The position numbers were made by a program, and so were the translations under genes. Source: Deltaproteobacteria bacterium (GTDB lineage Bacteria; Bdellovibrionota_B; Oligoflexia; Oligoflexales; Bog-1112). Taken from it: a DNA stretch of 59,474 bases. The DNA is taken from positions 1 to 59,474 of the forward strand of contig JACPKR010000019.1 in NCBI GenBank assembly GCA_016186945.1, given 5' to 3'. This document shows, in pieces, positions 1-59,474 of this stretch (positions are counted from its first letter, which is position 1; the number at the start of each line of letters is the position of its first letter). Below the pieces are notes generated by a model. It was not told where the DNA came from, searched no databases, and saw only the letters and a program-made list of their open reading frames with translations.

Positions 1-359
1 ACCGCCACCGGAGGAGTTAATTCTACCAAGAATGACCGCCCCTCCAGGACTCCAGTTACACGCCGGAAACGGACATTAACGGAGAGCGAATTAGCTAATA
101 GCCTGATGGCCCAGAGTTATCCAGGTTTTTAGTAGCGGAGTAGGCTTCTATCGGGCGCTTTGGCAACGATTTCGCCCTTTAGTTTCCAATGCAGCATGAG
201 TTTATCGCTAGCACTGTAATCTTTTTTTTCTGTAGCCGAGGGAAACTTCATCCAAAAGAAAATTAAGGTCAGAGTAACAATCAACCCCACACCTAAGAAA
301 AAGGCTCGCAAAATACGAAACAACTTGCGAAGAAAACGGAAAACGGGATTATCACTCAT
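1..359 (-). pseudogene. SppA-like signal peptide peptidase remnant (edge of window)
   Basis: An ATG at 359 opens a frame with a basic N-terminus, one strong membrane helix (about residues 16-38) and then the stretch KLMLHWKLKGEIVAKAPDRS, which resembles the first strand region after the membrane anchor of SppA (protease IV). The frame stops at 129 after only about 76 residues. Further downstream on the same strand, another frame reads GAVILGRINSSGGG near positions 1-45, close to the conserved SppA motif before the catalytic region, but several stops separate it from the first part. I read this as a frameshifted, decayed sppA that runs off the window. It could instead be a short intact membrane protein with a chance match behind it. 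Confidence 0.35.
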
Positions 360-448
360 AGGCAGCTTTCTTGTTTTTTTTTGCAAAATTTGAGGCTAAC
401 ATACGTAACCCACCGGTGGCAAGGAGTTGGCTTGAATGAGGAAAGCTT

Positions 449-862
449 ATGAAGGTTATTTGGAAACGCCCTGACGGGTTTCATGAAGCGTCGCCTTCGG
501 ATTATGTTGTGGCGGAAATTTCATCAGGAACGAAGATCTGGCTCCATAAGTCGGATCACGAAAACTACCCCTTTCGGGTGTCGGGAGGATGGCAGGATGA
601 GGATGCGACTAGGAAATTGAATCAACTCGTCAATCTTATCGACAAACCGGTCACCGATTGGGTACAGATCCTCGCCAGCCATTTTGGAAACGCCCGCACA
701 GAAAATGCGGAAAGTTTCCTTCAACAGCAGCTTGAGTGGATTGACGAGCTGAAGCGGCACCTGAAAGGCGATACGTGGGAAATTGAAATCATGAGCGACA
801 CTCTCGACGAGGTGAAGAATCAGATAGAGTGGGCTTCTCCTGATTTCCTCCGCCAGGTTTGA
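449..862 (+). CDS. Hypothetical acidic cytoplasmic protein, 137 aa
   Basis: The ATG follows GAGGAAAG at a good distance. The product has no signal peptide and no membrane segment. It starts with a beta-rich part (MKVIWKRPDGFHEASPSDY) and ends in a charged helical part rich in Glu and Trp. I do not recognise a family. It faces the CHASE2 cyclase gene tail to tail, with a family A repeat filling the gap. The gene looks intact and has ordinary codon use, but no function can be given. Confidence 0.6.
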   Translation: MKVIWKRPDGFHEASPSDYVVAEISSGTKIWLHKSDHENYPFRVSGGWQDEDATRKLNQLVNLIDKPVTDWVQILASHFGNARTENAESFLQQQLEWIDELKRHLKGDTWEIEIMSDTLDEVKNQIEWASPDFLRQV

Positions 863-880
863 AAAAAATGGAGAGCCGAA

Positions 881-1069
881 TAGTATTTGGGAAAAAGAAT
901 TTGTGGAGAGGACCTTTTTTGAAAAAAAGTTCCCCTCCACAGTCATCCCGCGGCTTGACCGCGGGATCCAACGGCAGCCTCCCCCGGAAAAAAATGGATC
1001 CCGCGGTCAGGCCGCGGGATGACTGACTTCGAAAAAGTTTGTCCCCAAATTAATTATATTGAACACTAC
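881..1069 (+). repeat. Family A repeat, palindrome-core form (copy A1)
   Basis: Left arm starts TAGTATTTGGGAAAAAG and continues into a T-rich/A-rich hairpin region ending at CCCCTCCAC. The core holds two inverted copies of the palindrome GATCCCGCGG-tcaag-CCGCGGGATGAC (942-969 and 996-1023). The right arm reads GTTTGTCCCCAAATTAATTA and ends near ACACTA. It lies exactly between two convergent genes and could act as a bidirectional terminator. Other copies are at 16884, 21461, 34931, 37181, 38682, 40868 and 44949. Confidence 0.85.
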
Positions 1070-1071
1070 AG

Positions 1072-3426
1072 TTATTTGTGCGTAAAGGTGTAGACGCCGT
1101 CCCAGTTTTCAATGAAAGGTTTCGAGGTAAATTCTTCTATGCGCTTTAGGTAAACGAGAGAGGGTCCATCCTTAGCTTCAATTTTTAGGCAGTCGGCAAA
1201 TATCGAAGAGGCTTTTTTCCAATCCTGTTCGCGATAAAATTTGCGGCCTTCACCGAACATTCCGATGAGTTCTTTCAAATCTTTTTCCGCAAGGTCATCG
1301 GGACGGAAACAGTGATAGACTTTGACTGGTTCTTTCTTACCTTTGACTCGAATGTCATCAAGATCACGTACAAGATGGTTTGTCTGCGAAAGGGTGGCGA
1401 CCGTGAATTCGCTGAGAATGAGCCGGATACCATATTCCTTAGTCAGTCCTTCGAGACGCGATGCGAGGTTCACGGCATCACCCATGACGGTGTAGCAAAA
1501 GCGCTCGTTTGATCCCATGTTACCCACAGAAACTTCTCCCGTGTTCAGACCTATTCCGATATCGCAGTGGGGGAATCCTTTCTCCTTGAATTCCCGTTGT
1601 AGTTTGTCAAGAGCATAGAGCATGTCGATCGAGGAGTTCAGTGCGCGGTCGGCGTGGTCAGGCAGAGAGAGAGGTGCCCCCCAGAAGGCCATGATGGCAT
1701 CACCGATATATTTGTCGAGGACTCCTTTGGAGCGCAGAATGATTTCCGTCATTGGTGTGAAATACGTGTTCATGAATTCACAGAGTTGCTCGGGTGTGAG
1801 GCTTTCCGAGATCGTTGTGAAACCGCGGACGTCCGAGAAAAAGATTGTAAGTTTCTTTCGCTCTCCCCCTAGTCGAAGTTGCCCGGGTTCATCAAGAACC
1901 TGGTCGATGACTTCCGGGGCGAGGTAAAGGGAGAAGGCACCCTTCACTTTCCGTTTCTCGTACTCTTCTGAGAAATACTTGAAGAGGGTTGTGGAAACAA
2001 ACAGCAGGGTTATCTCGATAAAGGGAACGCCCATGTAGGCCCAGATCCCGTTGTTGAACCAGTAGTAGTGATCGAAAAAGTAATAACCGACGATGCTTGC
2101 TGCTGTAAGCAAGGCGGACACGAGTGCGTGGGACGCTATCATGAGCGGTGAAAATAGAAGTCCAATAAAAAGGACAATGAGCAATTCGGTGACATAAATG
2201 GACTTGGGTCGCTGAAGAAGGTCCTTGTTGACGATATTGTCGAGAGCAGCCGCGTGTACTTCCACTCCATCGGTTGTCGTGTCGAAGGGGTTGGGACGCA
2301 TATCATTGATTCCGATAGCGGTCATTCCTAGGAGAAGGACGGCATCCTTGAGTTGTTCTCTTGTTTTCACATCAAAGTTGTTGTCGTAGGCGTCGGCAAG
2401 GCTTATGTGGGGAAAAGTTTCCCGCGGCCCCCTATGGTTGATAAGCGCACGTCCGATACCCAAAGGGTCGATGGGGATTTCAAGGACGTCTGTTTCATCT
2501 TCCCGGCTGATAAGTTCGATGCTTTGAATACCGATGTTATCGAATTCAACCAGAATGTCTCTCTCCAGCATTTCCGCGGCAAGTTTAAGGGTCAGCGAGG
2601 GCATGAGACGACCGTCAATAATTCGTACAAGTGTAGCCCATCGCATGACGGCATCAGAATCAGCTTCGTTGCTAAAAAAAGCATGGTAGGGGGACGAAGC
2701 TGTTACGGGAGAGATATTAGGGACTATGCCATGAATCGTCAGCTGCGGATAATCTGCCAGGGTCCTGCCTTCAGGTAAGATGACAAGCTGGATTTCAGAG
2801 CTTTCCATTTCTTCGATCCCTCTAAAGGGAGCCTCTTGCCTTCCTGCCTGTTCAATTTCGTATTTGCTTAGAAAATAGAAATAACCCAGGATCACATTTC
2901 CAAACGCCTCAATCGCCTTAGAAAATTGCCGGTCTGCGGGTGAGATATCTCGCAATACTTCGAGTTCTGAAATCACTCCCTTCACCTGTGAACCGGGGAT
3001 TTTTCGTTTTCCCGCAAAGTGTTTGACAAGCAGATGTTTAGCGTCATCGAGGGTTGGCCTTTCCTTCTCACTGAATACTGCGTCCAAAGCAATCCAACGG
3101 ACTTCTGCCTTTTTCAAATTCCTGAGAGCCTGTCCGTAGACGCTTCGAGAAAAAGGCCAGCGGCCGAATTTTTCAATGGACTTTTCGTCAATAGCAAGTA
3201 TGGCAATTTTCGATTTTGGTTTGACGACACCACGAGTTGTGACTCGCCAGTCGAGAATGTTCATTTCCAGAATTGTGATCAGGTCCTCCTTCGATCCTCC
3301 CACGGTATAGTGACGAAAAAGCATAGCCAGGCAGGCACCCACAATCACCGAGCAAATAAGAATTAAGACAGCTTTTTCGCGAAAAAAATGGAATGTTTTT
3401 TTAAAAACACCAATCGGCTTTGCCAT
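1072..3426 (-). CDS. CHASE2-domain adenylate/guanylate cyclase (class III)
   Basis: Predicted inner-membrane sensor that makes a cyclic nucleotide, most likely cAMP. Order: short cytoplasmic N-terminus, one membrane helix (about 18-38), a large extracytoplasmic CHASE2 domain (about 45-390), three membrane helices (about 400-485), then a class III cyclase domain (about 515-710) and a helical tail. The two metal-binding aspartates are D532 (in FFSDVRGFT) and D576 (in KYIGDAIMAF), at the normal 44-residue spacing, and NLASRLEG is also present. All key residues seen look intact, so activity is expected. The ligand sensed by CHASE2 domains is generally unknown. The gene stands alone, divergent from the barrel gene at 3579. 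Confidence 0.93.
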   Translation of the reverse strand: MAKPIGVFKKTFHFFREKAVLILICSVIVGACLAMLFRHYTVGGSKEDLITILEMNILDWRVTTRGVVKPKSKIAILAIDEKSIEKFGRWPFSRSVYGQALRNLKKAEVRWIALDAVFSEKERPTLDDAKHLLVKHFAGKRKIPGSQVKGVISELEVLRDISPADRQFSKAIEAFGNVILGYFYFLSKYEIEQAGRQEAPFRGIEEMESSEIQLVILPEGRTLADYPQLTIHGIVPNISPVTASSPYHAFFSNEADSDAVMRWATLVRIIDGRLMPSLTLKLAAEMLERDILVEFDNIGIQSIELISREDETDVLEIPIDPLGIGRALINHRGPRETFPHISLADAYDNNFDVKTREQLKDAVLLLGMTAIGINDMRPNPFDTTTDGVEVHAAALDNIVNKDLLQRPKSIYVTELLIVLFIGLLFSPLMIASHALVSALLTAASIVGYYFFDHYYWFNNGIWAYMGVPFIEITLLFVSTTLFKYFSEEYEKRKVKGAFSLYLAPEVIDQVLDEPGQLRLGGERKKLTIFFSDVRGFTTISESLTPEQLCEFMNTYFTPMTEIILRSKGVLDKYIGDAIMAFWGAPLSLPDHADRALNSSIDMLYALDKLQREFKEKGFPHCDIGIGLNTGEVSVGNMGSNERFCYTVMGDAVNLASRLEGLTKEYGIRLILSEFTVATLSQTNHLVRDLDDIRVKGKKEPVKVYHCFRPDDLAEKDLKELIGMFGEGRKFYREQDWKKASSIFADCLKIEAKDGPSLVYLKRIEEFTSKPFIENWDGVYTFTHK

Positions 3427-3578
3427 ACCGTTCCTTTAAAAAGGCGACGTCTCTTCATTTGTTTCGGGTGAATATTCAAAACCTTAACTACTGCTCCTAG
3501 GCAAATTCGGGTCATCACATTTTACGGGATTCCACCGATCCTCCTTTAGGAAGACGAGTGCAATAAGAGGATCAGCTC

Positions 3579-4844
3579 ATGCGGAATCCGCCCGGCGCGA
3601 AAATGCAGATACGGGTACGGTTTGTGATCTGTCTCGCTGTCCTAATGTTCCCGCTTGGTGGGGCAGGACAGGAGTTGCCGGAGCATTTTCTCCCCGTCAG
3701 GCCTATCGGGATGGGCGGAGCGTTCACGGCGATTGCCAACGATCAAAACTCGATCTGGACGAACCCCGCCGGCATTGGACGTATTCGCAAGCACCGTTCA
3801 CGCAAACATTTACACCTCCTGTCGGTTCCCAATCTTGTAGGAGGGGTGAACGATCAGGCACAGTCGTTTTACGGTTCATTTAAGACTGCAGGTGCAGAGA
3901 ATAGTGGCGCCGATGCTGCGGCGAATGTAAAGACAGCTATTGAAAATACCGCAACGATCGACAAACCCATTTGGGCGCGAGCCGCCATCAATCCGGTGGC
4001 ATTTGTGGAAATCACTCGAGGGACACCCGGTGTTTTTAGCCTTTTTTCCAACACGCGGCTAAAAATCCAGGTGGATAAGGATGACACTAGCTCAGCCCAG
4101 GTCGAATCGGTTTCCGATACCGGGGCTGTTCTTGGTATCGGGCTTACCAACAATACAAATCGTCATAACCTCGGGCTACAAGTTCGGCCGATCTTTCGAT
4201 TCGCCTACGATGAACGGGTTGACCTGGAAACACTTACGAACACGTCCGAAATGCAGAAGAGGATACTAACGGAAGGGAACACGGTCTCAGCAGTCGCACT
4301 GGACCTTGGCTGGATGTGGACCTTTGCCGATTATTGGTTCCCCTCGGTAGGTGTTTCTGTGTTGAATGTGCCGACAGGTTGCCGTCAGAATTTCCTGAAT
4401 CCGTTCACCGAATTGCGAGAAACGATCTGCGGTACGACCTTTAAAGGTAGTATCAACAACGAAGAGTCTCTCTTTCTTGTCGACCCCACAGACATCCGTG
4501 TGGGGGTCTCCCTTACGCCTCGGATCTTCCACAAGGTGGCGTTACGTTTTGCGGTGGATGTTCACCACCTCTACCTCAGCTCCGGCGATACTTACTATGG
4601 TCTGCCAGGGGCCGAACCGATCAAGACGGTACACGGCGGTATAGAGTTATTTATTGGGAATCCCTTACTTCTCCACCCTTTTTCTGCCCGGTTAGGGGTA
4701 AGCCAGGGGTTTGTGACGACGGGTGTAACCTTAAGGGTGGGGCCCGTATTCCTGGAATTTGCGAGCTATGGCCAGGACATTTCCGCAGAAACAACATCAA
4801 AGGAAGATCGCCGGACGCTTTTCGCGCTCTCACTTGAGCTTTAG
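3579..4844 (+). CDS. Outer-membrane beta-barrel protein, PorV/UPF0164/TraF-like
   Basis: The start at 3579 follows AGAGGATC; a second ATG at 3603 would also give a signal peptide. The N-terminus has a basic region and a hydrophobic stretch ending GGAGQELPEHF. Next comes RPIGMGGAFTAIANDQNSIW followed by TNPAG, the hallmark of FadL/PorV-type and UPF0164 barrels, in which this segment forms the plug or first strands. The rest alternates polar and hydrophobic residues, as expected for about 14 strands. A second, weaker relative lies at 33798. Substrate and partner are unknown. The gene ends just before a B+C repeat block that precedes the next lipoprotein gene. Confidence 0.75.
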   Translation: MRNPPGAKMQIRVRFVICLAVLMFPLGGAGQELPEHFLPVRPIGMGGAFTAIANDQNSIWTNPAGIGRIRKHRSRKHLHLLSVPNLVGGVNDQAQSFYGSFKTAGAENSGADAAANVKTAIENTATIDKPIWARAAINPVAFVEITRGTPGVFSLFSNTRLKIQVDKDDTSSAQVESVSDTGAVLGIGLTNNTNRHNLGLQVRPIFRFAYDERVDLETLTNTSEMQKRILTEGNTVSAVALDLGWMWTFADYWFPSVGVSVLNVPTGCRQNFLNPFTELRETICGTTFKGSINNEESLFLVDPTDIRVGVSLTPRIFHKVALRFAVDVHHLYLSSGDTYYGLPGAEPIKTVHGGIELFIGNPLLLHPFSARLGVSQGFVTTGVTLRVGPVFLEFASYGQDISAETTSKEDRRTLFALSLEL

Positions 4845-4857
4845 TCCCGTTTAGTCC

Positions 4858-5003
4858 GTAATGCGTAAGCCACTTGGGGCAAGGAGGTGGTTTGGAGGAA
4901 ACTGCGCAGCTGGTTCCTCCAAGAAAAATCTATGGGGGAGCGACCCTTCGCTTTGCTCAGGGCAGGCTTTTCCCTCGCCCCCCCAAACCCCCCTCTCCCT
5001 TTT
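4858..5003 (+). repeat. B + C repeat block (copies B1 and C1)
   Basis: Begins with GTAATGCGTAAGCCACTTGG, the same 25-bp arm that forms the terminal inverted repeats of the element at 58105-58249, but here only the left arm is present. It continues into B (GGAGGAAACTGCGCAGCTGG and its inverted partner TTCCTCC) and C (TGGGGGAGCGACC ... CCCCCAAACCCCCC). An open frame runs through the block into the downstream lipoprotein, but the lipoprotein's own signal peptide starts at 5082. Confidence 0.8.
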
Positions 5004-5081
5004 TTCCCTGCCTTGCTTAAGCCTCAATTTGTAGGATATATTCAGGAAGACATTACGCCCAAACATTATAAAGCTAAAAAC

Positions 5082-6182
5082 ATGAACAAAGCCCTTATTG
5101 TCATTTTAAGCCTAGCATTCGCAGCGTGTGTTCCTCAGCCGTTCACGGAGGATTCCGAACTACGTCTAGTTCCACCCCCGAAGGAGAGTTCGAGTGTTGA
5201 TACCCCGCTTGATCATGAAAACGCCTTTCTCAGGCAGGAAGAAGCGAGGCTGGCTCCTCTCCCCTCTGTTTCGGACGACAGTCGGTATTTTGTAAAACTA
5301 CTCAGTGTGCAGGAGCTTTTGACTCAAGATGACGTCAAGCAGATCCGCCCTCTGTTGCAGGAGACGAGCATTTTGAACCGTGCCATCTTGGTGCTTGCTG
5401 GCCTGCGTTTTTATCTGCATGCAGGGTTGGATCCCATGCTATTCCAGCAGGCGGAATTGACCGAGCGTACGGTTTCTGACGGAGCGGACTGGGGAACGTT
5501 TGAATCCTTGGAAGGCGTAGCGGCTGCATTTGAAGTTTCGTTTGCTGATGAGTTGGCCAGCAATCCCTTCCTTGAAAACCCCGTCGTAGTCGATCTGGCC
5601 CTTCGTGCGTTGGAAAAGGGAAACGAGAACTTGAGCTACGCCATGAGCATTCACAAAGCGATAGACACGAAGCGTGCTTCATGGAGCACATTCCAGGAGC
5701 GACTCATTGCGTTCCAAAAATGGCATGAGGGTGCCTTGAGTGCAATACAAGAAACTGGGGATACGTTAAGTGCTCCAGCCTTGCCTGTCTTTATGGAAGA
5801 GCTAAAAAGTGGTGAAGACATCCTCAAGCGGGGGCAAGAGTACATTGACCAGAGTAAGTTTCAGGAGTCAATCGCTCTCCTAAGAACGATTGATGCTAGC
5901 AACATTCATCACTCTGCTGCAGAGGAAAAAATTAAGGAAGCAGCCAACAAAGCTGTTGCGGAATTGCGTCAGAAAGCGGCTCGCGCTTTCCAGAGTGCTA
6001 TACCTGTAACCGACTCGAAAGCACGGAATGCCTATCTACGGGATGCTCGCAAGTTCTTGCTGACAGCTCTAAAGCTTTATCCCGAGGCCGACCAGATTCA
6101 TACGGTTAAACAGAATTTGAATGTGATTAATAAGAATCTTGAGCTTCTCAACAACGGCCCGTCCGAAGGTACTTCTGACTAG
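5082..6182 (+). CDS. Lipoprotein with TPR-like helical repeats, 366 aa
   Basis: The start at 5082 is chosen because it gives a clean lipoprotein signal, MNKALIVILSLAFAAC, with Cys in a LAFAAC lipobox; the longer upstream frame is only translated repeat. The mature part is acidic at first, then helical. The C-terminal half (KRGQEYIDQSKFQESIALL and following) looks like TPR-type helix pairs with heptad spacing. I do not recognise a named family. It is probably periplasmic and anchored to a membrane. Its TAG stop lies in the left arm of an inverted repeat shared with the opposing gene at 6261. Confidence 0.7.
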   Translation: MNKALIVILSLAFAACVPQPFTEDSELRLVPPPKESSSVDTPLDHENAFLRQEEARLAPLPSVSDDSRYFVKLLSVQELLTQDDVKQIRPLLQETSILNRAILVLAGLRFYLHAGLDPMLFQQAELTERTVSDGADWGTFESLEGVAAAFEVSFADELASNPFLENPVVVDLALRALEKGNENLSYAMSIHKAIDTKRASWSTFQERLIAFQKWHEGALSAIQETGDTLSAPALPVFMEELKSGEDILKRGQEYIDQSKFQESIALLRTIDASNIHHSAAEEKIKEAANKAVAELRQKAARAFQSAIPVTDSKARNAYLRDARKFLLTALKLYPEADQIHTVKQNLNVINKNLELLNNGPSEGTSD

Positions 6183-6265
6183 AAGCTATCTCATATTTCT
6201 TGGGGGAGCGACGGTTCCCTCGCCCCCCCAAACCCCCCTCTCCCTTTTATGAAATAGCTTCTAGG
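6179..6265. repeat. C repeat inside a 17-bp inverted repeat (copy C2)
   Basis: CTAGAAGCTATCTCATA and its near-perfect inverted partner TATGAAATAGCTTCTAG (one mismatch) flank a full C copy (TGGGGGAGCGACGGTTCCC ... CTCTCCC). The outer TAGs are the stop codons of the two convergent genes. The whole could fold as one long hairpin and end transcription from both sides. Confidence 0.75.
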
Positions 6266-6707
6266 TTGCTTGCACATGAAGTTCGTCCATAGACTTTGAT
6301 AAGGATTCACCAAACTGTATTGGCAGCTGGGTGGGTGCTTCTGTGACTCCGGGGTGTTGCATACGCAGAGCGCGAATAGCGTCCTCTGGGGTTAGAAAAA
6401 TAGGGAAAACGTCTCCATAGTTGAAAGCTTCCAATTCACGTTTGGCCTGGGACATAACCCCTGCAAAGAGAAAATGGATGGGTAGGCGTTTGCGCAGGTG
6501 CAGCACTTCGTGCAAAAAGGTCGGACAAATTTCCTTCTCGTCGAGAAGGTCGAATACGACGTATTCGAGACCGGTTTGTTTGAGCCAATTATGAATTTTG
6601 ATAAGTAAATTCGCGCATGCGTCACATTCGCGAGTCCGCATCTGACAGGCATTCACGAGATTGACGACCACGGCTCCGTCAATCAATGCGGGTATGACAT
6701 CCATCAT
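6261..6707 (-). CDS. STAS-like domain protein (anti-sigma antagonist fold)
   Basis: The first of two adjacent ATGs is used; it follows GGAAGGA. Residues 10-110 alternate short strands and helices in the STAS order: GAVVVNLVNA, then YVVFDLLDEKEICPTFL where a STAS phospho-site loop is usually DxSxxxSxG, then IHFLFAGVMSQAKREL and GDVFPIFLTPEDAI. The usual phosphorylatable Ser is not obvious in the loop, so it may bind a partner without kinase control. It has no signal peptide and is presumably cytoplasmic. It sits between a lipoprotein gene and an unknown gene, which gives no clear hint of its partner. Confidence 0.55.
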   Translation of the reverse strand: MMDVIPALIDGAVVVNLVNACQMRTRECDACANLLIKIHNWLKQTGLEYVVFDLLDEKEICPTFLHEVLHLRKRLPIHFLFAGVMSQAKRELEAFNYGDVFPIFLTPEDAIRALRMQHPGVTEAPTQLPIQFGESLSKSMDELHVQAT

Positions 6708-6743
6708 GATCGTCCTTCCTCTTATCGTTCATAATGCAGATGC

Positions 6744-7229
6744 CTAAAAAGGACAGGGCTTGTCAAAACGTCTTTGTTCATCCACCCATCTACCAATCAG
6801 TTTCCGTTTGACTTCGTAAAGATGACTGGCTCCCAATTTTCTCCTGAAATTCGCCACTTCCTCGGAGACAGTGCTTCTAATCCCCTCTGATGTACTAGCG
6901 CGAAAAACAAGCGGTTTCAATACCAAAGGGATGCCCCTCTTTCCTATAAGACCTATTAGCCTTGCGTCACGCGATTCGTCAAGGGTTCCTGTAGAGAGAA
7001 GCTCCTTCACCCCTGCGTCGGCACCGACTGTGACTACCGCCTGCCAGTAAAGTGTCTTTTTTTCCTCTTCCTCAACTTCTTCATGATAACTGATCCGAAC
7101 TTGCCATTTCAACCCGTCGCCATCTATGATAGAGTGATTGGCGTTATGTTCTGTCCAGTCGTCCACCTGCACTTTAGCGCTTAATTGCGAAACCACTGCG
7201 GGTTGTTTAGGTCTTAGTCGAACATCCAT
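6744..7229 (-). CDS. Hypothetical protein, 161 aa
   Basis: Start taken at 7229 (MDVRLRPKQPAV) because GAAAGG lies upstream; a start at 7256 would overlap the divergent lptE-like gene further. The product is soluble, rich in charged residues, with a run of Glu (EEVEEEEKK), strands around WQVRISYH and YWQAVVTVG, and a basic C-terminal helix. It might be a PilZ-like or ribosome-associated beta protein, but I see no diagnostic motif. Its start region overlaps that of the opposing gene, so the two share a very tight promoter region. Confidence 0.5.
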   Translation of the reverse strand: MDVRLRPKQPAVVSQLSAKVQVDDWTEHNANHSIIDGDGLKWQVRISYHEEVEEEEKKTLYWQAVVTVGADAGVKELLSTGTLDESRDARLIGLIGKRGIPLVLKPLVFRASTSEGIRSTVSEEVANFRRKLGASHLYEVKRKLIGRWVDEQRRFDKPCPF

Positions 7230-7232
7230 GGT

Positions 7233-7910
7233 ATGCCCAAGCCTTTCATGAAACATTTACTTGCATTCTTTACCTTAAGTTTCCTACTTCAGTGCAGTTA
7301 CCGTTTCAGCAACCAGCACGTTCGCATCCCCACGGGGACGGAGACGATCGCTATTGAGGCGATCTTCGACACGGGACGTTCTGTTTTGCCCCACAATTTG
7401 CTTTGGGAGTCCTTACAGAGAGCCTTTGCTGCTAACGGCCACCTACGTGTCAGCTCCATGGAAAAAGCTGACTTATACTTACGCGCCCATCTGACAAGCA
7501 CCCGTTTTGCGCAATCTGAATGGGATTCGTTCTCAAAGGCCCGCAAGCCGAGCATGTTTTTGAAAGAACTTCCAGAAACTCCCGGGGGTGAAACGAGTGA
7601 AGACGTTGAGCCGGAACCTTTCGCCCCAACAGAATATCTCAACCTCCACTCCGCAGACATTTTTTCCAAACGTCAAAGCCTTTCCTTTCTGGTCGAGGTG
7701 GAAATCTGGGATTTACGAAAAAAAACTATCATCCTCAGTCAAAGTTATCCCATGGGGAATACGTTTAATATGTTTTCAAACCGTTCCACAATTGAGAGCC
7801 GTTTTCTTAGAAATGAAGAAGGCATAGAACATTTATTTGCCAAGTTGTCTGAAAGCATCGCAAATGCGGTTGTCACAGAACTCCTGGCTCCGGCTTATTC
7901 CTTTGATTGA
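7233..7910 (+). CDS. lptE: LPS-assembly lipoprotein LptE-like
   Basis: Lipoprotein signal with Cys in LSFLLQCSYRF, then HVRIPTGTETIAIEAIFDTG, close to the LptE/RlpB pattern in which a CGYxxR start is followed by IPxGxxTIAI. Next come the helix LLWESLQRAFAANG and the strand ADLYLRAHLTS, in LptE order. LptE plugs the LptD barrel and helps insert lipopolysaccharide in the outer membrane. The identification is strengthened by position: the gene meets lptD tail to tail and their 3' ends overlap by 38 bp. ATG 7233 or 7248 could be the start; neither has a strong Shine-Dalgarno sequence. Confidence 0.72.
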   Translation: MPKPFMKHLLAFFTLSFLLQCSYRFSNQHVRIPTGTETIAIEAIFDTGRSVLPHNLLWESLQRAFAANGHLRVSSMEKADLYLRAHLTSTRFAQSEWDSFSKARKPSMFLKELPETPGGETSEDVEPEPFAPTEYLNLHSADIFSKRQSLSFLVEVEIWDLRKKTIILSQSYPMGNTFNMFSNRSTIESRFLRNEEGIEHLFAKLSESIANAVVTELLAPAYSFD

Positions 7911-10900
7911 TCTTAGTAAAGAGATTACCATAATTCTGTCTGTAATTAAAGAACTGGACAACGAGTGAAAGAAAGTATGTCCCCTTCCAGTCAATTTCTG
8001 GAAATTCTTTCTTCCACGAAAGTTGTAAAGCCCAGCATCGCGACGGAGATCCGTACTCAGCAGTGAAGGCTGCCGCATATTCGTTCGGAGGTTCCCGGTT
8101 ATATTTAGTGCGGATACCATACGCCCCACTAAGGCCAATACGGGGTATGAGGGTTGTGGATAGACTGTAATTGCGTGTGAGTGTCCGATTGACGGCCTGA
8201 CTTCCTTCGGTATCGTAGGAAACTTCTTTTTCAATAAGGTAGCCGAGGGCAAGACTGGTGCCGAAAAAGGAAGGTGGGGCGAGTCCGAAGTTCATTTCAC
8301 TGATAGTCTTATCGTATATGTTGTATTTAGAAAACGATGACACACTCCATCCCAAAAGACTAACACTCGCATTGATACGCGCGGGGGACCAGGGTTGGAA
8401 GGCAAGGCCCGTAACACTTTCATTAGCTTCCTCACGTTCCCGTCGGAGCATTTCCTTCTTATAATCGTAGCTCATATTTGCGTCCACATGGAGCAACTGG
8501 GATCGGGACTGTTCTACAGTGTAAACTCCCTGTTCTTCGCTTTCGTCGGCCGGCAGAGAGGATTTTTTGAAACGTTTCATGTAAAGGCTCCGATAGAGTT
8601 CCCATTCCGCCTGCTTTTTATAAAAAAAAGGGGTGTCAGTGGTGGAACCGGAAGGTGCCTGGTACGCAAGGCTCTGTGCCCATGAAGTTTTGTAGGTCCC
8701 CCAATCATGGCTGGTGCCAAAGATGATCCTTTGGTGGGGGATCATCCGTTCTTCCTCGGGAAGCAGCTCGTTATCGAACGTTTCGGGGCTATCCGAATCA
8801 AAGTAAACCAGGGACTGTGAATCCCCCTTGGGCACGAGACCTTGGTCTGAGGGATTGTAAATGGCTTTTGTATGACCGTAGTTACCTTTTCGGACAACCG
8901 AAGGACGCAGGGACAAGGTCATACCCCAGTCCATCTTATGAGTTAGAAAGGTTCGTTCCTCATCCTTCCCATTGTCTAGCGATTTAAGTTCCATGCTTCC
9001 GTCGATGGGGAGGTGGAAGGCTAGCCCGGTCTTCAGAGTTCGAATCGTACTGAAGTCTCCGGGAGATTCACGAACTCTTTCAAAGTCAGATTCGAAGCCT
9101 CGCAGGTTATATCCTGCATTGACAGCCCGCAGTTCCAGTTCTGTAAAGTGATCGAGGCGAAAGATTTGTTTCGTTACGAGCGGGGCGATGATATTTCCTT
9201 TCACCTGGGTCCAATCCCCGGAGTCAAGTTTGACAAAAAGTCTGTCATCGGGAACTTTAGCGAACGCAGAATCTTCGAACAGAGATAATTTCTTATGACT
9301 GAGGGACACTCGCATGTAAAAGGGCTTTGGTTTTTCCCAGAGTGTAAACATCCTCGTACTCATGCGGACGGAGTAGGGTATTTGGTGGCCGGAAAAACGG
9401 TTTTCGAGCGTCATCTGATCGCCCCAACTGCTACCCAGGCCAAGGTAAAAATCGCTGCCATCCATGTGTAATTGCGCTTGGGTGGTGGAAAAAAGGTTGG
9501 GTTGATCTGGCTTAAAGCTCTCCTTAAATCTTTCGAAATAGAGGTCTTGCATATAACGATGATCAGACAGCAGGCGCCCGCTGCTTACAAAAGAAAGACG
9601 TGGGGTGAGAAAGGACTGCCCGCCCCACTCCATTTTGTGACGCCAATCGTTTCCTGGACTTGACATATAGGAATCAAGTCTTTGGGCACAGGTGTCGAAG
9701 TCTTCTTCCTTAAGGCATTTCTGCCAGCCGATATCTGTCCACCATTTCGGATCGTTTAGAAAAGAGGAAGTGTATTGCGAAGCTCGCACAGATGGCAATG
9801 TTTGGCCTTGATGGGTGGCTCTCGCTTGATGGAGTCCATCTTGATAGGATCTTGAAATTTCACGTCGTTCATCTTTAAGTTCCAGCCATTTACTATCCCG
9901 AATTGCTTCTCCCTGGATTTCCCAACCGGAGTAGGTTCGCTGCTGGATTCGATATTCTGTTCCTAATCTTGCGCCTCTCTTCTCCAAGAAGTCGAACGTT
10001 ACCGTCAGATCCTGATCTTTCCCCATGTCGAAGAAGACAGGTTGTGAGTAGACTGACCCATTGAGTTGATTATACCCGAAGGTGGGGACGAGAAGTCCCG
10101 ACTGTCGTTCCCCTTTCACAGGGATTCTAAGGAAAGGCAGATAGAAAACGGGAACGCCCTTAATTTCAATCATCGCGTTATAAAGATCTGCGTACCCTCC
10201 TGAGAAGGTGTCGATTTTATGAGCGCGCATACCCCATGCTGGTGTCTCATCTTCTTCGCAATAGCAGGGGGTCATGACAGCTTTTTCCGCTTGGTAGTGG
10301 CTTCTTTCTGTTCGTGTGATTTTTTCCCCTCGTATGCTCACGTAGCCCCCAGGCAGGGGAGCGTTGACTTTGACTGCCTCCTTCTGACTTTCCGCCCAAA
10401 AGTGTCTACGGTTGAGGATGGATTCCCTTTTTTGAGAACTTGCGTGGGCGAGGATGGGGTTTTCCTGGGCGCTAATGAGTTTGGCTCGCTCCAGCAACAG
10501 AGCGTAGTGAACGATGATGGTACTCCGTTGAGAAACGGGTCCGTCGCGGAAGGAGTTTCGAAGCTTCCCCTTTTTTTCTTCGATTTCCTGCATGCGTATT
10601 TGGCGTTCGGCCTCGAAGTTCACTTCTTGCGGGGTCACACCCAGGACTTTCTGAGAAAGTTCCTGAACCCTCTTGGGATCGTTGGCTATCAGGAAGGCAT
10701 TGCTGATATGGAAGTCGTCGGTGTCGTAGTTGTAGAGCAGGTCATCACCTCCCATCACTTGACTAGCGTTGACGACGAACACATGGCCTTCTGCTTTGAA
10801 GATGGACTTCGTGCGGTCCAGGCTAAGGTGGTCGGCCCAAACGAGGTTACCACCCATCATGGCTACGACATTGCCATCAAAGATTTGCTCCTTGCCTTCT

Positions 10901-11049
10901 CTGTCAAAACTGGTTGAATTGGCGTCGAAGAAAAGCTTGGGAATCTTCGGAAGCTCCTGCTCTGCAACAGGTTTTTTTTCATCAGCGATCAATTGCCTGG
11001 CGTTGAGAGACAAAAGAAGTAGGAGCGCGACCCAGCAGTACGTTTTCAC
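7873..11049 (-). CDS. lptD: LPS-assembly protein LptD
   Basis: Outer-membrane translocon for lipopolysaccharide. The GTG at 11049 gives a standard signal peptide (KTYCWVALLLLLSLNARQL); an ATG at 11103 would add 18 residues. An OstA/LptA-like jellyroll follows (FDGNVVAMMGGNLVWADHL, about residues 55-130). Then comes a charged insert, and then the barrel, opened by GVPVFYLPFLRIPVKGERQS and SGLLVPTFGYN, both typical of LptD. At about 1058 residues it is longer than the E. coli protein (about 780). The start overlaps the end of folC, so it is probably the last gene of accD-folC-lptD. Confidence 0.93.
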   Translation of the reverse strand: MKTYCWVALLLLLSLNARQLIADEKKPVAEQELPKIPKLFFDANSTSFDREGKEQIFDGNVVAMMGGNLVWADHLSLDRTKSIFKAEGHVFVVNASQVMGGDDLLYNYDTDDFHISNAFLIANDPKRVQELSQKVLGVTPQEVNFEAERQIRMQEIEEKKGKLRNSFRDGPVSQRSTIIVHYALLLERAKLISAQENPILAHASSQKRESILNRRHFWAESQKEAVKVNAPLPGGYVSIRGEKITRTERSHYQAEKAVMTPCYCEEDETPAWGMRAHKIDTFSGGYADLYNAMIEIKGVPVFYLPFLRIPVKGERQSGLLVPTFGYNQLNGSVYSQPVFFDMGKDQDLTVTFDFLEKRGARLGTEYRIQQRTYSGWEIQGEAIRDSKWLELKDERREISRSYQDGLHQARATHQGQTLPSVRASQYTSSFLNDPKWWTDIGWQKCLKEEDFDTCAQRLDSYMSSPGNDWRHKMEWGGQSFLTPRLSFVSSGRLLSDHRYMQDLYFERFKESFKPDQPNLFSTTQAQLHMDGSDFYLGLGSSWGDQMTLENRFSGHQIPYSVRMSTRMFTLWEKPKPFYMRVSLSHKKLSLFEDSAFAKVPDDRLFVKLDSGDWTQVKGNIIAPLVTKQIFRLDHFTELELRAVNAGYNLRGFESDFERVRESPGDFSTIRTLKTGLAFHLPIDGSMELKSLDNGKDEERTFLTHKMDWGMTLSLRPSVVRKGNYGHTKAIYNPSDQGLVPKGDSQSLVYFDSDSPETFDNELLPEEERMIPHQRIIFGTSHDWGTYKTSWAQSLAYQAPSGSTTDTPFFYKKQAEWELYRSLYMKRFKKSSLPADESEEQGVYTVEQSRSQLLHVDANMSYDYKKEMLRREREEANESVTGLAFQPWSPARINASVSLLGWSVSSFSKYNIYDKTISEMNFGLAPPSFFGTSLALGYLIEKEVSYDTEGSQAVNRTLTRNYSLSTTLIPRIGLSGAYGIRTKYNREPPNEYAAAFTAEYGSPSRCWALQLSWKKEFPEIDWKGTYFLSLVVQFFNYRQNYGNLFTKINQRNKPEPGVL

Positions 11050-12376
11050 CTGCGAATGCGCTTGGGTATGCTTGAAAATAGTCAACGACTTGTCCCACTG
11101 CATAAAACGATCCACAAACGGCCATGGGCGAGGGCAAGGACTTCGCGACACTTTCCCAAAGATGCGAGAACCGTTCAAAAACAACTATATCCCTGTCGCG
11201 TGGAAGTACGTCTTCTGAAATCGATCGCTCATGATCTATCTTAAATATCATAAAGGGATCGATGACTTCACGCAAAAGCTCAATCATATGCCTTACGTCC
11301 TTATCTCGCAAAATCGAGATAAGACCGGGTATACGTTTTCCCGCGCAAATGACCCTCTGAAGTTTTAGGGATCTCACGAACTCCTGCACCGATGCAACGT
11401 TGTGACAAACGTCCAGGTGAAGGTCCCAGGAGCGGTCCTTTCCTTCCACATGTAGGATCTGTGATCTCCCCAAGAAGGATGGGGGCCATAATCCCCGTTG
11501 CTCATCGAAAGCGTCTATTGCTCGCAGTCCTACCTTTGCAGGCACGTTCCTAAGTGTCAACACTTCCCAAAACATGGCTGTTGCTAATGCAAAATTGTCT
11601 TTTAGAGCGGGGGCTTTGTTGTCCAACCACCGGGGCAGTTCGTACTCGATAGGAAGAATCCCGTCAATCGTGACAAAGCCTTTCTCTCCAGAGAGTCCGA
11701 AGTGATTTCCCTGACGACGAAGATGAAATGCCTTCTCCCTCTGTTCCTGAGCGAAAGCTGTAGCTAAACCCTTGGCATCTTCACTTTTTCTGGATTCTCC
11801 CCAAAAAAGCGGACGTCCTCTGCGCGCGATCCCCAATTTTTCTCGCATGATCTGAGGCAGGTCATTTCCGAGCCATTCCTGGTGATCATAGTCCACCGAC
11901 ACCACACAGGACGCAATTGGCTCGACCACGTTCGTTGCATCGAAACGTCCACCCATACCCACTTCCATGACCAAAAATTCGCAGCGATGCTTGAGAAAGA
12001 CTTGAAGAGCCAGCAGGGTTGTCAGTTCAAAGAACGTCAGCTCCCGGTAAATGTCTCCTGACAAAGTTCCCTTGAGAGTTTGCATTTCCTCCAGGAGTTC
12101 GTCCATTGTGACAAAATGATGGGTACACTGGATCCTTTCATTGAAATGCAGGACATGAGGAGACGTGTAAAGGCCGCACGATACACCGGACAAGGAGAGC
12201 AATCTGGCAAGGAATCCTGCTGTCGAACCTTTTCCGTTTGTCCCACCTATCAAGAGGCAAGGTGGAAGTTTAGGTAAAAAAGCTAGTTCATCCATGGCTC
12301 TCCTCATCCTGGAAAGTCCTGGTCGCATTTTTGTCGAACTTTTATTTGCGTAGAGTTCTAGAAGATCCGGAATCAT
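10982..12376 (-). CDS. folC: Bifunctional dihydrofolate/folylpolyglutamate synthase
   Basis: Cytoplasmic ligase that adds Glu to dihydropteroate and to folates. The P-loop GGTNGKGSTAGF is followed by GLYTSPHVLHFNERI, both diagnostic of FolC, then by the Mur-ligase-type middle domain (EVGMGGRFDATN, SVDYDHQEWLG) and a C-terminal Rossmann domain. The ATG overlaps the accD stop codon (ATGA-type overlap at 12373-12376), so the two are translationally coupled. The pairing accD-folC is common in proteobacteria. The C-terminus overlaps the lptD start. Confidence 0.95.
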   Translation of the reverse strand: MIPDLLELYANKSSTKMRPGLSRMRRAMDELAFLPKLPPCLLIGGTNGKGSTAGFLARLLSLSGVSCGLYTSPHVLHFNERIQCTHHFVTMDELLEEMQTLKGTLSGDIYRELTFFELTTLLALQVFLKHRCEFLVMEVGMGGRFDATNVVEPIASCVVSVDYDHQEWLGNDLPQIMREKLGIARRGRPLFWGESRKSEDAKGLATAFAQEQREKAFHLRRQGNHFGLSGEKGFVTIDGILPIEYELPRWLDNKAPALKDNFALATAMFWEVLTLRNVPAKVGLRAIDAFDEQRGLWPPSFLGRSQILHVEGKDRSWDLHLDVCHNVASVQEFVRSLKLQRVICAGKRIPGLISILRDKDVRHMIELLREVIDPFMIFKIDHERSISEDVLPRDRDIVVFERFSHLWESVAKSLPSPMAVCGSFYAVGQVVDYFQAYPSAFAGENVLLGRAPTSFVSQRQAIDR

Positions 12377-13227
12377 ACGTGCAGGTCATGTTTTTGAAGA
12401 AGGATATCGAGGATTTGAGCGATACGACTTCTCAGGGTACTGCGGTGGCAGATCAGATCGAGCATACCGTGTTCCAGAAGATATTCCGAGCGTTGAAATC
12501 CCTCGGGCAAACTTTGACCGATCGTCTGTTGAATAACCCGGGGACCTGCGAAGCCGATAAGTGCTCCCGGTTCTCCGATATTAACATCACCGAGAAGTGC
12601 GTAGCTTGCTGCTACTCCTCCGGTTGTTGGATCTGTCAGCACGGAAATCATTGCTCCCCCTTCCTGCCGCAACTGTGCAAGCGCCGTGCAAGTTTTTGCC
12701 ATCTGCATCAAGCTTAATAAACCTTCCTGCATGCGTGCTCCTCCTGAGGAAGAGAAAATGATCGCAGCCTGCTTTTTTTCCTTTGCGCGCTCGAAGAGTC
12801 TCTTGATCTTTTCTCCGACGACACTTCCCATACTACCTCCCATGAAGGCGAAGTCGAAAACTCCCACTTGTACGGGCCGTCCCTTCAAGGTTCCTTCTCC
12901 GCACAGAATCGCGTCTCGTTGCAGTGTTCTGAGAAAATAGCTTTCAAGTTGCACGGAATACGCTTTTTTCGCAACGAAATTCAAAGGGTCAGAACTGACA
13001 AGATCCTGATCACAGGGTTGAAAACTTAGAGGATCCAAGAATTTTTGAAGACGCTCAGAAGGTGAAATGGGAAAGTGATGTTGGCATTTCAAGCAAACGT
13101 TTAGGTTTGATTCAAAATCTTTTCTATAGATGATTTCCTGACACGCTGAACATTTCACCCAAAGACCAGGAATATCTCGTCGTGTACTCTTCGTCAGAGG
13201 AGCTTTGTTAATCTTTGACCAAGCCAA
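12373..13227 (-). CDS. accD: Acetyl-CoA carboxylase, carboxyltransferase subunit beta
   Basis: Transfers the carboxyl group from biotin to acetyl-CoA in the first step of fatty acid synthesis, together with AccA. The N-terminal zinc ribbon has two CxxC pairs (VKCSACQE and VCLKCQHHF). The crotonase-like core shows GVFDFAFMGGSMGSVVGEKI, IIFSSSGGARMQEG and TDPTTGGVAASYA, all typical. The start is TTG behind GGGAGGTG. The length, 284, is normal. It heads the accD-folC-lptD operon; accA is not in the window. Confidence 0.96.
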   Translation of the reverse strand: MAWSKINKAPLTKSTRRDIPGLWVKCSACQEIIYRKDFESNLNVCLKCQHHFPISPSERLQKFLDPLSFQPCDQDLVSSDPLNFVAKKAYSVQLESYFLRTLQRDAILCGEGTLKGRPVQVGVFDFAFMGGSMGSVVGEKIKRLFERAKEKKQAAIIFSSSGGARMQEGLLSLMQMAKTCTALAQLRQEGGAMISVLTDPTTGGVAASYALLGDVNIGEPGALIGFAGPRVIQQTIGQSLPEGFQRSEYLLEHGMLDLICHRSTLRSRIAQILDILLQKHDLHV

Positions 13228-13303
13228 GACCCACCTCCCATTTTTTTGTCATTGCACCGGCTGACCCAGCTGTTAAGATGTAACACAAACATAAGGAACA
13301 AAA

Positions 13304-13672
13304 ATGAGCTGTCATCGGTGCCCTCATCATGTTCGTCACGGACAGATGACGAAGGATGCTAAGACCTTACAGTTTAGAGATTTGTGTGGCCTTAAATTGA
13401 AACGTCTTCAGGATCACGAAGGCCTACAGAAAAAACCAAAGGGGCGTGGTAGAGGATATGGTGCCGATGCAAGGTTCAAAAAACCACTTGCCAGCAAAAA
13501 CACTGAGTGTATTCACCATCCTTTCCCTCGATCCTTCGACTATTTCAATTGCATCGTATATCAAAAAACATTTTCGACAAATGGACTTCGCAACAACGTC
13601 GTCCCTACCAAAGACATTCATTATTCTGAAACCATATCAAATGTGTCCGTCACTGATCTCGACTTTCTATAG
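13304..13672 (+). CDS. Small Cys/His-rich protein, possible zinc binder
   Basis: The ATG follows AAGGAAC. The first 30 residues hold CHRCPHHVRHG and a later LCGLKLK, and the C-terminal half has CIHHPFPRSFDYFNCIVYQK, so Cys and His are clustered as in small zinc proteins. The middle is basic and Gly-rich (KKPKGRGRGYGADARFKK). There is no signal peptide. It fills the gap between the divergent accD and the opposing secDF. A competing frame from 13446 looks less protein-like. I do not recognise the family, and the coding status is likely but not certain. Confidence 0.5.
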   Translation: MSCHRCPHHVRHGQMTKDAKTLQFRDLCGLKLKRLQDHEGLQKKPKGRGRGYGADARFKKPLASKNTECIHHPFPRSFDYFNCIVYQKTFSTNGLRNNVVPTKDIHYSETISNVSVTDLDFL

Positions 13673-13677
13673 GGATC

Positions 13678-16392
13678 CTAAACCGTTGATCCAGCAACTT
13701 TCTTAACATTTTCCTTACGGCGTTTTCTCCAGTCTTCCATCCAGATCACAAAGTTGCTAGCTACGAAAATGGAGGACAATGTTGCGACGACAACCCCGAT
13801 CGTCATAGCCATGGCAAAATCCCATATCTGTCCCGTTGCGAAAACAAGGAGACCACCCAAGGACAGAGCCACAGTCATTGATGTGTTGATGGAGCGTGTG
13901 AGTGTCTCGTTTAGTGCAAAGTTTACATTTTCCCTGAGGGTTCGTCGGGGGTTTTCGTCGATGTTCTCACGTATCCTGTCGTAAATTACGATCGTATCGT
14001 TCACCGAGTAACCGACGACGGTTAGGAAAGCCGCAACCGCGACAAGATCAAACGAGGCCCAGAAAAATACGTAAAAACCCGCCATGACAAAAACGTCGAG
14101 GAACATTTTCACCATTGCCCCAGGGGCAAATCGCATGTCGAAACGAAACGCAATATAAATAAGGATAGCGAGTATCGCGTATAGAACTGACAAGATCCCT
14201 TGGTTGCGCAAGTCTTTTCCCACTTGGGGGCCCACAAACCCGACTTGTTGAATCTCAGGCCCGAAGGACTGAAGCTTTTCGAGCAGAGCTGTTTTGAATG
14301 CAATGAACGTATCGGAGGCAGAGGCTTTCACTCCCCCTGCATCCTCCTTACTTTCTTCATAACGAAGGAGGTAGCTCCTCTTTCCGCCTTCCAAAGCTTG
14401 AAGGCTCAAGCTGTCGATTTTGGCCTCTTCGGCAAGACCACGAATCTTGTCCGGTTCTATATCCTGAGCAAAACCGACTAAGACTTCTGTCCCACCCGCA
14501 AAGTCAACTCCAAAATTCATGCCCCTGAACGCGGCCGTCCCCAGCACCGACGCAGCCAAGAAGACGAAGATCCATGTCGCAGGTCGTGTCACGTTTAGAT
14601 AGTTGAATCTGAAAATTCTCGCTTTCATCGCCTGTATACCACCGAGCCAATCTTTTACGTTCTTTTCAGCAACTTTGCCGAGGACGATATCAAACATGAC
14701 TCGTGAACAATAAAGCGAGGTAAACATAGAAACAAGAAGGCCAAGAATCAAGGTGATCGCAAACCCGCTAATAGGTCCGGACGTATTGGTTTCCAAAAGC
14801 ACGACGGCAGCGATCAATGTCGTTAGGTTAGAGTCGACGACGGTTGAGGTGACTTTCTTGAAACCCAGCTCGACTGCTTTGCGTGGATGCTTACCCTCTC
14901 GCAACTCCTGACGTATCCGCTCGTTGATGAGCACGTTGGCGTCCACAGCCATACCAAGGGATAGCACAAAGCCCGCAATTCCAGGCAATGTTAACGCAAA
15001 GCCAAAACCAGCCATGAAGGCCAGAAGGAAGAGAGCGTTCAGCACTAAGGCAAAACACGCTATCGCACCCGGTCGGCGGTAATAGAGCACCATGAAAAAG
15101 AGGACGAGAAGAAGGCCCACCAATGCCCCTTTGACACCTTGCGTCGCTAACTCCGGACCAAGGGTTGCTCCCACTTGTCGCTCTTCCAAAACCTTGATCG
15201 TCGCGGGGATAGCACCAGACTTAAGTATGAGGCTGAGTTCTTTGCCTTCCTCCATGACATCGTTATAACTTCGCCCACCGCCGAGAGTAATCCTCGCGTT
15301 GCCTCCGGGGATACGCTCTTGAATATTCGGCGCAGATTCGACGACATCATCAAGAATGATCGCCAACCTTTTCCCGACATTATCGCCGGTAACTTCAGCA
15401 AAGCGTTTTCCGCCCGAAGCGTTGAGTTTCAGACTTACAAATGGTGTGGGATCTAGCTGTGTCCCGGGAAGGATGGACGCGTCCTGAATGTCATCCCCTG
15501 TGATTTCTGTCGCAGCGTGGACAACATAAGAGGTCCAAGAGTATTTCGCACCTTCTCCAAGCTGCTTTTTCGAGAACAGGAGTTCCCGATCATCGGGCAC
15601 GTGTGCTTGAAGATAGGCCCTCAGATCGTCCCGACTTTCGGAACTAAAGGAGAGCTGTCCCTCATTGTTGGCGTCGCTGATTCCTTCCGGGTGCTTCGTC
15701 CCCCGCAGCTTGTCAAAGCCGATGAAGGTGTCGTCCACGATTTTGAACTTAAGTTGCGCTGTTCGGCCCAGAAGCTCCTTAGCACGTTCAGGATTTCGGA
15801 AGCCTGGGAGCTGCACGAGTATGTTTCCATCCGCTCGGCGATTAATCATGGGTTCCGTGACGCCCCAATGGTCAACCCGGCTGCGGATCACTCGCTCAGC
15901 TTGTTCCAAAGCACTCTGGGCGATTTTCTCCTTCTCTTTCTCGCTATAGCCGAAGTGCATCTCCAGTTCATCGCGATGTAATTTATTCAAGTAAGGGAAT
16001 TCATTGTGTAAAGCTTCATTAAATGCCCCAGCGTCCTGTTCGCTTAGCAGACGAACAACCAGCACACCTTTTTCCTTGGACACAAAGGCGGTCTCGACAC
16101 CGAGGTTCTTATCCTTTGCCCAGCGCGTAACTTCCACAGCGGCCCGACCCAGCCGGTTTTCAATTGCCCCCTCAGTACTCACACCGAGAGCAAGCTGCAC
16201 CCCTCCTTGCAAGTCCAGCCCTAGCTTGATGTGGTTTTGAGGAAGCCACGTTGGGACGTGCTTTAGAAATTCATCCTGATCGTTGCGTACAGCGATCGGC
16301 TGCAAAAAATAGATGATGGTAGGGGCAACGGCGTATGCCGCCGCCAGGGTGAGGATCGTGATAAAAATGGCACGCCATCGGATGGGTTTCAT
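13678..16392 (-). CDS. secDF: Fused protein translocase SecDF
   Basis: Inner-membrane proton-driven partner of SecYEG. SecD part: one membrane helix, DLQGGVQLALGV, the large periplasmic domain with GVTEPMINRRADGNILVQLP, GGNARITLGGG, then the helix block with GMAVDANVLINERI and ELREGKHPRKAVELGFKK. SecF part, from about residue 590: FRFNYLNVTRPATW, GVDFAGGTEVLV, and GYSVNDTIVIYDRIREN. Both halves are complete in one chain of 904 residues, as in Bacillus, while many proteobacteria keep secD and secF apart. The start follows AAGGAAG. No yajC is seen next to it. Confidence 0.96.
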   Translation of the reverse strand: MKPIRWRAIFITILTLAAAYAVAPTIIYFLQPIAVRNDQDEFLKHVPTWLPQNHIKLGLDLQGGVQLALGVSTEGAIENRLGRAAVEVTRWAKDKNLGVETAFVSKEKGVLVVRLLSEQDAGAFNEALHNEFPYLNKLHRDELEMHFGYSEKEKEKIAQSALEQAERVIRSRVDHWGVTEPMINRRADGNILVQLPGFRNPERAKELLGRTAQLKFKIVDDTFIGFDKLRGTKHPEGISDANNEGQLSFSSESRDDLRAYLQAHVPDDRELLFSKKQLGEGAKYSWTSYVVHAATEITGDDIQDASILPGTQLDPTPFVSLKLNASGGKRFAEVTGDNVGKRLAIILDDVVESAPNIQERIPGGNARITLGGGRSYNDVMEEGKELSLILKSGAIPATIKVLEERQVGATLGPELATQGVKGALVGLLLVLFFMVLYYRRPGAIACFALVLNALFLLAFMAGFGFALTLPGIAGFVLSLGMAVDANVLINERIRQELREGKHPRKAVELGFKKVTSTVVDSNLTTLIAAVVLLETNTSGPISGFAITLILGLLVSMFTSLYCSRVMFDIVLGKVAEKNVKDWLGGIQAMKARIFRFNYLNVTRPATWIFVFLAASVLGTAAFRGMNFGVDFAGGTEVLVGFAQDIEPDKIRGLAEEAKIDSLSLQALEGGKRSYLLRYEESKEDAGGVKASASDTFIAFKTALLEKLQSFGPEIQQVGFVGPQVGKDLRNQGILSVLYAILAILIYIAFRFDMRFAPGAMVKMFLDVFVMAGFYVFFWASFDLVAVAAFLTVVGYSVNDTIVIYDRIRENIDENPRRTLRENVNFALNETLTRSINTSMTVALSLGGLLVFATGQIWDFAMAMTIGVVVATLSSIFVASNFVIWMEDWRKRRKENVKKVAGSTV

Positions 16393-16545
16393 GGAACTTC
16401 CTTTTTCTTGGCTGAGAACGAGTCGCGTAAATGTCGATCTCGATCTAAAATGAAAAGACTAAAATATACCAGTAAGGGAAACTTTATCAAGGTCAGTCCC
16501 ACTGCGGCGGAATATGGGGAAGAACATCAGAAAAAAGGACGTAAA

Positions 16546-16881
16546 ATGAAACCATCTTGGCTCCTAGTTCTTTTTCTTGCCATTTCCTGCAAGGAAAAGA
16601 CGGAAGAGGACAAACCCTACTTTTACACCACAGAAGAACAGAAGCTTCTCAAGACGCGAAAAGAAAAATGCGAAGCCGACCCCAAGATGCACTTCAGTGA
16701 TAGCTCGGAAACATGCGTGGATATCCTTGAGCGAGAGAAGAAGCAATGCGAAAGCCAGAAAACCACAAAATGGGATGAAGAAAAGCGGGAGTGCGTGTCC
16801 GACCCTGTCGCAGTGGACGTTCTCAGGGAACGTGAGTGCATTAGAAAAGGCAAAACGTATTCCGACGGCTTCTGCCAATAA
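16546..16881 (+). CDS. Small Cys-rich lipoprotein
   Basis: ATG 16546 follows AAAAAAGGAC and gives the lipoprotein signal MKPSWLLVLFLAISC. The mature part is about 95 residues, strongly charged, with Cys in a repeated pattern: C-x8-10-W-x5-C-V then C-x4-K-x-Y-x-D-G-x-C. The same arrangement occurs in the N-terminal half of the LRR lipoprotein at 41696, so they share a small disulfide module. The longer upstream frame is not needed. The next element is a family A repeat that begins at the stop codon. Confidence 0.65.
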   Translation: MKPSWLLVLFLAISCKEKTEEDKPYFYTTEEQKLLKTRKEKCEADPKMHFSDSSETCVDILEREKKQCESQKTTKWDEEKRECVSDPVAVDVLRERECIRKGKTYSDGFCQ

Positions 16882-16883
16882 CT

Positions 16884-17016
16884 ATAGTATTTGGGAAAAA
16901 GAATTTGTGGAGAGGACCTTTTTTGAAAAAAAGTTCCCCTCCACACCTCCCCCCAAAAAACTTTAAATACTGAAGTTTTTGAAAAGGGGGTTGGGGAAAT
17001 ATTTTTTTCAAAAAGG
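16884..17016 (+). repeat. Family A repeat, degenerate plain-core form (copy A2)
   Basis: Starts at TAGTATTTGGGAAAAAG, directly after the lipoprotein stop. The core is the non-palindromic type (CTCCCCCCAAAAAACTTTA), and the right side decays after TTTTTTTCAAAAAGG. It may serve as a terminator between two genes on the same strand. Confidence 0.75.
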
Positions 17017-17092
17017 CAGGAAAGCACATGAAAAAACCCCTTAAGTTACAAATAGGAAGATCCGACAAGAGTAATGTTTAAAGTGAGGGGCC

Positions 17093-19492
17093 GTGAGGAC
17101 TTATCGTTTCATTTCAATTGCTTGCTTTCTCCTCCTTTTTTCTTGCGCTAAGGAGGAAAAACCCGAAACACGGGGAAAAGTCCATACAACAAGATTAGCC
17201 CCTGACCAGCCTACCCCGACACAAACACCAGAGGATAAGCAGGAAGTAGAAGAGGCAGAAACTGCGCCGCAAGAAGAGGAACCCGAAGAAGCAAAGGCAG
17301 ATCTATGCTCGGATCTTTCAAAGAACAAGCCTGCCGCGAACGGGACTTGGGCGAAAGAAACAGCCAACCCCCAAGAAACAGTTCAAGGCTCCTGCAAAAC
17401 CGACTATGTCGGAGACCTTTCCATAACATGCTCAGAAAAGGGGTGGGGTGAGATAACGGGAGTTTGCGCCTTCAATGGATGCGTCGACTTGAGCACCAGC
17501 AAGCCTCTCACCAACGCAGCCTGGCAAAGTAATCTTGCTGGCATAGACACCTCTGTCAACGCTACATGTAACTCTGGGTATCAGGGAACTCCGTCTGTTC
17601 AATGCAAGGAAGATCGAACTTGGGGCAACATCAGCGGAGGATGTACCCCAGAAGGCGCCTCACAGTGCGTTGACCTTACAAAAACCCGACAAGTTCCCAA
17701 CGGCGCATGGCCGAAAAACATGGAAAGTTCAGATTGGGGCGGCACTATAAACGGAACCTGCAATGAAGGATATAATGGAGATCCTTTTGTCACCTGTATA
17801 GATGGCACATGGTCAGAAATACATGGTACATGCGCACACGATTGCACCGATCTGGCAGCGAAAAAACCTCCTCCTGCACATGGCGTGTGGCTCGATGACT
17901 CGACCAATTCAGGCGCAACCGTTCCAGGACAGTGTCTGACAGAAGAAGGTTACCAGGGTAGTTTTTTCATCTCCTGTGAGGATGGAACTTGGGGAGATTC
18001 CATCGTAGGTGGTTGCACACCCGTCGGACAACAAGCATGTGTGAACCCACCACCCATCACGAATGGTTATTGGGGAAAACAGACAGCCGAATGGGGAGAG
18101 TCCCTACAGGGCCAATGCAACCCAGGTTTCTGGAGGGAGACGAATCCAACTGTGTCCTGTAAAGACGGAGTCTGGGAACCAAGCGAGATTGTGGTGCCAT
18201 GCGTGGCAGGTTGTACGTTTTCATCCCTTCCCGTCAAAGCAGGTCTGACCTGGCCGTCAAGTGACACCGGCACTCCCGCTGTCGAAGCGGGAAGATCCCT
18301 TACAGGTACTTGTGATGCAACTCAAGATTATCAAGGAACCCCCACCGTTAGCTGCCTTTTCAACCAAGGCTGGGGCACAGTCGCCGGAGCCTGTATCCAA
18401 GGGGACAAAAAATGCGACGATCCCCCTGAGTCAGGTATAGCGGGATTTCTTTCGTGGTCCGCTACGCAGGCTGGATGGGGCGAAGAGATCACTGGGAATT
18501 GTATCAACGAGTTCTATAGATGGGAAGGACTGAAAGCAAGTTGTAACTCCAACTTATGGACCATCTCTGGTTCATGTATGCCAAAATACGATCTGGCAGA
18601 GGGCGTTTATACCATCAAGCAATCCAGCACAATGCGAAATCTTCAGGCTTATACAGACGGCGATGCTCTCCATTTTTTCCATGCGTTCACCAGAACGCCT
18701 GTCGATTCGGACAACAGCCAACGCTGGTATTTGAAGTGGGTTCCTAACGAAGAAAACACGTACTATCTCAAACAAGTGTCGACGAACCGATACCTTGACG
18801 CTCACATCAACAGCAGAGACAACCTGGTTGTGACCAGAGATGGGACAACCGTTAATAGGAAATTCAAACTTATTCCCGTTGCTGGAACCAATCCCGCTGC
18901 CTTTGAAATTCAACAGGTGGCGTCAGGTTATTACTTAGATGCTTACGAAAATTACAACCACCTGTGGCAGGTCTATTTAACCACCGACTCATCTGGAAGC
19001 CATGTCGAATGGACCCTACACAATTATAATCAGTTGAATGGCACGTATTCTCTCAAACAAGTAAGTTCTAAAAAGTGGCTTGATGCTTGGACGGATTCCT
19101 CGCATGATTACCGAGCTGTGTTAAGTGGTTCAAGCCAAACTGATGGGACTCAATCGTGGTTCGATTCGACAAGCGGCGGCGGCGGCGACGACGTCCGTAA
19201 GACAATTGCGCAATACGCTGGCAACCTACTCATAGACTTCAATCGCAGGGGGCTCGTCGCGTACCTGTCCGGCTCTATGAAGGTAGTGACAAGGACGTCC
19301 CAGTCGGGTTCTAACGAGAACGGACAGTATTGGCAGACGGAGACAATAGTAGCTTCGCCCTGGAAGGGTAAAATAAAAAACTTAGCCAATAACCGCTACC
19401 TCACCGCTTGGGACACTGACTTCTTCGCGGCCGTCATGCGAAACCGCCAGAGCAATACATCGCAACACTGGATCGTTCAGAAAGTCCCCTAA
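17093..19492 (+). CDS. Large lipoprotein: seven CCP-like Cys modules plus beta-trefoil repeats
   Basis: GTG start behind GAGGGG. The lipoprotein signal ends LLLFSCAKEEK, then an acidic Pro/Glu linker (to about 70). Residues about 72-500 hold seven modules, each with four Cys and the pattern C-x-D-L ... NG-x-W ... G-x-C-x-x-G-Y-x-G ... C-x-x-x-x-W-x-x-x-x-x-x-C. This looks like complement-control (sushi) modules. Residues about 505-799 carry four or five repeats of Y-x-L-K-Q-V-S-x-x-x-Y-L-D-A ... Q-x-W, as in ricin-type or fascin-type beta-trefoils that bind sugars. It is probably a surface adhesin or lectin. The stop overlaps the opposing gene by 4 bp. Confidence 0.8.
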   Translation: MRTYRFISIACFLLLFSCAKEEKPETRGKVHTTRLAPDQPTPTQTPEDKQEVEEAETAPQEEEPEEAKADLCSDLSKNKPAANGTWAKETANPQETVQGSCKTDYVGDLSITCSEKGWGEITGVCAFNGCVDLSTSKPLTNAAWQSNLAGIDTSVNATCNSGYQGTPSVQCKEDRTWGNISGGCTPEGASQCVDLTKTRQVPNGAWPKNMESSDWGGTINGTCNEGYNGDPFVTCIDGTWSEIHGTCAHDCTDLAAKKPPPAHGVWLDDSTNSGATVPGQCLTEEGYQGSFFISCEDGTWGDSIVGGCTPVGQQACVNPPPITNGYWGKQTAEWGESLQGQCNPGFWRETNPTVSCKDGVWEPSEIVVPCVAGCTFSSLPVKAGLTWPSSDTGTPAVEAGRSLTGTCDATQDYQGTPTVSCLFNQGWGTVAGACIQGDKKCDDPPESGIAGFLSWSATQAGWGEEITGNCINEFYRWEGLKASCNSNLWTISGSCMPKYDLAEGVYTIKQSSTMRNLQAYTDGDALHFFHAFTRTPVDSDNSQRWYLKWVPNEENTYYLKQVSTNRYLDAHINSRDNLVVTRDGTTVNRKFKLIPVAGTNPAAFEIQQVASGYYLDAYENYNHLWQVYLTTDSSGSHVEWTLHNYNQLNGTYSLKQVSSKKWLDAWTDSSHDYRAVLSGSSQTDGTQSWFDSTSGGGGDDVRKTIAQYAGNLLIDFNRRGLVAYLSGSMKVVTRTSQSGSNENGQYWQTETIVASPWKGKIKNLANNRYLTAWDTDFFAAVMRNRQSNTSQHWIVQKVP

Positions 19493-21660
19493 TCTCCTTC
19501 CCCCAAAGGTGACGCTAAACTCTGAAGTCGTGTGAGAGCCGGAAGCTTTGCCTCCGCTTCACCGAGATGCCTTACACTCCAAGTCAAGCCTCCCCAGAAT
19601 TGAAAGGAATAGACAAGAACAAGCCCAGCGCCTGCAGCTCCCAAGTCCCCCTCGCGAACAGAACTCAGAAGGTACAGAACACTTGCGACAGAAACAGCAC
19701 CCGACAGCAAAGCTATACGCAGCATAAACCACCGGTTGAGCAGGACCATTCCCCACTGTGCTTTCTGGAAGTTTCGATATGCTGCGTAAAATTCATCGGC
19801 CGCAAGATGCGCGAGGGAGGCAAAGCTTTGAGCCTTATAGGTGAAGTACAAATTTCGATACCTGACCAAAGCCTGACGGTAACGCTTCTGCGCGAAATGG
19901 AAGAAAATGGCAGTAGGGACGATTAAAAAAAGAAGTTGCGGAAAAAAATAAAGTACCACGCAGAACGATAAGCTCACTATGAATGCTGACCGCACGGAAG
20001 CATTGAGCGAGCGAGGAAGAGCGTTCAGTACGATATTGAAGTCCGAGGAAAAACGACTGAGACGCGCACCCATCGGCTCTTTCTCCGTGTCGCTTGTGTT
20101 GACAAGCCCTGAGACCGCTCGGGTAAAAACGTTCTTAGCGACTCGCAACGCCAGATGTCTCCACACCATCTGCTGCCATCCAAAGAAACCTAAGGCAAGC
20201 AATCCCAGCACAAAATAGGAAACTAAGGCGAGTCTGTCGTTCTCCAACTTAATAAAATGTGAGATGACACCATGTTGTCCAATCGGCAGCATACTCGCGC
20301 CTAATGTTACTAGAACGGTGCCCACTCCCAAGAAAAAAGCACCTCTTTTTTTGTGATTTGCCTCCCAAAGCCAATCGAGGATTCGCTGTCGCTCTCTCGG
20401 GGGAGGCGACGCTTCACTCGCTCCCCGAACCCCCCTCTCCCTATTATTAGCGATGGTTCCCTCGCCCCCCCTCTCCCTATTATTAGCGACGGTCCTATTT
20501 ATGGCGGAAAAAAAGGTGTAAAGACGTTGCGCACTGACTTTCGACGCAGTCAGGTTACGGAGTTGCAAACCTAATTTTGTGAAGGGTTGCTCAATCGTGA
20601 CAAATAATGACAAGCAGGTAAAGACAAGCGGGGCGTCGAGTTTTTCATTTGCGAAATAGAGCAAGGCAAATGTTGTAGCCGCCAGACAAAAACTGGTCCC
20701 CATTCCAGCCATATTGGTGAACGCTTCCGCGAGAGCGAGCCGACGTCTTAAGCCTATTTCTTCGTCTAAGACCTGAGCTGCTTTCGTGCTTAGCTGTTCC
20801 CCTTTCAACGTCTGCTTGTCTCCTCCCTTAATTAGGTCTGCTAAAAAAGTGAGACGCTTCTCACTCTTTTGCAGCGTTTCCCGTTCCAGATGTCCCATCC
20901 GTCGGGATAGAAACTGGTAGAGGGGGAAAAGCATCAGCAGAACAAGAAAAGAGCCGACCGTCCACAAACCGATATGTGTCGCCAGGATCAGAAGCGTTCC
21001 CGCAATCAACAGCAAGCCATGCGCCAGTTCCAGGGCCACCCAGAAAGCATCGGCGACATTCTCCACATCTTCCGACGCATGGACTTGGACAGGGCCTGCG
21101 ATGTTTTGCGTTTCTTTCTGCCCCATTGTGTAAAGTTTGTGGAACAAATTGCAGGTGACGAAATGCGACGCCCTCTGTACGCCTCGGAAGGCGAAGACGT
21201 AATATGATTGCATGAGTGCAACTTGCAGGAACTGGAGAGTCACAAGACCCAACGACAGAACTAAGGGGAAGGACGACGCGGGTGTCGGCTCACTAAACTC
21301 GGTGAGCAAACGATGGAGAACCATAGGAGTGAAAAGCTGGCAGGCAAACAACAAAGCCAGCAAAAGCGACATGACCAGCGTTTCATGTTTCGTCTGAAGG
21401 AAAAGAGCTTTCCAAAGTTTACGTGTTGAGGACCAATCTACCCAAACTTCTGTATCTTTTATATAGCCTTTGAGAAAAAGAATTTGTGGAGAGGACCTTT
21501 TTTGAAAAAAAGTTCCCCTCCACGCCTCCCCCCAAAAAACTTTAGATATTGAAGTTTTTAAAAAGGGGCTTGGGGAAATAACTTTTTTCAAAAAGTTTTT
21601 CCCAAAATTGATTATCTTGAATACTATACCAACCTGGGATCGAGGGGGCAGCTCACGCAT
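19489..21660 (-). CDS. ABCC-like exporter with two membrane domains and no ATP-binding domains
   Basis: ATG 21660 overlaps the clpA stop (ATGCGTGA), suggesting coupling to clpS-clpA. The protein has two ABC-type six-helix membrane domains (about residues 95-390 and 450-700). TMD1 shows the order FRGVQRASHFVTCNLFHKL; TMD2 ends GGLTWSVRHLGEAEAKL, the usual lead-in to an NBD in ABCC exporters. No Walker A, signature or Walker B motif occurs: the first NBD site is replaced by a translated C repeat (20393-20495), and the chain stops where the second would begin. A family A repeat (21461-21628) is also translated near the N-terminus. Both insertions keep the frame. It may be a true NBD-less membrane protein or a recent ruin. 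Confidence 0.72.
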   Translation of the reverse strand: MRELPPRSQVGIVFKIINFGKNFLKKVISPSPFLKTSISKVFWGEAWRGTFFQKRSSPQILFLKGYIKDTEVWVDWSSTRKLWKALFLQTKHETLVMSLLLALLFACQLFTPMVLHRLLTEFSEPTPASSFPLVLSLGLVTLQFLQVALMQSYYVFAFRGVQRASHFVTCNLFHKLYTMGQKETQNIAGPVQVHASEDVENVADAFWVALELAHGLLLIAGTLLILATHIGLWTVGSFLVLLMLFPLYQFLSRRMGHLERETLQKSEKRLTFLADLIKGGDKQTLKGEQLSTKAAQVLDEEIGLRRRLALAEAFTNMAGMGTSFCLAATTFALLYFANEKLDAPLVFTCLSLFVTIEQPFTKLGLQLRNLTASKVSAQRLYTFFSAINRTVANNRERGGEGTIANNRERGVRGASEASPPPRERQRILDWLWEANHKKRGAFFLGVGTVLVTLGASMLPIGQHGVISHFIKLENDRLALVSYFVLGLLALGFFGWQQMVWRHLALRVAKNVFTRAVSGLVNTSDTEKEPMGARLSRFSSDFNIVLNALPRSLNASVRSAFIVSLSFCVVLYFFPQLLFLIVPTAIFFHFAQKRYRQALVRYRNLYFTYKAQSFASLAHLAADEFYAAYRNFQKAQWGMVLLNRWFMLRIALLSGAVSVASVLYLLSSVREGDLGAAGAGLVLVYSFQFWGGLTWSVRHLGEAEAKLPALTRLQSLASPLGEGD
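20393..20495 (-). repeat. C repeat, tandem form, inside the ABC-like gene (copy C3)
   Basis: Two direct copies of CCCCTCTCCCTATTATTAGC lie in tandem, preceded by a G-rich stretch with GGGGGAGGCGACGCTTCAC. They are translated without a stop as a linker rich in Asn, Arg, Glu and Gly (VANNRERGGEGT, then IANNRERGVRGAS), at the position where NBD1 of a full ABCC transporter would lie. Confidence 0.8.
21461..21628 (+). repeat. Family A repeat, plain-core form (copy A3)
   Basis: Complete copy: AAAAAGAATTTGTGGAGAGG at the left, core CTCCCCCCAAAAAACTTTAG, right arm GGGGCTTGGGGAAATAAC and GATTATCTTGAATACTATA. Its ends are TATAG and CTATA. Read on the minus strand it codes for about 55 residues without a stop, inserted after codon 10 of the ABC-like gene. 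Confidence 0.85.
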
Positions 21661-23977
21661 CTGCGAGAGCGTGAACTTGGTAGTCGAAGCTAAGCTGGTC
21701 ATTTTTGCAATCGACTTTCACGAAGCCACCTTTCGTCAAGTTTCCGAAGAGTAACTCGTTGACCAGGGGAGTTTTGACTTTCTCCTGTATGATGCGGGCG
21801 AGGGGACGCGCTCCGAAGGCAGGGTCGAACCCTGTTATTGCAAGGTAGCGACGCGCTTCGTCTGTAACTTCCCACTTTACTTTCTTAGATTTGAGTTTTA
21901 TTTCAACTTCCTTTAGGAACTTGTCCACAATTTTTAAGACAATGTCCTCAGGTAGGAAACCGAACGAGAGAACTGCGTCGAGTCGGTTTCGAAATTCAGG
22001 GGAAAATGCTTTCTGTATAGCTATCTTCTCTCCCCCTGCTTTATTCGCATTCCTATCGAAGCCGATCAAAGTCTGGCTCAGTTCCTTGGCTCCAACGTTG
22101 GTCGTCATGATGAGGATGACGTTTCGGAAATTAGCTTCCCGTCCGTTGGCATCTGTCAGCGTCCCGTGGTCCATAATCTGCAAAAGGATGTTATGGACGT
22201 CGGGGTGTGCCTTCTCTATCTCGTCGAGAAGCAGCACCGCGTGGGGGTACTTGTGAACGGCATCGGTCAAGAGTCCTCCTTCATCGTATCCTACATAACC
22301 GGGAGGGGCACCGATTAAGCGAGAAACGGTGTGCCGTTCCATATATTCGCTCATATCGTAGCGCAGAAATTCAATGCCGAGCTGTTGTGCCAGTTGCTTT
22401 GCCAGCTCGGTTTTTCCCACGCCTGTTGGGCCGGAGAAGAGGAAATTGCCGATCGGTTTTTCATCATTCCCCATCCCCGAGCGAGCCATGCGAATTGTAG
22501 AGACAAGGGTTTCAATGGCATGGTCCTGTCCGAAGACGTGGGCTTTCAGCTTCCTGTCGAGGTCTTTCAACGCGCGTTTGTCAGAGGAAGTAACAGATTC
22601 CGCAGGGACTCGGGCAATCTTCGCGACAATCTTCTTGACGTCGATAAGGGAGATGACCCGTTTCGGTGTATCTTTAGAAGCTTTTGCGGAAAAGTGTGCT
22701 CCGACTTCGTCGATCACGTCGATAGCCTTATCAGGGAGCTGTCGGTCCTTTATGTAGCGTGCCGAAAGTTCTACCGCTCCTCGCAGGGCTTCGTTCGTGT
22801 ATGACACATTGTGGAATTTCTCGTAATGCCGTTTTAATCCATGGAGGATTTTGACTGTTTCCTTTTCGGAAGGTTCGTCGATTGTAATTTTCTGAAACCT
22901 TCTATGGAGGGCATGATCCGTTTCGAAGTGCTGACGAAATTCCTTATAAGTTGTAGAACCTATGCAACGGATTTCACCTGACGCGAGGAAAGGCTTGAGG
23001 ATATTCGACGCATCGAGAGTCCCACCACTGACGGCTCCCGCACCTACAATGGTGTGGATTTCGTCAATGAAGAGGATGGCCCTGTCTATTTTCTTAACGG
23101 AACGGATGAGTTTCTTTAATCTTTCTTCAAAATCTCCGCGATATTTCGTCCCTGCCAGTAAGGCTCCCATGTCAAGAGAGAAGACGGAAGCATTTTTCAA
23201 GCTGTCAGGTACCTTATCCTCAGCTATGCGTGAGGCTAAACCTTCTGCAAGAGCGGTCTTACCCACACCTGAATCACCAACATAGAGCGGGTTATTTTTT
23301 CTGCGTCGGCATAGGACCTGGATCGTGCGTTCGATTTCGTTTTCTCGGCCTATGAGGGGATCTATTCTTCCTTCCCTTGCTTTTTCCACTAAGTCTTCTG
23401 CATAAAGAAAGAGGGCATCGTTCTTGTCAATTTTCTTTTTCGTTTTCTCGACGCTTCGTTCTTTAAGTTCCTTGTACGGTGAGTCCTGGGGAGCAATCAG
23501 CGCGTTTTCCGTCAAATTGTCAACGAGAGCTTGATCTACACCCTCCTTGATCACTCCATGAGAAATAAAGTTAACGACGTCGTATTGCGATATATTTTGT
23601 TTTTCCAGGAAATAACTCGCGTAGGTTTCTTTTTCTGCAAAAATGGCGACTAGTACAGAGTCGCCGTAAATTTTTTCCTTTCCGGCCGAGAGAACATGCT
23701 GTGCGGCTCGCCTGATCACTCTCTGGAAGCTCAACGTAGGCTGGGGTGACTCACTGGGGGGTAGGATATCTTTTTCCAAATGGCTGTCGAAGTAATTACG
23801 CAAGTCTTCATAGGTTTGCTTGACAGAACCGCCGCAGGCAAGGATCACTTTCATATAGGCGGCATCTTGCAGAAGAGCGAAGAGAAGGTGCTCGACGGTA
23901 AGGTATTCATGACCGTACTTCTTGGCTTCTTCTATGGCCAAGTTGAGGCTGACTTCCAACTCTGGGCTTATGATCAT
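21653..23977 (-). CDS. clpA: ATP-dependent Clp protease ATP-binding subunit ClpA
   Basis: Unfoldase that feeds ClpP. Clp N-domain (EEAKKYGHEYLTVEHLLFAL at the start), first AAA+ module with GDSGVGKTALAEG and LFIDEIHTIVGAG, second with GPTGVGKTELAKQ and LLLDEIEKAHPD, then the D2 small domain ending near FDPAFGARPLARIIQ. It lacks the long middle domain of ClpB, and clpS sits just upstream, so ClpA is the right subfamily. Length 774 is normal. SD GAAGGGGG precedes the ATG. The stop overlaps the ATG of the next gene. Confidence 0.97.
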   Translation of the reverse strand: MIISPELEVSLNLAIEEAKKYGHEYLTVEHLLFALLQDAAYMKVILACGGSVKQTYEDLRNYFDSHLEKDILPPSESPQPTLSFQRVIRRAAQHVLSAGKEKIYGDSVLVAIFAEKETYASYFLEKQNISQYDVVNFISHGVIKEGVDQALVDNLTENALIAPQDSPYKELKERSVEKTKKKIDKNDALFLYAEDLVEKAREGRIDPLIGRENEIERTIQVLCRRRKNNPLYVGDSGVGKTALAEGLASRIAEDKVPDSLKNASVFSLDMGALLAGTKYRGDFEERLKKLIRSVKKIDRAILFIDEIHTIVGAGAVSGGTLDASNILKPFLASGEIRCIGSTTYKEFRQHFETDHALHRRFQKITIDEPSEKETVKILHGLKRHYEKFHNVSYTNEALRGAVELSARYIKDRQLPDKAIDVIDEVGAHFSAKASKDTPKRVISLIDVKKIVAKIARVPAESVTSSDKRALKDLDRKLKAHVFGQDHAIETLVSTIRMARSGMGNDEKPIGNFLFSGPTGVGKTELAKQLAQQLGIEFLRYDMSEYMERHTVSRLIGAPPGYVGYDEGGLLTDAVHKYPHAVLLLDEIEKAHPDVHNILLQIMDHGTLTDANGREANFRNVILIMTTNVGAKELSQTLIGFDRNANKAGGEKIAIQKAFSPEFRNRLDAVLSFGFLPEDIVLKIVDKFLKEVEIKLKSKKVKWEVTDEARRYLAITGFDPAFGARPLARIIQEKVKTPLVNELLFGNLTKGGFVKVDCKNDQLSFDYQVHALADA

Positions 23978-23990
23978 AAAACCCCCTTCG

Positions 23991-24341
23991 TTACTCTTCT
24001 TCCATACTGCATTTCAGTGGAAATTTCGACCTCAGCGCTTTCTCCGTCACTTGAGCAACCTTTGTTTCCGCTATTTCGGCTGGATAAACCCCGCAAATCC
24101 CTTTTCCTTTTTCATGCACGTCGAGCATGATCTTGGTGGCGACTGTATTATCTTTTTTAAAGACGCTTTCCAAAATTTCGACCACGAACTCCATCGGTGT
24201 GTAGTCATCGTTATGCAGAAGCACTTTGTACAGCCGCGGGCGACGAACTTCCACCTTCGACCGAGGCAAAAGCGCGGTGACGCCTTCTCCTTGTCCTTCA
24301 TCCTTTCTCTTCTGTAATGTTACCTCATGACGTTTTGTCAA
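23991..24341 (-). CDS. clpS: ATP-dependent Clp protease adaptor ClpS
   Basis: N-end-rule adaptor that hands substrates to ClpA. The core shows YKVLLHNDDYTPMEFVVEIL, the ligand pocket signature of ClpS, then IMLDVHEKGKGICGVYPAEI and the final helix. The N-terminal tail of about 35 residues is basic and flexible, as usual. The start is TTG, supported by AAGGAGG seven bases upstream. It lies 13 bp ahead of clpA, clearly one operon. Confidence 0.95.
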   Translation of the reverse strand: MTKRHEVTLQKRKDEGQGEGVTALLPRSKVEVRRPRLYKVLLHNDDYTPMEFVVEILESVFKKDNTVATKIMLDVHEKGKGICGVYPAEIAETKVAQVTEKALRSKFPLKCSMEEE

Positions 24342-24492
24342 GGGGCACCCTCCTTATTTGACTCCTTATAAACGCATTCGTCGGGAATTCAAACTCCACC
24401 CTTATCTATTTTATCTGCCAATTTGGCAAAAATCTTGAACAATTAGACTAAGAAACTGAAACAATTAAGGGTTTTGACCTTGGAACCTTTCG

Positions 24493-25188
24493 TCATTCAA
24501 TCCATATCACAACCCGCCGATTTGCCGCTCTAGCTTTTTGCAGAGCTGCCCCTTTCAAGCCTTTTATATCCACCTTGGGATTCGTATGAGCAAAGGAGGT
24601 GACGGAGACTTTGTCTTGGGGCACACCGAGGGTGTGAAACTGCCGCATGAGAGAAAAGCCCCGAGAGGCACTTAACTCCCAGTTAGAGTCGAAGCGTCCC
24701 CCTGGGCGCAGAGGGACATCGTCGGTGTGACCTTCTATGACCATTCTATATTGAGGACCAATGCCGGCGATGACCGACATGACGTCGACGACCACCTGCT
24801 CGTTTTGCGGGTTGGGGTCAGCAGAGCCTGATTGAAATAGGAGACCGTCCTTGAATTCAATGTGTAAGCCATCCCGATCGAATTTGACATCTGCTGCTTC
24901 TGTCAACGTTTTTTCCTGAATCACCTGTTTGATTTTTTTCGAGAGAACATCGAGCGAATCTTCTTTCCCATGTACACTCTCCTTTCTCATGCCGGACTTC
25001 ACATTGTCGAACTTCTGCTTGTTGGGTTCCATCGTGGTAAGAAGAAGGACGAAAAAGCAAAGGAGCGACAACGACATATCGGAGAAGGAGAATAACCAGA
25101 GAGCCTGATCTTTTTTCACCCTCTTGGGGGGTGTTGGGGATTCGTAGGCCTGGACTGTCTGCTCAGTTTTTTCACCAGGCGCAGCCAT
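24493..25188 (-). CDS. motB: Flagellar motor stator protein MotB
   Basis: Peptidoglycan-anchored half of the ion-driven stator. A single N-terminal membrane helix carries the essential aspartate (LFSFSDMSLSLLCFFVLLL), followed by a plug-like region and a C-terminal OmpA-like domain with MVIEGHTDDVPLRPGGRF and NWELSASRGFSLMRQF, which bind peptidoglycan. The ATG follows the motA stop directly. No other flagellar gene is in the window, so a TolR/ExbD-like use cannot be fully excluded, but the OmpA part argues for MotB. Confidence 0.9.
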   Translation of the reverse strand: MAAPGEKTEQTVQAYESPTPPKRVKKDQALWLFSFSDMSLSLLCFFVLLLTTMEPNKQKFDNVKSGMRKESVHGKEDSLDVLSKKIKQVIQEKTLTEAADVKFDRDGLHIEFKDGLLFQSGSADPNPQNEQVVVDVMSVIAGIGPQYRMVIEGHTDDVPLRPGGRFDSNWELSASRGFSLMRQFHTLGVPQDKVSVTSFAHTNPKVDIKGLKGAALQKARAANRRVVIWIE

Positions 25189-25956
25189 CTAGCGTCTCCG
25201 CTTTTCTTCCTGGGGGGTTTTCATACCGTAAGTTTTCATTATGTGTTTGAAATGCACACTTGATTTTTTACCCTTTAAGGCCATGACACCATCCAAAACA
25301 AGTTGATCCAGCTTGTTGATTTTCTCCGCTTCGATAGCAATCTTTTCGCTGAAAGGTGCGTAAAGGAGAGTCCCCAGCAGGAGGCCGTAGAGTGTTGTGA
25401 TCAAAGCCAGAGCCATTCCGGCTCCAATGGCTGCGGGGTCTGCGATTTGAGCAAGCATGGCAATTAAACCGAGCAAGGTTCCGATCATTCCTACACCGGG
25501 TGATACCTTTGCCATGTTTTCGAAAAGATTGGTGGCTAGGTGCAACTGGGTCTGTCGTGCCGCAATCTTGGCGCGTAGGTTGTGGTTAATCTCCTCGCCC
25601 GTGAAGTTATTGACAATGAGTGTAACGCCATCGACCAGCAAGTCGTAGCCGAGCCTGTTTACGTCCGACACGAGAGAACCCACCCCCTGCGTCCGAACTT
25701 TTGCGGAAAGCACTGTCAGTGCGTTGATGACCCGAGCCTCTTTACGTTTCGTGCGGTTGAAGATCGACTGAAGAAGTACCCTGATCCCCGTGATGAAATC
25801 ACCGAGCGTATGGGACAAAAGCATGATGGAGGGTGGTAAAACTCCTAAGAGCACGAGAGAAGGTACGTCGATATAGCCTGTAAATCCCACCTTGGGATAG
25901 GTAATTACGAAATACAATCCATAGAGAATGCCTGAGATACCGATGAGAGCAGACAT
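25189..25956 (-). CDS. motA: Flagellar motor stator protein MotA
   Basis: Four-helix inner-membrane proton or sodium channel subunit. Two N-terminal helices, a cytoplasmic loop of about 100 residues with charged residues for contact with FliG, then SPGVGMIGTLLGLIAMLAQI and AIGAGMALALITTLYGLLLG, which are typical of PomA/MotA. AGGAAACG precedes the ATG. The gene ends with the codon right before motB starts, so the two are coupled. Length 255 fits the PomA-like group. Confidence 0.93.
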   Translation of the reverse strand: MSALIGISGILYGLYFVITYPKVGFTGYIDVPSLVLLGVLPPSIMLLSHTLGDFITGIRVLLQSIFNRTKRKEARVINALTVLSAKVRTQGVGSLVSDVNRLGYDLLVDGVTLIVNNFTGEEINHNLRAKIAARQTQLHLATNLFENMAKVSPGVGMIGTLLGLIAMLAQIADPAAIGAGMALALITTLYGLLLGTLLYAPFSEKIAIEAEKINKLDQLVLDGVMALKGKKSSVHFKHIMKTYGMKTPQEEKRRR

Positions 25957-26041
25957 CGACGTTTCCTAATGAGTTCCCTACAATTCCATCATACGTTTCT
26001 GTCCGCTTTGCGGTCACCGGGCAACATATGCACGATTTCTT

Positions 26042-26092
26042 GGAGGAACCAGCTGCGCAGTTTCCTCCAAACCACCTCCTTGCTGCCTTGCT
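26042..26092 (-). repeat. Family B repeat, GGAGG subtype (copy B2)
   Basis: Reads GGAGGAACCAGCTGCGCAG then TTTCCTCCAAACCACCTCC, an interrupted palindrome centred on CAGCTGCGCAG. It lies in the divergent region between motA and the HTH gene, upstream of the latter's putative promoter. Confidence 0.8.
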
Positions 26093-26104
26093 GCCAACAC
26101 GCAG

Positions 26105-26133
26105 TTGACGATTACGAAAAAGCTTGTTAAATC
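26105..26133 (+). promoter_or_regulatory. Possible sigma70-type promoter for the HTH/IrrE-like gene
   Basis: TTGACG and TAAATC are separated by 17 bases in an AT-rich stretch about 50 bp ahead of the predicted GTG start. The -35 match is good and the -10 match only fair. Confidence 0.35.
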
Positions 26134-26183
26134 ATATAAGTAAATAATTTTAAATTTTGAAAAATGAAGCCACGGAGGAACGT

Positions 26184-27080
26184 GTGAAAAAGCAGACCGC
26201 CCTCAAGTACCCCCATGCTGCCAGTCTTTTTATGTTTTGCCGTCGTGTGCTTGACCATAAATTCAGCGGCATTCGAGTGATAGACCAGGACATCGGACAA
26301 ATACTGGGGTTTGATCCGGCTGACTGTAGCCATTGGAAAAAAGGGAAAAAAAACATCCACTCCATCCATTCCATCCATACGATCGCCCAGCACTTGGGTG
26401 TGGACGACAAATTGGTCGCTGAGGTGGCATGTGGTGAGCTTGATGATGAAGAAGCGTACTGCGAATTCTTGGGTTATGGCCAAACAAGCATCGATCCGAA
26501 GCTTATGGAAAACGCCAAAAAAGAGTTTTACAAATTCAATTCCTCCCGTTGGTCGCGAGACCTCGATTCACAATTTCGTGAGACCTTTCTCGTTAACGAG
26601 ACAAAAATCGACAAGATCGTGAACGATATCCACGACCGCTTGAACTTCAGGGAGGCCCCGCTCTACCTTCCTGAGTTAGCGGCGTTTTATCCGGCAATCG
26701 TCCTTAGCCCCTCTATGGACCGCTCGGAGCCGACCCCGTTTCCGGTAACCGTGCAAAAGGAGCAAAACAAGTACATCATCGTTTATCGTCCGGGTTCTGA
26801 AATCCGTCCCTACGTCCGATATAAAATTGCCAAGGCAGTTGCCGGATACTTCCTCCCCTCAAGGAGCGTACGCCAGGAACTGCAACCCCTAGAAGAGCAG
26901 CTGTGCGAAGTCGAAAGCAACCTTTTCGCATCTCGACTGCTGGCCCCGACTGCTTTGATCAAAAAAGAGACCAAAAATATCAACGTTGCCAAAGACCTGC
27001 TCACCCAGCTTGCGGAAATCTTTTGGGTGTCCAAGTCCTTCATGAACCGACGTCTTCAGGAAGTCTTGTTGTCCTTGTAG
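26184..27080 (+). CDS. HTH regulator with IrrE/ImmA-like C-terminal domain lacking HExxH
   Basis: GTG 26184 is chosen because GGAGG lies five bases upstream. Residues about 10-85 look like an XRE-type helix-turn-helix (DIGQILGFDPADCSHWKKG). The C-terminal half follows the ImmA/IrrE pattern: a strand-rich part, a long helix YVRYKIAKAVAGYFL, then ESNLFASRLLAPTALIK and LAEIFWVSKSFMNRRLQEV. In active members the long helix holds HExxH for zinc; here it does not, so proteolysis is unlikely and a sensing role is more plausible. The short repeat HSIHSIHTI comes from a local DNA repeat. Confidence 0.6.
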   Translation: MKKQTALKYPHAASLFMFCRRVLDHKFSGIRVIDQDIGQILGFDPADCSHWKKGKKNIHSIHSIHTIAQHLGVDDKLVAEVACGELDDEEAYCEFLGYGQTSIDPKLMENAKKEFYKFNSSRWSRDLDSQFRETFLVNETKIDKIVNDIHDRLNFREAPLYLPELAAFYPAIVLSPSMDRSEPTPFPVTVQKEQNKYIIVYRPGSEIRPYVRYKIAKAVAGYFLPSRSVRQELQPLEEQLCEVESNLFASRLLAPTALIKKETKNINVAKDLLTQLAEIFWVSKSFMNRRLQEVLLSL

Positions 27081-27081
27081 G

Positions 27082-27927
27082 TCAATTCATCTGTTCTGGG
27101 TTCTGATCGGGAATAGATACTGCCTGGCTGGAGCTAAGTTCCGGTAGGTCTGTCTTCTTTAGCCTGGTATGGGTTTTTGTAAATTCCGCTGAATCTATGG
27201 CTCTGCGCCAGCAACCCTGCGATTTTTGGAACCTCTCGATGAAATAAATGGAGTCGAGGTAGGCGACATGACGGCCCTCGATCCCCTTACAGGCTTCTTC
27301 GATGGGAAGGACTTCGATAAAGCCTTCTTCTTCCTTTGGTTCACTTTCAAACACAGACGGGAAGCTGCCTCCATCTTTCAACTTGGCAAATTCCTGTGAG
27401 GTGGGAAAAAGGATGTGTTTATCAAAGGTCCTATTCTTCCGTCGATGATCCTGCAAGGTTGCATCGTCGGGAAACTTTCTTACAACGCAGTTCTCAACCC
27501 AGTACATCGTCAGGGAGTAAGAGAGATAGGAATTGCTAAAGTCCTTACAATCCCTTACTTTCTGCTGAGAAGCCGCAAATGCCCCCCCATCGGGGAGAGC
27601 AGCAATGACCCTGCCTTCCACTTCTTTAAACCTGACTCCCTTTTTCGTTAGATTGGCAGTTTCTTCCGTCGTCAAGAGAAAGAGTTTGCAATCCTTCACC
27701 CAGTAAGCGTTATCGTGGAAACTTATGTTAGTCTTGTCGTATTTACGACAAGCTTCCTCCCGCTCCTGCTCAGTGATGGGCTGGTAGGGAGGGTCTTTGT
27801 AAAAAAGTGCCTTTTCCGCCGCTTTAGCCTTCTCCTCTTCCGTGCGTTCGTCGACTTGGGCGTAGGTCGGGAAGCCAAGGAAACCCAAGCTGAAAATGTA
27901 AAAAATAATAGATTTTCCATACAACAT
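27082..27927 (-). CDS. Secreted protein with three repeated Cys/Tyr modules
   Basis: A signal peptide ends at GFPTYAQVDE. The mature chain has three similar segments: CRKYDKTNISFHDNAYWVKD followed by C, then CKDFSNSYLSYSLTMYWVEN followed by C, then CKGIEGRHVAYLDSIYFIER with a later C. The shared plan is C, about 12 residues, an aromatic-rich strand, one acidic residue, then C. So it is built from tandem disulfide modules. I know no family for it. Its stop is 2 bp from the stop of the HTH gene, tail to tail. Location is probably periplasm. Confidence 0.65.
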   Translation of the reverse strand: MLYGKSIIFYIFSLGFLGFPTYAQVDERTEEEKAKAAEKALFYKDPPYQPITEQEREEACRKYDKTNISFHDNAYWVKDCKLFLLTTEETANLTKKGVRFKEVEGRVIAALPDGGAFAASQQKVRDCKDFSNSYLSYSLTMYWVENCVVRKFPDDATLQDHRRKNRTFDKHILFPTSQEFAKLKDGGSFPSVFESEPKEEEGFIEVLPIEEACKGIEGRHVAYLDSIYFIERFQKSQGCWRRAIDSAEFTKTHTRLKKTDLPELSSSQAVSIPDQNPEQMN

Positions 27928-28054
27928 AACGGTGGTCCCGTTCTATTCAAGTCTTTCATCGGAACGATTTCCGAATTTATTAAAAATTTTCCCTTAACTG
28001 AAGCGGAAAGCTTCCGATTCTAAATGTAGTCAAGCTTCATGGCGAGGTAAAGGA

Positions 28055-29020
28055 ATGCCCCTGGTTCCCGCAACGTACGTGGCGCCAATATTTTTCAAAA
28101 ATGCCCACTTGCAAACCATTTACGCCAACTACGTCCGTAAAGTTCCGCTCCTGGCATATCAGCGAGAAAATGTCGTAACACCCGACGGAGACTTTTTGCA
28201 CCTAGACTGGGTATTGAACAGCGGGAAACGACTCGTCATCCTTACTCATGGCATTGCCGGAGATTCGCAATGCTCCTACATGAGAGGAATGGGGCAAGCT
28301 TTTCTGCAAAAAGGTTGGAGCGTTCTGGCCTGGAACATGCGAGGAAGGGGGAGCGATACACCTAACGTCAAGAAGGAAAATTACCATATGGGTTTCACCC
28401 ATGATCTTCGGTTTGTGGTCGATCATGTGATTCAGGAGAAATCGTTTTCCGAGGTCGTAATTATTGGCTTCAGCATGGGAGGAAACATTCTATTGAAATA
28501 CCTCGGGGAGGAGGGGTCCTGTGCTCCGGCTGCACTCAGAGCTTCCATTGCCATCTCTGCGCCGATCGATCTTGTCTCCTGCGGCATCCATATGGACTTA
28601 GCAGCCAATCGCCTATACTCTGCAAAGTTACTTAAGGAACTTCTTGCCATTCTCGATAGGAAACACTCGCTCCTTGCCTCCCACATCAATGTGAGCAGTT
28701 TACGGGAAGTAAAAACATGGAAGGAATTCGACGAGACCTACACAGTCCCTCTCTACGGTTTTCGTGACTTCGAAGATTATCGCCAGAAGGCCAGTTCCAA
28801 GCCGCTGCTTGCCAAGCTTGGTGTTCCTTCCCTTCTGTTGAACGCTTACGACGACCCTATGTTGACAGCAGAGTGCTTCCCGACAAGCATCGTAAACCAG
28901 AATCCGCACCTCTTTGGAGAATTTCCAGAGAACGGCGGCCACATCGGTTTTGTCTCCTTCCAAAATAACGGCCTCCTCTGGTCTGAAGAACGAGCGGTTG
29001 AATTTGTGGAAAAGCTCTAG
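28055..29020 (+). CDS. YheT-family alpha/beta hydrolase
   Basis: ATG follows GAGGTAAAGGA. The N-terminus FKNAHLQTIYANYVRK is the signature of the YheT/ABHD1-3 family (HxQTI). Catalytic residues: Ser in GFSMGGNILLKYLGEE, Asp in LNAYDDPM, His in ENGGHIGF. The oxyanion-side motif LTHGIAGDSQCSYMRG and NMRGRGSDTP are in place. It is cytoplasmic or membrane-associated and the substrate is unknown (short-chain esters or lipids in relatives). It is followed by a B repeat and the ubiD-type gene on the same strand. Confidence 0.9.
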   Translation: MPLVPATYVAPIFFKNAHLQTIYANYVRKVPLLAYQRENVVTPDGDFLHLDWVLNSGKRLVILTHGIAGDSQCSYMRGMGQAFLQKGWSVLAWNMRGRGSDTPNVKKENYHMGFTHDLRFVVDHVIQEKSFSEVVIIGFSMGGNILLKYLGEEGSCAPAALRASIAISAPIDLVSCGIHMDLAANRLYSAKLLKELLAILDRKHSLLASHINVSSLREVKTWKEFDETYTVPLYGFRDFEDYRQKASSKPLLAKLGVPSLLLNAYDDPMLTAECFPTSIVNQNPHLFGEFPENGGHIGFVSFQNNGLLWSEERAVEFVEKL

Positions 29021-29034
29021 TATTGGGAAGAACC

Positions 29035-29082
29035 AGCAAGGAAGGGAGTTTGAGGGAAAACTGCGCAGCTGGTTTCCCTCAA
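29035..29082 (+). repeat. Family B repeat, GAGGG subtype (copy B3)
   Basis: GCAAGGAAGGGAGTTTGAGG then AAAACTGCGCAGCTGGTTTC and CCTCAA. Same sequence as copy B4 at 31309. It separates the YheT gene from ubiD. Confidence 0.8.
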
Positions 29083-29116
29083 TGGAAAAAGTGCGTCTTG
29101 CCACTAGGAGTCTGAG

Positions 29117-30871
29117 CTGAGCTTTCCCAATTTAAAAAGTTACATCCAGCGTCTTAAGGGAGAAAAAGAACTGACGGTGATCACCGCCCCTGTTGATCCT
29201 TATCTGGAACTTGCGGAAATCCATCGGCGGGTCATTGCCAACGAAGGCCCTGCCTTATTGTTTCAGAATGTGAAAGGTAAGAGATTCCCCGTCGTGACAA
29301 ATATGTTCGGCACCAGAAAGCGCGTCGAGTTGGCATTCGGCAGTGCTCCTGAAATGTTTATCCGCGACATTGTCCACCTTGCAGAAGACCTGGTCCCCCC
29401 AAGCTTGGGGAAAATTTGGACGCACCGTCGTACCCTTCTCAAAGGTATGGGAATCGGCACAAAAAAACAGAGGGGTTCTGCCTTTTTTCGCCATGAAATT
29501 CCTGGGGCTGATCTTACACAACTCCCCACCATTACAAGCTGGCAAGAAGACGGAGGCCCTTTCCTCACTCTGCCTCTTGTTCATACACAGGGAAGGAAGG
29601 GCGAAAATTTGGGAATTTATCGCATGCAGATATTTTCCCCGCAAGAAAGCGGCATGCACTTTCAAATCGGCAAAGGAGGCGGCTTCCACCTGGACGAAGC
29701 CGAGCAGGAAGGAAGGCCCCTTCCGGTCAATGTCTATCTGGGAGGGCCGCCCGCTTTCCTTCTTTCAGCGATTGCCCCTTTGCCTGAGAATGTACCGGAA
29801 TTCATGCTCGCTTCGCTTATCATGGGAAAAAAGTTGCGACGAAGTTCCAGACACGCACCTCCTTCCCCGTTTCTGGATTTTGAATTTTGTCTTCAGGGGC
29901 ACGTCCCGCCTCATGTGCGCAGGCCCGAAGGACCCTTCGGGGATCACTACGGGTATTATTCCCTCACACATGACTATCCCGTGTTCAGGGTGGAACACAT
30001 CTATCATGCAGACAAGCCCATCTTCCCCGCAACGGTGGTGGGTAAGCCCAGACAGGAGGATTTTTACCTCGGTGACTATCTGCAAGAAATTCTTTCTCCC
30101 CTCTTTCCTCTGGTCATGCCTCAGGTGAAAGGATTGTGGAGTTACGGAGAGACCGGTTTTCATTCCCTCTCTGCCGCGATTATCAGGGAACGGTATTCAC
30201 GCGAAGCGATGAGCGCGGCCTTTCGTATCTTGGGTGAGGGGCAATTATCACTTACAAAATTTCTGCTGCTTGTGGATAAAGAGTTAGACTTACGCAAGTT
30301 CAGGAGTGTCCTCACTCACATTCTGGAACGTGCTGACTGGCGCAAGGACCTGCACATCATTTCCGAGCTTTCCATGGATTCCCTTGACTACACAGGCCCG
30401 GAAATCAACCACGGGAGTAAAGGGATCTTGCTGGGACTGGGGGAAGCCATCCGACAGCTACCTGTAAGTTTCTCATCCTCGAACCTGCCGAGCTTCGTTA
30501 GGAAGGTGAAGGTCTTCTGCCCAGGCTGCCTTGTTGTAGAAACCCCGTCTTACGAAGACAATAAGGAGTGCGTCCAGAACCTGGCAAGAGAGCATGCCCT
30601 CAACGACTGGCCGTTGATAGTGGCGGTCGATAACTGCGAGAAAACCACCGAGTCTGAATCTTCATTTCTCTGGACAGTCTTCACTCGTTTTGAACCAGCT
30701 GCCGACATTTACGCAAAAGACGTCACGTTGATTCGCAAACACCTTTCTTACACAGGGCCTATCGTCGTCGATGCTCGCATGAAACCTTGGTATCCCAAGG
30801 AATTGCTTTGTGACGAAACCACACAGCGCCTTGTCGATAGGCGCTGGCAAGAGTATTTTCCCCAGATCTGA
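29117..30871 (+). CDS. ubiD: UbiD-family prenylated-FMN decarboxylase
   Basis: Decarboxylase, probably of 4-hydroxy-3-polyprenylbenzoate or another aromatic acid. The first ordinary start (GTG 29177) would cut off NLKSYIQRLKGEKEL, which matches the usual UbiD N-terminus NLRxFIxxLEKxGEL. The only fitting in-frame codon before the upstream stop is CTG 29117, six bases after AGGAG. Further family matches: GPALLFQNVKGKRFPVVTN, NVYLGGPPAFLLSAIAP, and the catalytic EGPFGDHYGYYS. Length 584 is larger than E. coli UbiD (497). The flavin prenyltransferase UbiX is not in the window. Confidence 0.88.
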   Translation: MSFPNLKSYIQRLKGEKELTVITAPVDPYLELAEIHRRVIANEGPALLFQNVKGKRFPVVTNMFGTRKRVELAFGSAPEMFIRDIVHLAEDLVPPSLGKIWTHRRTLLKGMGIGTKKQRGSAFFRHEIPGADLTQLPTITSWQEDGGPFLTLPLVHTQGRKGENLGIYRMQIFSPQESGMHFQIGKGGGFHLDEAEQEGRPLPVNVYLGGPPAFLLSAIAPLPENVPEFMLASLIMGKKLRRSSRHAPPSPFLDFEFCLQGHVPPHVRRPEGPFGDHYGYYSLTHDYPVFRVEHIYHADKPIFPATVVGKPRQEDFYLGDYLQEILSPLFPLVMPQVKGLWSYGETGFHSLSAAIIRERYSREAMSAAFRILGEGQLSLTKFLLLVDKELDLRKFRSVLTHILERADWRKDLHIISELSMDSLDYTGPEINHGSKGILLGLGEAIRQLPVSFSSSNLPSFVRKVKVFCPGCLVVETPSYEDNKECVQNLAREHALNDWPLIVAVDNCEKTTESESSFLWTVFTRFEPAADIYAKDVTLIRKHLSYTGPIVVDARMKPWYPKELLCDETTQRLVDRRWQEYFPQI

Positions 30872-30876
30872 CGAAC

Positions 30877-31215
30877 TTACTCAGAGAAAGGGAAAGGGAA
30901 GGGGAACGGTCCGTGATGATCACCACCGACTCGTCGGCAATGATCGATGTAGCACCGTCCACGTCCTGGTCGTCGATGATCGAAGTTCCAACCATCACGA
31001 TCGCCGTGATTACACTTCATCAGCGCCTCACGTGCAGCTTCATGACGGCTTCTGCCCACACCTACGTAGCGACCGTGATAGCCGCCAAATCCTCGTTTGG
31101 CGACACACATCACCCGACCATAACGATCGTCTCGATCTCCCCTGTCGTCGCCATGATCTGCCAACACGGGAACTGTGAACGCAGTCAACAATAGACCCGC
31201 AAAAAGCTTTCTCAT
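30877..31215 (-). CDS. Small secreted His/Arg/Asp-rich protein
   Basis: ATG 31215 follows AAGGAGATTGAG and gives a signal peptide MRKLFAGLLLTAFTVPVLA. The mature part of about 93 residues starts DHGDDRGDRDDRYG, then has one conserved-looking unit, VMCVAKRGFGGYHGRYVGVG and RSRHEAAREALMKC, reminiscent of short periplasmic domains in which GxGxSxxEAxxxAxxxC recurs. It ends in a His/Arg part and the repeat PFPFPFPF, coded by a GGGAAA hexamer repeat. It could bind metal ions. It meets the ubiD gene tail to tail, 5 bp apart. Confidence 0.7.
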   Translation of the reverse strand: MRKLFAGLLLTAFTVPVLADHGDDRGDRDDRYGRVMCVAKRGFGGYHGRYVGVGRSRHEAAREALMKCNHGDRDGWNFDHRRPGRGRCYIDHCRRVGGDHHGPFPFPFPFSE

Positions 31216-31305
31216 CTCAATCTCCTTTTTTTTCTGAAAATTATTTCTTAAAAAGACTCTAAGAAGGAAATTGACAAGAATCAATAAGTCATATTGACAT
31301 GTAGT

Positions 31306-32664
31306 TTAGCAAGGAAGGGAGTTTGAGGGAAAACTGCGCAGCTGGTTTCCCTCAAGGGAATCCTTGGAGATGAGCAGCACAAGTGTTTCAACATGATAGG
31401 TGTTCGGAAAAAAATCGAAGGCCAAAATACTTTCGATACTATAGTGCGAAAGCAAGGTCCTTAAGTCCCGAGCCAGTGTCATAGGGTCGCAGCTTAGATA
31501 AGCAATATATCTTGGCCTCAATTTTAGTATTGCCTCAAGACACTCCTTCATCCCTCGACGAGGGGGATCCGCGATAAGTAAATCGGTTTCAAAATGCTCC
31601 GAAACTTTTTTCCCCAAAAAACTCTCCGAACACTCGGCTGCAAATTTTATCTGGGAAAGCTTGTTTTTTTCCACATTCCACTGCGCCAAATCGACAGACT
31701 TTTGCGATTGTTCGCAACCGAAAATCGTTCTTCTACCGTCGGCGAGGGGGAGTGACAAATTTCCGGAGCCACAGAAAAGGTCCAGGACCGTCTTTACATT
31801 TTTTTCTTCTGCGTATCGTTTGATGGTCTGGCGAACGGCCTTGTTAAGTTCGATGTGAATCTGTTGAAAGGCACCGGGACATGTATAAAACTCAAGTCCC
31901 TCATCGTTTTCAAAGAGGAACGGTTTCTTTGCATCTTCATCATGAAAACCAACCCAGGCGATCTTGTCATAGCGTGCGATGGCTTCTTTCAACGACCGCA
32001 AGGATTTTTTTCCCTCTAAGGCATGCAGGGTCACGAGAAGACTAGCCTGCCCGTTTTCTCCCCAAGCCAGTTCCTGGACTTCCAGGCGAAATTTTTGAGG
32101 AGATGCGGCAATCGTTTGCTTCATCAGATAATCAATGAGTCCGTTGATGGCTTCGCTCGCGTTCAAACATTGCTTGACTGCTACTTGCTCATGTGAGGCC
32201 TGGGCAAAAAAACCGACATGAATAGCCCCATCTTGGTCGACCTTGCCTCGCAAGAGCACACGACTACGGTAGTTTTGAGGAGAGGGCGAAGTGAAAAACT
32301 GCACAGGGGGGATCGCTTGGCGAGCTACCCGCTGCAATGCATCTCTGACGAAGGCCTCCTTATAGACTTTCTGTTGTTCATAGGGAAGGGTGAGCCAGTG
32401 ACAGCCTCCACAGGTTCCTTCGTAAGGACAGGGGGACGAGATACGCAGTGGGCTTTTTTCTACAAAGCTATCGACTTTTCCAAAAGCGTAGTCTTTCTGC
32501 TCCTGGGTCAGTGAAACCAGCACGCGGTCACCTGGGACGGTGCCGGGCACGAAGATCACTTTTCCCTGGTGACGGCCCAGTCCATCCCCTCCGAAGGCTA
32601 GGGAATCGATTGTCAGGGGGTACGTTTGTTGATCTCTAGGGGAGGAGGTCTTGAAGTTTGTCAA
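31306..32664 (-). CDS. RlmD/RumA-like 23S rRNA (uracil-C5)-methyltransferase
   Basis: SAM-dependent rRNA methylase. TRAM domain at the N-terminus (DSLAFGGDGLGRHQGKVIFV), a 4Fe-4S cluster site CPYEGTCGGCHWL with the fourth Cys in VKQCLN, SAM site VLDLFCGSGNLSLPLA, DPPRRGMKE, and catalytic Cys in YLSCDPMTLARDL. TTG start; the SD is weak. The last about 14 residues (from SLEGNQLRS on) are translated from a family B repeat, which also supplies the stop, so the natural C-terminus was extended or replaced. Which uracil (U1939 or U747) is modified cannot be told from sequence alone. Confidence 0.9.
   Translation of the reverse strand: MTNFKTSSPRDQQTYPLTIDSLAFGGDGLGRHQGKVIFVPGTVPGDRVLVSLTQEQKDYAFGKVDSFVEKSPLRISSPCPYEGTCGGCHWLTLPYEQQKVYKEAFVRDALQRVARQAIPPVQFFTSPSPQNYRSRVLLRGKVDQDGAIHVGFFAQASHEQVAVKQCLNASEAINGLIDYLMKQTIAASPQKFRLEVQELAWGENGQASLLVTLHALEGKKSLRSLKEAIARYDKIAWVGFHDEDAKKPFLFENDEGLEFYTCPGAFQQIHIELNKAVRQTIKRYAEEKNVKTVLDLFCGSGNLSLPLADGRRTIFGCEQSQKSVDLAQWNVEKNKLSQIKFAAECSESFLGKKVSEHFETDLLIADPPRRGMKECLEAILKLRPRYIAYLSCDPMTLARDLRTLLSHYSIESILAFDFFPNTYHVETLVLLISKDSLEGNQLRSFPSNSLPC
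31309..31355 (+). repeat. Family B repeat, GAGGG subtype (copy B4)
   Basis: GCAAGGAAGGGAGTTTGAGG then AAAACTGCGCAGCTGGTTTC. It forms the 3' end of the RlmD-like gene. Its edge CTTGC followed by TAA (minus strand) is the stop codon of that gene. Confidence 0.85.
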
Positions 32665-32935
32665 GTTCGGCCTGTCCTTGAATCGTTGAGAGTTTAGCTT
32701 TCTGCGATTGAATGCTGCTTTTTAGCATGTCTAGGCCTTTTTCGGGAAATTTTTCGTCACTTGCCGTCCATTTCTCCATAACTAACGAAAATCGCTTAAG
32801 AAAATTTACGATACGAGCGGGTTCGTGAGTGAGGTTTGACCAGATGCGAGCCTCCTTTTCAAGTGCTTTTTCTTTTAGACTTGAGAAATAGTCTCGGTAA
32901 CTCTGATCGTCTTCCCTGATGATCTTGAAATTCAT
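32636..32935 (-). CDS. Hypothetical helical protein, 99 aa
   Basis: Almost wholly alpha-helical and charged, with heptad-like spacing (SYRDYFSSLKEKALEKEARI, MLKSSIQSQKAKLSTIQGQA). No signal peptide or Cys. It ends inside the start of the RlmD-like gene (29-bp overlap) and begins 10 bp after the PilZ gene, so the three genes form one operon. It could be a small partner of the PilZ protein; this is inference from position only. Confidence 0.6.
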   Translation of the reverse strand: MNFKIIREDDQSYRDYFSSLKEKALEKEARIWSNLTHEPARIVNFLKRFSLVMEKWTASDEKFPEKGLDMLKSSIQSQKAKLSTIQGQAELDKLQDLLP

Positions 32936-32944
32936 GCCACCTTC

Positions 32945-33676
32945 CTAAGCAATGGTTTGAATCAATTTCTGTGCTCCGACAAAGTCCAGAACCATGAGAG
33001 AATCAACTGCGAACTGTCGTTTCTGTTTATCTACTGCGTAGTCTTTTTCTCGTTTCCTGTCCCACGGGCGTTCCTGCTCTCCCTGCTCTGTGATGACTCC
33101 GGTTTCTGGTCCCATGCGATGGTCCCAGGCTACATAGTTTATGTCGTACTCAAGGCGCCAGGACTTTAGGCTCCCCTCTGCATCCTCCCAGATGAAAAGC
33201 TGACTCCCCTCAGCCTTGAACCAGATGGGTTCCCCTTCTGTACGAGGGGCACGTTCATTATTTTGCAGTTTGAGGGAGCTTCCCACGTGAATCGGATCAA
33301 GCACACGTTCCAAAAAGCCAAGGATTTTGGAAGAAGGATCCTGGATGGAAAAGCCGACAAATTTGTTGGCCTTCCAAACAAGTTGGGCATGAATATCATA
33401 GATTTCATTCAGATATCGCATTCGACATTTGTAAACGTCTCCCACCGTAATGCGGGAGAAACTGCGATCCGACACTTCGCAACTGAATCCACTTTTCGAC
33501 AGGTCTCTTATGACAAAAATGTCCTGTTCGTTCATCAATGCCAAGTGCTTGTGATCCACCTCGAAGCGTTCATAAAGCCTGCGGTTCCTGTATTGTTTGG
33601 CAGGAAGTTTTGGCTTCGGTCTGGGTTGCATATCTTTGCCAGACTGAACTTGTTCCACAATAAAAAGTCGAAACAC
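32945..33676 (-). CDS. PilZ-domain protein (c-di-GMP effector)
   Basis: GTG start behind GGGAGG; a second start at 33631 is possible. Residues about 30-120 form a PilZ domain: RRLYERFEVDHKH carries the RxxxR motif, and IRDLSKSGFSCEV carries the D/NxSxxG motif, so c-di-GMP binding is expected. A second beta-rich part follows (about 140-215), then a basic helix. It has no signal peptide. First gene of an operon with the 99-residue protein and the RlmD-like enzyme. Target unknown. Confidence 0.8.
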   Translation of the reverse strand: MFRLFIVEQVQSGKDMQPRPKPKLPAKQYRNRRLYERFEVDHKHLALMNEQDIFVIRDLSKSGFSCEVSDRSFSRITVGDVYKCRMRYLNEIYDIHAQLVWKANKFVGFSIQDPSSKILGFLERVLDPIHVGSSLKLQNNERAPRTEGEPIWFKAEGSQLFIWEDAEGSLKSWRLEYDINYVAWDHRMGPETGVITEQGEQERPWDRKREKDYAVDKQKRQFAVDSLMVLDFVGAQKLIQTIA

Positions 33677-33797
33677 CCTGCCTCCCGTAGTTTTCCTGAA
33701 AGAGTGTTCGTCGAACTTTTCTGCCTATTGAGCGCGTCCACATAAGTTCCGAATTTATAAGTGCTAAAAAGTGCTTGCGAACTCTGGAGGCAGGAAC

Positions 33798-34901
33798 CTG
33801 CGCACGATTCTCATCAGTTTCTATTTTCTATCTGCGTTAGCTTTTGCGCGCACCAACGAGCCGCATTACATGGACCCATTTGACTATGCAGCAGGGGGAG
33901 CCGTTGTCACGCGAGCGACGCAGAACGGCATTCTTGCAAGCAACCCTGCCCTTCTACCCTATGGTGCGAAACATTTGCGCTGGTTGGGATTTCGCACGAG
34001 CCTTTACCCGGGCGTGGACTCGATCGCTTTGATTCGGGACCTTCAGTCGGGTTTGGGAGGGGGTGAAAGCACGGAGGAGGGAGGTTCCGAGGTGCAGGAT
34101 TTCCTCGATACGGCATTTGATTCTCCCCTGCATTTTGGTCTCTCAGAGACCTTGAGCATCATCACAAACAACATGGGAGTGGGAGTTTTTGCTTCCACAG
34201 AACCTGATATCCGGGCCTGGCGCAAAGGGGACCCAGAGTTCGGTGCGGGGACACCTTCCCTGGTTGTACGAAGTGAAACGTATTCCGGAGCTCTCCTTTC
34301 TTTCGCCCGCAGGACCTTCCCCTGGCTTTCTGTAGGTGTCACGGCAAAGTATCTGATCGTCGACGAAAAGCGAGCAGCGATCGAGGTGACGGACAAGGCA
34401 GCCATTGCGGAAGCGAAGGACAAACTTGTTTCCCAAGGATTTGCAAAGTCCCGGGGCTACGGAGTCGACGCAGGAACTCTCGCGTTTTTCCAGGGCAATT
34501 ACGTCGACCTGCGTCTGGGAGCTACAGCGATGAATGTAGGAGGAGTGCGCCTAAGTGGAGACGATGCTCCGGAATTAAAGCAGTATTACAACGCCGGCCT
34601 CGGGCTGACGTTTCATGGTACGACCAGTGCCATACACTTTGCCGCAGATTTACGCGACGTGACAAATGTTTACGAAGAAGAAAGCTTCAAACGCTTCTAC
34701 CTTGGTGCTCGCATGATGCTTGTGAAGATTCTCGGCTTAGCAATCGGTGTTTATCACGGTCACCCAAGTTACGGAGTGGAGCTTGACTTGTTTCTTTTCA
34801 AACTCTCGGCAAGCGTTTACACCCGAGAATACGGGGCACACCCGGGAGTTGATACCCGACAGATCTACATTTTATCGTTAGCGTTTGGGTCTTATTTTTA
34901 G
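33798..34901 (+). CDS. Outer-membrane beta-barrel protein, PorV/TraF-like
   Basis: A GTG at 33771 opens the frame, but CTG 33798, seven bases after GGAGG, gives an ideal signal peptide (RTILISFYFLSALAFA then RTNEP), so I take CTG as the start. The mature N-terminus (AAGGAVVTRATQNGILASNP then ALLPYG) matches the plug region of PorV/UPF0164-type barrels, as in the gene at 3579. The rest alternates as a beta barrel and ends in YILSLAFGSYF, with the terminal Phe typical of outer-membrane proteins. Function unknown. Confidence 0.72.
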   Translation: MRTILISFYFLSALAFARTNEPHYMDPFDYAAGGAVVTRATQNGILASNPALLPYGAKHLRWLGFRTSLYPGVDSIALIRDLQSGLGGGESTEEGGSEVQDFLDTAFDSPLHFGLSETLSIITNNMGVGVFASTEPDIRAWRKGDPEFGAGTPSLVVRSETYSGALLSFARRTFPWLSVGVTAKYLIVDEKRAAIEVTDKAAIAEAKDKLVSQGFAKSRGYGVDAGTLAFFQGNYVDLRLGATAMNVGGVRLSGDDAPELKQYYNAGLGLTFHGTTSAIHFAADLRDVTNVYEEESFKRFYLGARMMLVKILGLAIGVYHGHPSYGVELDLFLFKLSASVYTREYGAHPGVDTRQIYILSLAFGSYF

Positions 34902-34930
34902 AAGGGGTTTTCAAATCAGTGTTTCTCCAA

Positions 34931-35077
34931 ACTATGGTATTCAAGATAATCAATTTTGGGAAAAACTTTTTGAAAAAAGTTATTTCCCCAAGCCCCTTTT
35001 CAAAAACTTCAATATCTAAAGTTTTTTGGGGGGAGGCGTGGAGGGGAACTTTTTTTCAAAAAAGGTCCTCTCCACAA
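34931..35077 (-). repeat. Family A repeat, plain-core form (copy A4)
   Basis: Inverse orientation of A3: GTATTCAAGATAATCAATTT, core TAAAGTTTTTTGGGGGGAGG, then GGTCCTCTCCACAA. It ends right at the upstream edge of the TPR-like gene and seems to have replaced that gene's signal peptide region. Confidence 0.85.
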
Positions 35078-35114
35078 GATTCTTCTCTTCACGCAATGCG
35101 GGAAGGAAAGTCTG

Positions 35115-35795
35115 GTGAGTTGCGAAGACCCCAAAGTGGGCACATGCGTCGACCAGACCCAGGATGAGAAAGCAATGATCGCTCTCAACGCCGGGGACTA
35201 TGACACGGCGCAAACTTTACTGGAAGCCCTCATCGCATTTGAACCGGAGGAATACTTTCGCTACCCAAGGTTGGCAGCTACTTACGCAGCGCAAGGCGGG
35301 TTTGACATAACTGAGCTAGGACAAATCGACCAGAAAGCGGCAGGGACGGAATCTTTCCTCGACGCCATCGGGGCTTTTCTTCCTACTCCCGATCCGAACG
35401 ATTTGGGCAGCTACCGCGAGAAAGTTTCAACCATTGAAAAGGCCCGAGGCCAACTTATAAAAATGCCAGAGTCGGAACGCACAAAGGGCGAAACTTTCTA
35501 TGGAGCTAGTGCAGCCCTGCAACTGACGTTGTACCAAAGTGCGTATTCCGTTATGTTTATGAACCAGTTTGCAATTCCTGACCCCACGACGGGGGAAATT
35601 GACGTGGAAGCCCTCCAATCCATGACGATAGATGATGCCATCACCATCCTTAACAACTTCCGCGACTCCGTGGCTATCTCTCAGGCTGAAAACCCAGAAA
35701 TCGCTGAAAAGATCACCAACGGACTCGCACAGATCGAGCAGGCAGAAGGCGCGACCGACCGAGAGAAGATCATCTCTTTCCTGGGAAAAAAATGA
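35115..35795 (+). CDS. TPR-like protein, probable lipoprotein that lost its signal
   Basis: GTG 35115 behind GGAAGGAAAG begins MSCEDPKVGTCVDQ. The first Cys is placed like a lipoprotein Cys, but no hydrophobic signal precedes it: a family A repeat ends 37 bp upstream. The body is helical with a TPR-like pair (AMIALNAGDYDTAQTLLEAL and EYFRYPRLAATYAAQGGFD), then acidic helices. The stop overlaps the start of the AarF gene (35792-35795), so they are coupled. Either this is now a cytoplasmic protein or its signal was displaced by the repeat. Confidence 0.65.
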   Translation: MSCEDPKVGTCVDQTQDEKAMIALNAGDYDTAQTLLEALIAFEPEEYFRYPRLAATYAAQGGFDITELGQIDQKAAGTESFLDAIGAFLPTPDPNDLGSYREKVSTIEKARGQLIKMPESERTKGETFYGASAALQLTLYQSAYSVMFMNQFAIPDPTTGEIDVEALQSMTIDDAITILNNFRDSVAISQAENPEIAEKITNGLAQIEQAEGATDREKIISFLGKK

Positions 35796-37180
35796 ACAAG
35801 AAATCCGAAGAGCTTAGAAAAATCCCGACCAACGTCCTATCTCGAAGCGTCTCCCTGCTCAACCTAACTTTGTCCGCAGGGACGAAATACGCAGGCTTGA
35901 AATTGACCGACTTTTTCGCCACACATGCCGACAAAGACAAACGCTTTCACGAATTCCTCCAGAACCAGGCCCATGTATTGGTGAACGAATTGGGAAAACT
36001 GAAAGGCAGCATCATGAAAGCCGGACAACTTCTGTCCGTCTACGGGGAACACTTCTTCCCTCCGGAGGTGAACCGGGTGCTCAAAGCCTTACAGTCCGAC
36101 TCTCACCCCGTCAGCTGGTCGGAAATGAAAAAAGTCCTTGTCACCCAGTTGGGCGAGGAGACATTACAACGCCTGGACATCGACGAGAAACCTATCGCGG
36201 CGGCCTCCCTAGGGCAAGTCTACCGGGCACGCATCAAGGCCACAGGCGAATCCCTGGCCCTCAAAGTGCAATACCCTGGTGTCGACAAAGCGATCAATAG
36301 CGACCTGCGCTCTCTGAAAACTATTTTCTCGATCTCCCATCTTGTCCCCTCCGGCTCTTTCGATTTCGATGAGATATTCAGTGAGATACGCATGATGCTG
36401 AATAAGGAAGTCGACTACTTGCGGGAAATCGAATCGGTCGACACTTACCGTGAAAAACTTCGCTCAGACTCACGTTTCATTGTGCCCAAAACCTACCAGG
36501 AATTTACAACGAAAAGAGTACTCGCCCTGAGTGATGAAGACGGACTCGCCCTGGACAGCCAAGAGGTGATGAACCTGCCCCAGCTGGAGAAAAACAAGCT
36601 ATGCGCCTCAATCGCTGAGCTTATGTTTCAAGAAATTTTCGAGTGGCGCATGGTACAAACGGACCCCCACTTCGGTAACTACAAAGTTCGCATCGAAGAC
36701 GGGGTGCCGCGCCTTGTTTTGCTCGACTTCGGAGCCGTCCGCATTTTTCCCAAGCGCTACATCGAACCGTTCGCCCGTCTTGTAGCAGCCGCAATGGAAG
36801 GTGACGAGGAGACTATTTTTCAAGCAGGTGTGCAACTAGGCTTTTTGCAAGAAAACGATAACGAAAAAGTGCGTAAGCTATTTGCTAAAATTTGTTTCAT
36901 CGCTATTGAAGGATTTCAAGAAAACTATGAAAGCCCCCGATGGGACGGTTCAGAGGAAGGCCCCCACCCTTACGCATGGGGGGAAACGAAATTGCTCGAC
37001 CGTCTGGCGGAACTTACAAGAGATGCCATTTTTACCTTCAAACTTCGGACACCACCGCGTGAAGCCATTTTCCTTGATCGGAAAATGGTGGGCACATACA
37101 CGATCCTCTCCAAACTCGGCCTCCGCCTAGGCCCACGCAAGATGCTTGCCCACTACCTGGAAAAAGCTCTGCATGGTTGA
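35792..37180 (+). CDS. ABC1/AarF (UbiB/ADCK) family atypical kinase
   Basis: Atypical kinase or ATPase of the UbiB/COQ8 family, often linked to quinone synthesis. Seen: KxGQ motif in SIMKAGQLLSVYGEHFFPPE, the Ala-rich nucleotide loop in IAAASLGQVYRARI, Lys in LALKVQYPGVDKAI, catalytic QTDPHFGNYKV and metal-binding LLDFGAVRIFP. All family-defining residues are present. Length 462; no clear C-terminal membrane helices, unlike E. coli UbiB. Coupled to the TPR-like gene. A link to the UbiD gene 5 kb upstream is possible but not shown. Confidence 0.92.
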   Translation: MNKKSEELRKIPTNVLSRSVSLLNLTLSAGTKYAGLKLTDFFATHADKDKRFHEFLQNQAHVLVNELGKLKGSIMKAGQLLSVYGEHFFPPEVNRVLKALQSDSHPVSWSEMKKVLVTQLGEETLQRLDIDEKPIAAASLGQVYRARIKATGESLALKVQYPGVDKAINSDLRSLKTIFSISHLVPSGSFDFDEIFSEIRMMLNKEVDYLREIESVDTYREKLRSDSRFIVPKTYQEFTTKRVLALSDEDGLALDSQEVMNLPQLEKNKLCASIAELMFQEIFEWRMVQTDPHFGNYKVRIEDGVPRLVLLDFGAVRIFPKRYIEPFARLVAAAMEGDEETIFQAGVQLGFLQENDNEKVRKLFAKICFIAIEGFQENYESPRWDGSEEGPHPYAWGETKLLDRLAELTRDAIFTFKLRTPPREAIFLDRKMVGTYTILSKLGLRLGPRKMLAHYLEKALHG

Positions 37181-37352
37181 CACTATTGTATTTGAGAAAA
37201 AGAATTTAAAGAATTTAAGGATTTGGGAAAAACTTTTTGAAAAAAGTTATTTCCCCAAGCCCCTTTTCAAAAACTTCAATATCTAAAGTTTTTTGGGGGG
37301 AGGCGTGGAGGGGAACTTTTTTTCAAAAAAGGTCCTCTCCACAAATTCTAAA
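37181..37352 (-). repeat. Family A repeat, plain-core form with extra end (copy A5)
   Basis: Starts CACTATTGTATTTGAGAAAA followed by a duplicated AAAGAATTTAAGGATT, then the inverse plain-core element down to GGTCCTCTCCACAAATTC. The extra left segment looks like the other terminus of A, so this copy is a rearranged form. It fills the space between the convergent AarF and barrel genes. Confidence 0.8.
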
Positions 37353-37359
37353 ACTTTTT

Positions 37360-37887
37360 TCAAAACCTGACTCCGTAAGCAAATTCCCAATGGTCAAGGT
37401 TACGCTGGTTCTCGTTGAAATAGTGAAGGCGAGAATAATTGTAGGCTGTTTCAAAGAAATGGGGGCTTTCGAGTAAAGTGAAATCAAAGCCTAGGGCAAG
37501 CCTTGTATCATGAGCAGTCCCCCCTCCTTTTACATCACCCAATTTCATCACCTGCATCAGAAGACCGTAGGAAACGTAGAGAGGCAAATTAGATTCGCGA
37601 TCATTTAAGTAATGCTGAATGACTAGCCCGTAGACAAACTGATGAAGGCTGCGCTCATTTTTTCCATAACGATAGGCCGCATGAATGCCCAGCGACAGGG
37701 ATGGCTTGATAGCAAACTCATAGCGAAACAGCGGACCCACTACCGTTCTCGTCGTTGCACCGACCTTGTCCTCTATAAGTTGCCCGACCGATAAGCCCAG
37801 TCGTAAATCCCGCTTTGCACCAGACGTGAGAGTTATAGCCCCCACCTGACTCGAAATAAAAAGCATGACGCCTAACAAAAGTCTCAT
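37360..37887 (-). CDS. Small outer-membrane beta-barrel protein, 175 aa
   Basis: Signal peptide MRLLLGVMLFISSQVGA then short alternating strands, with aromatic girdle residues and a terminal Phe (HWEFAYGVRF), as expected for an 8-strand barrel of the OmpW/OmpX size. The ATG overlaps the mlaE stop, so the two are translationally coupled. The partnership with a lipid-transport permease suggests a role at the outer membrane in lipid traffic; this is inference. Confidence 0.75.
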   Translation of the reverse strand: MRLLLGVMLFISSQVGAITLTSGAKRDLRLGLSVGQLIEDKVGATTRTVVGPLFRYEFAIKPSLSLGIHAAYRYGKNERSLHQFVYGLVIQHYLNDRESNLPLYVSYGLLMQVMKLGDVKGGGTAHDTRLALGFDFTLLESPHFFETAYNYSRLHYFNENQRNLDHWEFAYGVRF

Positions 37888-38669
37888 TGCAACAAACCCC
37901 TCATCTGCAAATAGCTTAGAAAATAATCGCTCACCAAAATGATCACCAGCGAAATAACAACCGCTTCCGTCGTGGCCCGTCCCACTCCCTGGGCACCACC
38001 TCTGGCTTGAAACCCTTTATAGCAGCTTACCGACGAATAGATCGCGCCAAAAATTGCCGCCTTTTGCAAACCTTCGACTATGTCGCTCGGCTTGTTCAAC
38101 CAACGAATCTTGTCTATGAAAATGCCTGTGTCGACATCAAAGAGTAAGACCCCGATAACATAAGCAGAAAGAACTCCAAAAACAGTAAAAAACCCAGCCA
38201 AAAGGGGTACCATCAGTATCGAAGCCACGATGCGCGGAGACGCCAGGTAGGCCACAGGATTTACCGCCATTACCTTCATGGCATCAATCTGCTCGTTGAT
38301 CTTCATATTGGCAATCTCCGCCGCCATTGCAGAGCCAGCCCGCCCTGTGACTAGGAAAGAACCAATGACTGGCGAAAGTTCCTTGGATAGAGAGAAGGAG
38401 GCAGCCGTACCGATCAAAGATTCAACCCCGAAAATGCGGAAAATATGACCAAACTGAATACCAAAAACAGCCCCGACCATTATGGCGGCCATGATGATAA
38501 TGACCAGACTCCTCGCTCCCACAAATTCCATTTGCTGCAAGATAAGCTTGAAGCTGAGAGGGGGAAAGAATATCCGTCGGAAGGACTCCGCACAGAAAAG
38601 GAAATAACTCCCTAAACTGGAGAAAACATAGGAGACCATAGCGCCGAATTTAGAAAGCAGCAGCGTCAC
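37884..38669 (-). CDS. mlaE: MlaE-family ABC permease (phospholipid transport)
   Basis: Inner-membrane permease of the Mla-type MCE system. Family motifs: FVGARSLVIIIMAAIMVG, ELSPVIGSFLVTGRAGSAMA, AEIANMKINEQIDAMKVMAV and NPVAYLASPRIVASILMVPL. GTG start behind GGGGGAG. Length 261 is normal. Partners MlaF (ATPase) and MlaD (MCE protein) are not adjacent, so they must be encoded elsewhere. The only neighbour in the operon is a small barrel. Confidence 0.93.
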   Translation of the reverse strand: MTLLLSKFGAMVSYVFSSLGSYFLFCAESFRRIFFPPLSFKLILQQMEFVGARSLVIIIMAAIMVGAVFGIQFGHIFRIFGVESLIGTAASFSLSKELSPVIGSFLVTGRAGSAMAAEIANMKINEQIDAMKVMAVNPVAYLASPRIVASILMVPLLAGFFTVFGVLSAYVIGVLLFDVDTGIFIDKIRWLNKPSDIVEGLQKAAIFGAIYSSVSCYKGFQARGGAQGVGRATTEAVVISLVIILVSDYFLSYLQMRGLLQ

Positions 38670-38681
38670 AGCTCCCCCTTA

Positions 38682-38868
38682 GTGTTCAAGATAATCAATT
38701 TGGGGACAAACTTATACGAGTCTGTCATCCCGCGGCTTGACCGCGGGATCCAACTTGTTCGAGGAAGGCTGCCTGATTGGATCCCGCGGTCAAGCCGCGG
38801 GATGACAGTGGAGGGGATTTTTTTCAAAAAAGGTCCTCTCCACAAACTCTTTTTCCCAAACACTATAA
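38682..38868 (-). repeat. Family A repeat, palindrome-core form (copy A6)
   Basis: GTGTTCAAGATAATCAATTT, two inverted copies of the GATCCCGCGG/CCGCGGGATGAC palindrome, then GGTCCTCTCCACAAACTC and CACTATA. It lies just upstream of mlaE, so it cannot only be a terminator. Together with the left end of the IS605 remnant it fills the gene-free stretch 38670-38999. Confidence 0.85.
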
Positions 38869-38999
38869 ATTATAGGAAAAGCTTTGCCTACCAATTTGTC
38901 GGCAAGTGCTCCCGCTATAATTTGATTGCGAAGCTTTCAAATTTAGCTGGAGGTGAAAGCCGACGGCAGTGAGTCTTGAGCAAAGCGAAAGGGGAGCTG

Positions 39000-39350
39000 C
39001 TAAACGGGAGTATCTTGGTTGGCAATGTATAGCTTTAGGATAGTCAATGGGGATCCTCCGCAAGATACGAGACAGTAAGTCCGACTCCAAAAAACAGGTT
39101 TCCAGTAAAATTTCTTTAAATGTTGGGCAAAATTTTTTCGTGTCAGGCGTGATGTCACGGTTTTCAAATTATTAACGAGTTTTGAGGGTTGAACATTCGG
39201 GTTTAAAGAAATCAAAAGATGAACGTGGTCGCTCTCCCCATTGAATTCATGTAAGTGACAATCCCATTTTTTAAGAAGCCTTCCAAACTGTTCTTCAAGG
39301 AATACCAAGAGTTTTTTTGTAATACTTCTTATGCAGATCATCAACCGCAA
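39000..39350 (-). pseudogene. tnpA: IS200/IS605 Y1 transposase TnpA, N-terminally truncated
   Basis: 116 residues against the usual 130-155. The HUH motif is present in GESDHVHLLISLNP, as are LVNNLKTVTSRLTRK and the tyrosine segment ILKLYIANQ. The N-terminal part, usually with a KYR(R/H)xV motif, is missing, and a stop lies three codons ahead of the first possible start (TTG 39350). So it is likely inactive. It overlaps the tnpB relic head to head. Confidence 0.75.
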
Positions 39351-40178
39351 AGTGAATTACAGAATTTATCCGTCGGTAAAACAAAACCATCGGATGTTTG
39401 AATATTTGCGGTTACATCAGAGACTTTATAATTGCGCCCTTGAGGAGAGAATAGATGCATACAAAAAGTGTGGCGTTAATATTAAGTTTAAGGACCAATG
39501 CAAGAGCCTGACTCAAGTGCGTAGCGAAGATCCGGAGTATGCTTGGCTTAATGCTCAATCGGAACAGGTGACGTTAAAACGTTTGGATCTGGCTTTTGAA
39601 ATTTTTTTGGACGTGTTAAAGCGGGAAAAAAGAAAGTGGGTTTTCCCAGATTCAAGGCTTTGTCTAGGTTCAAAGGTTGGGGCTACAAGACGCATGGTGA
39701 TGGGTGAAGCCGAAGACGATGGAGATTTTTAGAAAAGGTGAGTTATGGTTTGCCTCCATAACTTTTTTGACAGAGAGACCTTTTCGAGAATCGGGGACCG
39801 AGGCAATAGGCATGGACTGGGGAACAAGTCGTTTTATGACGATTGTGATTGTCCCGGAAAAAGAAGGGATACAAAGCGGAAGAAGCTGGTATTGTATATG
39901 TGGAAGCACCCACCCGGACGCTAAAGCCAAGCCAGACATGTGCGAAGTGCCATTACAAAATGAAGAAGCAATTATTTGAGCGGGTTCATCACTGCATGAA
40001 ATGTGGGTTCAAGTGCGACCGCGATGTCAATGCAGCCCTTGTTATTTTGCAGTATGCATTAAGCAAAGTATCGGGTCAGGAACTGGCCTTAAGTGTGGAG
40101 AAGGTGCAGGGTGTTTATCTTGTGTCTTTGCTGAAGCACGAAACTCCATTCATACCGCAAGCTGCGTTCAGCAGCTGA
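39331..40178 (+). pseudogene. tnpB: TnpB (RNA-guided nuclease) with two frameshifts and an internal deletion
   Basis: Three pieces in three frames. 39331-39732 holds the N-terminal helical part (RLHQRLYNCALEERIDAYKK). About 39704-39845 holds the RuvC-I region with GMDWGTSRF. About 39849-40178 holds GYKAEEAGIVYVEAPTRT, the zinc finger CAKC ... CMKC and RuvC-III CDRDVNAALVIL. The roughly 130 residues that normally lie between RuvC-I and the zinc finger are gone. The gene cannot make an active nuclease. Confidence 0.8.
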
Positions 40179-40195
40179 GGATTGAGTGGAGTAGT

Positions 40196-40693
40196 TCATT
40201 GAGTACTGCTAATCCGGGTAAGACTCTGAATCAACCAATCATTGGTGTTGGGACTTCGCGGAACGACTTTCTGAGATAAGGCGGAACTGCGGATAAAGTA
40301 GTCGTCGGTGAGCTGTGCCCAGTCACCTTCCAACTTGACGACCAGCGGGTCTCCTTTCCTGTACTTAGCCACCGAAGGACTCATCATGTCCGCCCGCTGG
40401 TAAGCTGACGTCTGATCAGCTAACACAAAGCGGACGACACGTTCCGCTGGATTGTAAGGCCGAGCTGGTGCCACAGCCGGGGCTTCCTGTTCCTGCTGGA
40501 GATCAAGCTGCTCTCCCGCGTCTTCGTTCAACATTTGATCCAGTCCTCCTTCCTCACCCGGCTCTACGGCTGCTTGTTCCGTCGACTGTGTTTCCACGGC
40601 TTCTTCGACTTCCTTCTCTTCTCCTGCGCAAGCAAACAAGGCAAGGCAGCCCGTTATTAAGAAAATTCCTGATGTGAGCTTTGGCCGACGCAT
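40196..40693 (-). CDS. Lipoprotein with SH3-like domain
   Basis: ATG 40693 behind AAGGGAAAGGGAA gives a lipoprotein signal ending LITGCLALFACAGEEKE. An acidic low-complexity linker rich in Glu and Gln follows (to about 85). The C-terminal half is a bacterial SH3-like domain (RVVRFVLADQTSAYQRADMM, KGDPLVVKLEGDWAQLTDDY, FIRSSAL), a fold that often binds peptidoglycan peptides. The gene ends at the right edge of the decayed IS605, but its own end does not look damaged. Confidence 0.72.
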   Translation of the reverse strand: MRRPKLTSGIFLITGCLALFACAGEEKEVEEAVETQSTEQAAVEPGEEGGLDQMLNEDAGEQLDLQQEQEAPAVAPARPYNPAERVVRFVLADQTSAYQRADMMSPSVAKYRKGDPLVVKLEGDWAQLTDDYFIRSSALSQKVVPRSPNTNDWLIQSLTRISSTQ

Positions 40694-40796
40694 ATGGTTC
40701 CCTTTCCCTTGCTGAATTCTCGTAGTTTCCAAATTCACATATTTCATCGGACTAGACGTGGTTTCCATTAATCGCTAAGCTAGGTAAACTTTGCCC

Positions 40797-40862
40797 GAAA
40801 GGGAGAGGAGTTTGATTAGGGAGAGGGAGGTTTGGAGGGGCGAGGGAACCGTCGCTCCTCCA
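40797..40862 (-). repeat. C repeat (copy C4)
   Basis: GGGAGAGGAGTTTGATTAGG then GAGGGAGGTTTGGAGGGGCG and GGGAACCGTCGCTCCTCC. It abuts A7; together these two repeats and short flanks fill the divergent gap 40694-41085, where no gene is seen. Confidence 0.75.
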
Positions 40863-40867
40863 AGAGA

Positions 40868-41060
40868 TATAGTATTTGGGAAAAAGAATTTGTGGAGAGG
40901 ATCTTTTTTGAAAAAAAGTTCCCCTCCACTGTCATCCCGCGGCTTGACCGCGGGATCCAATCAGGCAGCCTTCCTCGAACAAGTTGGATCCCGCGGTCAA
41001 GCCGCGGGATGACAGACTCGTATAAGTTTGTCCCCAAATTGATTATCTTGAACACTATAG
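40868..41060 (+). repeat. Family A repeat, palindrome-core form (copy A7)
   Basis: ATAGTATTTGGGAAAAAGAA, the two inverted GATCCCGCGG palindromes, then GTTTGTCCCCAAATTGATTA and CACTATAG. Both ends carry TATAG/CTATA, the clearest example of the TA-type termini. Confidence 0.85.
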
Positions 41061-41085
41061 ACAAGCCACAAACTTTGAGGACCAG

Positions 41086-41307
41086 ATGACAGCAGAAATG
41101 ATCATAGACCGACTGAAACAATCATTCCCCGACGCCACAGTGGAAGCCAGCGACATGACCGGAGGTGGCGACCATTGGGCGGTGAAGATTAAAAGTAAAG
41201 CCTTCGCTAACAAACCCCTCGTTGAACAACATCAGATGGTCTACAAAGCTCTTGGTGAGTGGATGAAGAAAGAAATTCACGCACTGAAAATAGAAACCTT
41301 GAAATAG
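41086..41307 (+). CDS. BolA/IbaG-family protein
   Basis: Small class II KH-like protein of 73 residues. FANKPLVEQHQMVYKALGEW is the family hallmark, with the His that helps bind a 2Fe-2S cluster together with a monothiol glutaredoxin, and HALKIETLK closes the domain. The short length fits IbaG/YrbA better than BolA. In E. coli, ibaG is next to mla genes; here mlaE is 2.5 kb away on the other side of the IS remnant, which may be a trace of that linkage. Confidence 0.9.
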   Translation: MTAEMIIDRLKQSFPDATVEASDMTGGGDHWAVKIKSKAFANKPLVEQHQMVYKALGEWMKKEIHALKIETLK

Positions 41308-41344
41308 GGAGAGGGGGGTCCGGGGGGGAGAGAGAACCGTCGAT
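41307..41344 (-). repeat. C repeat, short form (copy C5)
   Basis: TAGGGAGAGGGGGGTCCGGG followed by GGGGAGAGAGAACCGTCG. It starts at the bolA stop codon and ends at the stop of the opposing gene, thus filling the whole convergent gap. Confidence 0.7.
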
Positions 41345-41620
41345 TTAAGCTTTTCTGGATTGCCGACTACCTGCTTCCACTATTTTCACAATCATCCCAT
41401 CGAGTTCTATAAGGCGCAAACCTGCATTCTCCAGAGCAGCGATAAGAACGGCAAACCCTTCCCCCTGAGGCAAGCGACGGGGGGAGAAAATCTGAATCTC
41501 CCGATTCAGGGAAGGATCCATAACAAAACTGTAGCCTGACCAGCGCGCAACCTCCTCGATCAGTCTGTTAAGGGCGACAGGCTTGGGATAGTGGAGCGAC
41601 ACCGTCCGGTGATCGTCCAT
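41345..41620 (-). CDS. Stand-alone secretin N-terminal (STN/N0-like) domain protein
   Basis: The 91-residue product matches the layout of the N0/STN domain of secretins: VSLHYPKPVALNRLIEEVAR, then GYSFVMDPSLNREIQIFSP, GFAVLIAALENAGLRLIEL, MIVKIVEAG. In GspD or PilQ this domain is followed by more N-domains and a pore; here nothing follows, and there is no signal peptide. SD GGAGGG precedes the ATG. It is either a cut-off relic of a secretin gene or a free adaptor domain. The coding frame is clean. Confidence 0.6.
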   Translation of the reverse strand: MDDHRTVSLHYPKPVALNRLIEEVARWSGYSFVMDPSLNREIQIFSPRRLPQGEGFAVLIAALENAGLRLIELDGMIVKIVEAGSRQSRKA

Positions 41621-41695
41621 AGGAAGGCCCTCCGTTTTTGTCTCGAAGGGGTATCGGTTGAAATTTGGATTTCTTGAAAAAAAGATGTTTTTCCA

Positions 41696-42460
41696 CTAGA
41701 GGTCGATGGGTTGCACATTCCCCTCCTTCATCAAACTCTTGACACCAAGGGCCTCCACCGGGCTGAAATCTTGAATGCGGTTTTTCCTTAAATCAAGGAC
41801 CTGAAGACCGGTCAAGGTTCCTAAAGCTGTGACGTCATAGAGAGCATTTTCAAAGAGGTAAAGCTCTTTCAACTTTTTCAAGGAGGCAAGGGGGCTGGCG
41901 TCGCTTATTTCGTTATGGCCGAGGTTCAAGGTTTCGAGATTTTGCAGATATTTCAAAGGTGACACATCTACGATCTTGTTATTCCAGAGGTCCAAGTGTT
42001 TGAGACCTTCCCAGCCCTGGAACGGTGTCAGATCGACCAGCGACTCACCCTGAAGAGTAAAGCTTTCTTTCTCAACCAGCGCTGTATTCACTGCCTGACA
42101 CGTTGACCCCTGGAATTTCTGGGTGATGATGCGGACTGTCTGCTTGACAGACTCTGGTGCGCTAAGGTCGATGCACCATCGGTAGAAGTTCTTCACCTTG
42201 TTTTGCGAAACGCACCCGATGCCGTCCCACACAAAGCTTTTATTCGCCTTCCGACACATGGCAAGTGTGTAGGGCTTGACGCACACTTGATGGGCAGTGT
42301 TCCACTCAGCTCCTTTTGTTTTCTTGCACTCCGTCTCCTGTGCTTGGAGGGATGCGACGAGTGTCGTCGCTCGGTGAGAGATGGTTTCTGTTTTCTCCTT
42401 GCACGAAAGGGCAATGAAAAGCGTCGCAGCATTTAAGAAAGGCAGGGCATTTCCATACAA
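41696..42460 (-). CDS. Lipoprotein with Cys module and leucine-rich repeats
   Basis: TTG start, about nine bases after AGGGAGG that lies in the end of fadE. Lipoprotein signal ends LNAATLFIALSCKEK. Residues 25-90 carry a Cys module similar to that of the small lipoprotein at 16546 (EWNTAHQVCV, KSFVWDGIGC). Residues about 130-245 are four LRRs of the SDS22/internalin type (LKHLDLWNNKIVDVSPLKYL, LETLNLGHNEISDASPLASL and two more). It likely binds proteins at the cell surface or in the periplasm. The stop of fadE is one base upstream of this start. Confidence 0.75.
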   Translation of the reverse strand: MYGNALPFLNAATLFIALSCKEKTETISHRATTLVASLQAQETECKKTKGAEWNTAHQVCVKPYTLAMCRKANKSFVWDGIGCVSQNKVKNFYRWCIDLSAPESVKQTVRIITQKFQGSTCQAVNTALVEKESFTLQGESLVDLTPFQGWEGLKHLDLWNNKIVDVSPLKYLQNLETLNLGHNEISDASPLASLKKLKELYLFENALYDVTALGTLTGLQVLDLRKNRIQDFSPVEALGVKSLMKEGNVQPIDL

Positions 42461-42461
42461 G

Positions 42462-44933
42462 CTATGAGACCTCCCTGACCTTAGTCAGGACTGAGGCCGT
42501 TAGGTTTCCTCGGTACTCCTCTGGTGAAAAGTCGTCCACCTGAATAGCATCGAGCCGCGCTTCCTCGGAAACTTTCAGCGCACGAGCCTCTTCCAAACTG
42601 ATTACGGAAAGCTCAAGTGCCTTGTCGATCAATTTGACCACCTTTTGCTTGGGAAGCTTCTTCTCACGGATAGCCTGCTTGACCTTTTTCTCTGCATCTT
42701 CCGCTGCTGACACCATTTTCAAGGCATATTCAAGGCGACCCAGCGGGTCTTCCTTGTCGTTACCGAGAAAAATTCCAGACGTCAAACGATCACGGGACGC
42801 CGAAGGTTTGAGAAGCAACTTGGCAACGTCCCGACTCAAGTCGTCGGGAATGGCTTCTCCGAGAGAATTAGCCCGTGACCACATGCCCATCAGTCGAAGG
42901 AACCAGTTCAAGCCTCTAAACTTGATATTCCCGTAAATTCCATCGAACGCTCTCTGAATGTGCGCGAAGACGAATTTCATCCCCCAGTGAACAAACGGAG
43001 TATCTTCCTTCGGATAACCATCGGCTGCATGCCGTCTCATAATCGCAAGGCCGATGTAGGTCCAGGAGAGTATATCTGCAAAGCGCCCCGTGATGCGTTC
43101 CCTCACTTTCAAACTGGGGCCAAGGAGGAACATGGCAATGTCAGCGGATAATGAAAAACTGGCTGACACCCAGGCGAGCTTCTGGAACGTGTGCCGTCCC
43201 TCCTTCGGACAGTTCCAGTACAGGCGCCCTCTGCTGATACTGAGCAGGGGGACACGAAAGAGATTGCGCACAATATGCCCAACATGTCCCCAGAGAGCTT
43301 GGTCGAATTTCTTCAGGTCTTTGTTTTCGAACGACTTGATCACTTTGTAGGCGAAGGGATGAGCGCGGAACATTCCCTGTCCGAAGATCATGAGCGTTCG
43401 TGTCAAAATATTGGCTCCCTCCACCGTAATCGCGACGGGGGCACCAATGTAGTGACCGGCTATCAAGTTCCTCGGTCCCAGAGAAATACCGGCGCCTCCC
43501 ATGACGTCCATCCCACGGTTAACGATTTTCCTGGCAAGTTCGGTTGAATGATATTTCACAATCGCTGTAATGACGGGAGGTTTAATTCCCTGGTTAAGGG
43601 CACTCGTTGTGAGGCAACGCATAGCGTCGATCATATAAGTGAACCCACCGATGAAGCCGAGAGCTTCCCCCACGCCTTCGAATTTCCCGATCGGCATACC
43701 GAACTGCTTGCGAATCGACGCATGTGCTCCCGCCGTCCTGGCAACAAACTTAGCAGTTGCACTACTCTGACCTGGCAGAGAAATACCACGCCCCGCAGCG
43801 AGAGACTCCATGAGCATACGCCAGCCTTGACCCGCGTTGGAAAGGCCTCCGATAATGCTCTTCTCTGCCGCGACGACGACATCCTTACCCCGCGTCGGAG
43901 CGTTATTAAAGGGTACGCCGAGCGGGTCGTGACGCCGCCCTATGTCCACTCCGGGGGTGTCGGAAGGTATCAGCGCACACGTGATCCCGACGTTTTCACC
44001 CTGGCCCAGCAAGTTTTCCGGGTCTCTCAATCGAAACGCAAGGCCTATCAGAGTTGAAATGTTAGCAAGTGTAATCCAGCGTTTGTTCCAATTAAGCCGG
44101 ATGTAAAGGTTCCCGTCGTCCTTCTTAAACAGGATTCCTTCTGCTTGTATGGAAGCCGCATCACTTCCTGCGGTGGGTTCGGTAAGAGCAAAGCAGGGAA
44201 TGTCCTTCCCACTAGCAAGGCGAGGGAGATAGTGCTTCTTTTGCTCTTCGGTCCCGTAGTGGACCAGAAGTTCAGCAGGTCCGAGGGAGTTAGGCACCAT
44301 GACGCAGACAGCTGTCGGTACCGATCGCGAGGCAAGCTTCACTAGAATTTCAGAGTGCGCATGCGGGGAAAACTCAAGCCCTCCGTACTCCTTGGGGATG
44401 ATGATGCCGAGGAACTTCTCCCGTTTCAGAAAATCCCAGACTTCCTTTTGTACATCTTTCTCCTGCCAAACCTGCCACTCGTCCACCATCGAACAAAGCT
44501 TCTCCACAGGACCGTCAAGAAAGGCCTGCTCCTCACTGGTGAGTTGAGGAAAAGGAATCTTCATCAACTTACGAAAATTGGGAGCACCACTGAAAATGTC
44601 CTGCTCCACCCACACCACCCCTGCCTCAAGAGCTGCTTTTTCCGTGTCAGAAACCTTAGGCACAAAACCAGACTTCATAAGAAAGTTCATAATCGGCCGG
44701 GTGAGCTGCCTTCGCAAGACCGACACGTTGAAAAAGATCGCAGGGATGGCAAAGAGGACAATAGCGGGTGCTGAAAATCGGAAGCCCACTAGCACGACCG
44801 CAAAGTAAAGCGTCCATAAGACGAGAGGGGCCCCCTTATACCCAATGTAGAGAAGCAAAAGAGTAAAGAACGTCCCCCACATCGGTGCTAAAGTCCCAAG
44901 AAAAACTCCGTAGATCATGTCCCAGACTGTCAT
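42462..44933 (-). CDS. fadE: FadE-type acyl-CoA dehydrogenase
   Basis: First step of fatty acid beta-oxidation, FAD-dependent. The 823-residue length and two or three N-terminal membrane helices fit E. coli FadE (814) rather than short dehydrogenases. Core motifs: FLGIIIPKEYGGLEFSPHAH, CFALTEPTAGSDAASIQAEG, AAGRGISLPGQSSATAKFVA and GMDVMGGAGISLGPRNLI. A helical C-terminal domain of about 250 residues follows, as in FadE. It probably is co-transcribed with the LRR lipoprotein downstream. Confidence 0.95.
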   Translation of the reverse strand: MTVWDMIYGVFLGTLAPMWGTFFTLLLLYIGYKGAPLVLWTLYFAVVLVGFRFSAPAIVLFAIPAIFFNVSVLRRQLTRPIMNFLMKSGFVPKVSDTEKAALEAGVVWVEQDIFSGAPNFRKLMKIPFPQLTSEEQAFLDGPVEKLCSMVDEWQVWQEKDVQKEVWDFLKREKFLGIIIPKEYGGLEFSPHAHSEILVKLASRSVPTAVCVMVPNSLGPAELLVHYGTEEQKKHYLPRLASGKDIPCFALTEPTAGSDAASIQAEGILFKKDDGNLYIRLNWNKRWITLANISTLIGLAFRLRDPENLLGQGENVGITCALIPSDTPGVDIGRRHDPLGVPFNNAPTRGKDVVVAAEKSIIGGLSNAGQGWRMLMESLAAGRGISLPGQSSATAKFVARTAGAHASIRKQFGMPIGKFEGVGEALGFIGGFTYMIDAMRCLTTSALNQGIKPPVITAIVKYHSTELARKIVNRGMDVMGGAGISLGPRNLIAGHYIGAPVAITVEGANILTRTLMIFGQGMFRAHPFAYKVIKSFENKDLKKFDQALWGHVGHIVRNLFRVPLLSISRGRLYWNCPKEGRHTFQKLAWVSASFSLSADIAMFLLGPSLKVRERITGRFADILSWTYIGLAIMRRHAADGYPKEDTPFVHWGMKFVFAHIQRAFDGIYGNIKFRGLNWFLRLMGMWSRANSLGEAIPDDLSRDVAKLLLKPSASRDRLTSGIFLGNDKEDPLGRLEYALKMVSAAEDAEKKVKQAIREKKLPKQKVVKLIDKALELSVISLEEARALKVSEEARLDAIQVDDFSPEEYRGNLTASVLTKVREVS

Positions 44934-44948
44934 TCTCTAGCTCCCTAT

Positions 44949-45134
44949 GGTGTTCAAGATAATCAATTTGGGGATAACTTTTACAAGTCTGTCATCCCGC
45001 GGCTTGACCGCGGGATCCAACTTATTCGAGGAAGGCTGCCGTTGGATCCCGCGGTCAAGCCGCGGGATGACAGTGGAGGGGAACTTTTTTTCAAAAAAGG
45101 CCCTCTCCACAAATTCTTTTTCTCAAATACTATA
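44949..45134 (-). repeat. Family A repeat, palindrome-core form (copy A8)
   Basis: GTGTTCAAGATAATCAATTT, two inverted GATCCCGCGG palindromes, GGCCCTCTCCACAAATTC and ATACTATA. Its right end overlaps the last codons of the lipoprotein at 45130 and supplies its TAG stop. Confidence 0.85.
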
Positions 45135-46374
45135 TTTGCTGTGAAACTTCCTTTTTCTCCTCTCTCAAACGAAGCAAGTCGGCACCAATTCCATCAAGTT
45201 TGTGCATAAGCTCTCTCTTGGGATCGTCCTCCGCAAGCGCAAGCTGTCCAATGACCTGTATGAGGATGCCCGCTACTATGACCGCAGCGGAAGCAATAGC
45301 GCCCTTGACGGCACCAGACCCGACCTTTTGCCCCCGGATATCTTTTGTCATCCCTTTAACCCCCGTAACGTCGGCTACGCCCTTGGTCCACGCTGAGGAA
45401 AACTCACCGATTTTATTTTTGAGATCGGCTTTCATATCCGCCGTGGCAACGCTTTCGGTCGGCAGAACCTGGACCCATCTCTGTGCACGCGCCTTTGTTT
45501 GTGCCCAACCTGTTCTAACTCCGCCCTCAAGCCCTCCCCACTTTCGCCCCACTTTCGCAGCCCAGGCGGTCCAGAGGGTGACAGCGAGACTAAGGGACCC
45601 TAGGGTTACTAATGTTGCGCCTATCGCTACCACGGGCACGTTTTCAGCAAGCTGCAAGCCTTCTTGCTCTTGCCCCACAGCGCTGCTCATGGTTCTCATA
45701 TATTCATCCATGTCTTCCGAATCATAGTAGGCACCGATAACAAGGGGGTCCATCTTCAGTTGGTTATCGACCATCGTGTCGAAGTCTTCCGTTTCTTCGA
45801 CCAGTCCGAAACTTTCTGCGTTTTCTTTGTAGTCCAGCAAGGCCAGTCTGACTTCCAGTGCCTTGCCCTGGATTTGATCAGACAATCGTTGTTCCGCAAG
45901 GAGGAGTTGCAGGACTTCGGGTGGGTTGCCTCCGCTCTGATTAAAGTAGGTCCAGGCTTCTTTGCTGCAATTTGTTCCTGGCGTTGTCGAACGTTCTGGG
46001 ATGACGCAAGCTTTGTAGGTGACTTTAACGCGCCCCTCTGGGAAGTCGAACTTCGACTCGGGGGTCAGCCCGGTGATACTACCTTCGACGCATGGCCTCC
46101 CTTCGGTGGACAAGGAGCAGGCACTGTAGAAGAGGTAATTGGCTCTCGGATCGAGGCTCGGTACCAGGAGAGCGCCCTTAACCTTTTCTTTCGTGTAAGG
46201 TTCCACTGTCAGGCCAACTTTCAAGTCTGCCGGGTCGACTTTAGGTGCTCCTTCCAGCTTTACTAATTTTTCCTTAGTCTGCTGTACTTTTTCCTTAGCT
46301 TGTTTCTCTTGTCGTTCACGAGCGGTCTGACATGACAAGGACAGGACGATGAGAAAGAAAAGACCGAGCCTCAT
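45130..46374 (-). CDS. Lipoprotein with two internal membrane segments
   Basis: Lipoprotein signal ends FFLIVLSLSCQTAR. A Lys/Glu coiled coil follows (to about 45). Then comes a beta-rich part with four Cys (about 65-150) and a helical part. Two hydrophobic stretches follow: VVAIGATLVTLGSLSLAVTL (about 245-270) and AIASAAVIVAGILIQVIGQL (about 360-382), joined by a Trp- and Lys-rich loop. A lipidated protein with two possible membrane helices recalls pore-formers or export-arm proteins, but I recognise no family. The stop codon is part of a family A repeat. Confidence 0.65.
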   Translation of the reverse strand: MRLGLFFLIVLSLSCQTARERQEKQAKEKVQQTKEKLVKLEGAPKVDPADLKVGLTVEPYTKEKVKGALLVPSLDPRANYLFYSACSLSTEGRPCVEGSITGLTPESKFDFPEGRVKVTYKACVIPERSTTPGTNCSKEAWTYFNQSGGNPPEVLQLLLAEQRLSDQIQGKALEVRLALLDYKENAESFGLVEETEDFDTMVDNQLKMDPLVIGAYYDSEDMDEYMRTMSSAVGQEQEGLQLAENVPVVAIGATLVTLGSLSLAVTLWTAWAAKVGRKWGGLEGGVRTGWAQTKARAQRWVQVLPTESVATADMKADLKNKIGEFSSAWTKGVADVTGVKGMTKDIRGQKVGSGAVKGAIASAAVIVAGILIQVIGQLALAEDDPKRELMHKLDGIGADLLRLREEKKEVSQQI

Positions 46375-46445
46375 AGGGAACGCCTCCGGACAGGAAACTG
46401 AATGATTGATGCACCTATTCTACATCAAAACTTTCGGGATGGCAT

Positions 46446-46874
46446 TCAGTGAACGTATTTTGAAAAATCTGCGAGGACTCGGATGAGGGCCTCACGATCG
46501 TCTCGTGAGAGGAAAAGGTAGATTTCCTTAATCATAAAACCGCAGTCGTAGGGGGAAAGGAGTTCGACAAGAAATTCAAAGATGATCTCCTGGGGTTCTG
46601 AGAACGTGTCTTCACTGCAATAGTATTCGTAGATCGTCGCAAGATCACATTTGTGAATAACAGACTTGAAAGGATGGAAGCAAGGGAACCATCGGATGTA
46701 GCGGAAAAATAGAATGCGATTGATTTTGCGAATATCAAGATCATCGCAATATTCTTCAATCATGAAACCGTCATGCGATCTGGAAAACGGTCGTTGGGCT
46801 TCTGGTTTTTTGGGGGTAGGTGGCTTGATGTTTTTCTTTTTTTGAGGATTTTTTGGAAATTCATATATTTTCAT
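46446..46874 (-). CDS. Hypothetical protein, paralogue of the gene at 47119
   Basis: Basic, Pro-rich N-terminal tail (KNPQKKKNIKPPTPKKPEAQ), then a helical domain: FPCFHPFKSVIHKCDLATIY, QEIIFEFLVELLSP, SRDDREALIRVLADFSKY. The order and key residues (W/F-P-C-F, Y-E-Y, Q-x-x-x-x-E-F-L, D-R) match the protein at 47119, which lies divergently about 245 bp away. So this is a duplicated gene pair placed head to head around a B repeat. No known domain; no signal peptide. Confidence 0.6.
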   Translation of the reverse strand: MKIYEFPKNPQKKKNIKPPTPKKPEAQRPFSRSHDGFMIEEYCDDLDIRKINRILFFRYIRWFPCFHPFKSVIHKCDLATIYEYYCSEDTFSEPQEIIFEFLVELLSPYDCGFMIKEIYLFLSRDDREALIRVLADFSKYVH

Positions 46875-46936
46875 GCAAGCGTCCTTTTATCTTCTGATTA
46901 ACACAAATCCCGATCAGCAGCAAGGAGCTGCCGTCC

Positions 46937-46982
46937 TGAGGGAAACCAGCTGTGCAGTTTTCCCTCAAACTCCCTTCCTTGC
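46937..46982 (-). repeat. Family B repeat, GAGGG subtype (copy B5)
   Basis: TGAGGGAAACCAGCTGTGCA then GTTTTCCCTCAAACTCCCTT. It differs from the others by one base in the centre. It lies between the two divergent paralogues. Confidence 0.8.
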
Positions 46983-47118
46983 GAAGGCGTCCCTCACCGT
47001 CGCCGCCTGACAAATTCAACTTTGTCCGTACCGGAATTGCTGGTATTAAGATAGCGAAGATGCGGGAGTTTGTTCCGTCTCCTCCCTGCATCTGTCGAAC
47101 CTTGACAAAGGGAAAGAC

Positions 47119-47520
47119 ATGGGTGTGGTCATTAACTTTCCTGGCAGCTCTGTTCCGCGATTCCAAAGCGTTAAGGAAAAAATCGGCAAGTTAAATGATG
47201 ACAAGCCTGTCGACACCGCCATCTTCTCCGAGGATGAAGACAGGGCATTCATGGCGCTGATGAAAGAGTGGCCATGCTTTCAACGTCTCGACCCGGATGT
47301 AAACTTACAACAGCTTTTTGAACTTTACTACGATGACGAACTTACCCAGTCCCAGGACTGCGTTTTGGAATTCCTGTTTCACATGCACGATCCTGATTCC
47401 AACTTTGATATAAGCAACGCCCTTTACACCTGGAAAGATGAAGATCGCCAGTATTTTTTTACCAGTCTCACTATGCATGCGGAGCTGATCGAGCTGATCA
47501 AAAAAGAAGAACTCTCGTGA
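47119..47520 (+). CDS. Hypothetical protein, paralogue of the gene at 46446
   Basis: ATG behind AAAGGGAAAG. N-terminus MGVVINFPGSSVPRFQS, then the shared helical domain: EWPCFQRLDPDVNLQQLFEL, QDCVLEFLFHMHDP, KDEDRQYFFTSLTMHAELIE. No signal peptide, no known fold that I recognise. It may be a small regulatory or adaptor protein. Its TGA stop is the last base before the left hairpin region of the intact IS605-type element, which inserted without harming it. Confidence 0.62.
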   Translation: MGVVINFPGSSVPRFQSVKEKIGKLNDDKPVDTAIFSEDEDRAFMALMKEWPCFQRLDPDVNLQQLFELYYDDELTQSQDCVLEFLFHMHDPDSNFDISNALYTWKDEDRQYFFTSLTMHAELIELIKKEELS

Positions 47521-47525
47521 CTCTC

Positions 47526-47760
47526 TCTATCCCCTAAAGGGGATGAGCTTCTAACCTAGGGCTATGCTGTGGGCGATTCCCCGAAAGGAAAACATCCGAA
47601 GATGCTGCTTGCGACGCAACCAAAGCTAGACGACACGGCTCCGAAGAGCCGAGGGGCGAGACTGCCCTACTACTACGGGCCTGAGCTTGCGCTACAACGA
47701 GGTTATTTGCTCCTCGCTGCTTCCTTACGGAACCAGCTCGTAGATACGTGACCAAAGCGG
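47526..47760 (-). ncRNA. Probable omegaRNA (TnpB guide scaffold)
   Basis: The 3' part of tnpB and the right end form a run of stems on the minus strand. The clearest is CGGCTC-TTCG-GAGCCG (47636-47651), a C(UUCG)G tetraloop only in the minus-strand RNA, which argues for RNA selection on that strand. Other short stems lie around 47570-47580 and 47700-47720, and the terminal ATCCCC hairpin follows. omegaRNAs of the family end at the right end of the element, with the guide taken from flanking DNA. Confidence 0.5.
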
Positions 47761-48901
47761 GAAATGCCACCTTCTTACCATACGCCAAGGGAAACATATT
47801 GACGCTGCCGACAACATCGCGATGACCGCAAAAATTACAAGCACGACATCGCCACTCTCGTCCCCTCACCTTTTGCCTATGATCGCACTCGGGACACCGG
47901 CTAGACGTTCCTCGCTCGCCACCGGTGAAGCACTCGATATGCAATGGGGAGCTCTTCTCCTTCAAATATTGAATGTCTTTGCCATATTCCCAACCACTCA
48001 TACGTTGATTGTGTTTGCGACCACAACGGTTACGACGCACCCCGTCAGGATTGCCAACGAACAAGCGTTTCACACCTGCCTGCTGACAGAACGCTATTAC
48101 CTTCCGAGTCCCTTTATGGCGAACGTCACGAATTCTACGCTCGGTACGGACTCTAAGTTTCGCTTTGCAGTGAGATAATTTCTTATGCCGCCTAGATCCC
48201 GGCTTACAACGAGACAGAAGTTTTTGGAAACGACCATGAGCCTTATGGCGACCTTGCTTGAGGCTGCGAATACCTCTCCCGCTTACAATACAACTTTTTC
48301 CTGTGTCGGTTGTCACCGTAGCTTGATGAATCTCGCCCAGGTCCACAGTGGCTAATGCGTCAGCCTTGGTCTGTGGCTTGTTGGATTCGCAGCCGTAACA
48401 CACGTGTAACTCGTAACCACAATTCCAAACGAGCTTCACCGACCCAAATGTGCTTGGAAGTTTTGCTCTCAAAACAAGTGATGGTCTGCCCCGCCCCATC
48501 GGAAGTATAACCTTCCCAACTTCGTAACGAACTGCTTGCGCTGGCCACGCCAGAGGGCGGAAGGTTTTATCCCGCCATGGATACTTCATTTTCATTTCTG
48601 GGTGCCGACGCCGAAGATCACGCGTGGCTTCTACGTTGGCGAGAAAACTATGGCAAATCATCTGAATAGTTTGGCTATGGAGCGCATAGCGCCCCTTGGT
48701 CGCCCTTTGCAGATCGGATTTGGTGGGCCACTTTGTATACTTCCTGCGTGCCTCCAGGTGAAGATCTCGGCACTGGTTCCAAATTCTGCCACCCTCTAGG
48801 CTTCCGTCACGAATGGCCTGGAAGGCTCTTTGTGGAAGAAATCCCAGTGGGATAATCTTGACCCTATCCAATTGCATCCTCTTGAAGTTATGAGTAATCA
48901 T
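47534..48901 (-). CDS. tnpB: TnpB, IS605-family RNA-guided DNA endonuclease
   Basis: Programmable nuclease ancestral to Cas12. RuvC-I Asp lies in ATVDLGEIHQATVTT. The classic RuvC-II Glu site reads LFVGNPDGVRR without Glu, but GGERGTSSRCPECDH offers a Glu just before the zinc finger, as in the TnpB subgroup with a shifted catalytic Glu. Zinc finger: CPEC ... CRAC; RuvC-III: GHRDVVGSVNM. The tail of about 75 residues after RuvC-III overlaps the omegaRNA and is Ser/Arg/Ala-rich. Start 48901 or 48925 (ATG) is possible; the latter overlaps tnpA by 6 bp. Confidence 0.9.
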   Translation of the reverse strand: MITHNFKRMQLDRVKIIPLGFLPQRAFQAIRDGSLEGGRIWNQCRDLHLEARRKYTKWPTKSDLQRATKGRYALHSQTIQMICHSFLANVEATRDLRRRHPEMKMKYPWRDKTFRPLAWPAQAVRYEVGKVILPMGRGRPSLVLRAKLPSTFGSVKLVWNCGYELHVCYGCESNKPQTKADALATVDLGEIHQATVTTDTGKSCIVSGRGIRSLKQGRHKAHGRFQKLLSRCKPGSRRHKKLSHCKAKLRVRTERRIRDVRHKGTRKVIAFCQQAGVKRLFVGNPDGVRRNRCGRKHNQRMSGWEYGKDIQYLKEKSSPLHIECFTGGERGTSSRCPECDHRQKVRGREWRCRACNFCGHRDVVGSVNMFPLAYGKKVAFPALVTYLRAGSVRKQRGANNLVVAQAQARSSRAVSPLGSSEPCRLALVASQAASSDVFLSGNRPQHSPRLEAHPL

Positions 48902-48919
48902 AACGAATGGAGATGATAC

Positions 48920-49339
48920 ATGCAAGAGTCTAAAAATATTTCTTCACACGGCACGACCCGCTGGAGTCATTACCAGATTGCCTACCATTTTGTGTGGATT
49001 CCAAAGTACAGGCGAAAGGTTTTACTTGGTCCCGTGCAGCGGGAAACCAAACGACTTATCTATGAGTGCGCTGAGAAACATGGATTTCGAATCCTTGCAT
49101 TAGAAACAGACGAAGACCACGTCCATTGTTTCGCATCATGCCCGCCTCGTTGGAGTCCTGCAAAAGTCGTAGGCTATCTGAAAGGATACACGTCCCGATA
49201 TCTCAGGGCCGAGTTTCCATGGCTCAAGAAAAAATGCGAAACCAAACAATTGTGGACTCAAGCTTACTACGTGGGCACTGCAGGAAGTGTTAGTCAGGAA
49301 ATTATTCGCAGGTACATCAATGAATGCCAAGGCCTGTAG
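48920..49339 (+). CDS. tnpA: IS200/IS605 Y1 transposase TnpA
   Basis: Single-strand DNA transposase of 139 residues, the normal length. YHFVWIPKYRRKVLLGPVQR at the N-terminus, the HUH metal site in DEDHVHCFASCPP, VVGYLKGYTSRYL, and the catalytic Tyr in EIIRRYINECQ. All key residues are present, so the element may be active. It is divergent from tnpB; their starts overlap or nearly so. Confidence 0.94.
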   Translation: MQESKNISSHGTTRWSHYQIAYHFVWIPKYRRKVLLGPVQRETKRLIYECAEKHGFRILALETDEDHVHCFASCPPRWSPAKVVGYLKGYTSRYLRAEFPWLKKKCETKQLWTQAYYVGTAGSVSQEIIRRYINECQGL

Positions 49340-49389
49340 GCGCTCTCATCCCTATCCCCTGAAGGGGATGGGAATTCCCGCGCACATCT

Positions 49390-49974
49390 TTAAGGTTCAA
49401 GGATGATGAGTCCCTCTCGTGCCAAGTCCCGCACCTCATTTTTTAATCTTGTAAGGGCCGAACGACTGAAGCGATCTTCCCTCGATTGGGAATCATTGAC
49501 GACTTCATAAAAGGCAAGTGCATCGTAAAGCTGAGAGAACCAATCTCGAAGGTCGATTTTCTCCTTGGCAAAAAGCGATGAGTAGGATCGGCTCCCGTGC
49601 ACTTCCTGCTTCAGGTTTTCGATCTCAGCTTCAAGCGAAGGCCCCCGATCCTCTTGCAAGGCTTGAGAATCAATGAGCGCTCGCAGTTTTAACGCATCCT
49701 TCAGCGACTGTTTGCTTTCACGGAAGGCTTGTTCAATTTCGCCCCAGTGTTCTTTGAGCGAGGGCACAGTTTGGGGAGATGCTCGCTTTTCCAGCTCCTT
49801 TCTTTGCTCTGTAAAACGGTGCTCCAAGCTCAGAATCGTTTCAATCATCGGCATAAGATCTTTGAAGGCCAGTTCTTTTTTAAGCCCTTCCTGATCTGCG
49901 TCCTTGCTAAGAGCAGGTCTTGACCCTTGTAGGGTTGAAAATAGCAGGCAAAATAGAATGTTCCTCCGATTCAT
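49390..49974 (-). CDS. Periplasmic coiled-coil protein, hypothetical
   Basis: ATG 49974 with AGAGGGAG upstream gives a signal peptide MNRRNILFCLLFSTLQGSRP then ALSKDA. A GTG two codons earlier is less likely. The mature part is nearly all helix with heptads (MIETILSLEHRFTEQRKELE, GEIEQAFRESKQSLKDALKL) and ends LAREGLIILEP. No family recognised. It lies tail to tail with the IS605 element and divergent from the carbonic-anhydrase-like gene. Confidence 0.65.
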   Translation of the reverse strand: MNRRNILFCLLFSTLQGSRPALSKDADQEGLKKELAFKDLMPMIETILSLEHRFTEQRKELEKRASPQTVPSLKEHWGEIEQAFRESKQSLKDALKLRALIDSQALQEDRGPSLEAEIENLKQEVHGSRSYSSLFAKEKIDLRDWFSQLYDALAFYEVVNDSQSREDRFSRSALTRLKNEVRDLAREGLIILEP

Positions 49975-50045
49975 AACCACTCCCTCTGTGTTACAATAGA
50001 GTTATCTAACTTCTTGAGTTTCTTGACCACCAATAAGGAACTCGT

Positions 50046-50170
50046 AAAATGCTAAAGCATTTTTCTCGTACAGCTCAGGAGGGAGTGTGGACTCCCCCCT
50101 TCGCATTTGTCTTTTACTCGGCCCTAAAGGACCGAGTTTCTTTATCCTCGCGCTAAGGCGCTCGGAGTTT
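50046..50170 (+). terminator. Row of four hairpins, three with TAAR loops, ending at a ribosome binding site
   Basis: AAAATGC-taaa-GCATTTT (50046-50063), GGGAGT-gtgg-ACTCCC (50081-50096), ACTCGGCCC-taaa-GGACCGAGT plus TTTCTTT (50116-50143), and GCGC-taag-GCGC with outer CC/GG pairs plus TTTTTT (50146-50173). Three look like intrinsic terminators on the plus strand. The last one holds GGAG, the Shine-Dalgarno of the next gene, in its 3' side. The row may attenuate that gene. Confidence 0.55.
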
Positions 50171-50174
50171 TTTG

Positions 50175-51104
50175 ATGAAAAGATTTGCGATTGACCCCAT
50201 CACCGCCTGGCTTATCGCAGTTGTTTTATCGTTTCTCCTTTTTGGCAGTATTTACTTCTTTCTCACACGTTTTCCGACGCGGGAAGAATTGATTCTCAAA
50301 GCCGCAGCATTGTGGGAAGAGGCAGAAAAAACGGAAGAAGAACCTAAGAAAGAAGAGGAACAAGCAGCTTCCCATCTTCCAGAAGAAGAGTCGCATGAAC
50401 ATAAGCAAGAGATGGGACACGGCACGCCTTGGGCTTACGACGGCCCGCAGGGACCCAGCCACTGGGGCGAACTTAGCGAGGAATACCTTACATGCAAAAA
50501 AGGGCAGCAGCAGTCGCCGATTGACTTGGGGACTGCGAAAATATCGACCAAGATTCCGGAATTGAAAATTAGCTACGGGGAAAGTTCCGTAAGCCTTATC
50601 AACAACGGGCATACGATTGTTGGCAACTATTCACCTGGCAGTAAAATTGAAATTGGGCCGAAAACATTTGAATTGAAACACTTTCTTTTTCATTCCCCCA
50701 GTGAACATCAAGTAAGCGGGGCACCTTACCCCATCTCGATGCATCTGGTGCACGAAAACCAAGCAGGCGAGCTAGTCGTCGCGACTGTTTTTTTTGAAGA
50801 AAGTAACAAGCAAAACCCTTACCTCCAGCAAATCTGGGAGGAACTCCCTCAGAGGAATGGCTCCCACGGGCCTGCTGTGAACATGAATATTACGTCCCTA
50901 CTGCCCGAGAAACGAGACTTCTACACTTACCAGGGTTCCCTGACGACACCCCCATGCACGGAGGGGGTGACCTGGTTTATTTTCAAACATTCCGTTAGAA
51001 TTTCCAGCAACCAGATTGATCAATTTCAGGTCATTTATGCCAATAATGCCAGGCCCATTCAGCCAACAAAAGGCAGGCAGGTGTTTTTAACGAAATTTCA
51101 GTAA
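50175..51104 (+). CDS. Membrane-anchored alpha-carbonic-anhydrase-like protein with an altered zinc site
   Basis: One N-terminal membrane helix (about 9-32), a Glu/Lys linker, then an alpha-type carbonic anhydrase domain (about 85-309) facing the periplasm. Seen: WAYDGPQGPSHWGEL, QQSPIDL, VHENQAGELVVATVF and the proton-shuttle loop QGSLTTPPCTEGVTW. The zinc triad is incomplete: where family members read QFHFHSPSEH this protein reads H169-F-L171-F-H173, so the first ligand His (His94 in human CA II) is Leu171, while H173 and H190 remain. H169, two residues earlier, might substitute. Otherwise it is a non-catalytic relative. Confidence 0.88.
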   Translation: MKRFAIDPITAWLIAVVLSFLLFGSIYFFLTRFPTREELILKAAALWEEAEKTEEEPKKEEEQAASHLPEEESHEHKQEMGHGTPWAYDGPQGPSHWGELSEEYLTCKKGQQQSPIDLGTAKISTKIPELKISYGESSVSLINNGHTIVGNYSPGSKIEIGPKTFELKHFLFHSPSEHQVSGAPYPISMHLVHENQAGELVVATVFFEESNKQNPYLQQIWEELPQRNGSHGPAVNMNITSLLPEKRDFYTYQGSLTTPPCTEGVTWFIFKHSVRISSNQIDQFQVIYANNARPIQPTKGRQVFLTKFQ

Positions 51105-51118
51105 CAAATCGGATTCGT

Positions 51119-51167
51119 TGGGGGAGCGACGGTTCCCTCGCCCCCCCAAACCCCCCTCTCCCTTTTT
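51119..51167 (+). repeat. C repeat (copy C6)
   Basis: TGGGGGAGCGACGGTTCCCT then CGCCCCCCCAAACCCCCCTC and TCCC, identical to C2 over most of its length. It lies between the carbonic-anhydrase-like gene and the next gene on the same strand. Confidence 0.8.
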
Positions 51168-51206
51168 GCCTCAAGCGGCTTGGAGAGTTTCCGATAAAGG
51201 ATAGCA

Positions 51207-51980
51207 ATGAAGTGGGTTTTAGTCATTTTTTCCCTGTTTCCTTTATCTTCTGTCTGGGCGGAAGACCCTGCGCCTAGCGCTCCTACATCGGGAACCGTGG
51301 AGTATCGACAACGGAACCAAAAGCCGGACATTTACGACTCGGGATGGTCTCATCAGGATGAGATGTGGGAGCCCGGGCCGGGAATTTCGATTCTTAAGAC
51401 GAGGAACAAAACAGGCGATCTTGTCAGTCCGGCAATACGATACAATTTCGATTTCTGGTGTCCTGGGGATTCTTTCCTGGTCGGTCTACAATCCAACTAC
51501 TACACCTACGAGGACGAAGACGCGAAGGAGCAAGAGCTAGGAAGGGGCAGGAGACGTTTTCGTTTTGCGTGCGCATTCCTTCAAACCAATGGGGGAGTCC
51601 CCTTACAAAAAGTCCCTGAGGAATGCAAGATGGAGGCCGATAATGTGTTTCAACAAAGTGGCTCCTCCACGTGTGGGTCGAACGAATTTCTGGGAGGGAT
51701 GAAAGGAATTTGGGATCCTGCCCTTTCAAGACGGGATCATCAATATTTTTCAAAATGCTGCCAGATCGCAGCTCCCAAAGGGGAGTATTCCCTCAAGGCT
51801 GATACTTGTGTGAAGAAGGAAGGGTTTCATGAATTTCAGAAAAACTTCGGAATGACTATGTGTGGTGTAAATCAGGTGATCAGAAAAATTTCTACCAAAT
51901 ATACGATGGGGGACGGTGTGAGTGACCGCGTTTTTTCGATTGAGTGTTGCAGTCTGAAGCTTGAACCTTCTGCTCCTTGA
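51207..51980 (+). CDS. Secreted protein with three dermatopontin-like repeats
   Basis: SD AAAGGA precedes the ATG. Signal peptide MKWVLVIFSLFPLSSVWAED. Three units of about 55 residues follow the dermatopontin plan, C-x-x-x-x-F-L-x-G-(L/M)-x-S ... (D/R)-R-x-(F/Y)-x-x-x-C: WCPGDSFLVGLQSNYYTY, CGSNEFLGGMKGIWDPALSR, CGVNQVIRKISTKYTMGDGV. Eukaryotic dermatopontin binds extracellular matrix; bacterial versions are little studied. It may be an adhesion or matrix protein. The stop codon (TGA) is the first part of a B repeat. Confidence 0.62.
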   Translation: MKWVLVIFSLFPLSSVWAEDPAPSAPTSGTVEYRQRNQKPDIYDSGWSHQDEMWEPGPGISILKTRNKTGDLVSPAIRYNFDFWCPGDSFLVGLQSNYYTYEDEDAKEQELGRGRRRFRFACAFLQTNGGVPLQKVPEECKMEADNVFQQSGSSTCGSNEFLGGMKGIWDPALSRRDHQYFSKCCQIAAPKGEYSLKADTCVKKEGFHEFQKNFGMTMCGVNQVIRKISTKYTMGDGVSDRVFSIECCSLKLEPSAP

Positions 51981-52023
51981 GGGAAACCAGCTGCGCAGTT
52001 TTCCCTCAAACTCCCTTCCTTGC
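51977..52023 (-). repeat. Family B repeat, GAGGG subtype (copy B6)
   Basis: TTGAGGGAAACCAGCTGCGC then AGTTTTCCCTCAAACTCCCT and TCCTTGC. It fills the whole gap between two convergent genes and supplies bases of both stop codons (TGA at 51978, TAG at 52025-52023). Confidence 0.85.
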
Positions 52024-53204
52024 TAGGACTCCGCACCACGAAGAGAGGCCTCATAAATTTCCTCGACAGCCTTGTATAATCCCTCGAAAGCTGGTTTGCT
52101 TTGTTTCCACAGAAAGTCTGGATGATCCTGACCTATCCATGCCCCACCGATAATCTTTCCGTTGTTGTCGATCTCAAGCCGGTAATGGTAATTCCTGGTC
52201 ATTGATGCGTCAATATCGTCCATCCGATCCCAGGAGGATTGATATTCAACAATGTAGGTCATCTGAGTCATGACTTCGATTTCTTTAACCGTTCCGGGAG
52301 CAGCACCCTTGGTCGCCCCGTCCTTAACTTTCTTTATCTCGGACTGGTACTCAAAGATAGGATGGTTCCAAACTTGAGGGCCTTTGTCGACATCGGCAAT
52401 AAACCCTTCTTTCAAACGTCCAATCTGGTTAGCTAAGACCACGTGAAAGGCTCCGGCGTTCACGTTGGAACACGCAGCCAACTGATCCTGATAGTAGCGA
52501 TAGGAAATTTCGTGATTTCTATACTTTTTGACCAGATCCTTGATATCGACGTTGCAGCGGGTCCCCAGGAAATTAGTATCTGCTTTCGTATCGTGAAGGA
52601 AGTAAACGAGTAGAGCTTTTATGTCCCCGCTTCCAAAGGCAATCTTCTGCCCCGTTTTCCCTGTCATAACGACGGGGTTAGGTTCGTCAAAGAGCAGTGC
52701 CGCCGGTGCCCAAGCGTGGCAAAGTCCTTCCCAGGTGGGAATTGTGTAGCCTTTCTCGTATTCGTCAAGTCTTTCAACTGTTTTCAAAATCTCAGTACGC
52801 TGCCTTTCCCAACGGGTGAAAGGGTAATCTTCACGCCCGAGGTAAAGGTCAAACTTTTCCGCGGCGGAAAGAATGGGGATCTGAGACTCATTGAGCTGAC
52901 TGAAAGGTATGAGGTCGTATGCATAACGATCAAGTTCCTCACTCGCTTCATCATTCCACCGGTAGGTGATGCCTCCTTTAAAAGTGGGCCAATAGTCGCC
53001 GGTCCAAGGGATTTTTTCTAGGGTACCTTCCAATGGTAGCTGGTCGAATTCCTGGACATAACGGTACTGTTCAACCATCGACTCCATGAGGCCGGGATCG
53101 TTGCGCGCGTCCCACCGCTCTTTCTGGGTAGAAGATCCAGGTCCTCGGCCACAGGCTGACGTCAATGACAAGAAGGTAAGGGCATACAGGGGGAACATTC
53201 TCAT
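52023..53204 (-). CDS. Transglutaminase-elicitor-like lipoprotein
   Basis: Signal peptide ends FLSLTSACGRG, a possible lipobox. The mature chain matches the transglutaminase elicitor family known from Phytophthora (GP42) and some bacteria. It has the catalytic Cys162 in WEGLCHAWAPAALLFDEPN, His254 in GAFHVVLANQIG, and Asp271 or Asp273 in FIADVDKG. Then comes VWNHPIFEYQS, which aligns with the Pep-13 elicitor core VWNQPVRGFKV, with the Trp and Pro in place. So it likely crosslinks or hydrolyses Gln side chains outside the cell. It is a lone gene. Confidence 0.82.
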   Translation of the reverse strand: MRMFPLYALTFLSLTSACGRGPGSSTQKERWDARNDPGLMESMVEQYRYVQEFDQLPLEGTLEKIPWTGDYWPTFKGGITYRWNDEASEELDRYAYDLIPFSQLNESQIPILSAAEKFDLYLGREDYPFTRWERQRTEILKTVERLDEYEKGYTIPTWEGLCHAWAPAALLFDEPNPVVMTGKTGQKIAFGSGDIKALLVYFLHDTKADTNFLGTRCNVDIKDLVKKYRNHEISYRYYQDQLAACSNVNAGAFHVVLANQIGRLKEGFIADVDKGPQVWNHPIFEYQSEIKKVKDGATKGAAPGTVKEIEVMTQMTYIVEYQSSWDRMDDIDASMTRNYHYRLEIDNNGKIIGGAWIGQDHPDFLWKQSKPAFEGLYKAVEEIYEASLRGAES

Positions 53205-53297
53205 AACAAATCTCCACTACCAGAGGATTCGGCGCTTAACCAACTGTATCTAAAGGATATTTAAAGCAATGCAGAAAGATTTTCAACAGCAAAATCC

Positions 53298-53325
53298 CTG
53301 ACTCTTCTAAAAAAAATCCTATAAA
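53298..53325 (+). promoter_or_regulatory. Possible promoter of the REC-PilZ signalling operon
   Basis: CTGACT and TATAAA with 16 bases between them, about 43 bp ahead of the predicted start. The -10 is good, the -35 only fair. It is divergent from the elicitor-like gene. Confidence 0.35.
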
Positions 53326-53367
53326 TGCCGAATTGAAAAACAGAAGGCCTTACTTGTGGGGGGTCGA

Positions 53368-54123
53368 ATGCCAGGAAAAGGTAAGAACATTCTCATCGTT
53401 GACGACGTTTCGCATTTGCGGGATGCGATCATGTTTGAATTTGAGGAAGAAGGATACAACGTCTTCGGCGCTCAGTCAGGGGAAGAAGCTTTTGAAATAC
53501 TCTCCCAGCAGACGATCCATCTTGTGATCACGGACATTCGTATGCCACACGGTAGTGGCACAGACTTACTGACCAAGTTGAAACAAAAGAACCCCCTTTT
53601 CCCCCATGTTTTCCTTCTAACTGCATTTTCAGATGTCAGCTCTGACGAGATCTTTGCGAAGGGTGCAGAAATGGTTTTTGCCAAACCTTTTGATCCTTCT
53701 GAGTTGATTAGGGAAGCAAGGAAGTATCTGGAGGGGCATCAGAATGAGTGGGAGCCTGACAGCGTTCAGGACCTTTCCATGAGTATTCAGTCTCTGAAAT
53801 TTCGGGGACTTGCCACAGACGAATCTAGCAATGGTGTGGTCTTGGGCCGCGGGGGGCTTTTCCTTCCTCACAATCAAATGCAGGCGAAAAAAGGCGACGT
53901 CATCAAATTTGAGATGGCATTTGAGAAAGGTGAGATTCAAAAACTAGACTTTGTCGGCGTCGTCGAATGGGTGAGGAACCGGCCTTCTGATTTGCGACGA
54001 GACGGGTTGGGAATTCGGTTCCTTGGTGTCAATCCTGTCCATGCCAAGCGACTTGTGGATGTTTTAAGGCATCATGAGATCATCCCCTTCATCCCTCTTG
54101 GGAAGAAGGCTAAAGGGAGTTAG
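53368..54123 (+). CDS. Response regulator with PilZ output domain
   Basis: ATG 53368 follows GGGGGG; a GTG at 53356 is possible. Receiver domain (about 5-125) is complete: acidic pair in ILIVDDVSHLRDAI, phospho-acceptor Asp in LVITDIRMPHGSG, Thr in LLTAFSD and Lys in VFAKPFDP. The C-terminal PilZ-like domain (about 140-245) has GVVLGRGGLFLPHNQ and DFVGVVEWVRNR, DGLGIRFLGV; the RxxxR motif is not clear, so c-di-GMP binding is uncertain. First gene of a four-gene operon. Confidence 0.85.
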   Translation: MPGKGKNILIVDDVSHLRDAIMFEFEEEGYNVFGAQSGEEAFEILSQQTIHLVITDIRMPHGSGTDLLTKLKQKNPLFPHVFLLTAFSDVSSDEIFAKGAEMVFAKPFDPSELIREARKYLEGHQNEWEPDSVQDLSMSIQSLKFRGLATDESSNGVVLGRGGLFLPHNQMQAKKGDVIKFEMAFEKGEIQKLDFVGVVEWVRNRPSDLRRDGLGIRFLGVNPVHAKRLVDVLRHHEIIPFIPLGKKAKGS

Positions 54124-54131
54124 AACGCAGC

Positions 54132-56366
54132 ATGAGTTTCGGCCTCAACAAAAATATGATTGTGCTGGTGATTGACCCTGTCACAGCGATTCGGACTATG
54201 ATCGCCGATGTGGTTAAATCATTCAAGTTCAAGGAGACCCTGGCGTTTGAAGAGACGCGTTCCGCCCTTGTGTATCTTGAACAGGAAACTCCGGGGTGGA
54301 TCATTATGCCCCCTCTTGCTGAGGACGAATACAGCTGCCTGACCTTCCTGTCGACAATTGTGCAAAATCCACGCTTGAGAAATACAAAAGTTTCTCTTGT
54401 CGTGAATGCGGATGAGGAAGCTTACTGTCTCCCCGCATCCTTTGAGTTAGGTCTCATGTCATGGCATAAGCGCACAAAATCGCAGGAGGAATTTTCCGCA
54501 GATCTCACTGAGCTGTTTAGCCTTCTCAAGGTCAACAACTATGACCCGACTTTAGTGGCTGCGGAATATCTGAGGAGCTACCTGGATGAAAAAACCTACA
54601 ACCTGTCTCGCCTGGCATTCGAACGAAACCTTCTCGAACTGTATCCTGCAATGCCCAACATAATGCTATCTCTGGCGCAAGCGCAATTCCTCAATAGCTT
54701 GACCGAAGATGGAAACCAGACACTTAATCAGGTCATCCTTCTGAATGAGAAGATGGCCCCCCAGTGCAAGGCAATTCAAGATCGATTTGTGAACGCAGCG
54801 TCCCTCCCCAAAACTGAATCGGAAGGAGGGGCAAGTCCTCCCCAGGAAAAGCAGGAGGCTCCCCCCAAAGAGACGCAGGAAGCGCCAAAAAATGAGGGCC
54901 AAGAGGAAAAAACATCTTCCCCCACAAACCTTTCCTCGGTTTTTGGTGTGCAAACCTGTGTAGCGATAGAACCCGATTCGATGGTCTTGCAACACGTAGT
55001 CGAGCTTCTTAAGAACACAGGAGTCGGAGACGTTCACGCTTTCGAGAAGGGTAAGGATGCATGGGAATGGGTTAAGGCAAACAAAGAACCGGACATGATC
55101 ATCATGGAATGGAGGATTCCCGAAGTGACAGGCCCCATTCTTATTCAGAGAATTCGCAATCGGGGGTACGGAATGGTCCCGATTGTTGTTATAAGCTCCC
55201 TCGTTAAAGACAATGAGGTCGCCCTTCTGAAAGAAATCGGAGTTGATCATGTCTTGCGCAAACCATTCGACAATCGGTCTTTCTATAAGGGAATCGTCCA
55301 GACCATCCAAAGGAATCGTCTTCCGAAGGATCAAGTTTCCCTGGAGTTGCGCATACGCAAACTTCTTCGCATCGGCAAGGTCAAGGAAGCCTACTGGCTT
55401 GTACGTAAATTCATAGAAGATCCCTTGATCATCCCTGAAGCAAAACTCGCCATCCAGGCTGAATACGAATACTATAAGGGCCACTACAAGAAAGCGAAGG
55501 AACTTGCCATTAAAGCGATGAGGAGAGGGAAAGAAACCGTCTACCTGATGAACCTGCTTGGCAATTGCCTGATGAAGCTGAAAATGTTTGACGAGGCCCT
55601 ACTGTTCCTAGACAAAGCTCACGAGCATTGCCCCCTCAATATTGAACGTGTGGTCAACATTGCTGATGCGGAAATGCAATTGGATAACTTCGACAAGGCA
55701 ACCGAGGCGGTTGAAACAGCAAAATCGTTGGACCCTGAAGCAGAGCAAGTGAGCGAAGTGGAAGCTAAACTTGCAATCGAGACCAACGACGAAAACACAG
55801 CGCGAAAGATCCTGGATCAACTGGAATCGAACCGAAAAATCGTTTCGTATATGAACAACCGGGCCATAGCTTTAGCCCGGGCGGGACGTTTTGGAGACGG
55901 CATTGCTCTCTATGAACGGACACTTAAAACACTTCCTGAACACGACAAGCAGCTTAAGGCTGTCGTCTCCTACAATCTCGGACTCGCCCATGCACGACAA
56001 GGGGCGAAGGAAGAGTCCCTTGCTGTTTTGAACCTCATCAAACCGGAGGAAGAAGGACTGAAAAAGAAGGTCGCCTCCCTCGTTAAGAAGATCAAAGGAA
56101 GTATTGCTTCGGGAAAAGCGATTCACTTCAGTCACGACGATGCCGAGTTGGTTGCAAAAGCGAACGAAGATGACGATACATCGTTTGAAGTGCCGAAGGA
56201 TGATGTTTTGATCCAGGATTACATCAATAACATTGATCTTCAGAAAGGCGATCTTTGCCTTTATCTTGTGTTTTTCTTTCAGGAAGTTCACGATGAACGC
56301 ATAAAACCGATGATGGAACGAGCTAAGAAACGAATCGTCTCCAAAGAAAAAAAGGTGGCAGCATGA
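54132..56366 (+). CDS. Double pseudo-receiver protein with TPR domain
   Basis: 744 residues. N-terminal receiver-like domain (about 8-130) with IVLVIDPVTAIRTMI, but Pro instead of Asp at the acceptor (GWIIMPPLAEDE). A Pro/Glu/Gln linker follows (about 230-270). The second receiver (about 275-395) has PDMIIMEWRIPEVTGPILI, where Glu326 takes the place of the phospho-Asp, and KPFDN with the Lys kept. Then TPR repeats (about 400-650). So neither receiver should be phosphorylated; Glu may lock the second in an active state. Its last codons overlap the HDOD gene (56363-56366). Confidence 0.85.
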   Translation: MSFGLNKNMIVLVIDPVTAIRTMIADVVKSFKFKETLAFEETRSALVYLEQETPGWIIMPPLAEDEYSCLTFLSTIVQNPRLRNTKVSLVVNADEEAYCLPASFELGLMSWHKRTKSQEEFSADLTELFSLLKVNNYDPTLVAAEYLRSYLDEKTYNLSRLAFERNLLELYPAMPNIMLSLAQAQFLNSLTEDGNQTLNQVILLNEKMAPQCKAIQDRFVNAASLPKTESEGGASPPQEKQEAPPKETQEAPKNEGQEEKTSSPTNLSSVFGVQTCVAIEPDSMVLQHVVELLKNTGVGDVHAFEKGKDAWEWVKANKEPDMIIMEWRIPEVTGPILIQRIRNRGYGMVPIVVISSLVKDNEVALLKEIGVDHVLRKPFDNRSFYKGIVQTIQRNRLPKDQVSLELRIRKLLRIGKVKEAYWLVRKFIEDPLIIPEAKLAIQAEYEYYKGHYKKAKELAIKAMRRGKETVYLMNLLGNCLMKLKMFDEALLFLDKAHEHCPLNIERVVNIADAEMQLDNFDKATEAVETAKSLDPEAEQVSEVEAKLAIETNDENTARKILDQLESNRKIVSYMNNRAIALARAGRFGDGIALYERTLKTLPEHDKQLKAVVSYNLGLAHARQGAKEESLAVLNLIKPEEEGLKKKVASLVKKIKGSIASGKAIHFSHDDAELVAKANEDDDTSFEVPKDDVLIQDYINNIDLQKGDLCLYLVFFFQEVHDERIKPMMERAKKRIVSKEKKVAA

Positions 56367-57388
56367 AAGTCTGTAAAACATGCGATAGAGTTTACAAGAG
56401 TGAACACGACTTTCTTATAAACACGTATGAATGGCGTACACATAATAACAAGGAAATGTGGTTTTCGTGTTCTTGTGGGTCTACGCTGATCTTGAAAGCC
56501 GGCCAGTTTGAGTGGTTCGACCCTTACAAGTTGCTAAGTGATCGGGCGAAGACCATTTTCAATGACCTTGCGTTGAGCACTCATCTGCCTCGTATCCGCA
56601 CTTCGATCGAGCGGATTCAGAATTTGCTAGAGCAGCCGGACAGCGAAGCGAAGGACATAGCAAGGGAACTGAAAGGGGAGCCACTCTTGGCAGCAGATCT
56701 CTTGAAACTTGCCAATCATGTTCGACGAGAGAATTCTGCCGAGATCAATAAGCTGGAACATGCCATCATGTACGTAGGGCGGCGCACCTTGCGCGATCTC
56801 GTGACTGCGGCTTATCTGAAAGAACTGAAATTCAATACTCATGCATTCACTCTGGAAATGTTCTGGCAGGAAGCTTTCCTCATCGGGCTAGTTTCCGAAT
56901 CCATCGTCAAGGAACTTTCCCTGCCACTTGGGACGGACGTTGCCTACGTGGGAGGATGTTTGTCTAACAATGGGAAGCTGGTAGCAGCACTTTGTATGCC
57001 TGAGCAGCTGGACATGATCTATGAAGAAACGATCGTTAATCAGACAACATGGCAGGAAGCTGAGAAACGTTTGGGGGCTCCCTCTCACACGATCCTGGGC
57101 GAAATCGCGGCAGCCTTTTGGTCCTTACCGCGCTTTGTCTCAGAAACGATAGGCCACCATCACGACTGGTATAGCCAAACTGATGAAAGCGACTGGGCAA
57201 ACCCAGGTTTGATTGATGTCGTGATCCTTGCGCACCAGCTCAGTCACCTCATCCTCGATAGACCTCACCGTATGGAAAACCCTCTATTTGAAAAAGCTTG
57301 CGAGGTTTTCAAGCTGAGTCAGAAAGACGTTGAGGCCATGGTCAAGAAATTTGCGGGCCATCGAGATTTCGCTAATTCCTTTGTCTGA
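56363..57388 (+). CDS. HDOD-domain protein with N-terminal zinc ribbon
   Basis: N-terminus carries Cys4, Cys7, Cys36 and Cys38 (CKTC ... CSC), a probable zinc ribbon. From about 60 to 290 is an HDOD domain, the non-catalytic relative of HD hydrolases used in c-di-GMP and motility signalling: EPLLAADLLKLANHV, LEHAIMYVGRRTLRDLVTAA, MFWQEAFLIGLVSESI. It lies in the operon with REC-PilZ and REC-TPR genes, starting by ATGA overlap with the latter. It probably acts as a scaffold in that pathway. Confidence 0.85.
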   Translation: MKVCKTCDRVYKSEHDFLINTYEWRTHNNKEMWFSCSCGSTLILKAGQFEWFDPYKLLSDRAKTIFNDLALSTHLPRIRTSIERIQNLLEQPDSEAKDIARELKGEPLLAADLLKLANHVRRENSAEINKLEHAIMYVGRRTLRDLVTAAYLKELKFNTHAFTLEMFWQEAFLIGLVSESIVKELSLPLGTDVAYVGGCLSNNGKLVAALCMPEQLDMIYEETIVNQTTWQEAEKRLGAPSHTILGEIAAAFWSLPRFVSETIGHHHDWYSQTDESDWANPGLIDVVILAHQLSHLILDRPHRMENPLFEKACEVFKLSQKDVEAMVKKFAGHRDFANSFV

Positions 57389-57457
57389 CAAGCCGCTTGT
57401 GGCTCCCCCGGATTTCATGGAGGACCCAGTGTCTTAACGATACGAAAGTTGGAAACG

Positions 57458-58096
57458 ATGACCCCATCTTCCGCATTGAAAAAGCTAGCTCGTAAACGCC
57501 GCCTTTTGCTGGTGGATGACAACTACGATTTTTTCAAAATGATTAAGTTAGGCCTAGGTGAGCAAGCAGATCTCGATTACGCACCGGATGGATTTTCCGC
57601 GCTCCATATGGTAAAGAAAGAAAACTACGACGTCGTTATATGCGATGTTTTTATGCCCTATTTGGATGGACTAAAGCTGATTGGTGAGTTTAACAAGAAG
57701 CATTTGAATATTCCCTTCATCCTTGTTACCGGTAACCTGGAAGACCAGTTAGCCTCCGATGCTTTGCACGCAGGGGCTTACAATATTCTCGAAAAGCCTT
57801 TTGAACTGAAAGAGCTTATGGAAAAAGTTGAGCTAGCCATTAGCTTGCATGAGTCGGAAAAGGTTGCTTCCCTTAGCGAGCAGGAGAAAGCGCATATTTA
57901 CAACATGCTGAAGATGTTCTACTACGATGTTGAAAAGATCATGCTCTCCATTCAACACTTTCAGATTCCCGTTTCGGGAATACAAAAGGAGATCGAGAAG
58001 AAGAAGCTAACCGGCAAATGCATCTTCGACGATCTGCACAACCTCCGCTATTTCAAACCTGAAGACCCGGAAGAAAAAGGGAATAAGAAGGACTAG
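57458..58096 (+). CDS. Response regulator (receiver plus short helical domain)
   Basis: ATG 57458 is preferred over TTG 57449 (GGAAA upstream). Receiver domain is complete: LLLVDDNYDFF, Asp in VVICDVFMPYLDG, Thr in LVTGN and Lys in LEKPFEL. The C-terminal about 80 residues are helical (QEKAHIYNMLKMFYYDVEKI) with no DNA-binding motif. It could be a single-domain regulator that works by protein contact. Last gene of the signalling operon, 69 bp after the HDOD gene and followed by a MITE-like element. Confidence 0.85.
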   Translation: MTPSSALKKLARKRRLLLVDDNYDFFKMIKLGLGEQADLDYAPDGFSALHMVKKENYDVVICDVFMPYLDGLKLIGEFNKKHLNIPFILVTGNLEDQLASDALHAGAYNILEKPFELKELMEKVELAISLHESEKVASLSEQEKAHIYNMLKMFYYDVEKIMLSIQHFQIPVSGIQKEIEKKKLTGKCIFDDLHNLRYFKPEDPEEKGNKKD

Positions 58097-58257
58097 GGAG
58101 GATTGTAATGCGTAAGCCACTTGGGGCAAATAGGGAGAGGGGGGTTTGGGGGGGCGAGTGAAGCGTCGCCTCCCCCGGGATTTCATGGAGGAACCAGCTG
58201 CGCAGTTTCCTCCAAACCACCTCCTTGCCCCAAGTGGCTTACGCATTACGGAGGATT
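58097..58257. mobile_element. MITE-like element with 25-bp perfect inverted repeats and 8-bp target duplication
   Basis: Element 58105-58249 (145 bp). Left arm GTAATGCGTAAGCCACTTGG plus GGCAA (58105-58129) and right arm 58225-58249 are exact inverse copies over 25 bp. Just outside, GGAGGATT occurs at 58097-58104 and again at 58250-58257, an 8-bp direct duplication. Inside are one C repeat and one B repeat (GGAGGAACCAGCTGCGCAG). It codes for nothing. Without it the convergent genes would be only about 12 bp apart. Confidence 0.85.
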
Positions 58258-58261
58258 CCCA

Positions 58262-59221
58262 CTACACCTTTATTTTCTTGGAGAAATCGTGATGGGTTTC
58301 GATGAAACGGATGGTCCCCGTTTCTGAGCGCATGACAACGGAATGTGTTTTAGCTCCACCTCCGAAGAATTTCACTCCTTTTAGCATAGAACCATCGGTG
58401 ACCCCCGTGGCGCAAAACATGACGTTAGCTCCGGCCAGTTCTTCCATCGTGTAGACTCTGTCAAAATCCTTGATGCCCATTTTACTTGCTCGTTCCCGTT
58501 CATCATCCTTGCGGAAAACAAGCTGGCCCTGGAAATTTCCCCCCACACATTTTAGGGCGGCTGCTGCGATCACTCCCTCGGGTGCTCCTCCTACGCCCAT
58601 GAGCACGTCGACCCCTGTGTCAGGTAGGCTTGTGGCGATAGCGGCTTGAACATCACCATCGCCGATCATCCAGATGCGGGCTCCAGCTTCCCGAATTTCC
58701 GTGATGAGGTCTTCATGTCGCGGGCGGTCCATGACGACGACTGTCAAATCCCGAACGTCACACTTCTTGGCCCGAGCTATGTTCCGCAGATTCTCGGTAG
58801 CGCTTGCATTGAGGTCGATGGCGTCTCGGGCGTCGAACCCAACCGCGATTTTCTTCATGTAGGTGTCGGGTGCGTGGAGGAACTTACCCTCTTCGGCTAC
58901 GGCAATGACAGACAGGGCATTGGCACCGCCTTTAGCTGTAATCGTCGTGCCTTCCAGAGGGTCGAGGGCCAGGTCTAGCTTCGTCGAGCCTTCCTTACGG
59001 TTCCCCACCTTCTCTCCGATGAAAAGCATCGGCGCTTCATCCCTTTCCCCTTCCCCAATTTTCACCGTTCCATCGAAGGCGATCGTGTCAAAGGCCTTGC
59101 GCATTGCTTCCACCGCGGCATGGTCTGCAGCCTTTTCGTTCCCCCGCCCCATCAGCCTTGCCGCTGAAAGCGCAGCCGCTTCACTGACTCGTACAAACTC
59201 CAGTGCAAAATTCCTATCCAT
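58262..59221 (-). CDS. glpX: Fructose-1,6-bisphosphatase class II
   Basis: Gluconeogenic phosphatase, metal-dependent, cytoplasmic. ATG 59221 is chosen (GAAAGG upstream); an upstream ATG at 59245 has no SD. Typical: MDRNFALEFVRVSEAAALSA, DGTVKIGEGERDEAPMLFIG, the metal-binding LALDPLEGTTI, VVMDRPRHEDLI and GVGGAPEGVIAAAALKCVGG. Length 319 is normal. It may also act on sedoheptulose bisphosphate in some lineages. Confidence 0.96.
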   Translation of the reverse strand: MDRNFALEFVRVSEAAALSAARLMGRGNEKAADHAAVEAMRKAFDTIAFDGTVKIGEGERDEAPMLFIGEKVGNRKEGSTKLDLALDPLEGTTITAKGGANALSVIAVAEEGKFLHAPDTYMKKIAVGFDARDAIDLNASATENLRNIARAKKCDVRDLTVVVMDRPRHEDLITEIREAGARIWMIGDGDVQAAIATSLPDTGVDVLMGVGGAPEGVIAAAALKCVGGNFQGQLVFRKDDERERASKMGIKDFDRVYTMEELAGANVMFCATGVTDGSMLKGVKFFGGGAKTHSVVMRSETGTIRFIETHHDFSKKIKV

Positions 59222-59281
59222 GTGGCAACCTTTCGCTTTTGTCATTAAGTTTGAACTTAATTTTTATCAGAGAGCGTAATT

Positions 59282-59310
59282 TGTGGCAAGGAGGTGGTTT
59301 GGAGGAAACT
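59282..59310 (+). repeat. Truncated family B repeat (copy B8)
   Basis: GTGGCAAGGAGGTGGTTTGG then AGGAAACTGC, where the usual GCAGCTGG follow-on is replaced by TGTTGGCT and the tandem palindromes. So the palindrome array has probably inserted into or deleted the right half of a B copy. Confidence 0.7.
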
Positions 59311-59320
59311 GCTGTTGGCT

Positions 59321-59474
59321 AGATCCCGCGGTCAAGCCGCGGGATGACGGAAGCTAGATCCCGCGGTCAAGCCGCGGGATGACGGAAGCTGGATCCCGCG
59401 GTCAAGCCGCGGGATGACGGAAGCTGGATCCCGCGGTCAAGCCGCGGGATGACGGAAGCTGGATCCCGCGGCAT
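59321..59474. repeat. Tandem array of 35-bp palindromic units (runs off window)
   Basis: Four full units and part of a fifth, each GATCCCGCGG-tcaag-CCGCGGGATGAC plus a GGAAGCT(A/G)G joint. The palindrome is the same as the core of family A copies A1, A6, A7 and A8. There are no unique spacers, so this is not a CRISPR array. Confidence 0.9.

Follow-up and report, generated by a model that had tools for sequence, protein, structure and literature searches.

The frame that follows clpA in the stretch of DNA analysed here (the window, 59,474 nucleotides) encodes two membrane domains of an ABC exporter and no ATP-binding domain, which raises the question of whether it is a gene that has recently died or a membrane protein that works without ATP. 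We tentatively favor, at a probability of about 0.47, the reading that a lineage of ABCC exporters lost both nucleotide-binding domains (NBDs) and that the fused pair of transmembrane domains (TMDs) was retained as a membrane protein independent of ATP. The features of the locus are collected in Table 1.

Membrane domains and their borders

The frame runs uninterrupted for 737 codons from its first ATG. The original prediction had recognized the same open frame and began it at 21660, which is the second ATG and gives 723 codons. In Pfam, the protein matches ABC_membrane (PF00664) in two stretches (45 bits against a cut-off of 28) and has no match to ABC_tran; when the listing was followed up to E = 1, the only other match was a sub-threshold Peptidase_M50. 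A phmmer search against solved structures returned SUR1, YCF1 and MRP1, all ABCC proteins, as the best matches (best E 4e-20), and TMD1 and TMD2 were matched to ABCC structures separately, over residues ~19–321 and 441–654 of the translated protein, P0001. The MRP model of NCBIfam matches at E 6e-16, yet far below the model cut-off. The protein thus carries ABCC-like PF00664 exporter TMDs, in the predicted ABCC order, and lacks what marks an ABCC full exporter, namely two NBDs with Walker A, signature and Walker B, and conserved coupling loops.

To place the domain borders, the protein was aligned with 16 intact ABCC-like exporters of its order and class. RLYTFFS closes TMD1 and RLQSL closes TMD2, and these are the points where the NBDs begin in the 16 relatives, in agreement with the prediction that both NBDs are missing and that each TMD ends at an NBD border. 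The core of a dispersed repeat, family C, occupies the place of NBD1 together with a partial second copy, as had also been proposed, while no repeat was found at the junction where NBD2 is missing (19489–19515). The hydrophobic segments correspond to those of the intact exporter of a family relative (G006, below), and the N-terminus is short compared with those of the relatives. A tblastn search over 12–30 kb of the window gave no NBD remnant near the locus (best E 0.04), and the ABC_tran loci examined in this genome include no orphan ABCC-type NBD. The codon scores of the TMDs lie inside the range of other window genes, a weak discriminator given that one antisense frame equals TMD2. Structure prediction, for the protein alone and with one relative, reached a mean pLDDT of 44, too low for questions of fold or loops.

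Table 1. Features of the clpA-linked locus, in window coordinates
Feature	Position	Strand	Basis or remark
Lipoprotein-like gene, convergent, with Sushi (CCP) repeats and ricin-B-like domains	17093..19492	+	ORF list, Pfam
NBD-less ABCC-derived ORF	19489..21702	-	Open frame; Pfam ABC_membrane, no ABC_tran
Tail ASPLGEGD and stop, in place of NBD2	19489..19515	-	4-nt overlap with stop of convergent lipoprotein gene
TMD2, elbow helix to RLQSL	19516..20388	-	Structure matches, alignment, hydrophobic segments
Last coupling loop of TMD2	19777..19857	-	15 residues shorter than in 16/16 intact relatives aligned; borders approximate
Linker in place of NBD1, mostly family C repeat and partial second copy	20389..20505	-	
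Family C repeat core	20398..20445	-	Best copies match at 96%; 40 or more places in genome
TMD1, elbow to RLYTFFS	20506..21438	-	Structure matches, alignment, hydrophobic segments
Second intracellular (coupling) loop of TMD1, degraded	20773..20892	-	Has lost the IRxxKxxxWE motif and a net 2 residues; borders approximate
Family A element, 167 bp, MITE-like, consensus ends TATAGTATT...AATACTATA	21462..21628	-	5/167 off consensus
Candidate start ATG	21658..21660	-	Overlaps clpA end (stop 21653-21655) as ATGCGTGA
clpA, upstream gene	21653..23977	-	ORF list, Pfam

Dispersed elements and the start of the frame

Element A has the characters of a MITE or RPE-like element: it is short and dispersed, has terminal inverted repeats (TATAGTATT) and leaves no room for a transposase. 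Across the genome, family A gives 150 scored matches. Its insertion probably duplicated a TA target, in which case the net insertion would be 165 bases, or 55 codons. Rickettsia palindromic elements are likewise MITE-like repeats, of about 150 bp, inserted in frame in genes (PMC10969869); they differ from element A in sequence and host, and translation of element A is only putative. Judged by their divergence, 3% for element A against its consensus and ~4% for repeat C against its best copies, both insertions are recent.

The family A element reported near the N-terminus is therefore real, and its translation, claimed along with it, is uncertain. The element would be translated only from ATG 21660, ATG 21702 or a TTG within it at 21591, while the first in-frame ATG past it, at 21372, stands at the beginning of TM1. 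None of the three ATGs (21702, 21660 and 21372) is preceded by a Shine-Dalgarno-like sequence. Since the same element elsewhere lies at or upstream of gene starts, it is uncertain whether the protein begins at 21660, with element A translated, or at 21372, with element A as a leader. Other copies in the genome stand fused to the beginning of an MsbA-like exporter frame (L157:3559-3671), within an 883-codon frame that belongs to no known family (L158:1704-1844), ahead of an evident lipoprotein signal in an M16 peptidase gene (L159:2147-2344) and at the beginning of an Omp85-type frame (L160:2405-2502).

Two insertions that leave 700 codons open had been taken to indicate retained function, an argument that proved weak. 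Element A is open in the frame used here in 76% of 38 sampled copies, a sample picked by protein similarity and hence biased toward open copies, and its openness appears to be largely a property of the element itself. On these copies, and on the M16 peptidase gene, where the element stands ahead of the lipoprotein signal, openness of element A was rejected as a sign of selection. We also simulated neutral change on the 660-codon core, with substitutions only (indels would lower the values). The probability of meeting no stop was 0.48 at 1% divergence, 0.08 at 3%, 0.035 at 5% and 0.005 at 10%, so that the core often survives recent drift. Because the insertions are recent, at 3–4% divergence, a frame that has stayed open since then says little on function.

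An intact counterpart and the loss of coupling loops

By its named relatives, the genome belongs in Oligoflexales or close to it. A genome of the same family, G006 (JABSRF010000116.1, Oligoflexales MAG DT_79), carries motA-motB-clpS-clpA followed by a 1222-residue ABCC exporter with both NBDs and both Walker A motifs, whose start overlaps the end of clpA in the sequence ATGA. Gene order in the window is the same. Its own junction, ATGCGTGA, bears out the short ATG overlap with clpA that had been predicted, with a reading-frame offset from clpA that differs from that in G006. In a TMD tree with the 16 relatives, the window protein falls beside G006 (support 73). Because G006 holds an intact exporter at the same place after clpA, the NBD-less state is, on this comparison, derived rather than ancestral; the synteny evidence comes from this one relative. 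In a genome of the same genus (G001; L114, contig 501), clpA is followed after ~200 bases by secDF, without the exporter and without either of the two lipoprotein-like genes; the one at 17093–19492 is thus missing from the corresponding locus.

No ABCC exporter follows clpA in five other family members, and a scan with clpA for further linked exporters returned the G006 record only. Scans of genome contigs and of plasmids gave no relative of the window protein, nor did an orthologue of the NBD-less form turn up. Among 58 genomes of the class there was no other two-TMD frame without an NBD, the shorter frames having one TMD only or lying at contig ends. The original prediction had named two observations that together would speak against it, intact NBDs in close relatives and neutral decay at this locus; the former was seen, in the family relative G006, and no decay is visible at the locus.

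The terminal branch of the window protein in the TMD tree measures 1.94 substitutions per site, compared with at most 1.02 in the 16 relatives, and no stop has arisen across its 660 codons. Conservation in the TMDs is lowered throughout, and not in the loops alone. The four loops that contact the NBDs keep 12 of 42 conserved positions versus 31 of 56 elsewhere (Fisher p = 0.013); with a 60% conservation threshold, the counts are 14/64 and 47/93 (p = 0.0004). Similar values come from a second alignment (p = 0.015 and 0.0005), and the bias is not significant at the strictest threshold of 90% conserved columns (p = 0.11 and 0.18). In the intact relatives, loop and non-loop positions are lost at about equal rates. 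The test was not fully blind, as the idea followed sight of the loop gap and motifs were used to place the loop borders; a 15-residue deletion, possibly one event, contributes part of the effect. That deletion lies in the last loop, and each of the other three has lost a few residues.

Function, decay and comparison with known systems

The strongest competitor, which we consider plausible and somewhat less probable than retained function without ATP, is a recently dead gene: a fast-evolving exporter that lost NBD1 by recombination at repeat C and NBD2 by deletion or by arrival of the lipoprotein gene, with stops yet to accumulate. The recency of both insertions fits this account, as do the simulated chances of staying open (0.48 and 0.08 at 1% and 3%), the complete absence of the gene from the same-genus genome and the short N-terminus. 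It accounts less readily for two cuts that both fall at domain borders, for a long branch without a stop, and for the loop-specific loss with its 15-residue deletion, which suggests that uncoupling preceded a good part of the divergence. In the simulation, the probability of no stop is at most 0.005 from 0.1 substitutions per site upward, and neutral change down to ~40% identity would be expected to leave about 21 stops in 660 codons; were the excess length of the TMD branch neutral, some 20 stops would be expected. Much of the TMD divergence could, however, predate a recent loss of the NBDs. The long stop-free TMD branch and the concentration of loss in the loops suggest retained function better than the openness of the elements does, and suggest, short of proof, that the gene is not just dead and that its protein has come to work without ATP.

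Other accounts of the missing NBDs appear improbable. Split TMD/NBD arrangements are known among YddA-type exporters (PMC13316013), and stand-alone ABC ATPases are present in this genome, so NBDs encoded elsewhere might serve the TMDs, as the original prediction had entertained. Because the coupling loops that would contact such partners are degraded, this role is disfavored; additionally, the closest stand-alone NBD examined is only 31% identical to ABCC NBDs, and no such ATPase gene adjoins the frame. Slightly less probable still is an artefact of the draft assembly, in which two copies of repeat C were joined without the NBD1 between them and a misjoin removed NBD2. Misjoins classically occur at repeats, and the assembly has 76 contigs; against this, the NBD2 end is without a repeat, the loop deletions are independent of repeats, and an ABCC-type NBD left orphaned by a misjoin was absent from the ABC_tran loci examined.

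Under the favored reading of retained, ATP-independent function, the ancestor would have been a clpA-linked ABCC-type exporter of the order TMD1-NBD1-TMD2-NBD2 that lost both NBDs, leaving two fused TMDs that are presumably still made and working. Judged from SbmA and from the MsbA membrane domain stripped of its NBD, the fused pseudo-dimer would most likely work by alternating access and draw on a gradient of ions or substrate. What drives it is guesswork, since a search of the hydrophobic segments found no gained acidic ladder; their one acidic residue is at a position that is acidic in many relatives too. Element A would have arrived later and been tolerated in the cytosolic N-terminus or leader, and repeat C, in the inter-domain linker, may be a scar of the NBD1 deletion.

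Proteins with ABC TMDs and no NBD are already known, and the window protein adds a fused, ABCC-type variant with two TMDs. The proton-driven SbmA/BacA (SLiPT) family is believed to have descended from full ABC exporters that lost their NBDs and coupling helices (PMC13316013). The window protein shares with it the lack of an NBD and kinship to type IV ABC exporter TMDs. SLiPT proteins, however, consist of two single-TMD protomers that carry an extra TM0 and a glutamate ladder, whereas here two ABCC-type TMDs are fused, no gained acidic ladder was seen, and the Pfam match is to PF00664 only, not to a SbmA/BacA-type family, placing the protein by sequence outside SLiPT. The coupling helices are degraded and shortened but still partly present. 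Its losses nonetheless resemble the presumed origin of the SbmA family from an ABC exporter, here in a fused ABCC-type pair. The membrane domains of MsbA and LmrA (MsbA-MD, LmrA-MD) are likewise exporter TMDs without an NBD and show transport driven by a proton gradient, which in MsbA persists with a pH gradient (PMC4979069); those are laboratory truncations of a half-transporter, unlike this natural fused pair. The ABCC full exporters of Oligoflexales (G006, G009 and others; kin of MRP1, SUR1 and YCF1) have the same TMD1/TMD2 order and domain borders and, in G006, the clpA linkage, and differ in having both NBDs and intact coupling loops.

How an ATP-driven exporter becomes a secondary transporter has so far been considered mainly for SbmA. 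A locus at which one relative has the intact exporter, another an NBD-less form with degraded loops and a third no gene would make the steps testable. A more far-reaching reading, which we regard as less likely than not, is that the window protein is an independent instance of this conversion, caught partway: a natural single-chain ABCC descendant with two fused TMDs that shed both its NBDs, together with much of its coupling loops, and now acts as an ATP-independent transporter or channel, while a relative still has the intact counterpart at this locus. Should the gene prove to be dying, it still shows dispersed elements at the borders of exporter domains. A separate repeat lies near the end of the window, where 59318–59457 form a tandem array of 35-base units, GATCCCGCGGTCAAGCCGCGGGATGACGGAAGCT, whose palindromic core also occurs singly at ~994, 38777, 40984 and 45042.

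Follow-up and report, generated by a model that had tools for sequence, protein, structure and literature searches.

An element between two convergent genes

Towards the right end of the window, by which we mean the whole stretch of 59,474 nucleotides that was analysed, two convergent open reading frames (ORFs) face each other: a response-regulator gene at 57449–58096 on the plus strand, and, at 58262–59245 on the minus strand, a frame whose translation we take to be that of a class II fructose-1,6-bisphosphatase (GlpX). Between them, with the response-regulator stop codon 8 bp before it, lies a 145-bp MITE copy at 58105–58249, bounded by perfect 25-bp terminal inverted repeats (TIRs) and by an 8-bp target duplication, GGAGGATT. 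An earlier sequence-only reading of this DNA had claimed exact inverse arms flanked by an 8-bp direct repeat, and both were verified by direct sequence comparison, with the left copy of the duplication at 58097–58104 and the right copy at 58250–58257. The left TIR (58105–58129, plus strand) starts with GTAA and reads GTAATGCGTAAGCCACTTGGGGCAA, and the right TIR (58225–58249, minus strand) is its exact reverse complement over 25 bp; both were identified by sequence comparison and by a count of arms in the window, where the 25-bp arm matches three times, against 0.00 in shuffles. The ends of the arms are GTAATGCGTAAGCC.

The interior is made of two units. The B unit (58130–58178, plus strand), delimited by a 53-copy alignment and by the fold, has a G-rich head, AGGGAGAGGGGGG, and then a hairpin, and is of the 144/145-bp subtype. 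The C unit (58179–58228, minus strand), recognised through homologous units in two other genera, comprises the head GCAAGGAGG, a hairpin stem, and the conserved loop AACTGCGCAGCTGGT; at its start, four bases of the unit (GCAA) fall within the right arm, at the inner end of the latter (GGGGCAA/GCAAGGAGG). Either strand is predicted to fold into a long arm stem topped by the B and C hairpins, with the heads of the two units pairing with each other, at energies of −91.2 and −88.5 kcal/mol for the two strands (z about −9.5). There is no coding gene in the element, only a stop-poor frame. As an observation apart, both 58105–58249 and the consensus are nearly free of stop codons, the consensus having one fully open frame per strand, and some neighbouring ORFs run into MITE copies, such as a methyltransferase-like ORF at 1226–2143 of locus L036.

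Minus the element and one copy of the duplication, the two stop codons would stand a dozen bases apart. The same two genes, response regulator and glpX, are convergent neighbours in the congener G001 as well, separated by a gap of about 400 bp that shows no trace of the MITE and is too diverged to provide a base-exact empty site; this gap without the element supports a lineage-specific insertion at this junction. Base-exact empty sites sought among the genome stretches examined returned self matches only.

A dense and recently mobile family in the host genome

The host assembly comprises 2.66 Mb in 76 contigs and is 91% complete, and the genome-wide search for the 25-bp arm proposed by the earlier reading returned 221 arms with at most three mismatches. 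From the stretches around about 100 exact arms we obtained 53 full-length copies, most of them 143–148 bp long with 25-bp TIRs and mostly a few substitutions away from the consensus of their own subfamily, the subfamilies being distinguished by the B-hairpin loop and one of them measuring 169 bp; two internal-deletion forms of 77 bp are also present. Extrapolating from the share of paired arms, we estimate that the genome holds about 80 full-length copies, with about 50 partial ones besides. Within the window, the minus-strand copy at 4858–5003 is truncated: the earlier reading had described the arm at 4858 as standing alone, but this arm is in fact followed by a C unit and by a B unit of the long, 169-bp subtype, in an orientation that runs from B to C on the minus strand, and it therefore belongs to a copy whose other, B-side arm is gone. 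At 51113–51190 (minus strand) the B half survives as a relic whose arm, AAGCCGCTTGAGGCAA, has decayed; this relic is also seen as inverted repeat I13.

The claim that the focal element bears the mark of a recent transposition was borne out by the duplications at other copies, since exact ones flank 23 of the 53 full-length copies (17 of 8 bp and 6 of 9 bp), whereas pairing the left and right flanks of different copies in 2000 shuffles gave a mean of 0.02 and a maximum of 1. Four further copies have an 8-bp duplication with one mismatch, and no duplications of 6, 7 or 10–13 bp occur among the 53. Among the 32 copies whose arms have changed little, 19 keep the duplication, and among the 21 whose arms are worn only 4 do, a difference to be expected if duplications are erased with age or through damage to the ends. 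No clear target-site consensus emerged. Insertion placement, scored with a simple codon-based gene finder, could be judged for 37 copies, about three quarters of which (28) are intergenic, as against about 19% of random window points (81% fall in genes); most of the nine intragenic calls lie within 60 bp of an ORF end. Prokaryotic MITEs are recognised as elements shorter than 500 bp, bounded by TIRs and lacking a transposase gene, with target duplications at independent insertions and with many near-identical, mainly intergenic copies, and this family shows each of these features.

The family is restricted to this lineage in the material searched: the arm, at up to three mismatches, does not occur in any of 57 other genomes of the phylum, of which one belongs to the same genus and six to the same family; the 20-base arm core has no match in a viral collection, and the whole element has none in plasmid and phage collections. 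Two public-genome matches to the arm core, in Oscillospiraceae and Actinobacteria, were rejected as chance coding matches that encode MRKPL.

Other repeats of the window deserve separate mention. A second MITE-like family, starting with ATAGTATTTGGGAAAAAGAATTTG and ending with CAAATTGATTATCTTGAACACTATAG, has eight copies in these 59 kb (880–1070, 16880–17014, 21461–21630, 34932–35095, 37182–37350, 38677–38866, 40866–41060 and 44945–45137), and one of its subtypes contains two internal GTCATCCCGCGGCTTGACCGCGGGATCCAA palindromes, so that the pattern of a palindrome family carried within a MITE recurs. A tandem 35-bp array of the GATCCCGCGGTCAAGCCGCGGGATGAC palindrome occupies 59283–59474, immediately behind a truncated C unit, and runs off the window. 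An ABC-transporter ORF (19489–21702, minus strand) contains two to three in-frame B fragments at 20392–20493, which add the peptide NNRERGGEGTIANNRERGVRGASEASPPPRER in a manner reminiscent of the Rickettsia palindromic elements.

The C hairpin occurs independently of the MITE

The earlier reading had taken both the B and the C families to be parts of a non-autonomous, MITE-like element, and this stands in so far as the element is non-autonomous and contains both; it does not stand for C, which also occurs without arms. A stand-alone C unit, found by the repeat search of the window, lies at 26034–26083 (minus strand), and armless C variants at 29035, 31308, 46937 and 51978. We counted 401 C cores in this genome. 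Two other genera of the same family, neither of which has the arm at up to three mismatches, hold 92 and 94 cores, and five further genomes of that family have none. Because C is armless in the window and present as about 90 cores in each of two genera devoid of the arm, it is an independent hairpin family older than the MITE, and the MITE contains a member of it, the reverse of what had been claimed. The B unit, on the other hand, has no match in the relatives and is known from this genome only, where some copies have arms, others have arms that have decayed (51113), and others stand alone (6195 and 40814).

Across its copies, C conserves the head GCAAGGAG and the loop AACTGCGCAGCTGGT, and its stem varies with compensation (TTGGAGGA/TCCTCCAA, TGAGGGAA/TTCCCTCA and TCTGGGGA/TCCCCAGT); the conservation of the loop partly reflects how the copies were selected, because the loop belonged to the search pattern, which was true of neither the head nor the stem. 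In the genome G007, C units cap both ends, facing outward, of non-coding inverted-repeat elements of 290–510 bp (loci L109–L114). These elements contain further long inverted repeats, and, as a separate observation, several C copies in G005 and G007 stand a few tens of bases upstream of a start codon. Rfam covariance models gave no gathering-level match in the window, and elsewhere only spurious weak miRNA matches for the B and C units. With its head GCAAGGAG, C has neither the GTAG nor the CGTC tag of RAYT-associated REPs, and its core was not found in the flanking sequence examined around the best RAYT-like gene of G005.

C is probably a mobile or functional unit, independent and structured. 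As a tentative proposal, in which our confidence is low, its conserved head and loop with a freely co-varying stem might represent a conserved nucleic-acid module not described so far, perhaps an RNA or single-stranded DNA element that binds protein, which unrelated mobile elements acquired either as cargo or as a component of their structure, namely a TIR-type MITE in one genus and the longer C-capped inverted-repeat elements in another.

The enzyme that moved the element

No autonomous element with the same arms, nor a transposase gene flanked by them, which the earlier reading had suggested looking for, was found in this 91%-complete, 76-contig draft, in which the arms flank the MITE interior only; such a partner is usual for prokaryotic MITEs though not obligatory, and a draft of this kind may have missed it. 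Two pairs of widely spaced inward arms, at C16:12175/13202 and C23:14264/16397, were considered as an autonomous element and rejected, each consisting of separate MITE copies with a worn mate. The window does hold an IS200/IS605-type element with a Y1 TnpA and a TnpB-like ORF (47534–49339) and a remnant of another (39000–39732); its Y1 transposases, considered as RAYTs, belong to IS200/IS605.

All intact MITE arms begin with 5'-GTAA, as the IS66 elements of the phylum do, several IS66 loci of which have paired GTAA ends, two of them (L142 and L158) with an 8-bp duplication as well. Published IS66 elements make 8-bp duplications (PMC3281130; PMC12898284), the length of 17 of the 23 exact duplications observed here, the other 6 being of 9 bp. 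GTAA ends and 8-bp duplications together therefore point to an IS66/ISBst12-type enzyme, and from the end sequence and duplication length we infer, with moderate confidence, that such a transposase mobilised the MITE. The IS66 transposase domain (PF03050) has no match in this assembly, but of the 58 genomes of the phylum 32 do have one, the congener and G005 among them; no specific IS66 element matches the arm, the best identity being 11/25 among the IS66 ends examined.

The same MITE could instead have been moved by another DDE transposase with 8–9-bp duplications, for example one of IS256 type. This would suit the mixture of 8- and 9-bp duplications, the latter, at about a quarter of cases, being more frequent than classical IS66 would suggest, and the genome does hold a 133-aa IS256-type N-terminal fragment at C52:32611; however, no arms lie near that fragment, and GTAA is how the IS66 ends of this phylum begin, whereas the ends of IS256, IS6, ISL3, IS1595 and IS1 are not known to start in this way. 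We consider this alternative unlikely.

Far less can be said for a replication of the inner hairpin pair by a RAYT/Y1 transposase, in the manner of a REPIN, with the arms as flanking DNA carried along. The inverted B and C hairpins resemble a REPIN doublet, many C units are armless, and the genome has four Y1 domains, but the duplications lie exactly outside the arms and measure 8 or 9 bp only, whereas Y1 transposition is not known to generate such duplications, nor REPINs to have them; moreover, no RAYT scored above the cut-off in the genome, the weak match being the IS200/IS605 TnpA at 48920, and C is without the GTAG tag. For the armed element this explanation is contradicted and very improbable; for stand-alone C units it may still hold. 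Least credible of all is a host-selected hairpin of convergent genes, acting as a transcription terminator or 3' end stabiliser and merely resembling a transposon, since, for all the very stable fold on both strands and a position 8 bp past one stop codon and near the other, we found no terminator-like site and no support for a promoter or terminator function, near-identical copies stand at unrelated sites with differing duplications, and only 5 of the 37 scorable copies lie between convergent genes.

We have high confidence in the reading as a whole, that is, a genuine, recently mobile MITE served in trans by a DDE transposase, most likely of IS66 type, and carrying B and older C hairpins in its interior. 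Acting in trans, this transposase would recognise the 25-bp arms and cut the target with a stagger of 8 or, at times, 9 bp, which gap repair would turn into direct repeats; since the transposase is not in the assembly, it would have been either lost or not assembled. The interior is a pair of REP-like hairpins, the B and C units, inverted relative to each other. Given that C is also armless here and in two other genera, the MITE may have arisen when arms came to flank C-type hairpin units, which its amplification would then have dispersed further.

Comparison with known elements

MITEs of this kind are known, and the present family appears undescribed. What it offers is a very dense recent expansion, of 221 arms in 2.66 Mb, in a bacterial lineage that has been little studied, with the duplications as proof; a TIR-type MITE that carries an older REP-like hairpin, a route by which one repeat class can disperse another; and, with the transposase absent from the assembly, a family whose engine may be gone.

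The Correia elements (CREE) of Neisseria have TIRs of about 26 bp, a size of about 100–155 bp, a high copy number and a TA duplication; they are similar to this MITE in TIR length, size and copy number, and differ in the duplication, TA versus 8 bp, and in the arms. The IS66/ISBst12 insertion sequences share the GTAA ends and the 8-bp duplication; unlike the MITE, they measure 1.3–3 kb and encode a transposase, and the arm sequence past GTAA differs. REPINs (Bertels and Rainey 2011, PMC3116915) resemble the MITE interior in having two inverted hairpin units, whereas the two units here are dissimilar, have no GTAG tag, and come with no RAYT that we found. QMITE2 of Coxiella burnetii (PMC5896051, as summarised in the review PMC10969869) is a high-copy element of about 190 bp whose truncated copies resemble REPs; in that summary its REP-like pieces are decay products, while C is found in other genera in its own right, and the sequences are unrelated. 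The Chunjie MITE of Geobacter uraniireducens (Chen et al. 2008, likewise through PMC10969869), of 178–235 bp with 38 full or near-full and 57 partial copies, is, in the review's account, gene-less like the present family, with conserved TIRs and direct repeats, dozens of intergenic copies and, in addition, many partial ones; it differs in having another sequence, fewer copies, and, in that same account, no description of a REP-like double hairpin such as the one carried here.
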